Source of the DNA: Flavobacteriales bacterium
GTDB lineage: Bacteria > Bacteroidota > Bacteroidia > Flavobacteriales_D > Crocinitomicaceae
Assembly: GCA_947470515.1 (NCBI GenBank)
Contig: CANITF010000031.1
Location: 1-37,168 of the forward strand
DNA: 37,168 nt
Reading direction: 5' to 3'
The translations under genes were made by a program, and so were the position numbers. Every line of letters begins with the position of its first letter. The first letter of the stretch is position 1. Under the pieces are notes generated by a model. It made no database searches. It saw only the letters and a program-made list of their open reading frames with translations, and was not told where the DNA came from. This document shows positions 1 through 37,168 of the stretch, one piece after another.

Positions 1-411
1 TTATATTGTATAATTTTAGGTTTTGTGGGTTATAAAAATATAAGAGTTTTTATAAACAAGATGTAAACGAAAAAACACTGTGTTTATGTATTCTTTCTTG
101 TTTATTAACAATTGAACGTTTTATTAATTTGTTGATATTTAAAATTATAAAAAGGTGTATTAATTGTGCTTTAAGTTATTGATAAAAAATGAATACTATT
201 ATTAACTTTTATAGGATTTGTAATAAAAACTTAAGCTTAGAAATTCTATAGTATATTCCTAATTATAATTGTTATTAGTTATAAACTATAAATCATCAAT
301 AATCTTTATAAGTGTGTTAAAAACAAATTTTATTAAACCTTGATTTAAAAGGGTTACAGCAATTAATAAGATATGGAATGTTTAAAACTTGATTCAATTG
401 TTGATATACAC
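1..411. other. A+T-rich non-coding region upstream of rpiB
   Basis: I see no convincing gene, RNA or mobile element here. The stretch is extremely A+T-rich with stop codons in all frames. Two TTGTTGATAT-like words occur, near 130 and 398. I looked for DnaA boxes of the TTATCCACA type and found no good match, so I do not call an origin. The window edge may cut off a neighbouring gene whose upstream region this is. Confidence 0.5.
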
Positions 412-419
412 TACCTTTG
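389..419 (+). promoter_or_regulatory. Bacteroidota-type promoter of rpiB
   Basis: TACCTTTG at 412-419 matches the Bacteroidota -7 element TAnnTTTG. A TTG at 389-391 lies 20 nt upstream, as expected for the -33 element. The start codon is only 16 nt after the -7 element, so the predicted leader is under 15 nt. Confidence 0.65.
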
Positions 420-434
420 TTTTAAAATGAAGTT

Positions 435-872
435 ATGAGTAAGGTAGTTATTCCAATAGGCGCGGATCACGCAGGGTTTAGTTTAAAAGAAAAGGTTATA
501 CAACACTTAAAAAAAAGAGGTTTTGAAACAAAAGATTTCGGTTGCTTTTCTGAAGAAAGCATAGATTACCCAGATTTTGGACACCCTGTTGCCTCTATGG
601 TTGAAGAAAATGTTGGGATGAAAGGAATTTTAATTTGTGGTTCAGGAAACGGAATAAATATGACAGCAAATAAACATCAAGGAGTTAGAAGCGCTCTCTG
701 TTGGAAAAAAGAAATTGCTGAATTAGCGCGCTTACACAATGATGCAAATGTAATTGCGTTACCAGCCAGATTTATTACAGAAAAAGAAGCTATTGAGATG
801 ATCGATGTGTTTTTAACGACTGATTTTGAAGGAGGAAGACATCAAATGAGAGTAAATAAAATTGGGTGTTAA
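435..872 (+). CDS. rpiB: Ribose-5-phosphate isomerase B
   Basis: This enzyme interconverts ribose 5-phosphate and ribulose 5-phosphate in the non-oxidative pentose phosphate pathway, in the cytosol. The 145-residue length is normal for the RpiB/LacAB family. Visible landmarks are the N-terminal GADHAGF motif (residues 9-15), the DYPD segment (44-47), the catalytic cysteine region ICGSGNG with Cys68, the ANKHQGVR segment (78-85), and HNDAN with His101 that closes the substrate site. The ATG at 435 follows a good promoter at very short distance. Its stop codon overlaps the stop of the convergent TlpA-like gene by 4 nt. The family also includes sugar isomerases such as allose-6-phosphate isomerase, so substrate preference is inferred. 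Confidence 0.95.
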   Translation: MSKVVIPIGADHAGFSLKEKVIQHLKKRGFETKDFGCFSEESIDYPDFGHPVASMVEENVGMKGILICGSGNGINMTANKHQGVRSALCWKKEIAELARLHNDANVIALPARFITEKEAIEMIDVFLTTDFEGGRHQMRVNKIGC

Positions 873-2092
873 TTAGCCTTTAACATTGATTCTATTAATA
901 ACACCGTTTCTTTCATATAATTTAAATAGTGCTCCCCTGTTCCTGGCCCAGAAAACCCAGTGTGTATTTTTTTTATTTGTCCATCACGGCCAATAAAAAT
1001 TGCAGTAGGAAATGAAATTATATGGCTGAGCATTTTAAAATGTTCTGATGCTAAATCTTTGTTTGCACCACCACCAACTAAGAAAATAAAATCTAAATCG
1101 AGTCTTTTTTGAAGTGACGCAATTTTCGTTGAATACTCTTCAAACGAATCCCCTACTTCATAACCAATAGATATTATTTCCAAACCTTGATCACGGTATT
1201 TATTTTTTAATTCTTTGAAATAGCGTGTTTCATCCATACAGTTTGGACACCATGTTCCCATTATTTGAATAATGGTTATTTTTCCTTCTAAACGATCGTT
1301 TGGAAAGGTAAATTTATTTCCTTGAAGATCTTTTAATTCGAAATGGAATTTTGTTGTGTCTACCAAAAAAGTTAAGGAGTCTGGGTTTGTAAGCTGAAAA
1401 GTTTCATTTTTCCGTGCTTCCCAAGTTGTTTCCCAATGCTTCCCGCTAAAAAAGGATCCATAAATTGAGTCGTTTTGCATTTTTCCAGTAAATAAAAAAG
1501 CGTGTGAACCATCAAAACATGAAAGTAAAAGAGTGTTTCCTTTCACTTCACCACTTAAAAAACGATAATCACCTGTTTCCGTTAGAAAGGTTCCGTTTAT
1601 TGCGCTTTTATTTTGGTTAAAAAGGCCTGTAGCTTTATATGCGTCTACTGTGTTTGGTTCAAAGGTGGATTCCCATTTCCCACCAAAATTAACAGGATCA
1701 AGAGGTGATGAATGACTTGTTTTTGAAAAAGAAGTAAGATCACATGGAATTTTATAATTAACGCCTTTGTTAAGATTCTGCCAATATCCAGAGATGAGAG
1801 AATTGCTTTTTATATTTAAAAAAAGTGTGGAATTAAATAGAGGAAAGGATAATTTCAGAGAATCTTTCGTTATTTGATCTTGAATTAATGTGATTTTTTC
1901 TTCGCCATTGAAAATTGTGAAGACGAATGTTTTGTTTTTTTTTGCAATAACAAACTTGAAGGGTAGCCGAGAGTTTTCATTTAATTGCAAATTACCGGAC
2001 CAGTTACCTTTTTTAAGTCGTGGTAAGCAGTTTTGACCAGTGACATGGAGTGTTATTAGAAAGAAGAAACAACACCTTAAAAAATTAAACAT
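869..2092 (-). CDS. Secreted TlpA-like thioredoxin-fold protein
   Basis: A probable periplasmic or envelope thiol-disulfide protein of the TlpA/ResA/AhpC-TSA kind, 407 residues from the chosen start. I chose the ATG at 2092 because it opens a clear signal peptide (MFNFLRCCFFFLITLHVTGQ); the longer reading frame back to 2185 would bury it. Residues about 20-240 form a beta-rich N-terminal part with repeated GKW/GSFF-type strands, of no family I can name. The C-terminal about 140 residues are a redoxin domain with the active-site motif WCPNC, cysteines at 282 and 285, followed by the usual ELKNKYRDQGLEIISIGYE strand-helix region. It may reduce or oxidise exported proteins; the partner is unknown. 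It diverges from the sigma-factor gene and converges on rpiB. Confidence 0.8.
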   Translation of the reverse strand: MFNFLRCCFFFLITLHVTGQNCLPRLKKGNWSGNLQLNENSRLPFKFVIAKKNKTFVFTIFNGEEKITLIQDQITKDSLKLSFPLFNSTLFLNIKSNSLISGYWQNLNKGVNYKIPCDLTSFSKTSHSSPLDPVNFGGKWESTFEPNTVDAYKATGLFNQNKSAINGTFLTETGDYRFLSGEVKGNTLLLSCFDGSHAFLFTGKMQNDSIYGSFFSGKHWETTWEARKNETFQLTNPDSLTFLVDTTKFHFELKDLQGNKFTFPNDRLEGKITIIQIMGTWCPNCMDETRYFKELKNKYRDQGLEIISIGYEVGDSFEEYSTKIASLQKRLDLDFIFLVGGGANKDLASEHFKMLSHIISFPTAIFIGRDGQIKKIHTGFSGPGTGEHYLNYMKETVLLIESMLKAN

Positions 2093-2197
2093 GTATTTTT
2101 GCTTTTGGAATAGTAAAAATAATGCTTTTTTGTCGGTAACTTTATCTCTAATGCAACCTTTTTTAAAAAACACTAGTCTTTGCAAATAGACGCAGGT

Positions 2198-2734
2198 ATG
2201 GATGATACAACTTTAGTAATAGAATGTGTTAAAGGGAATGTTCGTGCACAGCAAAAGTTGTTTGATAAATTTGCTCGGAAAATGTTAGGCGTTTGTTTAA
2301 GGTATTCTAAAAACACTGAACAAGCCGAAGATGTTTTACAAGATGGATTTGTAAAAGTTTACAGCAAGTTAAAAGACTTCAAAATGGAAGGCTCTTTGGA
2401 AGGCTGGATAAGACGGATAATGGTGAATACGGCACTTGACCAGATTAGAAAAAACGGTAAATTGTTGGGAGACACAAACATTGATGATGTAGGATATAAA
2501 ATTGAAAACAATGCTTTTGTTTTTGAAGGATTGGTTGCTGAAGACTTAATGAAATTAGTTCAGTCAATGCCAACAGGATATAAAGTTGTATTTAATATGT
2601 TTGCAATTGAAGGATACACACATTTTGAAATAGCAAAAACGCTTGGAATTAGTGAGAACACATCAAAGTCTCAATATTCGAGAGCAAGGGCATATTTAAG
2701 AGAAAAACTAGAATTAATAGACGGTGGAAGGTAA
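2198..2734 (+). CDS. ECF-type RNA polymerase sigma factor
   Basis: An alternative sigma-70 family factor (ECF group) that directs RNA polymerase to a specific promoter set. It is 178 residues from the ATG at 2198. A TTG six codons earlier (2180) is possible, but it overlaps a TTTG that may belong to the promoter, so I prefer the ATG. Region 2 is visible as the segment around LRYSKNTEQAEDVLQDGF and the following GSLEGWIRRIMVNTALD (about residues 40-87). Region 4 is the helix-turn-helix around EGYTHFEIAKTLGISENT near the C terminus. Its last codons overlap the GTG start of the next gene by 11 nt, implying coupled translation with a likely membrane-bound regulator. Confidence 0.9.
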   Translation: MDDTTLVIECVKGNVRAQQKLFDKFARKMLGVCLRYSKNTEQAEDVLQDGFVKVYSKLKDFKMEGSLEGWIRRIMVNTALDQIRKNGKLLGDTNIDDVGYKIENNAFVFEGLVAEDLMKLVQSMPTGYKVVFNMFAIEGYTHFEIAKTLGISENTSKSQYSRARAYLREKLELIDGGR

Positions 2735-3563
2735 AGACAATATAAAGGATCTTTTTGGAGAAAAGTTAGGCTCGTTTGAGGCGAATGTTCGCCCGGAACT
2801 TTGGTCTAATATCTCATCTCAAATTGGGGGCGCCACCAGCGTAACAGGCACAACCTTGATAGCTAAAATAGTGATCGGAATTTCCGTTGCAGCCTCTATT
2901 ACAACTGTTGCGTATTTTGTTTTTACAGACAATGACCCCGTTGAAAAAACTCCAAGCAAAATAATTTCTATTCCTGATAACAATTCTAAAACAACACTTT
3001 CGGACACTAAAAAAGTAGTAGGTAAAAAAGAGAATTCTACTAATCAATATGTAGCCGACAATTTTGTAAGTAATTATTTACCAGAAGTTTTAAATACGAG
3101 TTTAGGCGAAGTTTATACTGAAGAAAATAGTGTGGTAGAACATATAATTCCGCCGACGATAATCAACAAGGATAACAAAGAAGCTGTTATTAATAAAAAT
3201 ATTGAACAAGTTGCGCAGATTAATAAAAACGAAAGTGAACATGTTTCACCAGAAATAGTTGAGGCCTCAGAAAAGGTTGAGTCCCTAGGTGTTTTGCCAA
3301 ATGTTTTTACACCGAATGGAGACAGAATTAATGATGTTTTTTCTGTTGAATCGAAAGGCCTTTCTGATTTTAGTATCGTTGTTATTGATAAAAACAGTAA
3401 GATAATTTATCAATCAATAGACGTTAATTTTGTTTGGGATGGCACAGGTTTAAATGGTGAGATTGTTACAAAAGGAACGTACATTTATTATATCACTGCG
3501 CGCAATTTGAAGGGTGAATTGATAAGCAAACACAGCATGTTAAACATTGAAACAGATCGTTAA
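2724..3563 (+). CDS. Membrane-anchored putative anti-sigma partner with T9SS type B domain
   Basis: A 279-residue protein translated from a GTG at 2724 inside the sigma-factor gene; a TAG codon in frame at 2718 excludes a longer form. Residues 1-44 are a short cytosolic segment (LFGEKLGSFEANVRPELW), of a kind often found next to ECF sigma genes in this phylum. Residues 45-67 are one transmembrane helix, about 68-188 a low-complexity acidic and Asn/Glu-rich linker, and about 189-279 a gliding-motility-associated/CHU_C type domain (VLPNVFTPNGDRINDVF, then VWDGTGLNG and GTYIYYI). That domain is normally the C-terminal secretion signal of T9SS type B cargo. With no cleavable signal peptide the protein is probably held in the inner membrane with this domain in the periplasm. 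An anti-sigma role is inferred only from gene order. Confidence 0.75.
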   Translation: MEGKDNIKDLFGEKLGSFEANVRPELWSNISSQIGGATSVTGTTLIAKIVIGISVAASITTVAYFVFTDNDPVEKTPSKIISIPDNNSKTTLSDTKKVVGKKENSTNQYVADNFVSNYLPEVLNTSLGEVYTEENSVVEHIIPPTIINKDNKEAVINKNIEQVAQINKNESEHVSPEIVEASEKVESLGVLPNVFTPNGDRINDVFSVESKGLSDFSIVVIDKNSKIIYQSIDVNFVWDGTGLNGEIVTKGTYIYYITARNLKGELISKHSMLNIETDR

Positions 3564-4267
3564 GTTTCTTTTAAATGCTCATTATATCCTTTTATTGCTT
3601 TGTAATAAATAATTAAACTTATTATTAGCAGTATATGGCTCACATCGTTTCTGTCAAACCATTGATGAAAATTTATTTTTTTTGATTGAACAAAAGCTGA
3701 TGGGATAAGCACCAAAGCACTAATCCAAAGATATTTAAAAGAGTTGGTTATTGTTTTCTGATAGTAATATCCTAGAAAACCTAATGTTATTCCTAAACCA
3801 ATTATTGAGTTTATACCCGGAACAATTAATCCTTTTTGTGGGTCTTCACTAATATCTAAGAAAACACAAACATAAGTTACCGCCAAAATTGCCAACAAAA
3901 GCTTTATTTTAAAAAAAATAACAAAGCGTTTTTGCCAATTTTCGTTTGGATAAATGGAAATAATAGCACGTTCTACAAAGTAGACGGCAATAATTCCGAA
4001 ATACCAAGAGACATATCTACCAGAGATGCCCCAATAAAGAAACACGAAATGGCTTAATCCTCCTGCAAAAAACCCAATACCGAAAACAATAAAGAACCAT
4101 TTCCAGTTTATAAAAAAGGGCGTTTGCAAGGTAAACTTTGAAACTTTATAAGCAAGAAACAAAGCAACTATAAGTATGATTGTGTCTCCGAATAAAGCGT
4201 TTATCTCTAGAAATTTATAACCGAAAATGGTTGTTTCGATTTTATCAAAGTCCTGTCCTATTAACAT
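3560..4267 (-). CDS. Seven-helix membrane protein of unknown function
   Basis: I do not recognise the family with confidence. From the ATG at 4267, one nucleotide after the upstream SDR gene's stop codon, it is 235 residues; an ATG at 4321 would add 18 poorly hydrophobic residues overlapping that gene. About seven transmembrane helices are visible (roughly 27-42, 53-77, 86-105, 115-140, 145-168, 172-190, 208-224). Two short intramembrane Ser-His motifs stand out: GGLSHF in helix 2 (Ser72-His73) and NDVSHI at the start of helix 7 (Ser210-His211). They could form a metal or active site, but this is speculative. It is the last gene of a four-gene operon with an epimerase, a CPBP protein and an SDR. 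Its stop overlaps the end of the convergent sigma-partner gene. Confidence 0.7.
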   Translation of the reverse strand: MLIGQDFDKIETTIFGYKFLEINALFGDTIILIVALFLAYKVSKFTLQTPFFINWKWFFIVFGIGFFAGGLSHFVFLYWGISGRYVSWYFGIIAVYFVERAIISIYPNENWQKRFVIFFKIKLLLAILAVTYVCVFLDISEDPQKGLIVPGINSIIGLGITLGFLGYYYQKTITNSFKYLWISALVLIPSAFVQSKKINFHQWFDRNDVSHILLIISLIIYYKAIKGYNEHLKET

Positions 4268-4268
4268 G

Positions 4269-5087
4269 TTATTTGCGGTGCTCCTCGAATTTATGAATAT
4301 TCTTGAGAATAATTTTTTCAACTAACATGGGAAATCGAGGTTGTAAAAAAGCATTTAATTTTCCTATTGAAGTTAGAACGGTTATGAATTTTCTTTTAGA
4401 AAGATTTTTAAAAACTGCTTTAGCAACATATTCGGTTGATTGCACCTTCTTGTCTTTTCGTGATGCCAATATTAATTTAGAACCATCTGCCGCAATCGCT
4501 TCTTTATTGTGCTCAATATCTGTTATTCCTACAAAAATAAGACCTACATGAATCTGATTTTTTGCTTCCTCGAGCCTTATGGATTCTGCAAATGCGCGTA
4601 AAGCCATTTTAGATGAACAATAAGCTGACATTGCTGGAATCCCCCTGATTCCGGCTAAACTTGAAATAAAAACAATACTTCCTTTTGTTTCTCGTAAGTG
4701 TTTTATTGCTGGTATCGTTGGGTAGACCGCTCCTAATAAGTTGCTGTCAAAGATTGTTTTGAAAACTTCAGGATTTACATCAGCAACATTGCCTCGCATA
4801 GACACGCCAACATTATTTATTAGAAAATCAATTTTACCAAAAACTTCAATTGTCTCATCAATTAAACGCTGACTTTCTTCAATGATGGAAACGTCACAAC
4901 AAACAGTGTGGGCTCTTGGGTTTATTTTGGCAACTTCAGTTTTTGTTAAATCAAGACGCTCTTGGTCTCGTCCATTCAGTACAATGTTAACGCCTTTAGC
5001 AGCAAGATTTAGAGCAATAGCTTTTCCAATGCCCCGACTAGAGCCTGTAATTATTGCAACTTTACCTTCGAATTTATTAAAACTCAT
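4269..5087 (-). CDS. Short-chain dehydrogenase/reductase (SDR)
   Basis: A classical SDR oxidoreductase, 272 residues, NAD(P)-dependent and probably cytosolic or membrane-associated. The Rossmann motif TGSSRGIG is at residues 14-21, the structural NNVG (a variant of NNAG) at 91-94, and the catalytic tetrad is complete: Asn116, Ser143, Tyr156, Lys160 (SAYCSSK). Asn38-Gly39-Arg40 after beta-2 suggests NADP(H) preference, as an inference. The C-terminal part (MLVEKIILKNIHKF) resembles the membrane-associating tail of DHRS7/11-beta-HSD-like members, which act on lipids or steroids; the substrate here is unknown. The ATG overlaps the stop of the upstream CPBP gene by 4 nt (ATGA), so the two are translationally coupled. 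Confidence 0.9.
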   Translation of the reverse strand: MSFNKFEGKVAIITGSSRGIGKAIALNLAAKGVNIVLNGRDQERLDLTKTEVAKINPRAHTVCCDVSIIEESQRLIDETIEVFGKIDFLINNVGVSMRGNVADVNPEVFKTIFDSNLLGAVYPTIPAIKHLRETKGSIVFISSLAGIRGIPAMSAYCSSKMALRAFAESIRLEEAKNQIHVGLIFVGITDIEHNKEAIAADGSKLILASRKDKKVQSTEYVAKAVFKNLSKRKFITVLTSIGKLNAFLQPRFPMLVEKIILKNIHKFEEHRK

Positions 5088-5836
5088 TTTTTTGTTTTGA
5101 TATAATTGATATCAGGATGAAATTTTAATGCTGTAAAACTGTTCGTCCAAGCCATTGCAACATGCACCAAAAACGCTATCCAAATAGTTCCAGATGCTAA
5201 AGTAAGCAAACAAAGTACTAAACCAAGTGGAATAGCGCCAATTGTTTCATCTAGTCCTTTTGGAATATGTGTTGCAGAGTATAAAGCTATATTTACTGCA
5301 ATTACCGGCCAAACACCGATTGAATCTACTAAAGGAAAAAGCAATACACCACGAAACAAAAACTCATACCCAAAAAGATATATTGCCCATCCAAAAGCAT
5401 TGATGAAGACAATCTTTTTGGTCCAGTTCTTTGCACGGATTTGTGGGTAATTGACTAAGTTTTTTGTTTTTTTAGCGCTGAAATAAGCTAAAGGCACAAC
5501 AAGGACACATAATCCAACAGTCCAAACGACAGAAAAGATTGTTGTTTCTGAAATAAAGGTTAGTCCATAATCAGCAAGATTGTATGCGGGTAAACAAATT
5601 AAGCAAATGACTATGGGTGCCACTCCCATGCTTAAGAAACCAAAGTATTTAGTAAAAAAAATGTGTTTTACCGAGGCGTCATCGAATGAATTATTGGAAT
5701 AAAACCAACTTTTTATTTTTGTAGACTGAGCTGTAAACCAATATATTATAAAAAATATTAAAGATAATATAGTTGGTAAAAAAGTGTTGAGATCTCCTGG
5801 TTGCCAAGATAAATCAATTGGTAATGTCTGATACAT
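5084..5836 (-). CDS. CPBP (Abi/Rce1-like) family intramembrane protein
   Basis: A 250-residue polytopic membrane protein with the motif set of the CPBP family (CAAX prenyl protease Rce1, bacteriocin-processing, Abi). Motif 1 appears as GYEFLFRGVLLF (about residues 156-167), with Tyr in place of the first glutamate of the usual EExxxR. Motif 2 is LYSATHI, with His seven residues after a conserved aliphatic run. Motif 3 is HVAMAWTN. About six to eight transmembrane helices surround them. The family includes intramembrane glutamic endopeptidases and non-proteolytic members, so whether it cleaves anything is open. It starts 3 nt after the epimerase gene's stop and overlaps the SDR start by 4 nt. 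Confidence 0.75.
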   Translation of the reverse strand: MYQTLPIDLSWQPGDLNTFLPTILSLIFFIIYWFTAQSTKIKSWFYSNNSFDDASVKHIFFTKYFGFLSMGVAPIVICLICLPAYNLADYGLTFISETTIFSVVWTVGLCVLVVPLAYFSAKKTKNLVNYPQIRAKNWTKKIVFINAFGWAIYLFGYEFLFRGVLLFPLVDSIGVWPVIAVNIALYSATHIPKGLDETIGAIPLGLVLCLLTLASGTIWIAFLVHVAMAWTNSFTALKFHPDINYIKTKK

Positions 5837-5839
5837 AAC

Positions 5840-6832
5840 TTATTTTTTTAAATATCCGTTTTCTTTAAACCATTCAAAACACTCAAGCGCGGCAGTTTCG
5901 ATCGGTGTTTGTGGCATTAATAGTTCTTTGTGAGCTTTTTCTGCAGAGTAATAATGATGTTCTGAAGAAAGCACCGCTAATTCTTTTGTAATAGAAGGGT
6001 AGTATTTAAAAACGCTAGCTAAAAAAGAACTTAATGTGCCATAAGCAATTACCACTTTTGAGGAAAATTTGCGAGTAGGAGCTTTAGCGCCGATTGCAGC
6101 AGCCATTTTTTCAAACGATTCTTTATAGGTAAGATTAAAATTACCTAAAATATAGCACTGACCTATTTCCCCCATTGTAATAGCGTTGGCCATAGCTGTT
6201 GCAACGTCCTTGACAGCAGTAAAATTCTTTCCGCCCAATGAATATCCGGGAACTTTGTTTTTATAAAGGGCAAGAATCATTGCTCCTGAGCTTGGTCGAG
6301 AATCATAAGGCCCGATCATAAACGTTGGGTTTACAATTATTGCTGGAAGCCCTTCTTCTTTAACTGCTTTCAACACCAATTGCTGCGCTTTGTATTTAGA
6401 GTCTAAATAATCAATACCATATTTAAATGAATTATATTTTGATTGTTCGTTTCCTGGATTTGAAGCAGTCGATCCAGGTCCAAAAGAATTGGCTGTTCCA
6501 ACATAAATTAAACGTTTTATGGCATGTTTTAGGGTTGCATTAATAACATTTTGTACGCCATCAATGTTGACTTTGTTGACCATTTCATTTCTTGCAGGAA
6601 ACATACTTGTTGAGGCCGCGCAGTGAAAAACGACGTCTTTATTTACGAAAGCGTCATTTAATGCTGCTGGGTCCAGAATGTTTCCATAATATAGTTTGAT
6701 TGGTAGCCCTTTCAAAGTAATTGGGTCTTTTCCAGGCTCAAGTAAAACACTTATATTGTAGCCTCTATTTAGAAGCTCTCTAACTAAATTGCTTCCTAAC
6801 ACTCCGTCTGGCCCCGTAACTAGAATTTCCAT
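5840..6832 (-). CDS. NAD-dependent epimerase/dehydratase family protein
   Basis: An extended-SDR enzyme of 330 residues. The nucleotide-binding motif TGPDGVLG covers residues 6-13 (GxxGxxG at 7-13), Asp66 and the HCAAST loop (70-75) line the cofactor, and the active-site pair is Tyr142-Lys146 (YLDSK). The overall pattern, with VNIDGVQNVINA and NPTFMIGPYDSRPSS, is close to the dihydroflavonol-4-reductase/3-beta-HSD/HpnA branch rather than nucleotide-sugar epimerases, so it may act on a lipid or isoprenoid; that is inference. It is the first gene of the four-gene operon running left to 3560 and has a TAnnTTTG element 15 nt before its ATG. Confidence 0.85.
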   Translation of the reverse strand: MEILVTGPDGVLGSNLVRELLNRGYNISVLLEPGKDPITLKGLPIKLYYGNILDPAALNDAFVNKDVVFHCAASTSMFPARNEMVNKVNIDGVQNVINATLKHAIKRLIYVGTANSFGPGSTASNPGNEQSKYNSFKYGIDYLDSKYKAQQLVLKAVKEEGLPAIIVNPTFMIGPYDSRPSSGAMILALYKNKVPGYSLGGKNFTAVKDVATAMANAITMGEIGQCYILGNFNLTYKESFEKMAAAIGAKAPTRKFSSKVVIAYGTLSSFLASVFKYYPSITKELAVLSSEHHYYSAEKAHKELLMPQTPIETAALECFEWFKENGYLKK

Positions 6833-6846
6833 TGTTAATTTTTGCG

Positions 6847-6854
6847 CAAAAGTA
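6847..6854 (-). promoter_or_regulatory. Promoter -7 element of the epimerase operon
   Basis: On the minus strand this reads TACTTTTG, a perfect TAnnTTTG. Its last base is 15 nt from the ATG at 6832. The -33 region is weak (GTTA about 19 nt upstream). Confidence 0.55.
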
Positions 6855-6903
6855 GCGCGTTATATGTAATAATTAACCTAAAAGGCCGTCTTTTTATAAA
6901 AAT

Positions 6904-6935
6904 AAAAAAGCTCTGTGAACGCACAGAGCTTTTTT
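6904..6935 (-). terminator. Intrinsic terminator after tRNA-Cys
   Basis: A perfect 14-bp stem (6904-6917 with 6922-6935), core GCTCTGTG/CACAGAGC, with the 4-nt loop AACG. On the minus strand it ends in a run of T, two bases after the tRNA 3' end. Confidence 0.85.
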
Positions 6936-6936
6936 G

Positions 6937-7007
6937 AGGTCTCGTCCGGATTCGAACCGGAGTAGACGGTTTTGCAGACCGGTGCCTAACCGCTCGGCCA
7001 CGAGACC
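6937..7007 (-). tRNA. tRNA-Cys (GCA anticodon)
   Basis: Read on the minus strand, a complete 71-nt cloverleaf can be folded. The acceptor stem is GGTCTCG with CGAGACC and discriminator T. The D arm is GCC/GGC, the anticodon loop is CTGCAAA (anticodon GCA), the variable region is 4 nt, and the T arm is TCCGG-TTCGAAT-CCGGA. The 27-43 pair at the foot of the anticodon stem is C-U. CCA is not encoded. A TACATTTG promoter element sits 12 nt upstream and a strong terminator follows. Confidence 0.95.
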
Positions 7008-7018
7008 GTTTTGAAGTG

Positions 7019-7026
7019 CAAATGTA
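7019..7026 (-). promoter_or_regulatory. Promoter -7 element of tRNA-Cys
   Basis: Minus-strand TACATTTG, a perfect TAnnTTTG, ends 12 nt before the tRNA 5' end. It lies between the folB stop codon and the tRNA, so the tRNA is probably its own transcription unit. Confidence 0.6.
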
Positions 7027-7041
7027 AGAAAAAAATTGAAA

Positions 7042-7398
7042 TTAATCCTCTTCAATGATAATTGCTACGTTTTGTACATCTCCATTTATCGGTGGACAAA
7101 TTTTTGTAAGTTTTAATTTAATGTGATCAATATTGGTGATTTCTGCTTTCAAACGATTAACAATTCTTTGGCCAACATGCTCTATTAGTTTTGAGCGAAT
7201 AGCCATCTCTTCTGTTATTATTTTATTTACATCACAATAATCTATTGTTTTATTAAGGTCGTCTGAATTGGCTGCTTCTGAAAAATTTGTGTTTAACATA
7301 ACATCAACACTATAATGCCCACCAATTCTTTCTTCTTCTGGTAAGCAGCCATGAAAAGCATAAATTTTTATGCCATTTACCTCAATTGTGTGTTTCAT
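7042..7398 (-). CDS. folB: Dihydroneopterin aldolase
   Basis: This enzyme cleaves 7,8-dihydroneopterin to 6-hydroxymethyl-7,8-dihydropterin and glycolaldehyde in folate synthesis; it is cytosolic and usually an octamer. The 118-residue length is typical. The FHGCLPEEE motif (residues 15-23) holds the conserved glutamates near the N terminus, TIDYCDV (51-57) carries the active-site tyrosine Tyr54, LIEHVGQRI (71-79) carries the pterin-anchoring Glu73, and LTKICPPI (97-104) carries the catalytic Lys99. Its ATG overlaps the gltX stop by 4 nt, so it is translated as the second gene of the gltX-folB unit. Confidence 0.93.
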   Translation of the reverse strand: MKHTIEVNGIKIYAFHGCLPEEERIGGHYSVDVMLNTNFSEAANSDDLNKTIDYCDVNKIITEEMAIRSKLIEHVGQRIVNRLKAEITNIDHIKLKLTKICPPINGDVQNVAIIIEED

Positions 7399-8924
7399 GA
7401 ATTTTTTTTAAGGGTTCCAATTTTTGTAAGCCCTTGATTCATACGCTCAATACACTCTTCTTTTCCTAAGAATTCAGCAATTTCAAACATACTTGGGCCC
7501 ATTGCGGTTCCTGTTATTAAAAGTCTAAAATTTTGTAAAACAGCACCAATTCCAACTTGTTTTTCCTCTAAAAAGGATTTAAAGGCTGTTTCGATGTTTT
7601 CGTGTTGAAATTCTGTTATTGATGATAATACTGAAATCCATTCAGTCATCAACTGAGGTGTTTCTTCTTTCCATTTTTTAGAAACAGTTTGTTCGTCATA
7701 CGATGTTGGTTTTTCGAAAAGATAACATCCCTCCGTTGCAATATCCTGGATGAAGGTTGCACGCTCTTTCATCAAACGACAAATCGTTACTAATTGGTTT
7801 TTATCGAAATCATTATTGAGATGTTGAGATAATAATTCGGCAAGCTCGATATCAGTTGTAGATCTTAAGTATTGTTGTTGGAACCACTTTGTTTTATCAG
7901 GATCGAATTTTGCACCAGATTTAGAAACCCTTTCTAAAGTAAAAGATTCTATTAATTCATTTAGAGAAAAAATCTCTTGTTGCGTTCCTGGGTTCCAACC
8001 TAAAAAGGCCAACATATTTATAAACGCACCTTTGAAATATCCTTTTTCGCGATAACCGGAATAAAGCTCTCCTTCTGCTGTTGTCCAATCTGTAGGGAAA
8101 ACAGGAAAACCTAATCGGTCTCCATCTCGTTTAGATAATTTTCCGTTTCCATCAGGACGCAATAACAAAGGTAAATGTGCAAACTGTGGACTTTCCCACC
8201 CAAACGCATCGTAAAGCATGACGTGTAAAGGTGCTGAAGGTAGCCACTCTTCCCCTCTAATAACATGGCTTATTGCCATTAAATGGTCATCAACGATATT
8301 TGCTAAATGATAGGTTGGCATTCCATCACTTTTAAATAGAACCTTGTCATCCAAATTATTTGTATTAACAACTACCCAACCTCTAATGATGTCTTCAAAG
8401 CGAATATCACTATTTCGTGGCATTTTCATTCGTATTACATAAGGGGCGTTGTTGGCAAGTAATTCATCTACTTGATCTTGAGGAAGAGTTAAGGAATTTC
8501 TTAAAGTAGTACGTGTGATAACATTATATTGCCAATTCGGCATTCCCATTTTTTTTGCGTTTTCACGCATAGCATCCAATTCTTCTCCCGAATCAAAAGC
8601 ATAATAAGCTTTATCTTCTTGAACTAATTGTTCAGCATAAGGCCTATAAAGATCTTTTCGTTCTGACTGAACATATGGACCATAATCCCCACCTATTCCA
8701 GGTCCTTCGGTTGCTTCAATTCCACACCATTTAAGTGCATCTAGAATATACTCTTGAGCACCTGGTACGAACCTATTTTGATCTGTATCTTCAATACGAA
8801 TAATGAACGTACCGTTATTTTTTTTTGCGAAAAGGTAATTGTATAAAGCTGTTCTTACTCCGCCCATGTGTAATGGGCCTGTCGGTGAAGGAGCAAATCG
8901 AACACGTACTGGTTTTAATGACAT
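7395..8924 (-). CDS. gltX: Glutamyl-tRNA synthetase
   Basis: Class I aminoacyl-tRNA synthetase that charges tRNA-Glu. I start it at the ATG at 8924 (509 residues); an in-frame ATG at 9002 would add 26 residues that do not belong to the family and would cover the promoter. The HIGH-type motif is HMGG at residues 19-22 within FAPSPTGPLHMGG, and the KMSKS-type loop is KLSKR at 262-266. The C-terminal half has the anticodon-binding helical domain. The length matches bacterial GltX. Whether it is discriminating or also charges tRNA-Gln cannot be told from the window. Confidence 0.96.
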   Translation of the reverse strand: MSLKPVRVRFAPSPTGPLHMGGVRTALYNYLFAKKNNGTFIIRIEDTDQNRFVPGAQEYILDALKWCGIEATEGPGIGGDYGPYVQSERKDLYRPYAEQLVQEDKAYYAFDSGEELDAMRENAKKMGMPNWQYNVITRTTLRNSLTLPQDQVDELLANNAPYVIRMKMPRNSDIRFEDIIRGWVVVNTNNLDDKVLFKSDGMPTYHLANIVDDHLMAISHVIRGEEWLPSAPLHVMLYDAFGWESPQFAHLPLLLRPDGNGKLSKRDGDRLGFPVFPTDWTTAEGELYSGYREKGYFKGAFINMLAFLGWNPGTQQEIFSLNELIESFTLERVSKSGAKFDPDKTKWFQQQYLRSTTDIELAELLSQHLNNDFDKNQLVTICRLMKERATFIQDIATEGCYLFEKPTSYDEQTVSKKWKEETPQLMTEWISVLSSITEFQHENIETAFKSFLEEKQVGIGAVLQNFRLLITGTAMGPSMFEIAEFLGKEECIERMNQGLTKIGTLKKNS

Positions 8925-8937
8925 TTGTTTTTTTTGG

Positions 8938-8945
8938 CAAAGATA
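8938..8945 (-). promoter_or_regulatory. Promoter -7 element of gltX-folB
   Basis: Minus-strand TATCTTTG fits TAnnTTTG exactly and ends 14 nt before the chosen gltX ATG, which supports that start. A TTG lies 17 nt upstream of it, slightly closer than usual. Confidence 0.55.
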
Positions 8946-9095
8946 ATGAGATTTATAGCATTCAATATTGTTGAGATGAAGAAAGTGTTGTGAACGTAAC
9001 AAAGGTTGAGCTGTATCGTTAATTTAATGTAAAGAATGCGTTGTTACCTGAATTAATTTTAATTTAGTAGGTTAAGTTGTAAAATTGAATTTATC

Positions 9096-12000
9096 ATGGG
9101 ATCATTTGATCGTTTATTGGAGCAAATAGACGCTTTTATAAGAAAGTACTATAAGAACTTAATGGTAAGAGGTGTTATCTTATTTGTTGGTGTGTTTTTC
9201 TTGTCTTTTTTGTTCACTACCACTTTAGAATTTTTTGGTCGTTTCGGGTCTCTCACGAGAGGCGTTTTGTTTTTTGCTTTTCTATTCGTCAATGCAGTAA
9301 TTTTGATTAAGTATTTTGTCATTCCTTTAATGAAATTGTATTCTTTTGGAAAGAGAATTAATAGATATCAAGCCTCTGAAATTATCGGTTCATTTTTCCC
9401 TACTATTTCTGATAGATTGAAAAACACATTGCAGCTAAATGATAGCTTGGATTCTAATGAAGGAAATATAGAATTGATCCGTGCGAGTGTTTTACAACGA
9501 TCCAATTCCTTAAATACCGTTCCTTTTATTAGCGCCATTGATATCAGGGAAAACAAGAAGTATGCAAAATATTTGATTACACTTTTTATTGTGTTTATTG
9601 GAATTGGAATTGCAGCGCCGTCTTTATATACTCAAGGTACAGAAAGGGTTTTTAATTATTCAAAGGAATTTAAAGAAAAAGCCCCATTCAATTTCGTGTT
9701 AAAGTCGAAAAAACTGGAAATTGAAGAAGGACAAGATCTTGCAATAGAAGTGGATTTAATTGGAAAGGAATTGCCTGATCATGTTTATTTAGTGAGCGAA
9801 AACGGGAAGTTTTTAATGGTAAGATCTTCCAAGAATAAGTTCAAAGGGATAGTTAAAAAACCAAAAAAATCTGGGAATTTCTTTTTTGAAGCGAATGATT
9901 TTGTAAGCGATAATTTTGGTTTATCGGTGTATGGTAAAGCCACAATTGGGAAGTTAGAAGCGAAACTTTCCTATCCTTCTTATTTGGGAAAAACTGATGA
10001 AGTTATTAGAAACGCAGGAGATATAACGGTTCCAGAAGGAACGAATGTAGAATGGAGCGTAATAACAAAAAACACTGTATTTGTAGATTTTCTATTTAAT
10101 GGTAAGTCAGAAAGATTTAAAAATGAAGGGTTTAAGGTGGTAAAAAGACTATTGAACACCTCGAATGTTTCTCTTTTACTTTCAAATAAGTATAAAAATA
10201 AAATAGATACTTCGAATCTTGTAGTTTCTGTTGTAAAAGATGCTTATCCGTCAATTCAAGTTGAAGAAATTGTAGATACTGTATCTGATGGTTTAAGGTT
10301 TTTTAGTGGCACTATTTCGGATGATTATGGCTTACAGAACCTTACTTTTGCGTATTCTATTATATCAGAAGAGGGGAAGCGTGTGGATAAAAAAATGACC
10401 GTCAAGAAAGTTTTCGGTGTAGACTTCCCGTTTGATTTTGCTGTTGATTTTAGAAGAGAAGATGTTAAATTGAATGATAGAATTGAATATTATTTCATCG
10501 TTTCCGATAACGATGGAGTAAATGGAAGTAAAGCAACAAAAAGTCAATTGTATACCTATAAATTGCCCTCTTTGGAAGAGTTAAATGAGAATAGAGAAGA
10601 GGACCAAAAACAAATTAAAGAAAATTTAACTGATTTATTGAATCGCACAAAGGACTTTCAAAAAAATGTGGACAAACTTAAAAAGGACGTTTTAAACACA
10701 AAGAAGAGTGATTGGAATAAGTTGAATCAAGTGAATCAGCTTCAGGAGGAACAGAAGAGTATTTTGGAGTCCCTAGAGAACATGAAACAGCAAATGGATC
10801 AAAGTACCCAAGAAAAAAATCAATTATCCGAAATGGATAAGGAGTTGTTGGAAAAACAAGATTTAATTGAAAAATTACTGGAAGAATTGATGGATGACGA
10901 GCTGAGAGATTTATTGGATCAGTTGGAAAAGTTAATGGAGAAAAATGATAAAGAAGCTATAAATGAAAAGTTGGATGATCTTGAAAAGTCTTCTGAAGAT
11001 ATGAAAAAACAAATGGATCGTAGCCTTGAAATGTTGAAAAAACTGCAAGTGAATGAAAAAATTGACGATATAGAAAAGGAGCTAAAGGAATTAGCCAAAG
11101 GGCAAGAAGAGCTAAAAAATCTAATTGAGCAAGAGAAAATATCTAAAGAAAAGTCAATTGAAAAGCAGGATGAGTTAAACAAGAAATTTGATCAATTGAA
11201 AGATGATTTAAAGAAATTGGATGAGTTAAACAAAGAATTAGCGGACCCTTTAAAGCTTGGAAACACTGAGCCTTCTCAAGAAAAAATCAGTGAGGATTTA
11301 AAGGAATCTAAAGAAGGTTTAGAAAATTCAAAGGAAAAGAAAGCTGGCGAAAGTCAACAATCTGCGGCGGATGAAATGAAAAAGATGGCAGATCAATTGG
11401 AACAAGCCCAAGAACAAGCCAATCAAGAGCAAGAAGAAGAGGACATTAATTCATTAAGAAACATTTTAGAAAGCCTAATGGCGTTGAGTTTTGATCAAGA
11501 AGAGTTAATGAATCGTTTTGGAAAAATAAGTGATAATGACCCGTCATATCGTCGTTTTGGGAGAAGACAAAGAACGATTATAGATGAGACGATAATCGTT
11601 AGGGATAGTTTATTGGCATTAGCAAAGCGACAACCCAAAATCGCTTCTTTTGTAGATAAGGAATTGGGTATAATTAACAATAATCACGAATTGTGTTTAG
11701 AGGATATTGATGAGCATAGAAAACGAGATTTAGGCACACACCAACAATCTGTTATGACGGCCTATAACAACCTGGCTTTATTGTTAAACGAGAGCTTACA
11801 AAGCATGCAAGAGCAAATGAAGAGTGAGATGGAGGGCAATGGAAGCTGCAAAAAACCGGGAGGAAAGGGTAAACCTAAACCTGGTAATTCTATGAACCCT
11901 GGTGATATGAAATCTATGCTTAAAAAGCAATTGGAACAAATGCAAAAAGGTCCAAATCCGGGTGGTGAAAAACCGGGAGATCAACCAGGGAAAAAACCTG

Positions 12001-12452
12001 GAGGTGAGGGAACGGGAATGCAAGGTTTGGGTAACAAAGGTGTAGCAAAAATGGCTGCAGAACAAACGGCTATTAGGCAACGTTTAGAGCAAATGCGTAA
12101 CGAATTGAATAAAGAAGGAAATGGAAAAGGCAATCAGTTGAATCCATTAATTAAAGAGCTTGAAGAGCAAGAAAAAGCTTTGATTAACAAACAGTTTTCA
12201 AACGAGATGATAAAGCGTCAAAAGGATATTATGACGCGTCTGTTAGAAAGTGAGAAAGCGCTGATGGAAAGAGGTTTTGAGGAAAAGCGTGAGTCTGTTT
12301 CTGGAAATAATGTTAATAATGGTAACAAAATTAGATTTGATGAGTATAACAAACAAAAACTCAAACAAATTGAATTGTTGCGTTCTGTAGACCCTATGTA
12401 TCGAAAGTATTATAAAGATAAGGCGAACGAATATTTCAATGAGAGTTTTTAA
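9096..12452 (+). CDS. DUF4175-type membrane protein with long coiled coil
   Basis: A 1118-residue protein resembling the DUF4175 family of Bacteroidota, of unknown function. Two N-terminal transmembrane helices (about 26-44 and 56-76) are followed by a third (about 155-175). Residues about 180-490 look like beta-rich, Ig-like extracytoplasmic domains. Residues about 495-800 are an extreme Lys/Glu/Leu/Gln coiled coil with clear heptads. A Gly/Pro/Lys-rich linker (about 905-985) and a second short helical region finish the protein. It probably sits in the inner membrane with the coiled coil in the periplasm; the topology is inferred. It heads a cluster with an RsbW-like ATPase, ybeY and mnmG. 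Several antisense frames inside it are composition shadows. Confidence 0.85.
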   Translation: MGSFDRLLEQIDAFIRKYYKNLMVRGVILFVGVFFLSFLFTTTLEFFGRFGSLTRGVLFFAFLFVNAVILIKYFVIPLMKLYSFGKRINRYQASEIIGSFFPTISDRLKNTLQLNDSLDSNEGNIELIRASVLQRSNSLNTVPFISAIDIRENKKYAKYLITLFIVFIGIGIAAPSLYTQGTERVFNYSKEFKEKAPFNFVLKSKKLEIEEGQDLAIEVDLIGKELPDHVYLVSENGKFLMVRSSKNKFKGIVKKPKKSGNFFFEANDFVSDNFGLSVYGKATIGKLEAKLSYPSYLGKTDEVIRNAGDITVPEGTNVEWSVITKNTVFVDFLFNGKSERFKNEGFKVVKRLLNTSNVSLLLSNKYKNKIDTSNLVVSVVKDAYPSIQVEEIVDTVSDGLRFFSGTISDDYGLQNLTFAYSIISEEGKRVDKKMTVKKVFGVDFPFDFAVDFRREDVKLNDRIEYYFIVSDNDGVNGSKATKSQLYTYKLPSLEELNENREEDQKQIKENLTDLLNRTKDFQKNVDKLKKDVLNTKKSDWNKLNQVNQLQEEQKSILESLENMKQQMDQSTQEKNQLSEMDKELLEKQDLIEKLLEELMDDELRDLLDQLEKLMEKNDKEAINEKLDDLEKSSEDMKKQMDRSLEMLKKLQVNEKIDDIEKELKELAKGQEELKNLIEQEKISKEKSIEKQDELNKKFDQLKDDLKKLDELNKELADPLKLGNTEPSQEKISEDLKESKEGLENSKEKKAGESQQSAADEMKKMADQLEQAQEQANQEQEEEDINSLRNILESLMALSFDQEELMNRFGKISDNDPSYRRFGRRQRTIIDETIIVRDSLLALAKRQPKIASFVDKELGIINNNHELCLEDIDEHRKRDLGTHQQSVMTAYNNLALLLNESLQSMQEQMKSEMEGNGSCKKPGGKGKPKPGNSMNPGDMKSMLKKQLEQMQKGPNPGGEKPGDQPGKKPGGEGTGMQGLGNKGVAKMAAEQTAIRQRLEQMRNELNKEGNGKGNQLNPLIKELEEQEKALINKQFSNEMIKRQKDIMTRLLESEKALMERGFEEKRESVSGNNVNNGNKIRFDEYNKQKLKQIELLRSVDPMYRKYYKDKANEYFNESF

Positions 12453-12476
12453 TGGACTTGTTGATATTTGTTATAT

Positions 12477-12890
12477 ATGAAAGAAGGTTTTACAATAATT
12501 GAATCATTGGTTATTCCCTCAGATTTTGAATCTGTAACACATGTAGAAGTACTTGTGGATAAAGTTTGTAATAATTTAGGTGTAAATGAGGACTTTTATG
12601 GAAATGTGTTAATTGCCGTAACGGAAGCGGTTAATAATGCGATAGAACATGGAAACAATAAAGATGCATTAATGGAGGTTAATGTGTTTGTAGCTGATAA
12701 TCCTGTTGAATTTTGTTTTAGTATTAAAGACCAAGGTAGGGGATTTGATTTCGAAAACTTGCCAGACCCTACTTCTCCAGAGAATATATTAAAGGAAAAT
12801 GGAAGGGGTATTTTTTTAATGAGAAATCTCGCCGATGATGTAGAATTCGAGGACGCGGGTAGAAGCGTAAATATATATTTTAATAAATGA
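12477..12890 (+). CDS. RsbW/SpoIIAB-like ATP-binding protein
   Basis: A small GHKL-fold ATPase of 137 residues from the ATG at 12477 (a TTG three codons earlier is less likely). The N box is EAVNNAIEHGN (residues 50-60), the G1 box DQGRGF (85-90) and the G2 box NGRGIFLM (108-115). This matches the HATPase_c_2 anti-sigma/serine-kinase group that switches partners by phosphorylating STAS-domain proteins. No STAS partner, sigma factor or PP2C phosphatase is adjacent, so the target is unknown. It lies 24 nt after the DUF4175 gene and overlaps ybeY by 4 nt (ATGA). Confidence 0.85.
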   Translation: MKEGFTIIESLVIPSDFESVTHVEVLVDKVCNNLGVNEDFYGNVLIAVTEAVNNAIEHGNNKDALMEVNVFVADNPVEFCFSIKDQGRGFDFENLPDPTSPENILKENGRGIFLMRNLADDVEFEDAGRSVNIYFNK

Positions 12891-13312
12891 TTGAGATATT
12901 CTTAGATGATGTTAAGGTTCCGGGTCTCGACTCGGAACTTTTTGTTTTATGGCTTACTGAGGTAATTAAGTGTGAAGGTTTTGAGTGCGGTGATTTGAAT
13001 TTAATTTTTGTTGGTGATGAAAAGCTCCGTGGCATGAATATACAATTTTTAGAACACGATTACTATACGGATATTATAACATTCGATTATTCTGAAGATA
13101 ATGTAATAAGCGGCGAATTGTATATATCAATTGATCGTGTTGCTGAGAATGCCCTTGAGCAGGAGGGTCTCGATAATGAGTTGAAGAGAGTTTGTGTACA
13201 CGGTGTTTTGCATTTGTGCGGATATGGGGATAAAAAACACGAAGAAATTATTGTGATGCGTGGCAAAGAGAACTATTATATGGATAAATTTGTTTCACGT
13301 GAAACAAATTAA
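12887..13312 (+). CDS. ybeY: Endoribonuclease YbeY, rRNA maturation factor
   Basis: A metal-dependent endoribonuclease involved in 16S rRNA 3'-end maturation and ribosome quality control; 141 residues, normal length. The signature region is HGVLHLCGYGDKKHEE, with His105 and His109 as metal ligands. In the common form the third ligand follows as GYDH; here the run is GYGDKKH, so the third ligand may be His118 or an acidic residue. Its ATG overlaps the upstream ATPase stop. The last codons (Val-Ser-Arg-Glu-Thr) are written in a perfect parS palindrome at 13291-13306, so the C-terminal sequence is dictated partly by a DNA site. Confidence 0.92.
   Translation: MIEIFLDDVKVPGLDSELFVLWLTEVIKCEGFECGDLNLIFVGDEKLRGMNIQFLEHDYYTDIITFDYSEDNVISGELYISIDRVAENALEQEGLDNELKRVCVHGVLHLCGYGDKKHEEIIVMRGKENYYMDKFVSRETN
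13291..13306. promoter_or_regulatory. parS-like ParB binding site 1
   Basis: TGTTTCACGTGAAACA, a perfect match to the bacterial parS consensus. It is the centre of a 24-bp perfect palindrome spanning 13287-13310. It lies inside the final codons of ybeY. Confidence 0.85.
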
Positions 13313-13333
13313 TTTGGTTTGTGATAATAATGT

Positions 13334-13349
13334 TGTTTCACGTGAAACG
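13334..13349. promoter_or_regulatory. parS-like ParB binding site 2
   Basis: TGTTTCACGTGAAACG, 15 of 16 bases matching the parS consensus, with a perfect GTTTCACGTGAAAC core at 13335-13348. It is in the ybeY-mnmG gap, 8 nt before the mnmG ATG. Confidence 0.82.
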
Positions 13350-13357
13350 TTGAAGAT

Positions 13358-15229
13358 ATGTTGATAAAGTATGATGTAATTGTTGTTGGTGGAGGGCACG
13401 CTGGTTGTGAGGCCGCAAATGCTGCTGCAAAGCTTGGGAGCAAAGTGTTGTTGATTACAATGAATATGAATTCAATTGCACAGATGAGTTGTAATCCTGC
13501 AATGGGGGGTGTGGCAAAAGGTCAAATTGTTCGAGAAATTGATGCTTTAGGGGGCGGCTCAGGTTATGTAAGTGATCGTTCTGCAATTCAATTTAGGATG
13601 TTGAACATGTCGAAAGGGCCAGCCATGTGGTCGCCAAGAACACAAAATGATCGAATGTTGTTTGCTGAGGAGTGGCGGCTATTATTGGAAAGAAATTTGA
13701 ATGTAGATTTTTGGCAAGATATGGTTACAGGGTTAATCGTTGAGGGCGATGCGGTCAAAGGGGTTAAAACGTCTTTAGGAATCGATGTTTATGGAAGCGC
13801 TGTTGTTCTAACCAATGGTACGTTTTTGAATGGTCTGATTCATTTGGGAGAAAAACAGTTTGGTGGTGGACGTGCTGCTGAAAGAGCCTCTACCGGTATT
13901 ACGGAAGACTTGTTAAATTTTGGTTTTGAAGCTGGAAGAATGAAAACAGGAACTCCTCCACGTGTGGATGGTCGGTCCTTGGATTTTGAAAAAATGGAAA
14001 TTCAGGAGGGAGATGTGAACCCAACCAAATTTAGTTTTGGAGAAACAAAAGCACTTTCTGTTCAGCGACCTTGTCATATTACCTATACGAACGAGCTTAC
14101 GCATGAGGTCTTAAAAACGGGGTTTGATCGTTCTCCAATGTTTAATGGTTCTATAAAAAGTTTAGGTCCTAGATATTGTCCGAGTATTGAAGACAAGATA
14201 AATCGCTTTGCAGATAAAGATCGTCACCAGATTTTTGTTGAGCCGGAAGGATGGAATACAGTTGAAATTTATGTCAATGGTTTTAGCACTTCATTACCTG
14301 AGGATATTCAGTTAGCTGCAATGAAAACGATTACCGGTTTTGAACATGTAAAAATGTTTAGACCTGGTTATGCAATTGAATACGATTATTTTCCACCGAC
14401 GCAATTAAAGCATACGCTTGAAACAAAAATTGTTTCAAATTTATATTTCGCCGGACAAATCAATGGTACTACTGGTTATGAGGAGGCGGCTTGTCAAGGA
14501 TTAATGGCGGGTATAAATGCTCATCGAAAAATCAATGAATTAGCTGATTTTATATTAAACAGAAGTGATGCTTATATAGGTGTTTTAATAGATGATTTAA
14601 TTACAAAAGGAACGAAAGAACCTTATAGAATGTTTACAAGTCGTGCTGAATATAGAATTTTATTACGGCAGGACAATGCAGACATTCGTCTTACCCCGCT
14701 TGGGTTTGAAATTGGTTTGGCAGATAGAGACGCTTTAGAAAGGGTTGATAAAAAAATTCAAGGTACGAATGGGCTAAAAAAAGCGTTTAGAAATATTGGA
14801 ATAACCCCGGAGGAAGCTAACCCACTCTTATTAAGCAAGGAAAGCGCGGAAATTGTACAGCAAGTTAAGCTTAGTAGTTTAATTACGCGTCCACACATCG
14901 GTATTTCTGATTTATTGGAGGTTTCTGTAGAAGGAAAAAGAGAATCTGTTGTTTTCGGCTCGAGCCATCCTGATGTTATAAGTCAAGCCGAAATACAAAT
15001 GAAATATGAAGGCTATATTGAAAGGGAAGAAGAGCTTGCAAAGAAGATGAATAGAATGGATGATCTAGCTATTCCGGATTCTCTGAATTATAATGAAATG
15101 GTGAGCGTTAGTTTCGAAGCGAGAGAAAAGCTTAGTAAAATTAAGCCGGTCACAGTTGGTCAAGCGTCTAGGATAAGTGGTGTTTCTCCAAGTGACATTG
15201 CTGTTATATTAATACATTTAGGGCGATAA
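13358..15229 (+). CDS. mnmG: tRNA U34 carboxymethylaminomethyl-modifying enzyme MnmG (GidA)
   Basis: The FAD-dependent partner of MnmE, which together install the cmnm5 group on wobble uridine 34 of several tRNAs. The 623-residue length is standard. The dinucleotide-binding motif [10 protein letters not shown] is at residues 11-20. It is followed by the family-specific [23 protein letters not shown] region, [20 protein letters not shown], and the [22 protein letters not shown] signature. The C-terminal helical domain that contacts MnmE and tRNA is complete. The ATG at 13358 follows parS site 2. In many bacteria mnmG lies near oriC and the parAB/parS system, which agrees with the flanking palindromes. 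Confidence 0.97.
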
Positions 15230-15245
15230 GGTTTCACGTGAAACG
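15230..15245. promoter_or_regulatory. parS-like ParB binding site 3
   Basis: A perfect 14-bp core GTTTCACGTGAAAC at 15231-15244, with one mismatch on each outer side of the 16-bp consensus. It begins one base after the mnmG stop codon. Confidence 0.8.
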
Positions 15246-15254
15246 TGTTTTTTG

Positions 15255-15285
15255 AAAGGTCCGATTATTAATATCGGACCTTTTT
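15255..15285 (+). terminator. Intrinsic terminator after mnmG
   Basis: An 11-bp stem (15255-15265 with 15273-15283), core GGTCCGAT/ATCGGACC, with a 7-nt loop, followed by a T-rich tract. It separates the convergent mnmG and ispG genes. The U-tract is better on the plus strand. Confidence 0.85.
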
Positions 15286-15288
15286 ATT

Positions 15289-17220
15289 TTATGCATTTTC
15301 TCTCCAATCTCCATTTTCTTTGATAAGCAGTATGAGTTCCTGTACTGCTTGATCTTCTGGAACATTTTTCTTTTTAACAGTTTTCTCTTTGTAAAGGTTT
15401 ATTTTCCCTGGACCCGTTCCTACGTATCCGTAATCTGCATCCGCCATTTCTCCCGGACCATTAACGATGCAACCCATTATTCCAATTTTTAAACCTTTGA
15501 GATGCGCCGTTTCTTTTCTGATTTTTGCTGTAGTTTCTTGCAGGTCGAAAAGTGTTCTTCCACATGAGGGACAAGAAATGTATTCGGTTTTTGAAATTCT
15601 GGTTCGTGTTGCTTGGAGTATTCCAAAAGAAGTTGAATTGATAAGTTGAATTGATTGATTTCCTTTCAACCAAATCCCATCTCCAAAACCATCAATAAAG
15701 GATATACCAGATTCACTTGAAACATTTAATTGAAAAGTTTCAGCATCTATTTCTTCGCAGGAATAAGATAAAATAACGGGATTATTTATATTTAAATTCG
15801 CAAATTCAAACTGAAGTTTGCGATAAAGATGAACAACGTTAGAATGATTTGCTTTTAAAATAAGAATACTATTCTCATACTTTTGGAGTAATTCATAGTC
15901 AAGATTTTTGGTTGCTTCTATTTCAATAAAACAAATTGTGTCAAAGGGAATGGAAGCTAAATCGCTCATTTCGAGTTTTGGATAATATCCTTTTTTTGTT
16001 TTGTAATTTGAATCCCAATTCGTAACTGTGCAAATTACACCCAATGTCCCGGGTAATTCAAAGTCTAGTTTATTGTCTCCAATATAAACATAGTCCGCTG
16101 CCTGATCCGTTAAATTCCATTTGTCAAGTGTTACTGAATAGGAATAGCCGAAACCAAAGAAATTAGCGTGTTTGATTTCTTTTTTGTTTGAAAGATCGGC
16201 AAGAACTATAGGAGCATGGTTGCTGCCAATATTAACGATGTTTTTCGTTTCTCTTCTTGCGTAGTGAAAAGGAGAATAAGGGATATTTTGTAGAGGAGGT
16301 TCAAACGTGAAGATGTTTTTATTTTCATTAAACTTCTCGGCAAGCTTTTTTGCTACTGGAATCTCAAATTCTGGTTCTTCCGTTAAAGAAACTCTTATTG
16401 TATCTCCAAGACCGTCTTCTAAAAGCGCTCCAATTCCAACAGCCGATTTAATTCTACCGTCTTCACCATCTCCCGCCTCTGTAACCCCTAAATGTAATGG
16501 GTAACAAACCCCTTGTTTTACCATAGTCGCAGCGAGTAACCGATAAGCTTGAACCATCACAATTGTGTTACTAGCCTTCATTGAGATGACTAAATTGTGG
16601 TAATTGAGTTTTTGACAAATTCGAATAAATTCCATTGCGGACTCGACCATGCCTTCTGGCGTATCACCAAAACGACTAAGAATACGGTCTGAAAGTGAGC
16701 CGTGATTTGTTCCAATGCGCATTGCGGTGTTATTTTTAATGCATAATAAAACCAATGGTGTGAATTTTTGCTCAATTCTAGCTAATTCTGAATTATAGCT
16801 TTCTTCGGTATATTCAATTTCTTCAAACTTTTTTTTATCTGCATAATTGCCAGGATTTACCCTTACTTTTTCGATAAATTTTGCTGCTATTTCTGCCGCA
16901 TTTGGAGTAAAATGAATATCTGCAACAAGAGGAGTATCGTATCCTTTATCGACTAAAGAAGATTTAATATTTGCAAGATTTTCAGCTTCATTTTTGCTTG
17001 GAGCTGTTAATCGAACTAATTCGCAGCCAGCTTCTATCATTCTAATTGATTGTTCAACAGACTGTTGTGTGTTCATTGTATCAGTTGTTGTCATCGATTG
17101 AAGCCGTATTGGGTTTGTGGCTCCCATTTTTAAATTTCCAATAACAACTTCAACTGTTTTAAGCCTAGTTCTGTTAAAAAGGCTACCACAGTATATTAAA
17201 TTTTTATTTGCTTCTATCAT
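15289..17220 (-). CDS. ispG: 4-hydroxy-3-methylbut-2-enyl diphosphate synthase, long form
   Basis: IspG (GcpE) converts 2-C-methyl-D-erythritol 2,4-cyclodiphosphate to HMBPP in the MEP isoprenoid pathway, using a [4Fe-4S] cluster. At 643 residues it is the long three-domain form known from plants, Chlamydia and Bacteroidota. The TIM-barrel domain (starting at about the RLQSMTTTDT segment) and the C-terminal reductase-like domain are separated by a large insert of roughly 250 residues (about 290-540). Cluster ligands are Cys550, Cys553 (SCPSCGR) and Cys584 (GCIVNGPGE), with the fourth ligand Glu591. The ATG at 17220 is the only sensible start. It is transcribed alone and converges on mnmG. Confidence 0.95.
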   Translation of the reverse strand: MIEANKNLIYCGSLFNRTRLKTVEVVIGNLKMGATNPIRLQSMTTTDTMNTQQSVEQSIRMIEAGCELVRLTAPSKNEAENLANIKSSLVDKGYDTPLVADIHFTPNAAEIAAKFIEKVRVNPGNYADKKKFEEIEYTEESYNSELARIEQKFTPLVLLCIKNNTAMRIGTNHGSLSDRILSRFGDTPEGMVESAMEFIRICQKLNYHNLVISMKASNTIVMVQAYRLLAATMVKQGVCYPLHLGVTEAGDGEDGRIKSAVGIGALLEDGLGDTIRVSLTEEPEFEIPVAKKLAEKFNENKNIFTFEPPLQNIPYSPFHYARRETKNIVNIGSNHAPIVLADLSNKKEIKHANFFGFGYSYSVTLDKWNLTDQAADYVYIGDNKLDFELPGTLGVICTVTNWDSNYKTKKGYYPKLEMSDLASIPFDTICFIEIEATKNLDYELLQKYENSILILKANHSNVVHLYRKLQFEFANLNINNPVILSYSCEEIDAETFQLNVSSESGISFIDGFGDGIWLKGNQSIQLINSTSFGILQATRTRISKTEYISCPSCGRTLFDLQETTAKIRKETAHLKGLKIGIMGCIVNGPGEMADADYGYVGTGPGKINLYKEKTVKKKNVPEDQAVQELILLIKENGDWRENA

Positions 17221-17260
17221 AAAGAGTTAGTCAAATTGTTCAAATATGTTGATCACAAAA

Positions 17261-17268
17261 CAAAAGTA
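17261..17268 (-). promoter_or_regulatory. Promoter -7 element of ispG
   Basis: Minus-strand TACTTTTG, a perfect TAnnTTTG, 41 nt before the ispG ATG. No good -33 TTG is visible at the usual distance. Confidence 0.45.
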
Positions 17269-17337
17269 GAGATATAATGTTTAGTATGATTTAATTTCAA
17301 TAAGATTCCAATATTAAAAAGAGAACAATTGTTAAAG

Positions 17338-17370
17338 TTTGTCTGTTGTACTTATATTAACTTAAATTTG
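17338..17370 (+). promoter_or_regulatory. Promoter of the desaturase gene
   Basis: TTTG at 17338-17341, a 21-nt spacer and TAAATTTG at 17363-17370 match both Bacteroidota promoter elements. The start codon follows 23 nt after the -7 element. Confidence 0.6.
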
Positions 17371-17392
17371 CACATTATTAAATGCCCTTATT

Positions 17393-18502
17393 ATGGATTT
17401 TAGAACAGTAAAATTTGCTAAAGATCACAATGAAGAGTTTTACAAAGTCTTAAGACAGCGTGTAAGCGATTACTTCAAAGTAAACAATATAACAAGACAT
17501 GCCAATGTTAAAATGGTTGTAAAAACTATTTGTATGTTTCTCCTCTATTTTGTTCCATTCGTCTTATTGTTAACTATCGCTGAAAATTATTGGTTCATAA
17601 TGGGAACATGGATTTTGATGGGAGTTGGAATGGCTGGCTTAGGATTATCAGTTATGCATGATGCCAATCATGGTGCCTATTCAAAAAGTGATAAAGTCAA
17701 TAAATTTATTGGATATATCATCTTTTTTATAGGTGGTGATGATGTTAACTGGAGAATCCAACATAATATTTTACACCACACCTATACAAATGTTACAGGC
17801 ATAGACGAAGATATTAACCCCGGACCTGTAATGCGTTTTTCTCCTCACGAAAAAAGAAAGTCAATGCACAGGTTTCAGCATATTTATGCTTGGTTTTTGT
17901 ACGGTTTAATGACGCTAATGTGGTTTCTTTCTAAAGATTATAAACAAGCAATACGTTACGAAAAAATGGGTTTAACAGAAACGCAAAACCTTAGTTATAA
18001 AAAACACCTAAGAATTGTGTTGATTTCTAAAGTTCTTTATGGAGGAATGATTTTAGGTCTTCCTTTGTTTTTTTCTCCTGCGGCGTGGTGGTTTACAATT
18101 ATTGGTTTTTTCATAATGGAATTTATTGCTGGTGTTACATTAGGCGCAATTTTTCAGCCGGCACATGTTGTCCCTACTTCAGATTATCCGATGCCAGACG
18201 ATTCTGGAAATATAGATGCAGATTGGGCAGTAAATCAACTTTATAATACTGCGAATTTTGCGCCTGGAGCAAAATTGCTTTCATGGTATTGTGGAGGTTT
18301 GAATTATCAAGTTGAACATCATTTATTCCCAAACATTTGTCACGTTCATTACAACAAAATATCAAAAATTGTAAAGGAAACTGCTGCTGAATTTAAACTT
18401 CCGTATCATTCATATAAAACATTTTATTTGGCTCTTTCGGAACATAATAAAATGTTATATAACCTAGGTCATTACGATGATGTACCAGCAATGCAACATT
18501 AA
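17393..18502 (+). CDS. Membrane fatty acid (acyl-lipid/acyl-CoA) desaturase
   Basis: An integral-membrane di-iron desaturase of 369 residues that inserts a double bond into fatty acyl chains. The three histidine boxes are intact: HDANH (His89-His93), HNILHH (His124-His129) and QVEHH (Gln306, His309-His310). The Gln at the start of box 3 is typical of the front-end (delta-6/linoleoyl-CoA desaturase-like) group, but no cytochrome b5 domain is fused, so electrons must come from a separate donor. Four or more transmembrane helices are visible (about 42-80 in two passes, 163-180, 204-250). Regiospecificity cannot be assigned from sequence alone. The next gene follows after 18 nt. Confidence 0.92.
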   Translation: MDFRTVKFAKDHNEEFYKVLRQRVSDYFKVNNITRHANVKMVVKTICMFLLYFVPFVLLLTIAENYWFIMGTWILMGVGMAGLGLSVMHDANHGAYSKSDKVNKFIGYIIFFIGGDDVNWRIQHNILHHTYTNVTGIDEDINPGPVMRFSPHEKRKSMHRFQHIYAWFLYGLMTLMWFLSKDYKQAIRYEKMGLTETQNLSYKKHLRIVLISKVLYGGMILGLPLFFSPAAWWFTIIGFFIMEFIAGVTLGAIFQPAHVVPTSDYPMPDDSGNIDADWAVNQLYNTANFAPGAKLLSWYCGGLNYQVEHHLFPNICHVHYNKISKIVKETAAEFKLPYHSYKTFYLALSEHNKMLYNLGHYDDVPAMQH

Positions 18503-18520
18503 AAAGAAGTTCGCTTCGAT

Positions 18521-18874
18521 ATGAATTTCGAGGATTATAGAGAATATTGTTTAGAAAAGCCTTTTGTTTCAGAAGGCTTTCCTTTTGATAAATCTACCCT
18601 TGTGTTTAAAGTTGATGGAAAAATGTTTGCCTTAGCCGATGTTGATGTTTTCAATTCCGTCAATCTCAAAGCAGCTCCAGAATCTTCAATCGAAATGCGT
18701 GAACGGTATAGTGCCGTGCAGCCAGGCTACCACATGAATAAGAAGCATTGGAACACTGTAATTGTAAATGCAGATTTGCCGGAAGATATATTTTTTAAAA
18801 TGATTGATGATTCATACGATTTAGTGTTTTTATCACTGTCTAAAAAACGGAGAGATGAGCTTGCGTTGGGATAA
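18521..18874 (+). CDS. MmcQ/YjbR family protein
   Basis: A 117-residue protein of the MmcQ/YjbR family, a CyaY-like fold sometimes described as DNA-binding. Characteristic features are the N-terminal REYCLEKPFVSEGFPF segment, the VFKVDGKMFAL strand pair, the Leu-Lys-Ala-Ala-Pro substrate-like loop, and the GYHMNKKHWNTV segment with its His-Trp. The cellular role is not established. It overlaps the next gene by 20 nt and follows the desaturase closely, so the three are likely co-transcribed. Confidence 0.85.
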   Translation: MNFEDYREYCLEKPFVSEGFPFDKSTLVFKVDGKMFALADVDVFNSVNLKAAPESSIEMRERYSAVQPGYHMNKKHWNTVIVNADLPEDIFFKMIDDSYDLVFLSLSKKRRDELALG

Positions 18875-19232
18875 ATTTATTTGGTCAGTGAGACTTGCAA
18901 AAACGAGGTCCCAAGCTTCGGAGGCCTTATCAAAAGGAAAAATTAAAATAAATCAATCCAGCTCAAAACCTTCAAAGGAACCGAAAGTTGGTGATACCAT
19001 TCAAATTTCTCACAATAGCGCTATTTTTAGTTATAAAGTAATTCAGTTACTTGATCGCAGAGTAGGCGCGAAAATAGTTGTCGATTATATTATTGATACA
19101 ACCCCAATCGAAGAAATTGAGAAGTTTAAAACATATCAATTAGCACAACAAAATTATCGCTCAAATGGCTCAGGGAAACCTTCTAAAAAGGATCGTAGAG
19201 ATCTTGATGAGTATCAATTAGATTGGGAATAA
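18855..19232 (+). CDS. S4-domain RNA-binding protein, Hsp15 (HslR)-like
   Basis: A 125-residue protein with an N-terminal S4 RNA-binding domain (about residues 1-60: RWDKFIWSVRLAKTRSQASEAL, then GKIKIN and the KVGDTIQI strand) and a basic, poorly structured C-terminal tail (KPSKKDRRDL). This matches the Hsp15 family, which in E. coli binds free 50S subunits carrying a nascent chain and helps recycle them. The ATG at 18855 lies within the preceding gene, giving a 20-nt overlap. Confidence 0.85.
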   Translation: MSLRWDKFIWSVRLAKTRSQASEALSKGKIKINQSSSKPSKEPKVGDTIQISHNSAIFSYKVIQLLDRRVGAKIVVDYIIDTTPIEEIEKFKTYQLAQQNYRSNGSGKPSKKDRRDLDEYQLDWE

Positions 19233-19337
19233 CCCTTGTTTCATGTTTTTTTTCATTGTGCTGTAACTTTTTTCGATTGACAGGGTCTAACTCGAAAAGA
19301 AGTAAATCAGTACGTTAAACAGTTTAAAAATACAGTT

Positions 19338-20147
19338 ATGAAAAAAGTAATTTATTTGGCCTTACTATTTATCAGTTCAGGAGTTGTTGCACAAGAAGAA
19401 GTAAAGAAAGATACAACCCGTGTCACTTTAAAAAATATTGAGATTATTTTAATAGATCATTCAAATGATGTTTCTGATGAAATAGACACTATTGATGCCG
19501 CTCCAAATGAAATTGAAAAAAATAAATATGAAGCACATTGGGCAGGAATAGACATGGGTTTCAGCATGATGACAAACGGACAATTTAAAACAAGTTTTGA
19601 TAATAATCCATACTGGAAAAACGATCCAGCACGTTCAATGACATGGAATTTGAATGTTTTAGAACATAAATTTGGAATTGCACATGAATATTTTGGAATT
19701 ACAACAGGATTAGGATTTAGTTTTACGCAAGTCGCTTTTAGAGATAATTATGTGTTGAATAGTACTCCTGACACCTTATTTGCATCAATCGACACAGTAG
19801 TTGATTATTCAAAAAACAAATTAAAAGCAGCCTATTTAACTGTTCCATTATTATTAGAATTTTGCACGAATAAAAATTCGGATAAAAGTTTTTATTTTGC
19901 CGCTGGAGTTGTTGCAGGTGTAAGAATCGCTTCAAAAATCAAAAGAGAGGGTGAAATTGATGGCAAAGAATTTGAACAAAAAAATAAAGGCGTCTTCGGT
20001 TTGAATTCTTTTAAATTAGACGGAATGGTGCGTTTAGGATATGGATCTTGGGGAGCGTTTGCTTCTTATAGTTTACTTCCGCTCTTTGATGTAGCTAAAA
20101 CCGTAGAGGTTTATCCTTTAACATTCGGATTATCATTAAACTTTTAG
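19338..20147 (+). CDS. Putative outer-membrane beta-barrel protein
   Basis: A 269-residue exported protein of no family I can name precisely. A signal peptide is clear (MKKVIYLALLFISSGVVAQ, cleavage near residue 19), followed by an acidic, Asp-rich stretch (about 20-70). The rest alternates aromatic and glycine residues in beta-strand fashion (GIDMGFSMM, GITTGLGFSF, FYFAAGVVAGVRIA, MVRLGYGSWGAFASYSLLPLF) and ends in Phe (LSLNF), as outer-membrane barrels do. It resembles the PorT/outer_membrane_beta-barrel type common in this phylum. It has its own terminator. Confidence 0.65.
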   Translation: MKKVIYLALLFISSGVVAQEEVKKDTTRVTLKNIEIILIDHSNDVSDEIDTIDAAPNEIEKNKYEAHWAGIDMGFSMMTNGQFKTSFDNNPYWKNDPARSMTWNLNVLEHKFGIAHEYFGITTGLGFSFTQVAFRDNYVLNSTPDTLFASIDTVVDYSKNKLKAAYLTVPLLLEFCTNKNSDKSFYFAAGVVAGVRIASKIKREGEIDGKEFEQKNKGVFGLNSFKLDGMVRLGYGSWGAFASYSLLPLFDVAKTVEVYPLTFGLSLNF

Positions 20148-20175
20148 GTGAATAGTATTACAAGTAAGCAAGAAA

Positions 20176-20207
20176 AAAAGAGTCGCTTATTTATGGGCGA
20201 CTCTTTT
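20176..20207 (+). terminator. Intrinsic terminator after the beta-barrel gene
   Basis: An 11-bp stem (20176-20186 with 20197-20207), AAAAGAGTCGC/GCGACTCTTTT, with a 10-nt loop. It lies between convergent genes and could serve both. Confidence 0.75.
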
Positions 20208-20223
20208 GGTAAATTAGAAATTG

Positions 20224-22008
20224 CTACTTTTTTATGACATTAAATTGAGACGTTTCTCCTGTTTCAGTAACGATACTGAAAATGTACATACCAGATTGCA
20301 ATGTTTCAATGTTAATTTCAGACTCATTGTTTATAAAATAAAGTGATGTATTCAACACCTTTTTCCCAGAAATATCAGTTATAGTAAGCTTTACACTTCC
20401 TTCAGCGTTTAAAGAAACGGTAACACCATTTTCAGAGGGGTTGGGAAAAACGGAAAAATTAAGTTGATTTTGATTTGTTATTCCCGCTTCAGCCGCACTA
20501 AAAATTTTGACACCCATTGCAGGAGGAGAATCAGCCCCAAATCCAGACGCAGCATATACGCCATCACTTTCTATAGGGAAAGCAGGCTGTAAATAGTAGG
20601 ATTCATTCCACAGATAATTTGTTTTTGTATCACTACCAAGAAATAAACTTGTATTAACCGTTTTTACACACGCCAAGTATCTGCGATTGTCTTCTAATAA
20701 TACTGGTGCAGAAAAGGCCCCATAAACAGTTTCTCCTTGTAAATCACTCGGGTAATAATAATACCCAAGACTAATTGGATTCAATGTGTTAAAGGCTAAG
20801 TTTACATCGTTTAAATCTGTAAAAACGTCATCCCATTGATACAGAGATAACGCCATTTCTTCACCCGATAATAAGATCCCTGAGCCATAACTTGTAGAGG
20901 CTGAAAAATAAATTCCTTCTACACCAATTCTGCTGCCGTTAGGGTCTTTTATAACCATGCAATTTGAATAAGTGTTATTGTTTGTTGTTGGACGTGAGAA
21001 ATTTTGGGAAGTTGGTAAATTCGTAATTGGATCTAAAGCCGAATAAGAAATAATGGAATCGTTAACGACGAAATTTGATGCATTCATATTGTCCCCTGGA
21101 TATTCGTCTGGAATAGCTAGAGTAACAGAATAAGTAAGCTTGTATCTTCCTGCTGGATATGAAGACAGTGAAAATTGTGGAAAGGAAAAAAGTTCACCTG
21201 GGTAAACGTCAATAGTGTCTCCAGCTAATAGTGAGATTGGTCCAACAGTGCTGTTAAAAACAGATGTTCCACTTGGACCGTCGACATTTGCGGTTACCAT
21301 AACATTTGTTTGGTTTGAGTTGCCATAATTAAAAACACGAGTTCCAAGCTCAAAATTAAATTCAGAATTATTTATAGATAATTGAGAAGATACGCCCATT
21401 GATTTTGAAATCAATTTATCTGTGTTGACAACGCCAATATCATTTGCATATAAGCCTGTTTTGTTTCCAAAAAACATTGTTACCGTGTTGCCTTGCAATA
21501 ATTCTGCGAGGAGCAATGCGCCATCGTTGAAATCAATTAAAACTGCCGGAATTGTTACGCTCGGCGCCGAAGTAGCTCCACCGGTTGAAAGATCTGCATT
21601 AGCCCCAGGTCTATTTATAAATAAAACACCAATTGCTCCAGCATTTTGAGCAATTAAAGCTTTTTCTGACATCCAACAAATTGTAGATGCAGTTACTCCA
21701 TCATATCTGTAAACTACTGCAATTTTACCTGTTAAATTATTTACAAGCGGGGAACAACCATAATATGCTAATGGAAGACCAGATGCTGGGCTATTTCCAA
21801 CAGATCCATCATCAACCATCATTAATTCACCGGTAATAGTTGTCCCAGGAATATTGAAATCAGGACTGCCCCATGTATTTGCGGGGTCTCCCCAAGAAAA
21901 GGAGTAATTTCCGGCGATTGTAGCAGGCGAAACTCCAGCGCAAACCACTTGACTATGGGAGAAATTAATACTTAAAACAGCAATTATAAAGAAGAGACAA
22001 TTTTTCAT
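20224..22008 (-). CDS. Secreted PA-domain protein with T9SS type A sorting domain
   Basis: A 594-residue cell-surface or secreted protein. A signal peptide (MKNCLFFIIAVLSINFSHSQ) is followed by a protease-associated (PA) domain at about 85-185, recognised by GKIAVVYRYDG, KALIAQNAGAIGVLFINR, IPAVLIDFNDGALLLAELLQG. A beta-rich middle follows. The C-terminal about 75 residues are a type A sorting domain (FSVFPNPSENGVTVSL, LTITDISGKKV, LQSGMYIFSI, FNVIKK) that targets proteins through the T9SS to the surface. No peptidase catalytic domain is visible, so it is not called a protease. It is a paralogue of the next gene upstream (22119-23921); the PA and tail regions align throughout. Confidence 0.85.
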   Translation of the reverse strand: MKNCLFFIIAVLSINFSHSQVVCAGVSPATIAGNYSFSWGDPANTWGSPDFNIPGTTITGELMMVDDGSVGNSPASGLPLAYYGCSPLVNNLTGKIAVVYRYDGVTASTICWMSEKALIAQNAGAIGVLFINRPGANADLSTGGATSAPSVTIPAVLIDFNDGALLLAELLQGNTVTMFFGNKTGLYANDIGVVNTDKLISKSMGVSSQLSINNSEFNFELGTRVFNYGNSNQTNVMVTANVDGPSGTSVFNSTVGPISLLAGDTIDVYPGELFSFPQFSLSSYPAGRYKLTYSVTLAIPDEYPGDNMNASNFVVNDSIISYSALDPITNLPTSQNFSRPTTNNNTYSNCMVIKDPNGSRIGVEGIYFSASTSYGSGILLSGEEMALSLYQWDDVFTDLNDVNLAFNTLNPISLGYYYYPSDLQGETVYGAFSAPVLLEDNRRYLACVKTVNTSLFLGSDTKTNYLWNESYYLQPAFPIESDGVYAASGFGADSPPAMGVKIFSAAEAGITNQNQLNFSVFPNPSENGVTVSLNAEGSVKLTITDISGKKVLNTSLYFINNESEINIETLQSGMYIFSIVTETGETSQFNVIKK

Positions 22009-22070
22009 AAAAATATTTTTTGTGCTAAAATAGTTTAATTCAATATAGTATGGAAGTTGATGGCATAAAA

Positions 22071-22097
22071 AAAGGGCTGATATTTCTTCAGCCCTTT
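22071..22097 (-). terminator. Intrinsic terminator after the 600-residue PA-domain gene
   Basis: A 10-bp stem (22071-22080 with 22088-22097), AAAGGGCTGA/TCAGCCCTTT, with a 7-nt loop. On the minus strand it is followed by a run of T. Confidence 0.8.
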
Positions 22098-22118
22098 AAT
22101 TCTTATTATTTAAGGTTG

Positions 22119-23921
22119 TTATTTGATTACAACGTTAAATTGAGATGTTTGGTTATTATCAAGGGTTACGTTGAAGATGTAAATTCCAGCTTCTAAAGAA
22201 GAAGTGTTTACATCAGCATTGCCGTTTGTCAATGACAAGTTTTTATTCAAGACAATTTTACCAGTAATGTCTGTTACAACAAGTGTTGCAGCACCAGTAG
22301 CATTAATAACAACTGTAACATTATCAGACGCTGGGTTTGGATATGCTATTCCTTTTAATTCTGTTGCATCAACTAAACCAAGTTCAGCAGCAGGGAATAA
22401 TTTCATTCCAATTGAAGGAGCAGGATTACCATTCCATCCAGCTGCATACCACTGATCAGTTGTTGTTCCAATATCATCAATATAGATTGGGCTAATAACA
22501 TCATCTAAGATTTGACTGTTCGCATTGTAATTTACAATATCATCATAACCAAATGCTGGCTCAGGGATTTGTGTTTCAATACAGAACAAGTAATTCGTGT
22601 TATCAACAAGAATAAAAGGAACAGCGAAAGGAATAAAGATTTCCTCACCATTCACATAAGATGCAGGGGGATAATATTGAGCAAAAGCAACTTGAGTGAA
22701 ATCTAAGAAAGTTGGTGTTGCTGAAAAAGTTGTAGCAAGGTCATTCCAAGTATAAGCATACAAAGAAATTTCTTGAGCTTGCAAATCAAATGTATCAAGA
22801 TCAACTTTAATAGAAGTATATAATCCTTCTACACCTGCACGACTTGCGTTAGCGTTATTAAAACGAATACATGACTTATAGCCTTGAGTATAATTCATTG
22901 GGAATGACATAGAAACAGGCTCATTGTCAACCATGTTCAAACGAGCATAAGAATAAATGTCATCAGAAACATAAAAGTTAGATGTAAATGAATTATCACC
23001 TGTAGCCTCATCAGCAGTTGTCATACCTAAAGTAATCGTGTAATTAAGCGTGTACTCTCCCAAAGGATAAGCAGGAAGTGAAAACAACGCAAAAGTTTCT
23101 GGATTACCATCAAAGATATTGATAGTGTCTTTAAACACCATTGTCAATGGCCCAACTGTTGAAGTATATGCTGCTGGAGCCCCTGGAGCATCAATTGTAG
23201 CAGTAACATAAACGTTAGTTTGAGTTGCAGTTCCATAATTTACAATTGCAAGACCAGGTGTAAAAGAAAAATCAGCAGCACTTTGAGCCAAAATACTTGG
23301 AGTAGTTGCTTGCGTTGCAATAATCGTATTATCAACACCCGATCCTATATCGTTTGCATAAATACCAAATTTGTTACCAATAAACATAACAACAGGAACA
23401 GTTCCTCCTTGCATTGCCGCAATCATTGCTGAACCGTCTGTTTTATTTAAAATAACAACTGGAATGGTAACGTTAACACCGTCAGGACCCGCAGTCATAG
23501 ATATTCCAGCATCTTCTCTGTTTACAATTATAACAGCAATTGCACCAGCCATTTGAGCATTATAAGCTTTTAAAGAAAAATTACATGTGTTACGATAAAT
23601 TACAGCAATTTTACCTGTTAAATCATTCGTTAAAGGTGAACAACCTTCTTGTGAAATAGGATTTCCTTGAAGGTTGGTTCCCGGTGTGCCGTCTTCTACA
23701 AGCATTATTTCTCCCTCAACATTCGTACCATCAACGTTGAAATCAAGAGCAAGCGCCCAAGTTCCATCATCCGTTTCTCCTGGCCAACCAGCTTCGTTAG
23801 CTTGCCATCCATAATCATAATTACCTTGAACCGATGCAGGCGAAACACCAGCAACGACAACTTGAGCAATTGCTTCCAAGGTAAAGAAGGAAACTGCCAT
23901 TACAAGTAACATTTTTTTCAT
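22119..23921 (-). CDS. Secreted PA-domain protein with T9SS type A sorting domain (paralogue)
   Basis: A 600-residue paralogue of the neighbouring 594-residue protein, with the same architecture. A signal peptide (MKKMLLVMAVSFFTLEAIAQ) leads into a mature start, VVVAGVSPASVQGNY, that matches VVCAGVSPATIAGNY of its neighbour. The PA domain is at about 95-190 (GKIAVIYRNTCNFSLKAYNAQMAGAIAVIIVNR). The type A sorting domain closes the protein (GIAYPNPASDNVTVVI, LVVTDITGKIVLN, LEAGIYIFNV, FNVVIK). The two genes have separate terminators, so they are a tandem duplication but not necessarily one operon. Function beyond surface display is unknown. Confidence 0.85.
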   Translation of the reverse strand: MKKMLLVMAVSFFTLEAIAQVVVAGVSPASVQGNYDYGWQANEAGWPGETDDGTWALALDFNVDGTNVEGEIMLVEDGTPGTNLQGNPISQEGCSPLTNDLTGKIAVIYRNTCNFSLKAYNAQMAGAIAVIIVNREDAGISMTAGPDGVNVTIPVVILNKTDGSAMIAAMQGGTVPVVMFIGNKFGIYANDIGSGVDNTIIATQATTPSILAQSAADFSFTPGLAIVNYGTATQTNVYVTATIDAPGAPAAYTSTVGPLTMVFKDTINIFDGNPETFALFSLPAYPLGEYTLNYTITLGMTTADEATGDNSFTSNFYVSDDIYSYARLNMVDNEPVSMSFPMNYTQGYKSCIRFNNANASRAGVEGLYTSIKVDLDTFDLQAQEISLYAYTWNDLATTFSATPTFLDFTQVAFAQYYPPASYVNGEEIFIPFAVPFILVDNTNYLFCIETQIPEPAFGYDDIVNYNANSQILDDVISPIYIDDIGTTTDQWYAAGWNGNPAPSIGMKLFPAAELGLVDATELKGIAYPNPASDNVTVVINATGAATLVVTDITGKIVLNKNLSLTNGNADVNTSSLEAGIYIFNVTLDNNQTSQFNVVIK

Positions 23922-24034
23922 AAGAGTAAAATTTAGTTTATGCGAAAATAATAAAATTAATTAAATCATAACGAATAGTTAATTTAAATGGTTGGGTTGA
24001 TAATTATTTCCCCTTCATTTAATGTTTATTGTTA

Positions 24035-24784
24035 CTATTCCGAGGTTAACATTGCTTTGAAATATTCTCTATTCATGCGAGCAATATTGTCTAATGAAAT
24101 TTCTTTTGGGCACTCAACAGCACAAGCTCCAGTATTGGTGCAATTACCAAAACCTTCTTCATCCATCGTGCGAACCATGTTTAATACACGTTCTGTTGCT
24201 TCAACTTTCCCTTGAGGTAACAACGCTAATTGTGAAACTTTAGCTGAAACGAAAAGCATGGCAGAAGCATTTACACAAGACGCAACACATGCACCACATC
24301 CAATACACGTTGCTGCTTCGAACGCTTTGTCGGCATTAATTTTAGAAATAGGAATTGCATTTGCATCAACAGTATTTCCCGACGTGTTAACAGAAACAAA
24401 ACCTCCGGCTGCCATCACACGGTCAAATGCACTGCGGTCAACAACCAAATCTTTTACCACAGGAAAAGCCTTCGCTCTCCATGGTTCGATGTAAATTGTT
24501 TCACCATCACTGAATTTACGCATGTGCAATTGACATGTAGTAACAGCTCTGTCTGGACCATGTGCTTCGCCATTTATAAACAAAGAACACATTCCGCAGA
24601 TTCCTTCACGGCAATCGTGATCAAATGCAACAGGATCATCTCCTTTCATAATTAATTCTTCATTCAAAACATCCATCATGTCTAAAAATGACATATTACC
24701 CTCAATATTATCGATAGGATAGGTTACAATTTGACCTTTGTCATTTGGTCCACTTTGTCTCCAGATTTTTAATGTTAATTTCAT
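24035..24784 (-). CDS. sdhB: Succinate dehydrogenase/fumarate reductase iron-sulfur subunit
   Basis: The electron-transfer subunit of complex II, linking the flavin in SdhA to the hemes and quinone in SdhC. At 249 residues it has the usual layout. The N-terminal plant-type ferredoxin domain has [2Fe-2S] ligands Cys58, Cys63, Cys66 and Cys84 ([12 protein letters not shown], then TTC). The C-terminal domain has [13 protein letters not shown] for [4Fe-4S] and the [13 protein letters not shown] region for the remaining clusters. It is last in the sdhC-sdhA-sdhB order usual for Bacteroidota but is separated from sdhA by an unusual 158-bp gap that carries a gene relic. Confidence 0.95.
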
Positions 24785-24856
24785 AATTTTAAAGTAATTA
24801 GTAATTAGCAGTTAGTAATTAGCTGAGCTAAATTTAAAACTGCAATTACTTGATTA
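24785..24856. repeat. Short repeated ATTAGTAATTAGC-type words before sdhB
   Basis: Between the gene relic and sdhB the sequence repeats words of the form TTAGTAATTAGC (about 24797-24827), and related AACTAACAGCTAAC words occur near 24925-24936. They look like imperfect direct and inverted copies rather than a defined element. The stretch forms most of the leader between sdhA and sdhB. Confidence 0.4.
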
Positions 24857-24937
24857 TTATTTATCTAATGTTCTAATTAAACCATTTATCATTTTGCCCA
24901 TTTCTTCAATTGCTAGAGATAAATAACTAACAGCTAA
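24857..24937 (-). pseudogene. Relic of a four-helix-bundle (S23-like) protein gene
   Basis: Directly after the sdhA stop, the minus strand contains a 26-codon open stretch ending at TAA (24857-24859). It encodes SLAIEEMGKMINGLIRTLDK preceded by LAVSYL. This closely resembles the C terminus of the four-helix-bundle proteins related to the 23S rRNA intervening-sequence protein (typical ending EEIGKMLNGLIKSL). The rest of the gene is absent and no start codon fits upstream. I read it as the 3' remnant of a small gene once inserted between sdhA and sdhB; a chance resemblance is possible. Confidence 0.5.
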
Positions 24938-24942
24938 CGTCT

Positions 24943-26946
24943 TTACTTATAATTTCTTTCTACCAATTTGATTTCTTCAAATACCAATTGCTCTTTGTGT
25001 AAGATTGCTTCTGATGGTTTTCCTGTATACTCCCAAGCTGCGACATACGCGAAATCTTTATCGTTACGTTTTGCTTCTCCTTCTTCAGTTTGTGATTCTT
25101 CACGGAAGTGACCTCCGCAAGACTCAGTTCTGTTTAATGCATCTACTGCCATTAACTCTCCTAATTCTAAGAAATCACACACACGATTTGCTTTGTCTAA
25201 TTCTGGGTTGAAAGAGTCTACAGTTCCGGGGATACGAACATCAGAATAGAATTCTGCACGTAATTTCTGCACTTCATCTATTGCCCATTTTAAACCAGCT
25301 TCGTCGCGAGACATTCCAACTTTGTCCCAGATAATTTTCCCTAAACGTTTGTGGAAATAATCTACTGATTTAGTTCCTTTGATGTTCATTAGACGATCAA
25401 TACCCTCTTTTACATCCGCTTCAGCTTGAATAAACTCGGGCAATTCTGTTGAGATTTTACCAGTCCTAATTTCATCTGCTAAGTAATCAGCAATTGTATA
25501 AGGTAACACAAAATACCCATCAGCTAAACCTTGCATCAATGCAGAAGCGCCTAAACGATTTGCACCATGATCTGAGAAATTTGCTTCTCCAGTTGCATAA
25601 CATCCTGTGATTGTTGTCATTAAGTTATAATCTACCCAAACACCGCCCATTGTGTAATGTACGGCTGGATAAATCATCATTGGTGTTTTATAAGGATCTT
25701 GATCCACAATTTTATAATACATTTGGAATAGGTTCCCGTATTTCGCTTTCACAACTTCAGCCCCAAGCTCCATTATGGTGTCCATTGAAGCTTCACCATC
25801 GTGATTCATACGCGCTTTTTCTCTGCCGTAACGTTCAATTGCTGACGCAAAATCCAAATAAACAGCTTCACCTGTAGCATTGACTCCAAAACCAGCATCA
25901 CATCTTTCTTTCGCAGCGCGAGAAGCAACATCACGAGGAACTAAGTTTCCAAAAGCTGGATAACGACGTTCTAAGAAAAAGTCCTTGTTTTCATCTGTGA
26001 TATCTGTTGGTTTCATTCTTCCCTCACGTATCGCTTTTGAATCCTCTAAATTTTTAGGCACCCAAATACGACCGTCATTTCTCAATGATTCAGACATCAA
26101 GGTCAATTTAGATTGATGATCTCCTGAAACTGGAATACATGTAGGATGAATTTGTGTATAACAAGGATTAGCAAAGAAAGCTCCTTTTTTGTGAATTTTC
26201 CAAGCTGCGGAAACGTTAGACCCCATCGCGTTAGTTGAAAGGTAGAATACATTTCCGTATCCTCCAGAAGCAATCACGACAGCATGCGCAGAAAATCTTT
26301 CTAACGACCCTGTAACAAGATTTCTAGCAATGATTCCTCGAGCTTTTCCATCAACGATTACTAAATCTAGCATTTCGTGACGTTTATACATTTGGATCTT
26401 CCCTTTTCCAATTTGGCGAGACATTGCTGAATAAGCGCCCAATAAAAGTTGCTGTCCAGTTTGCCCTTTCGCATAAAAAGTACGGGAAACCTGAGAACCA
26501 CCAAATGAACGGTTATCCAATAAACCACCGTATTCACGAGCAAATGGTACACCTTGTGCAACACATTGGTCAATGATACTTGCGGAAACTTCAGCCAAAC
26601 GGTAAACATTTGCTTCACGTGCTCTGTAGTCACCACCTTTTACTGTATCGTAAAATAAACGGAAAACAGAATCTCCATCTCCTTGGTAATTTTTTGCAGC
26701 ATTGATTCCTCCTTGTGCAGCGATAGAGTGCGCACGACGAGGTGAATCTTGAAAACAAAAAGCTTTAACATTATATCCTAATTCTGCTAAGGCTGCAGAA
26801 GCTGAACCACCAGCTAAGCCTGTTCCAACAACAATAATATCAATGTTTCTTTTGTTTGCTGGATTCACAAGACGAATATGATCTTTGTAAGAAGACCATT
26901 TTGTGCTTAGTGCTCCAGAAGGTATTTTTGAGTCTAAAATTGACAT
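24943..26946 (-). CDS. sdhA: Succinate dehydrogenase/fumarate reductase flavoprotein subunit
   Basis: The catalytic FAD subunit of complex II, oxidising succinate to fumarate on the cytoplasmic face (or the reverse). It has 667 residues, in the range of the Bacteroidota/epsilonproteobacterial type. The dinucleotide motif [15 protein letters not shown] lies near residues 39-53. His73 in [14 protein letters not shown] is the covalent flavin attachment residue. HPTCIP (substrate-binding histidine region), [12 protein letters not shown] and [21 protein letters not shown] are all intact. It starts 26 nt after the sdhC stop, consistent with one transcript. Confidence 0.96.
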
Positions 26947-26972
26947 ATGAATCTATTTTTAAAATCGAATTA

Positions 26973-27833
26973 TTACTTAAAGAATATGTACAATGGAATT
27001 GCAGCAAAGGTCGCAGGGACAATAATTGCGAATCCCATTCCAATGTTCTTAATGATTGCCGTATAGCGTGGATGGCGCAATCCTAATGTTTGAAAAGCCG
27101 AAGCGAATCCATGCATTAAGTGAAAAGAAAGAACAGCCATAGAAATTGTGTACAACAAAACAGCCAACCAAGCCAACTCGTTTACATCGTTACCATTTGC
27201 GCTTTTCCCAAAGAATCCCATAACAACTGAATGTAAATCTTTGTAGCCTTCACCAACCTTTATTTCAGGGTTTTTGATGTATAATTCTAATTCATTTTTT
27301 ACAACTATTTCCTTTACAACAGGAACTGGTTGAACAGAAAAATCATGTGTGTAGTAAAATGAACTTTCTTGCACTTGACCCATTTGTCCCGGCATTGAAA
27401 CGTTGTAGGTATGCAACGGTATTTCTCCGAAATGCATTTTACCCCAAAAATTCACCATGTGCGTAGCAATAAAAATCAAAATGATACTTCCTAATAAAGC
27501 CATTTGTCGAGAAGCAGATGACGAATTTGCAGACGCTTTGTTCATTGCATATTGAATTGGACGGGCTTTTTTGTTTTGAAAAGCTAATAATAACCCGTCA
27601 ATAGCATGAAATAAGATTGATAGATAAGTAACGTATGACATTACTTTGATCAATAAATTATGCTGCATGAAGTAGGCATATTCATTGAATGCTCTTCTGC
27701 CTTCTTCTCCTGCGTAGAACAATTGTAAATTTCCAAGAAGGTGACCTACAAGGAAAAGACATAAAAACAACCCTGTAAATGCCATCCAGTATTTTTTGGC
27801 AATAGAAGATTTTAAAATAACTGACTTACTCAT
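26973..27833 (-). CDS. sdhC: Succinate dehydrogenase cytochrome b subunit
   Basis: The membrane anchor of complex II, of the single-subunit diheme cytochrome b558 type. From the ATG at 27833 it is 286 residues; an ATG at 27866 would add 11 residues and overlap the promoter. Five helices and the four heme-ligand histidine candidates are visible: LVGHLLGN (His31), SILFHAIDG, FIATHMVNF and SFHLMHGFAS. Compared with relatives of about 220-230 residues it has an extra stretch of roughly 50 residues between helices 3 and 4 (around QMGQVQESSFYYTHDF to NPEIKVGEGYKDL). It is first in sdhCAB. Confidence 0.9.
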   Translation of the reverse strand: MSKSVILKSSIAKKYWMAFTGLFLCLFLVGHLLGNLQLFYAGEEGRRAFNEYAYFMQHNLLIKVMSYVTYLSILFHAIDGLLLAFQNKKARPIQYAMNKASANSSSASRQMALLGSIILIFIATHMVNFWGKMHFGEIPLHTYNVSMPGQMGQVQESSFYYTHDFSVQPVPVVKEIVVKNELELYIKNPEIKVGEGYKDLHSVVMGFFGKSANGNDVNELAWLAVLLYTISMAVLSFHLMHGFASAFQTLGLRHPRYTAIIKNIGMGFAIIVPATFAAIPLYIFFK

Positions 27834-27863
27834 AAATAGTATAATTATTAATATAATTTGCCC

Positions 27864-27893
27864 CAAATTTAAGTGTTACAACGCAAGCAACAA
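27864..27893 (-). promoter_or_regulatory. Promoter of sdhCAB
   Basis: On the minus strand a TTG (27893-27891), a 19-nt spacer and TAAATTTG (27871-27864) match both consensus elements. The ATG at 27833 follows 31 nt later, which supports that start over 27866. Confidence 0.7.
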
Positions 27894-28000
27894 GGGGGAA
27901 GGCCTTATTTAGACTGATTATATATAAAAACAAACAAAAAATGATTTTGTTGTGTTTTTTGTAACGAAAAGTATAATTGTTGTTCTAGTGAAAACAAACG

Positions 28001-28363
28001 ATGAAAAGAGCTGTGGTGTTGATGTGTTTAATTGTAACGGGAAGTTGCTTTACACAAGAGGAAAATCATTTAAAAGGAAGTGTTTCTAAGGAAGAAACGA
28101 ATCCAATAAAAGAAGCGTCTCAAAAAAGAGAACAGATGGAAGTTGCCTTTTCAATTTATCCCAATCCATCGGAAGGTAGACTTTTTGTTGAAGGAAAAAA
28201 TGGATCTGTTATTACGATAACGAGCGTTGAAGGAACATATGTTGGAACCTGGTTAATTGGTGAAGAAGGTAAAACGGAAGTTACGGATTTGCCTAGAGGA
28301 ACATTTTTCTGTACTATTCAAGATGGGGATTCTAGAACAAGTAAAAAAATTGTGGTGCTTTAA
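28001..28363 (+). CDS. Minimal exported protein made almost only of a T9SS sorting domain
   Basis: A 120-residue exported protein. Residues 1-18 are a signal sequence, and the TGSC at 13-16 could be a lipobox, making it a lipoprotein. A short charged linker follows (about 19-45). The remaining about 75 residues are a type A C-terminal sorting domain (FSIYPNPSEGRLFVEG, ITITSVEGTYVGTW, LPRGTFFCTI, SKKIVVL). There is almost no cargo between signal and sorting domain, so its function may lie in the tail itself, or it may be the stub of a once larger protein. No operon partner is evident. Confidence 0.7.
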   Translation: MKRAVVLMCLIVTGSCFTQEENHLKGSVSKEETNPIKEASQKREQMEVAFSIYPNPSEGRLFVEGKNGSVITITSVEGTYVGTWLIGEEGKTEVTDLPRGTFFCTIQDGDSRTSKKIVVL

Positions 28364-28397
28364 TTTTGCTTTTATTAATAAGCGTCTAAAATATATC

Positions 28398-28416
28398 AGC
28401 CACAGATGCACAGATT
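28398..28416. repeat. Fragment of a widespread intergenic repeat word
   Basis: AGCCACAGATGCACAGATT matches a short sequence that I recognise from many bacterial intergenic regions. It has no coding potential and sits between two genes. A related CCGCAGAAAACGCGG word occurs at about 29860-29874. Confidence 0.3.
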
Positions 28417-28453
28417 GATTTTGAGCTTACACCGAATCGTTGTTAAATGTATA

Positions 28454-29353
28454 TTATAGAAACGTTAAAGTGCTTTGTAAATCGGTCACTATTAACTCAC
28501 ATTCGCCTCCTAGGATTAAAGCTTTATTATCATCAATATGGCCAGCAGGAAAATTAAACGCAATTGGAATATTTCTATAGGTAAAGTGGTGCAAAATAAT
28601 TTCCTCCAATGATTGACCAAAAGGAATATCTGTATCTTGTAGATCTGTCATTCCACCCACAATCAGGCCTTTGATTTTATTAAAAACACCCGCTTTCTCA
28701 AAGGCAAAAAGCATTCTGTCTATATGGTACAAATGTTCAGCTAAATCCTCTATAAAAAGAATTGTATCACTGTAGTCTATTTGATCATCTGTTCCGAGTA
28801 AGCTATATAATATACTGAGATTTCCTCCAACAAGTTTTCCTTGAACTGTTCCTAATTTATTGAATTTATCATTAGCGCAGGATATAGAATATTTCTCACT
28901 CATTAAAGCCTTTAAAAGAGTTTCCAATGCTTCTGGAGAATTTTTCTCAAAATTAAAAGGCATTGTTCCGTGGATGCTTGGCAGTTCAAATCGTTGAAGT
29001 CGTTGGTGAAAAATGGTAATATCACTGTAACCAACTAACCATTTTGGTTCACGCAACATGGATGCCCATTGTATTTGGTCAACGATACGAATGCAGCCGT
29101 ATCCTCCACGTGCGCAAAAAATTGCTTTTACTTCAGGATTATCAATTCCGAATTGGAGATCAGCGAGGCGTTCAGCATCTGTTCCAGAAAAATAATTAAA
29201 AGCGCCAAGGCAATGTTCACTTATTAAAACACGAAAACCTTGTTTTTCAAAAAATCCTTTTGCGAAAAGAATGTATTCTTTTTCAATTGCTTTTGCTGGT
29301 GCTGTAATATAAATTAAATCACCTTTTTTTAGAGATGGGATCGTGTTTTTCAC
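28454..29353 (-). CDS. Muramoyltetrapeptide LD-carboxypeptidase (S66 family)
   Basis: A 299-residue serine peptidase of family S66 (LdcA/MccF), which removes the terminal D-alanine from murein tetrapeptides during cell-wall recycling, in the cytosol. The catalytic triad is visible: Ser110 in the nucleophile elbow VGYSDIT, Glu202 in LFIEDLAEH, and His272 in FPAGHIDDN. The ARGGYGCIR segment, which shapes the oxyanion region, is also present. The start is a GTG at 29353, just after an AAGG, with a TACATTTG promoter element 18 nt upstream. No other gene on this strand is close, so it is probably monocistronic, divergent from tadA. MccF-like activity on microcin-type amides is the main alternative. 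Confidence 0.88.
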   Translation of the reverse strand: MKNTIPSLKKGDLIYITAPAKAIEKEYILFAKGFFEKQGFRVLISEHCLGAFNYFSGTDAERLADLQFGIDNPEVKAIFCARGGYGCIRIVDQIQWASMLREPKWLVGYSDITIFHQRLQRFELPSIHGTMPFNFEKNSPEALETLLKALMSEKYSISCANDKFNKLGTVQGKLVGGNLSILYSLLGTDDQIDYSDTILFIEDLAEHLYHIDRMLFAFEKAGVFNKIKGLIVGGMTDLQDTDIPFGQSLEEIILHHFTYRNIPIAFNFPAGHIDDNKALILGGECELIVTDLQSTLTFL

Positions 29354-29370
29354 CTTTTTTATTTAATTTT

Positions 29371-29378
29371 CAAATGTA
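29371..29378 (-). promoter_or_regulatory. Promoter -7 element of the LD-carboxypeptidase gene
   Basis: Minus-strand TACATTTG, a perfect TAnnTTTG, 18 nt before the GTG start at 29353. No clear -33 TTG. Confidence 0.5.
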
Positions 29379-29397
29379 CAATTTATCTTAGAATAGA

Positions 29398-29844
29398 ATG
29401 ATATCTCCTTATAATGACGAATACTTTATGAAACAAGCGCTGCAAGAGGCTTATAAAGCTTTTGAGCAAGATGAAGTTCCTGTTGGAGCAATAATAGTGG
29501 CGAAAAATCAAATAATTGCACGCTCCCATAATTTTACCGAACATTTAAACGATGTGACAGCTCACGCAGAAATGCAAGCAATAACCGCAGCAGCTGAGTT
29601 TTTAGGCGGAAAATATTTAACAGGCTGTACGCTTTATGTGACAGTTGAGCCCTGTGTAATGTGTGCCGGAGCCCTTTATTGGTCGCAATTGGATAAAGTT
29701 GTTTTTGGTACACGAGATGAAAAACGTGGTGCTGGCCGGTTTAAAAATGAGTTGTATCACCCAAAAACGTTAATTGTGAACGGTGTTTTGGAAAAAGAAT
29801 GTTCGGAAGTAATGTTGAAGTTTTTTCAATCAAAAAGAAAATAA
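29398..29844 (+). CDS. tadA: tRNA adenosine-34 deaminase
   Basis: A zinc-dependent deaminase of 148 residues that converts the wobble adenosine of tRNA-Arg(ACG) to inosine; the fold is that of cytidine deaminases. Zinc and catalytic residues are intact: His56-Ala-Glu58 (HAE) and Pro85-Cys86-x-x-Cys89 (PCVMC). EVPVGAIIV at the N terminus and GARD/GAGRF-like GTRDEKRGAGR after the second motif are typical of TadA. Some relatives are guanine deaminases; the length and motifs favour TadA. It diverges from the LD-carboxypeptidase gene across a 44-bp gap. Confidence 0.88.
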   Translation: MISPYNDEYFMKQALQEAYKAFEQDEVPVGAIIVAKNQIIARSHNFTEHLNDVTAHAEMQAITAAAEFLGGKYLTGCTLYVTVEPCVMCAGALYWSQLDKVVFGTRDEKRGAGRFKNELYHPKTLIVNGVLEKECSEVMLKFFQSKRK

Positions 29845-29942
29845 GCATTTGTTTCTCCCGCAGAAAACGCGGAAACCCACGGATTGAAGAAATCAACTAT
29901 CATATACCTAAGTGAAGTGAATACAGATGTTAATGCAACAAA

Positions 29943-29964
29943 AAAGGGAACTTTCGTTCCCTTT
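29943..29964 (-). terminator. Probable terminator downstream of pit
   Basis: A 9-bp stem AAAGGGAAC/GTTCCCTTT (29943-29951 with 29956-29964) and TTTC loop. On the minus strand it ends in a T run, so it would end transcripts from pit; it could also serve tadA on the other strand. Confidence 0.6.
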
Positions 29965-29984
29965 ATCATAAACAGATTCGCATC

Positions 29985-30103
29985 ATATTGTTGGAAAAGT
30001 CATTAATTGAGGCGCAATAAAAATTTAATTCCGGAATTTACACCTGTAAAAGAGGATGTTAAATTTTTGAAGCAACGAAGAGTAATGGATTTTCCAACAA
30101 TAT
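29985..30103. repeat. 119-bp inverted-repeat structure abutting the pit stop codon
   Basis: Two 21-bp arms (29985-30005 and 30083-30103) are inverted copies with 19 of 21 matches. Between them are a nested 10-bp pair (AAAAATTTAA near 30020, TTAAATTTTT near 30059) and a central palindrome AATTCCGGAATT near 30027-30038. The right arm ends at the last base of the pit stop codon, so the pit mRNA would carry a large hairpin in its 3' region. It could be a MITE-like remnant or an RNA stability element; I find no clear target-site duplication. Confidence 0.55.
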
Positions 30104-31677
30104 TATTTAAACATCAATATCAAATAATAGAATCCTGCTGCTAATAATCCGCTTACAGGAATTGTAAGTATCCATGCCCATAAAAGGTTGATGGTTACTC
30201 CCCATCGAACAGCGCTTAATCTTTTAATTGCTCCAACACCGATTATAGAACCTGTAATTGTATGTGTTGTAGATACTGGAATACCCATATTGGAAACAGT
30301 GAATAATGTTAATGCTCCTGCAGTTTCAGCACAAACACCTTCAAGTGGCGTTACTTTGGTAATTTTTGTACCCATCGTTTTAACGATTTTCCATCCACCC
30401 ATCAAAGTTCCAATTCCAATCATGAAATAACATCCAAAAGAAATCCAAAAAGGCATTGTATCTGAATGAATCTTTCCTTTGATTTTGTAACCGTCTCGAA
30501 TTTCTTGTTTATCAACGTAGTTAGCAAAAACGCCTGCTTTTGAATAGTTCTTAGACAATTCCTTATCCTCAAAAATCAATTCATCAGTTTCAGAATCATA
30601 AAAACTTTTTCCTTTCGAATAAACATGAAGCTTATCTAGTTCTCCATCTGCTTCTTTGAAAGTTGTGAAAAGATTGGCTTTTGAATAAGTCGCTACCAAT
30701 TTTTCTTCTTTAAAGATTACTTCTTGAGTAGCGATATCAATTAGATTGTCACCATCAGCATAGAATGTTACATCTTTGATCGTTCCTGTTTCAGGCTTAA
30801 ATTTTTCAATTTTACCTTTTTCATTGGTATGTTCAATTTGAATAAGTTCGGAAACCTGAAGGTTCTTATCTACCGCAATATTTTCTTTACGTGCATAATT
30901 TCCATAAACCATTAAGGCTGCACAAATGATACCCATTACTTTTTGTGAATCTGCACCACCATGTCCTAAAGAAAAAGCAGCAGAAGACAATAGTTGAAGA
31001 CGCTTATACATATGCGATTCGCGCATTGCTGTTTGCCTTTTACCATAGAAAACTTGATAACCAAGATAGGTTAAACCTGTTACTCCCATCATGATAACAA
31101 CTATCCACATCATTGCTGGTTTTACATCCATGAATTCAACCATGTATTGCATTAAATAGATTACTCCACCAGTTAAAAGGCCGTAACTTATCATTTTCCA
31201 AGCGAAACTTCTACTTATTGTTATCAAAGCAAAAACAAATGCTATAATTCCACCAATAATAGGGGCAAGAAAGATGAAAGCAAGAACTTTAAAAATTTCT
31301 GCTGTATTTACTACATCAAAACCAGCATGTGCGATAGCTGCACCAGCGAATCCACCAATTAATGTATGCGAAGAAGAAGAAGGAATTCCAAACCACCAAG
31401 TCAATAGATTCCAAAAAGTTGCGGCTAAAAGTCCAGCCAAAATAACCCAAAGATCAATGGCTCCGTTATCAACCGTTTTTGCAACGGTATTTCCAACGCT
31501 CATATCAAAGACCCAAAAAGCCAAAATATTGAAGGCAGCAGCCCATAATACGGCTTGAAAAGGTGTTAAGACTTTTGTTGAAACAACTGTAGCGATGGAA
31601 TTTGCGGCATCGTGAAACCCATTAACCAAATCAAATAAGAGGGCAATAGCGATTACTACAATTAGTAATGTAAACAT
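30103..31677 (-). CDS. pit: Low-affinity inorganic phosphate transporter, PiT family
   Basis: A cation- or proton-coupled phosphate carrier in the inner membrane, 524 residues. The two PiT signatures are present: NGFHDAANSIATVVSTK near the N terminus (residues 19-35) and the matching repeat CAETAGALTLFTVSNMGIPVSTTHT in the C-terminal half. About 10-12 helices flank a soluble central loop of roughly 130 residues (about 258-390), which includes two tandem copies of a YSKA-containing repeat. The gene is downstream of the DUF47 regulator (29-nt gap), the usual pairing. Substrate specificity for phosphate is supported by the adjacent pst operon. Its stop codon forms one end of an inverted repeat. 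Confidence 0.92.
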   Translation of the reverse strand: MFTLLIVVIAIALLFDLVNGFHDAANSIATVVSTKVLTPFQAVLWAAAFNILAFWVFDMSVGNTVAKTVDNGAIDLWVILAGLLAATFWNLLTWWFGIPSSSSHTLIGGFAGAAIAHAGFDVVNTAEIFKVLAFIFLAPIIGGIIAFVFALITISRSFAWKMISYGLLTGGVIYLMQYMVEFMDVKPAMMWIVVIMMGVTGLTYLGYQVFYGKRQTAMRESHMYKRLQLLSSAAFSLGHGGADSQKVMGIICAALMVYGNYARKENIAVDKNLQVSELIQIEHTNEKGKIEKFKPETGTIKDVTFYADGDNLIDIATQEVIFKEEKLVATYSKANLFTTFKEADGELDKLHVYSKGKSFYDSETDELIFEDKELSKNYSKAGVFANYVDKQEIRDGYKIKGKIHSDTMPFWISFGCYFMIGIGTLMGGWKIVKTMGTKITKVTPLEGVCAETAGALTLFTVSNMGIPVSTTHTITGSIIGVGAIKRLSAVRWGVTINLLWAWILTIPVSGLLAAGFYYLILMFK

Positions 31678-31706
31678 ATTAATATGTATTAAAAAGTATA
31701 TACTGG

Positions 31707-32354
31707 TTAAGCGTACTTAACTACAATTGATTCAATCACATTTCCAGCATCTTCACATTTGTCTGTTACGATTTCCAGAACTTGATAAATTTCTCTCTTT
31801 TTGATTAATTCTTTGAAATCAACGTTGGAATCAAACAGTTTTTCAATACTCAAATCGAATAAATCATCTGCATTATTTTCTGCACTATTTATTTTGATTA
31901 CACACTCAATGATTTTTTGTGTGTTTTTCAAATTCCTTAATTCAACAACCGCTTCATTAACAGCTAAAACAGCCATTAGAATGGCGTCTGCAGTTTTTTG
32001 CATTCCAGAATCTTGCGTTGGATCAATTTTATATACGTTAATTTTTTTAGCGGAAGCATACATGTAATCTGCGATATCATCAAGTGCAGATGCCAAACTA
32101 TGAATGTCTTCACGGTCAAAAGGTGTGATAAAATTTCTGCCTAATTCTAGAAAAATATTATGGGTTATATGGTCGTTTTTGTGTTCTAATTCTTCCATTT
32201 CTTTAACAAGAACCCCTCTTTTAGAAAAGTCTGGTTCATTCATTATATTAACTAGTTTTTTTGAAAGCGTTTCCAAATTGCCACTCGCTTCTTCGAAAAG
32301 ATTATAAAACACTTTGTCTTTTGGTAAAAAGAATTTTAAGATACCTGATGCCAT
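31707..32354 (-). CDS. DUF47 family phosphate transport regulator (PhoU-like)
   Basis: A 215-residue helical, cytosolic protein of the DUF47/YkaA group related to PhoU, which is habitually encoded next to PiT carriers and is thought to control them. Typical segments are FFLPKDKVFYNLFEE at the N terminus, VKEMEELEHKNDHITHNIF, and the metal-type motif FDREDIHSLASALDDIADYMYASA; the C terminus is INSAENNADDLFD followed by ITDKCEDAGNVIES-like helices. All three-helix repeats are intact. It is the first gene of the DUF47-pit transcript and diverges from pstS across a candidate Pho box. Confidence 0.92.
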   Translation of the reverse strand: MASGILKFFLPKDKVFYNLFEEASGNLETLSKKLVNIMNEPDFSKRGVLVKEMEELEHKNDHITHNIFLELGRNFITPFDREDIHSLASALDDIADYMYASAKKINVYKIDPTQDSGMQKTADAILMAVLAVNEAVVELRNLKNTQKIIECVIKINSAENNADDLFDLSIEKLFDSNVDFKELIKKREIYQVLEIVTDKCEDAGNVIESIVVKYA

Positions 32355-32376
32355 AATTTATTTTTTTAAAATTTAA

Positions 32377-32392
32377 ATCCCTTGAAAGGGAT
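32377..32392 (-). promoter_or_regulatory. Short inverted repeat in the DUF47-pit leader
   Basis: ATCCCTTGAAAGGGAT, a 7-bp perfect inverted repeat with a 2-bp centre, lies 23-38 nt before the DUF47 start codon. It may be an operator or a leader hairpin; no regulator is known for it. Confidence 0.4.
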
Positions 32393-32452
32393 ATTAAAAC
32401 ACGATAATTGGTGTAAAAATAACCTAATAAATGTGCTAATCGATTGTTCCAA

Positions 32453-32490
32453 TGTTAACTTAATGTTAAGCTTATTAAACCTATATTAAC
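32453..32490. promoter_or_regulatory. Candidate Pho box (TTAAC-type direct repeats)
   Basis: Four half-site-like words TGTTAAC, TGTTAAG, TATTAAA and TATTAAC begin at 32453, 32464, 32473 and 32484. The first and last pairs have the 11-bp periodicity typical of PhoB/PhoP operators, and TTAACA-type repeats are the known PhoP target in Bacillus. The site lies in the shared upstream region of pstS and DUF47-pit. Binding is inferred, not shown. Confidence 0.5.
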
Positions 32491-32528
32491 TTTAGGTAGT
32501 GGTTAGATTTTGTACAACACAAATCAAA

Positions 32529-32536
32529 TACATTTG
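32529..32536 (+). promoter_or_regulatory. Promoter -7 element of pstS
   Basis: TACATTTG, a perfect TAnnTTTG, 15 nt before the pstS ATG. A TTTG 16 nt upstream is too close for a normal -33 element, as might be expected for an activator-dependent promoter. Confidence 0.55.
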
Positions 32537-32550
32537 TCAAAAAAAACGAT

Positions 32551-33393
32551 ATGAAAAAGCAATTATTAGTTTTAATGTTACCAGCTTTTGCTATGCTAAG
32601 CTGTGGTGGAAGTAAAGAAAAAACAGAAAAACAAGCAATTACTATCAAGGGTAGTGATACAGTTTTGCCTTTAGCTCAAATGGAAGCTGAAAAATTGATG
32701 AAGCAAGATTCTTCGATTACCGTTTCAGTAATTGGTGGAGGAACAGGTGTTGGAATCACGGCATTACTAGAGGGGTCTACGGATATAGCAATGGCTTCAA
32801 GAGATTTGAAAACAGAAGAAGCACTTAAGTTCTCCGAAGCTAAAAAAGAAATAGAGAAAGTATTAATTGCTTATGATGCATTATCAGTAATTGTTCACCC
32901 AGGAAATAAAGTTTCACAATTAACACGAGAACAAATCGAAAAAATTTATACTGGAGAAATTAAGAACTGGAAAGAAGTTGGTGGTGAAGATTTAAAAATA
33001 GTTGCATATTCAAGAGAATCATCTTCTGGTACATATGAATATTTTAAAGAAGAAGTACTTGATGATAAAAACTATGCAACAGATGTATTAAGTATGCCTG
33101 CAACTGGAGCAATTGTTCAATCTGTAGGTCAAACAAAAGGCGCAATTGGTTATGTAGGATTAGCGTATCAAACAAAATCAGTTAAACAATTGGCTGTTTC
33201 TTATGATGAAGGAAAAACATTTATTGCACCTTCAGTTGCCGCTGCAAAAGATAAAACGTATCCTATTTCTCGACCTTTGTTTTTTATGTATGAGAAAGTT
33301 AATTCTGAGAAAGTAAAATCAATTATTGATTACACACTTTCAGAAGAAGGGCAAAAAATTGTGTTAGAAGTTGGATATGTTCCTTTAAAATAA
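32551..33393 (+). CDS. pstS: Phosphate ABC transporter substrate-binding lipoprotein
   Basis: The periplasmic phosphate receptor of the high-affinity Pst importer, 280 residues. The signal sequence ends in a lipobox with Cys18 (AMLSCGG), so it is a lipoprotein. Phosphate-contacting segments are recognisable: GSDTVLPL, GGGTGVGI, MASRDL, and the SRESSSGTYEYF loop whose Ser-Gly-Thr is typical of PstS. It is shorter than E. coli PstS and resembles the compact PstS-like form. A strong terminator-like hairpin follows, separating it from pstC, so more PstS than permease is probably made. A candidate Pho box lies 61-98 nt upstream of the start. Confidence 0.95.
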   Translation: MKKQLLVLMLPAFAMLSCGGSKEKTEKQAITIKGSDTVLPLAQMEAEKLMKQDSSITVSVIGGGTGVGITALLEGSTDIAMASRDLKTEEALKFSEAKKEIEKVLIAYDALSVIVHPGNKVSQLTREQIEKIYTGEIKNWKEVGGEDLKIVAYSRESSSGTYEYFKEEVLDDKNYATDVLSMPATGAIVQSVGQTKGAIGYVGLAYQTKSVKQLAVSYDEGKTFIAPSVAAAKDKTYPISRPLFFMYEKVNSEKVKSIIDYTLSEEGQKIVLEVGYVPLK

Positions 33394-33416
33394 TATTTCT
33401 CTCTTTTAATTTATTT

Positions 33417-33446
33417 GAGGCTGTCCCAAAAAGACAGCCTCTTTTT
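33417..33446 (+). terminator. Hairpin terminator/attenuator between pstS and pstC
   Basis: A 9-bp stem GAGGCTGTC/GACAGCCTC (33417-33425 with 33433-33441), 7-nt loop, followed by five T. It probably reduces read-through from pstS into pstCAB-phoU. Confidence 0.8.
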
Positions 33447-33504
33447 GTTTTAAAGCTTAATATTAAGATAACATTGGAACACCTTTTTATAGCGCTTACA
33501 TGTC

Positions 33505-33512
33505 TAATTTTG
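33505..33512 (+). promoter_or_regulatory. Possible internal promoter of pstCAB-phoU
   Basis: TAATTTTG, a perfect TAnnTTTG, 23 nt before the pstC GTG. No -33 TTG at the expected distance. With the hairpin upstream, it may give the permease genes basal expression independent of pstS. Confidence 0.4.
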
Positions 33513-33534
33513 TCGAACGAAAAAACAAATTAGA

Positions 33535-34743
33535 GTGAAAACGAATTACAAAAAATTTCAAGAGAAATTCATTGAAGGGCTTTTGATGCTAAGTGGAACA
33601 GTTACTAGTTTAACGGTTCTTCTTATTGTAGTGTTTTTGTTTAGCGAAGGTTTGGGCGTTTTTAATAAAAAGCCAATTGATGACGATTTTAACTTAACTA
33701 TTCATGCCGAAAATAGGATAAGTAAATTAAGTCCCAGTCAAGTAAAGAATATCTTTGATCAAAAAATAAAAAATTGGAAAGAAGTTGGGGGAAAAGATGA
33801 AAAAATTATTCTTTTTAAAATTGATGATATTTCAGATTTTTACACCGATGACCAATTAGGTAAAGATTTTAAGAATTTATCTTGGTGTATCAATGATTAC
33901 ATTGTTAAACACCGAGGTGTTATTGCTTTCTTTTCAAAAAAGTATATTTCAAAAAATTTCAAAGGAAAAATTTTAGATGTTGATAAGATCAAGGTCTCTG
34001 AGTTTTTGTCAGGTGATGAATGGTTTCCAACTGCTCGACCTGTGGCCCAAATGGGAGTTAAGCCATTAATTCTTGGGACATTGTGGGTAAGTTTAGGCGC
34101 AATTTTGATAGCATTGCCACTTGGTTTAGCCGCAGCAATTTACTTAAGTGAGATAGCTAACAGTAGAATTAGAAACATTCTAAAACCACTAATCGAATTG
34201 TTGGCTGGAATTCCTTCTGTTGTTTATGGATTCTTTGGATTGGTGATAATCGTTCCATTGATTCAACAACTATTTAATTTGCCAGTTGGAGAAACTGCTT
34301 TGGCTGGTAGTGTTGTTTTGGGAATTATGGCTTTGCCAACAATTATTACTATTTCTGAAGATGCAATGCGAAATACTCCTAGAGCGATGAAAGAAGCAAG
34401 TTTAGCTTTAGGGGCGTCTAAATGGCAAACTATTTATAAGGTAGTTATTCCACATTCTGCTTCTGGAATTACTGCGGGTGCTATTCTTGGAATTGGACGT
34501 GCCATTGGTGAAACAATGGCCGTTTTAATGGTTACGGGAAATGCTGCTATTATTCCAACAACGTTATTAGAGCCAGTTAGAACCATTCCCGCTACAATTG
34601 CAGCTGAACTTGGTGAAGCGCCAAATGGCGGGGTCCATTATCAAGCGTTGTTTGCTTTGGGTTGTATCTTATTTATCATCACTCTTGTCATTAATCTTTT
34701 AGTAGAATTTGTTACCAAGAGAAAAACATTGAGCAAACATTAA
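33535..34743 (+). CDS. pstC: Phosphate ABC transporter permease PstC with PstS-like insert
   Basis: One of the two membrane subunits of the Pst importer, 402 residues, from a GTG at 33535. After the first helix (about 15-37) there is an unusual extracytoplasmic insert (about 45-180), then the permease core with the EAA-type loop [20 protein letters not shown]. The insert contains IKNWKEVGG at 78-86, identical to residues 137-145 of PstS encoded just upstream, and other PstS-like strands, but the Ser-Gly-Thr phosphate loop is replaced. It looks like a degenerate half PstS grafted into the permease. The core is otherwise normal. It is followed by pstA after 4 nt. Confidence 0.92.
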   Translation: MKTNYKKFQEKFIEGLLMLSGTVTSLTVLLIVVFLFSEGLGVFNKKPIDDDFNLTIHAENRISKLSPSQVKNIFDQKIKNWKEVGGKDEKIILFKIDDISDFYTDDQLGKDFKNLSWCINDYIVKHRGVIAFFSKKYISKNFKGKILDVDKIKVSEFLSGDEWFPTARPVAQMGVKPLILGTLWVSLGAILIALPLGLAAAIYLSEIANSRIRNILKPLIELLAGIPSVVYGFFGLVIIVPLIQQLFNLPVGETALAGSVVLGIMALPTIITISEDAMRNTPRAMKEASLALGASKWQTIYKVVIPHSASGITAGAILGIGRAIGETMAVLMVTGNAAIIPTTLLEPVRTIPATIAAELGEAPNGGVHYQALFALGCILFIITLVINLLVEFVTKRKTLSKH

Positions 34744-34747
34744 TTTC

Positions 34748-35626
34748 ATGGACAAAGATTTAAAAATATCCAGAAAAAAGAAGATAAATCAGGCAATTGC
34801 TTTTAGTCTTTTTACCTTTTTAAGCTATTTTATTGTCGCAATTTTGTTTGTGATATTGGCCTTTTTGATATACAAAGGAATAGGTGTTTTAAGTTGGGGG
34901 TTTATCTCTGAAATGCCAACGGACGGAATGACATCAGGGGGAATTTATCCTGCAATTATTGGAACATTAATTTTAGTTTTTGGAAGTATGTTGTTTGCTT
35001 TTCCTGTCGGAGTTATGGCAGCAATATACATGAACGAATATGTTAAAGATGGTTGGATTAAACGTTTTATAAAGTTAATGACAAATAATTTGGCAGGTGT
35101 TCCATCCATTGTGTTTGGTTTGTTTGGTATGGCTTTATTTGTGAATAAACTTGAATTTGGCGATTCAATTTTAGCAGGCTCACTAACACTTGGTTTATTG
35201 GCACTTCCTGTTGTTATTCGAACGACTGAAGAAGCATTGAAAGCTGTTGATGACACATTTCGACAAGCAAGTTTAGGTCTTGGTGCTTCCAAATGGCAAA
35301 CAACAAGTAAAGTAGTTTTGCCAATTGCATTCCCAAATATAATAACTGGTTTAATTCTCTCTATTGGGCGTGTTTCTGGAGAGACAGCACCAATTCTATT
35401 TACTGTTGCAGCTTATTTCTTGCCAAAATTACCAAGTGGAATTTTTGATCAAGTAATGGCGCTACCTTACCACTTATATGTTATTTCAACGAGCGGAACG
35501 AACATTGAAAAATCGCGTGAAATGGCTTATGGAACAGCACTTATTTTGATAATAATTGTCCTAATATCTAATTTAGCAGCAAGCAGACTTAGAAAATATT
35601 TTGGCAAAAAAGTAAAAATGAATTGA
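34748..35626 (+). CDS. pstA: Phosphate ABC transporter permease PstA
   Basis: The second membrane subunit of the Pst importer, 292 residues with about six helices. The conserved permease segments are [13 protein letters not shown] (about 115-127) and the ATPase-coupling loop [21 protein letters not shown] (about 175-195), followed by [10 protein letters not shown]. It corresponds to PstC's core without the periplasmic insert. The stop codon TGA ends one base before the pstB ATG. Confidence 0.94.
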
Positions 35627-35627
35627 T

Positions 35628-36380
35628 ATGCATAAGATTGAATCAAAAAATGTAAATTTTTACTACGGAACGAATCAAGCACTAAAAGATATTTCTTTGA
35701 GTATTGAGAAAAACACAGTTACGGCATTAATTGGGCCTTCTGGTTGTGGTAAATCTACATATTTGAGATTGTTCAATAGAATGAACGATTTAATAGACAA
35801 CACAAAATTAGAGGGACAAATATTAATTGATGGAGTAGATATTTATGCTAAGAGCACGAATGTTGATACGTTAAGAAAGAATGTTGGAATGGTTTTTCAA
35901 AAACCAAATCCGTTTCCAAAAACGATATTTGAAAATGTAGCTTATGGTCTTCGTGTGAATGGTGTAACAGACAAAAAATTCATAGAAGAAAGGGTAATAA
36001 ATTCTATTCAACAAGTTGCTTTGTGGGATGAGGTTAAAGACAAATTAAAGAAATCTGCATTTGAATTATCTGGAGGTCAACAACAACGTTTGTGTATTGC
36101 TCGTGCCCTGGCTATTCAACCATCTGTAATTTTGATGGACGAACCAACGTCTGCTTTGGATCCTATTTCAACCGCTAAAATTGAAGAATTGGTGTACGAA
36201 TTAAAAGATAAATATACCATTGTTATTGTTACACATAATATGCAACAAGCAGGTAGAATTAGTGATACTACAGGGTTTTTCTATATGGGTGAATTGATAG
36301 AATTTGATCAAACTAAAAATATTTTTACGAATCCAAAGGAAGAACGAACACAGAATTATATAACTGGTAGATTCGGTTAA
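35628..36380 (+). CDS. pstB: Phosphate ABC transporter ATP-binding protein
   Basis: The ATPase of the Pst importer, 250 residues, cytosolic and peripheral. Walker A is GPSGCGKST (residues 36-44), the signature is LSGGQQQR (147-154), Walker B is [13 protein letters not shown] (167-179), and the switch region [13 protein letters not shown] follows. The Q-loop segment [17 protein letters not shown] is characteristic of PstB and separates it from other ABC ATPases. It is in tight order with pstA upstream; phoU follows after 40 nt. Confidence 0.96.
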
Positions 36381-36420
36381 TTCTACTTAATTTGGATAAT
36401 AATATTAAAAACGGAAACGC

Positions 36421-37098
36421 ATGTCACATCTTGATGTAGAACTAAAATTATTGAAAGCTGATACAATTGAGTATTGGAAGTTAGTTAATTCTCAATTGGC
36501 GAAAGGATATGATTCTTTGGTAGAAATGGACAAGGAATTGGCTTTAGAAATTATATCGATAGAAAAAAGAGTTAATGCCTTAGAAATTAAAATAGACAGA
36601 GATTGTGAAAATATTTTTGCCTTGTTTAATCCTGTTGCGGTTGATTTGAGATTTGTTTTGGCTGTTCTTAAGATCAACACAAATCTTGAACGAACAGGCG
36701 ATATTGCTGAAGGAATAGCAAAATTTGTGAATAATGTAGATGCTACTTTTGACAAAGAATTATTAAAACAAACTAGAGCTTTAGAAATGTTTCAATCAGC
36801 TAGAAACATGATGGATAGAGTGCTCGAAGCTTTTGAAAAAGAAGACACAAGTTTGGCTAGAAAGATTTTTAAAGAAGATGAAACATTGGATAAAATAAAT
36901 ATGGCTGCGAATTCAATTATTGCCAATTATATAAGAAGTAATGAAGGTAAAATTGAGCAAGCACTTTATTTATTATCGATAATTCGAAAGTTAGAGCGTG
37001 TTGGTGATCAAGCAAAAAACATGGCTGAAGAAATTGTATTTTATGTAGAAGCAAAGGTGCTAAAACACCTGTCTACAGTGGATAAAACAAAAAAGTAA
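36421..37098 (+). CDS. phoU: Phosphate signalling regulator PhoU
   Basis: A 225-residue helical protein made of two PhoU three-helix repeats. It links the Pst transporter to the PhoR-type kinase, keeping the Pho regulon off when phosphate is plentiful. The metal-site motifs ERTGDIAEGIA (first repeat, about residues 91-101) and ERVGDQAKNMAEEI (second repeat, about 191-204) are intact. It ends the pstSCAB-phoU run. No phoB/phoR genes are in the window. Confidence 0.93.
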   Translation: MSHLDVELKLLKADTIEYWKLVNSQLAKGYDSLVEMDKELALEIISIEKRVNALEIKIDRDCENIFALFNPVAVDLRFVLAVLKINTNLERTGDIAEGIAKFVNNVDATFDKELLKQTRALEMFQSARNMMDRVLEAFEKEDTSLARKIFKEDETLDKINMAANSIIANYIRSNEGKIEQALYLLSIIRKLERVGDQAKNMAEEIVFYVEAKVLKHLSTVDKTKK

Positions 37099-37118
37099 TG
37101 TAAATTATTATTTGTGAG

Positions 37119-37158
37119 AAGCCATCCGTCAGTCAATTGACGGACGGATGGCTTTTTT
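37119..37158 (+). terminator. Intrinsic terminator after phoU
   Basis: A 12-bp stem AAGCCATCCGTC/GACGGATGGCTT (37119-37130 with 37143-37154), followed by T residues. A smaller palindrome GTCAATTGAC sits in the loop. It closes the pst operon. Confidence 0.85.
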
Positions 37159-37168
37159 GTTTTTTAAA

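Follow-up and report, generated by a model that had tools for sequence, protein, structure and literature searches.

Anti-sigma factors that span the cell envelope have been described in Bacteroidota as the Dma/Reo kind, and the published accounts, as far as they cover Dma architecture, assign to these proteins a tip, a helix, a disordered tether, a barrel, and an ECF21 partner (PMC13088901, PMC13114119). A separate body of work deals with the type B cargo of the T9SS, the C-terminal domains of which are reported, in the parts of these papers devoted to binding, to associate with PorP/SprF-like barrels (PMC9143113, PMC12618676). The section of PMC12618676 on the SprB type B domain describes five conserved motifs, each needed for secretion, and the paper concludes that production of the shuttle should keep pace with that of type B cargo. 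The open-licence literature that we searched yielded no sensor linking cargo gene expression to export capacity.

The gene pair analyzed here belongs to a Crocinitomicaceae genome (GCA_947470515.1) and lies within a 37,168-nt stretch of contig CANITF010000031.1, which is denoted the window. The upstream gene (2198-2734, plus strand) encodes an ECF sigma factor, assigned to this class by Pfam and NCBIfam matches only (Pfam Sigma70_r2, 58.2 bits, and Sigma70_r4_2, 50 bits; NCBIfam sigma70-ECF). With the stop side at 2734, this frame has two candidate starts, TTG at 2180 and ATG at 2198, of which the latter is favored because the inferred -10 element of the promoter discussed below ends at 2180. 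The downstream gene (2724-3563, plus strand) encodes a 279-residue putative trans-envelope anti-sigma factor with a T9SS type B-like end; its GTG start at 2724 falls within the sigma gene, and the two genes overlap by 11 bp. The frames agree with the original prediction, made by a model from the sequence alone, both on the extent of the pair (2198-3563) and on the GTG start inside the sigma gene. The divergent gene facing the sigma gene (869-2185, minus strand, likely start near 2092) encodes a redoxin/TlpA-like protein with a CxxC motif, and a similar gene was seen by eye at the same place in several relatives' loci.

The partner protein had been predicted to consist of a cytosolic tip, a membrane helix, a linker, and a CHU_C-type domain, an architecture on which the Pfam and NCBIfam searches, the hydropathy profile, and an AlphaFold2 model (21 alignment rows, mean pLDDT 63) converge. 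The tip (residues 1-45; 2724-2858, plus strand), a putative sigma-binding part delineated from the alignment, is modeled with moderate confidence (pLDDT about 50-67) as two helices, at residues 6-16 and 24-35. It is followed by a transmembrane helix (residues 46-67; 2859-2924, plus strand) that coincides with a clear hydropathy maximum (2.16, from residue 49) and is present in the model at a pLDDT of only about 45. The next segment, up to about residue 190, is a disordered periplasmic tether (residues 68-189; 2925-3290, plus strand), modeled at low confidence (pLDDT mostly below 50-65) and without secondary structure. The C-terminal part (residues 190-279; 3291-3560, plus strand) is a beta-rich CHU_C/T9SS type B-like domain (pLDDT 83-96) that lacks the RWG signature of cargo. 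Both families that define the domain of T9SS type B cargo match it above their cut-offs, namely, CHU_C (PF13585; residues 191-261, 49.4 bits, cut-off 27) and TIGR04131 (39.5 bits, cut-off 35). A Foldseek search with the model returned streptococcal proteases and CopC as the top matches and, further down, the T9SS protein PorZ (5m11, rank 10) and chain D of 8gl8, the SprA-PorV-PPI-RemZ-SkpA-SprE extended T9SS translocon (rank 11), with TM-scores that are low by query length, as is to be expected of a largely disordered chain. Our guess is that chain D of 8gl8 is the substrate-like RemZ.

Judged by eye from the sequence and the model, the partner carries no cleavable N-terminal signal peptide, with 45 residues preceding the helix; the claim that a membrane anchor stands in place of such a peptide thus holds. 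Its Pfam hits up to an E-value of 1 include no FecR domain. We regard the protein as a variant of the Dma/Reo trans-envelope kind in which a T9SS domain replaces the barrel, and not as Dma itself, because CHU_C stands in the place of the barrel. The likeness lies in the layout, the gene order, and the barrel-ended relatives considered below, with Dma and Reo known here by description. The original prediction had missed that the layout is that of the described Dma/Reo class with another outer-membrane end.

The pair is conserved well beyond this genome. Within a set of 60 genomes, made up of that of the window, 25 from its genus, and 34 more distant ones, at least 21 of the 25 same-genus genomes and one genome from another genus of the family (G034) gave matches into the N-terminal part of the partner, and the four same-genus genomes without such a match among those listed are 64 to 85% complete. 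Five loci (L032, L033, L034, L035, and L037) were matched over CHU_C only and yet present the whole layout. Counting that of the window, 26 ECF-partner pairs are readable in the loci fetched from these genomes, and the sigma factors of the 25 relatives are 53-96% identical to the window's. In a 27-row alignment of the partner, the tip is conserved and the linker is not; Trp27 of the tip and Lys48 of the helix are invariant in all 27 rows.

For a wider survey, a profile was built from the first 80 residues of the partner, that is, the tip and the helix (profile A2), and it matched proteins in 109 of the 296 genomes of the class. We examined 110 of the resulting loci, of about 130, the 20 left out all having E-values above 1e-4. 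For the 83 proteins with a measurable linker, its median length is about 162 residues. An ECF gene adjoins the profile member in every one of the 110 loci, directly upstream in 108 by rule and in the other two (L134 and L151) by eye, with overlapping frames; among the 108, the sigma and partner frames overlap in 58. Within the window's own genome, only 1 of 46 CHU_C matches adjoins any of the 17 sigma region-4 matches. The coupling of the two genes that had been read from this single locus is supported, and the 26 pairs together with the class-wide survey indicate that it is not due to chance. The notion that the sigma gene has, by mere chance, a membrane-anchored CHU_C protein of the ordinary sort as its neighbor, one without any action on the sigma factor, appears very improbable: it would leave the adjacency in all 110 loci, the frequent frame overlap, and the conservation of the tip over the linker unaccounted for.

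Other small CHU_C proteins of the same genome were considered as further cases of this layout and dropped; the few inspected by eye had a signal peptide, a truncated frame, or no such tip next to a sigma gene. In genus g42, the putative anti-sigma factor carries at least two consecutive N-terminal copies of the tip motif (L075, L081, L089, L098, L100, L103, L116, L122, and L124), as if more than one sigma molecule could be held.

The tip is shared by proteins with different outer-membrane ends. By a local profile, a CHU_C end is present in 91 loci, besides the window's copy and one cut locus, and Pfam CHU_C recovers 90 of these 91 at E-values up to 0.01, some below the curated cut-off. Of the 17 members without CHU_C, 10 match OMP_b-brl_2, an outer-membrane beta-barrel family. 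Conservation of the tip Trp reaches 90% or more in the CHU_C-ended group and in the remaining group alike; barrel and CHU_C have been exchanged on a common tip. A scan with the sigma alignment, in which 80 of at least 590 matches were kept, placed the CHU_C kind in Fluviicola, Crocinitomix, and several Crocinitomicaceae; the cultured strains Crocinitomix catalasitica ATCC 23190 and Fluviicola chungangensis MAH-3 are among the relatives with the pair. In Pedobacter and Mucilaginibacter, the scan revealed a third kind, which lacks CHU_C and measures about 250 residues.

The sharing of the tip with barrel-ended members bears on the main rival to a T9SS-related reading, namely, that the protein is a general envelope-stress sensor in the manner of Dma/Reo, the C-terminal domain being an Ig-like anchor or ligand binder and the genes controlled being surface-remodeling targets. 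Reo has been proposed to sense outer-membrane stress, in the part of PMC13114119 concerned with its signal, and PKD modules match about 40 of the 91 CHU-type members, in keeping with such a role. We nevertheless consider this explanation unlikely, if a serious one, in view of the composition of the regulon described below. The distribution of the secretion system itself offers little contrast for the co-occurrence of the pair with T9SS because SprA is nearly universal in the class (matches in 288 of 296 genomes); of the eight genomes without a SprA match, one (G115) encodes a CHU-type member (L127).

The original prediction proposed that the terminal domain is presented as a tethered, substrate-like domain. 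The family assignment, to CHU_C and TIGR04131, stands; the likeness to cargo fails at the Trp of the RWG signature. Of 30 cargo domains from the own genome, 29 have this Trp (the other has Y), versus none of the 119 putative anti-sigma domains, with the caveat that these 30 scored highest among the 46 CHU_C matches and may favor the consensus. Without alignment, an R/Q-[WYF]-G string occurs in 7 of 119 anti-sigma tails versus 30 of 30 cargo domains. The core motifs FTPNxD, WDG, and GxY are largely kept in both groups. This comparison omits one cut member (L066), one copy of another locus (L045, a copy of L009), and the 17 members without CHU_C, as well as the cargo of the inferred regulon, which was chosen by the motif under test and would have made the comparison circular. 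Given the absence of the cargo Trp, the anti-sigma domain probably mimics the cargo tag in a diverged form and is probably not exported as ordinary cargo. Such a domain may keep part of a binding face; without the RWG Trp, it may also bind neither the translocon nor the shuttle at all. The loss of this residue is likewise compatible with the envelope-stress explanation.

A tree of 90 C-terminal domains (30 from cargo and 60 of the 119 from anti-sigma factors; 95 columns) is poorly resolved. The cargo and anti-sigma labels nevertheless cluster, with four changes, at least three of which are forced by starred branches, and repeated gain of the CHU_C domain by anti-sigma factors is possible.

The flagellar anti-sigma factor FlgM provides a precedent for sigma release coupled to export. 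By analogy, the T9SS could really export the terminal domain, and pulling or cleavage would then free the sigma factor. In cargo, CHU_C is the T9SS signal; the tether seems long enough to span the periplasm; and the genes apparently controlled encode cargo. Against this stands the RWG Trp, kept in none of the 119 domains, as well as the requirement for each of the five SprB motifs in secretion, with the qualification that the section of PMC12618676 on these motifs gives no letters and RWG may or may not be among them. On balance, export-coupled release seems improbable. Literature searches on FlgM and CHU_C brought up nothing evidently related.

A candidate autoregulatory promoter, TGCAAC-N18-GTCTT (-35/-10), lies upstream of the sigma gene at 2152-2180 on the plus strand and is the only match in the window, with 0.01 expected. 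Among close relatives, TGCAAC-N17-19-GTC is found upstream of the sigma gene in all 24 judgeable loci, the window's included (four of the 28 rows were too short to be judged), versus 0 of 24 for a scrambled control. Across the class, this GTC form precedes the sigma gene in 13 of 92 CHU-type loci and in none of the 17 other members. The commonest dyad there is GCAAC-N17-CATC (found at 49 of the 92 CHU-type loci and at 3 of the 17 others; the shuffle controls for this dyad work covered hexamers only), which aligns with the same promoter and has a different -10 element. A literature search for TGCAAC together with "type IX secretion" found no paper.

The strongest new result is the link of this promoter to T9SS cargo genes. 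In the own genome, TGCAAC-N18-GTCTW has 10 matches versus 5 for the reversed control; six lie inside frames and four immediately ahead of a correctly oriented gene. These four precede the sigma operon and three units, each leading to a secreted CHU_C protein (610, 812, and 742 residues; the 812-residue protein is encoded by the second gene of its unit). Allowing one mismatch gave no excess in this genome (11 versus 17 for the reversed control).

In the 60 genomes, the strict motif has 70 matches versus 17 for the reversed control. Thirty-one of the 70 belong to the sigma operon, 28 of them read in the sequence and three assigned by position only (G029, G038, and G045); the position rule scores one true sigma site (L284) as inside a frame owing to an overlong frame. 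Of the 39 matches elsewhere, 25 precede a CHU_C gene, either directly or with a gene for a short secreted protein in between; one of these (L296) has the ATG of a CHU_C cargo frame (91 bits) 22 nt after the motif. The remaining sites comprise seven cut by contig ends (L299, L308, L309, L317, L320, L325, and L338) and seven that are neither: two inside frames (L312 and L326), two more than 120 nt from any suitable gene (L332 and L333), one before a 160-residue product (L334), one before a 101-residue, secreted-looking product (L298), and one (L300) before a protein that combines a choice-of-anchor-L domain with a T9SS domain of type A (25.3 bits against a cut-off of 23) and so looks like T9SS cargo too. 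All 17 reversed matches fall inside frames of at least 150 residues, and none precedes a CHU_C gene in either direction. The count of 25 cargo sites is inflated because related genomes share orthologous cargo operons and the sites are not independent; 24 of the 25 proteins, when clustered, form four similarity groups of 15, 7, 1, and 1. No T9SS machinery gene was recognized beside the motif sites inspected.

The match between motif sites and CHU_C proteins is not what general envelope stress would predict, and the link of the pair to T9SS, for which the original prediction lacked this evidence, gains support from it. The motif is presumably read by the sigma factor of the pair, and these data strongly suggest that its regulon includes T9SS type B cargo genes together with its own operon. 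One motif-bearing operon recurs (L314, L315, L316, L322, L323, L327, and L336), with a short secreted protein of about 120 residues, for which the one representative scanned had no Pfam match, and a CHU_C protein that is about 800-1000 residues long. The gene after this operon looks by eye like one for glyceraldehyde-phosphate dehydrogenase. At three other loci of the own genome (L039, L042, and L043), CHU_C genes have a gene that is PorP/SprF-like by eye directly downstream, unlike the motif-bearing cargo units.

Outside the family, TGCAACC-N16-CATCTA has 105 matches in 68 of 296 genomes versus 29 for the reversed control (table counted by hand). Forty regions with 41 motif instances, chosen by hand and thus not a fair sample, included three sigma operons, six type B cargo units, six type A cargo genes confirmed by TIGR04183 (L397, L400, L404, L419, L420, and L425), two type A look-alikes (L423 and L424), four cut frames, nine other genes, and 11 instances that sit inside a frame or more than 200 nt from any gene. 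Genes that bear no mark of T9SS thus also follow the related motif, which speaks against the favored reading; in these lineages, either the regulon seems to be wider or the motif to be less discriminating. In one of them (L418-L424; G117, G150, and G179), the motif stands before the ECF operon and before type A T9SS cargo genes, and the partner has about 410 residues; the single one scanned hit nothing in NCBIfam.

Combining these observations, we favor, with somewhat more belief than doubt, the view that the pair comprises an ECF sigma factor and a Dma/Reo-type anti-sigma factor with a T9SS type B-like end, which together would provide feedback that adjusts cargo synthesis to the capacity for export or anchoring. 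The tip would hold the sigma factor in the cytosol, and the tether would carry the terminal domain to the outer membrane, where it would contact the path of type B cargo. The likeliest points of contact are a PorP/SprF-like shuttle and the SprA translocon. A change in the state of this path would cause the tip to free the sigma factor, which would then transcribe its own operon and T9SS cargo genes. As to the sign, we guess that a free partner in the path holds the domain and the sigma factor is released, and that cargo backing up displaces the domain. Sensing of the T9SS state by an anti-sigma factor is plausible on these grounds, and a feedback sensor of the type B path is the best reading because a diverged type B domain is part of the brake on a sigma factor that apparently activates type B cargo genes. 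More tentatively, and short of what we would call probable, the diverged cargo tag could compete with cargo for the shared PorP/SprF-like shuttle or SprA and thereby set type B cargo transcription by free capacity in several Bacteroidota lineages.

With this feedback reading, the matching of cargo to export becomes testable by single deletions, given a pair that has a relative of the cargo tag on its brake and a promoter recurring at cargo genes; the promoter motif can also be used to predict T9SS cargo regulons, and the Dma/Reo kind gains a second sort of outer-membrane end. Like the pair described here, Dma/Reo systems of Bacteroidota combine, in the published descriptions of their architecture, an N-terminal sigma-binding part (putative in our pair), one helix, a long disordered tether, a C-terminal outer-membrane module, and an ECF neighbor (PMC13088901, PMC13114119). 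They differ in the end, a beta-barrel instead of a T9SS type B-like domain, and in the targets, which in the portions of these reports dealing with regulation are vesicle, PUL, or NigD genes and here appear to be T9SS cargo genes. With T9SS type B cargo, such as SprB and PG1035, the partner shares the C-terminal domain family; it departs from cargo in its membrane-anchored N terminus, in lacking RWG and, by eye, a cleavable signal peptide, and in its neighbor, a sigma gene upstream instead of porP/sprF downstream.

Two described systems likewise tie an ECF sigma factor to T9SS. In the PorXY-SigP system of Porphyromonas gingivalis, as far as PMC7712824 lays out the pathway, a T9SS-domain protein, PorA, also acts upstream; there, a separate cargo-type protein signals via a two-component system, and SigP acts on genes for T9SS components, whereas in our pair the T9SS domain lies within the putative anti-sigma factor itself and the apparent targets are cargo genes. 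The ECF/anti-sigma pair THC0290_1774/1773 of Flavobacterium psychrophilum is grouped with T9SS genes under motif SM6, which, according to the part of PMC9723704 on this motif, has a CGT box and covers T9SS machinery genes, unlike the motif described here.
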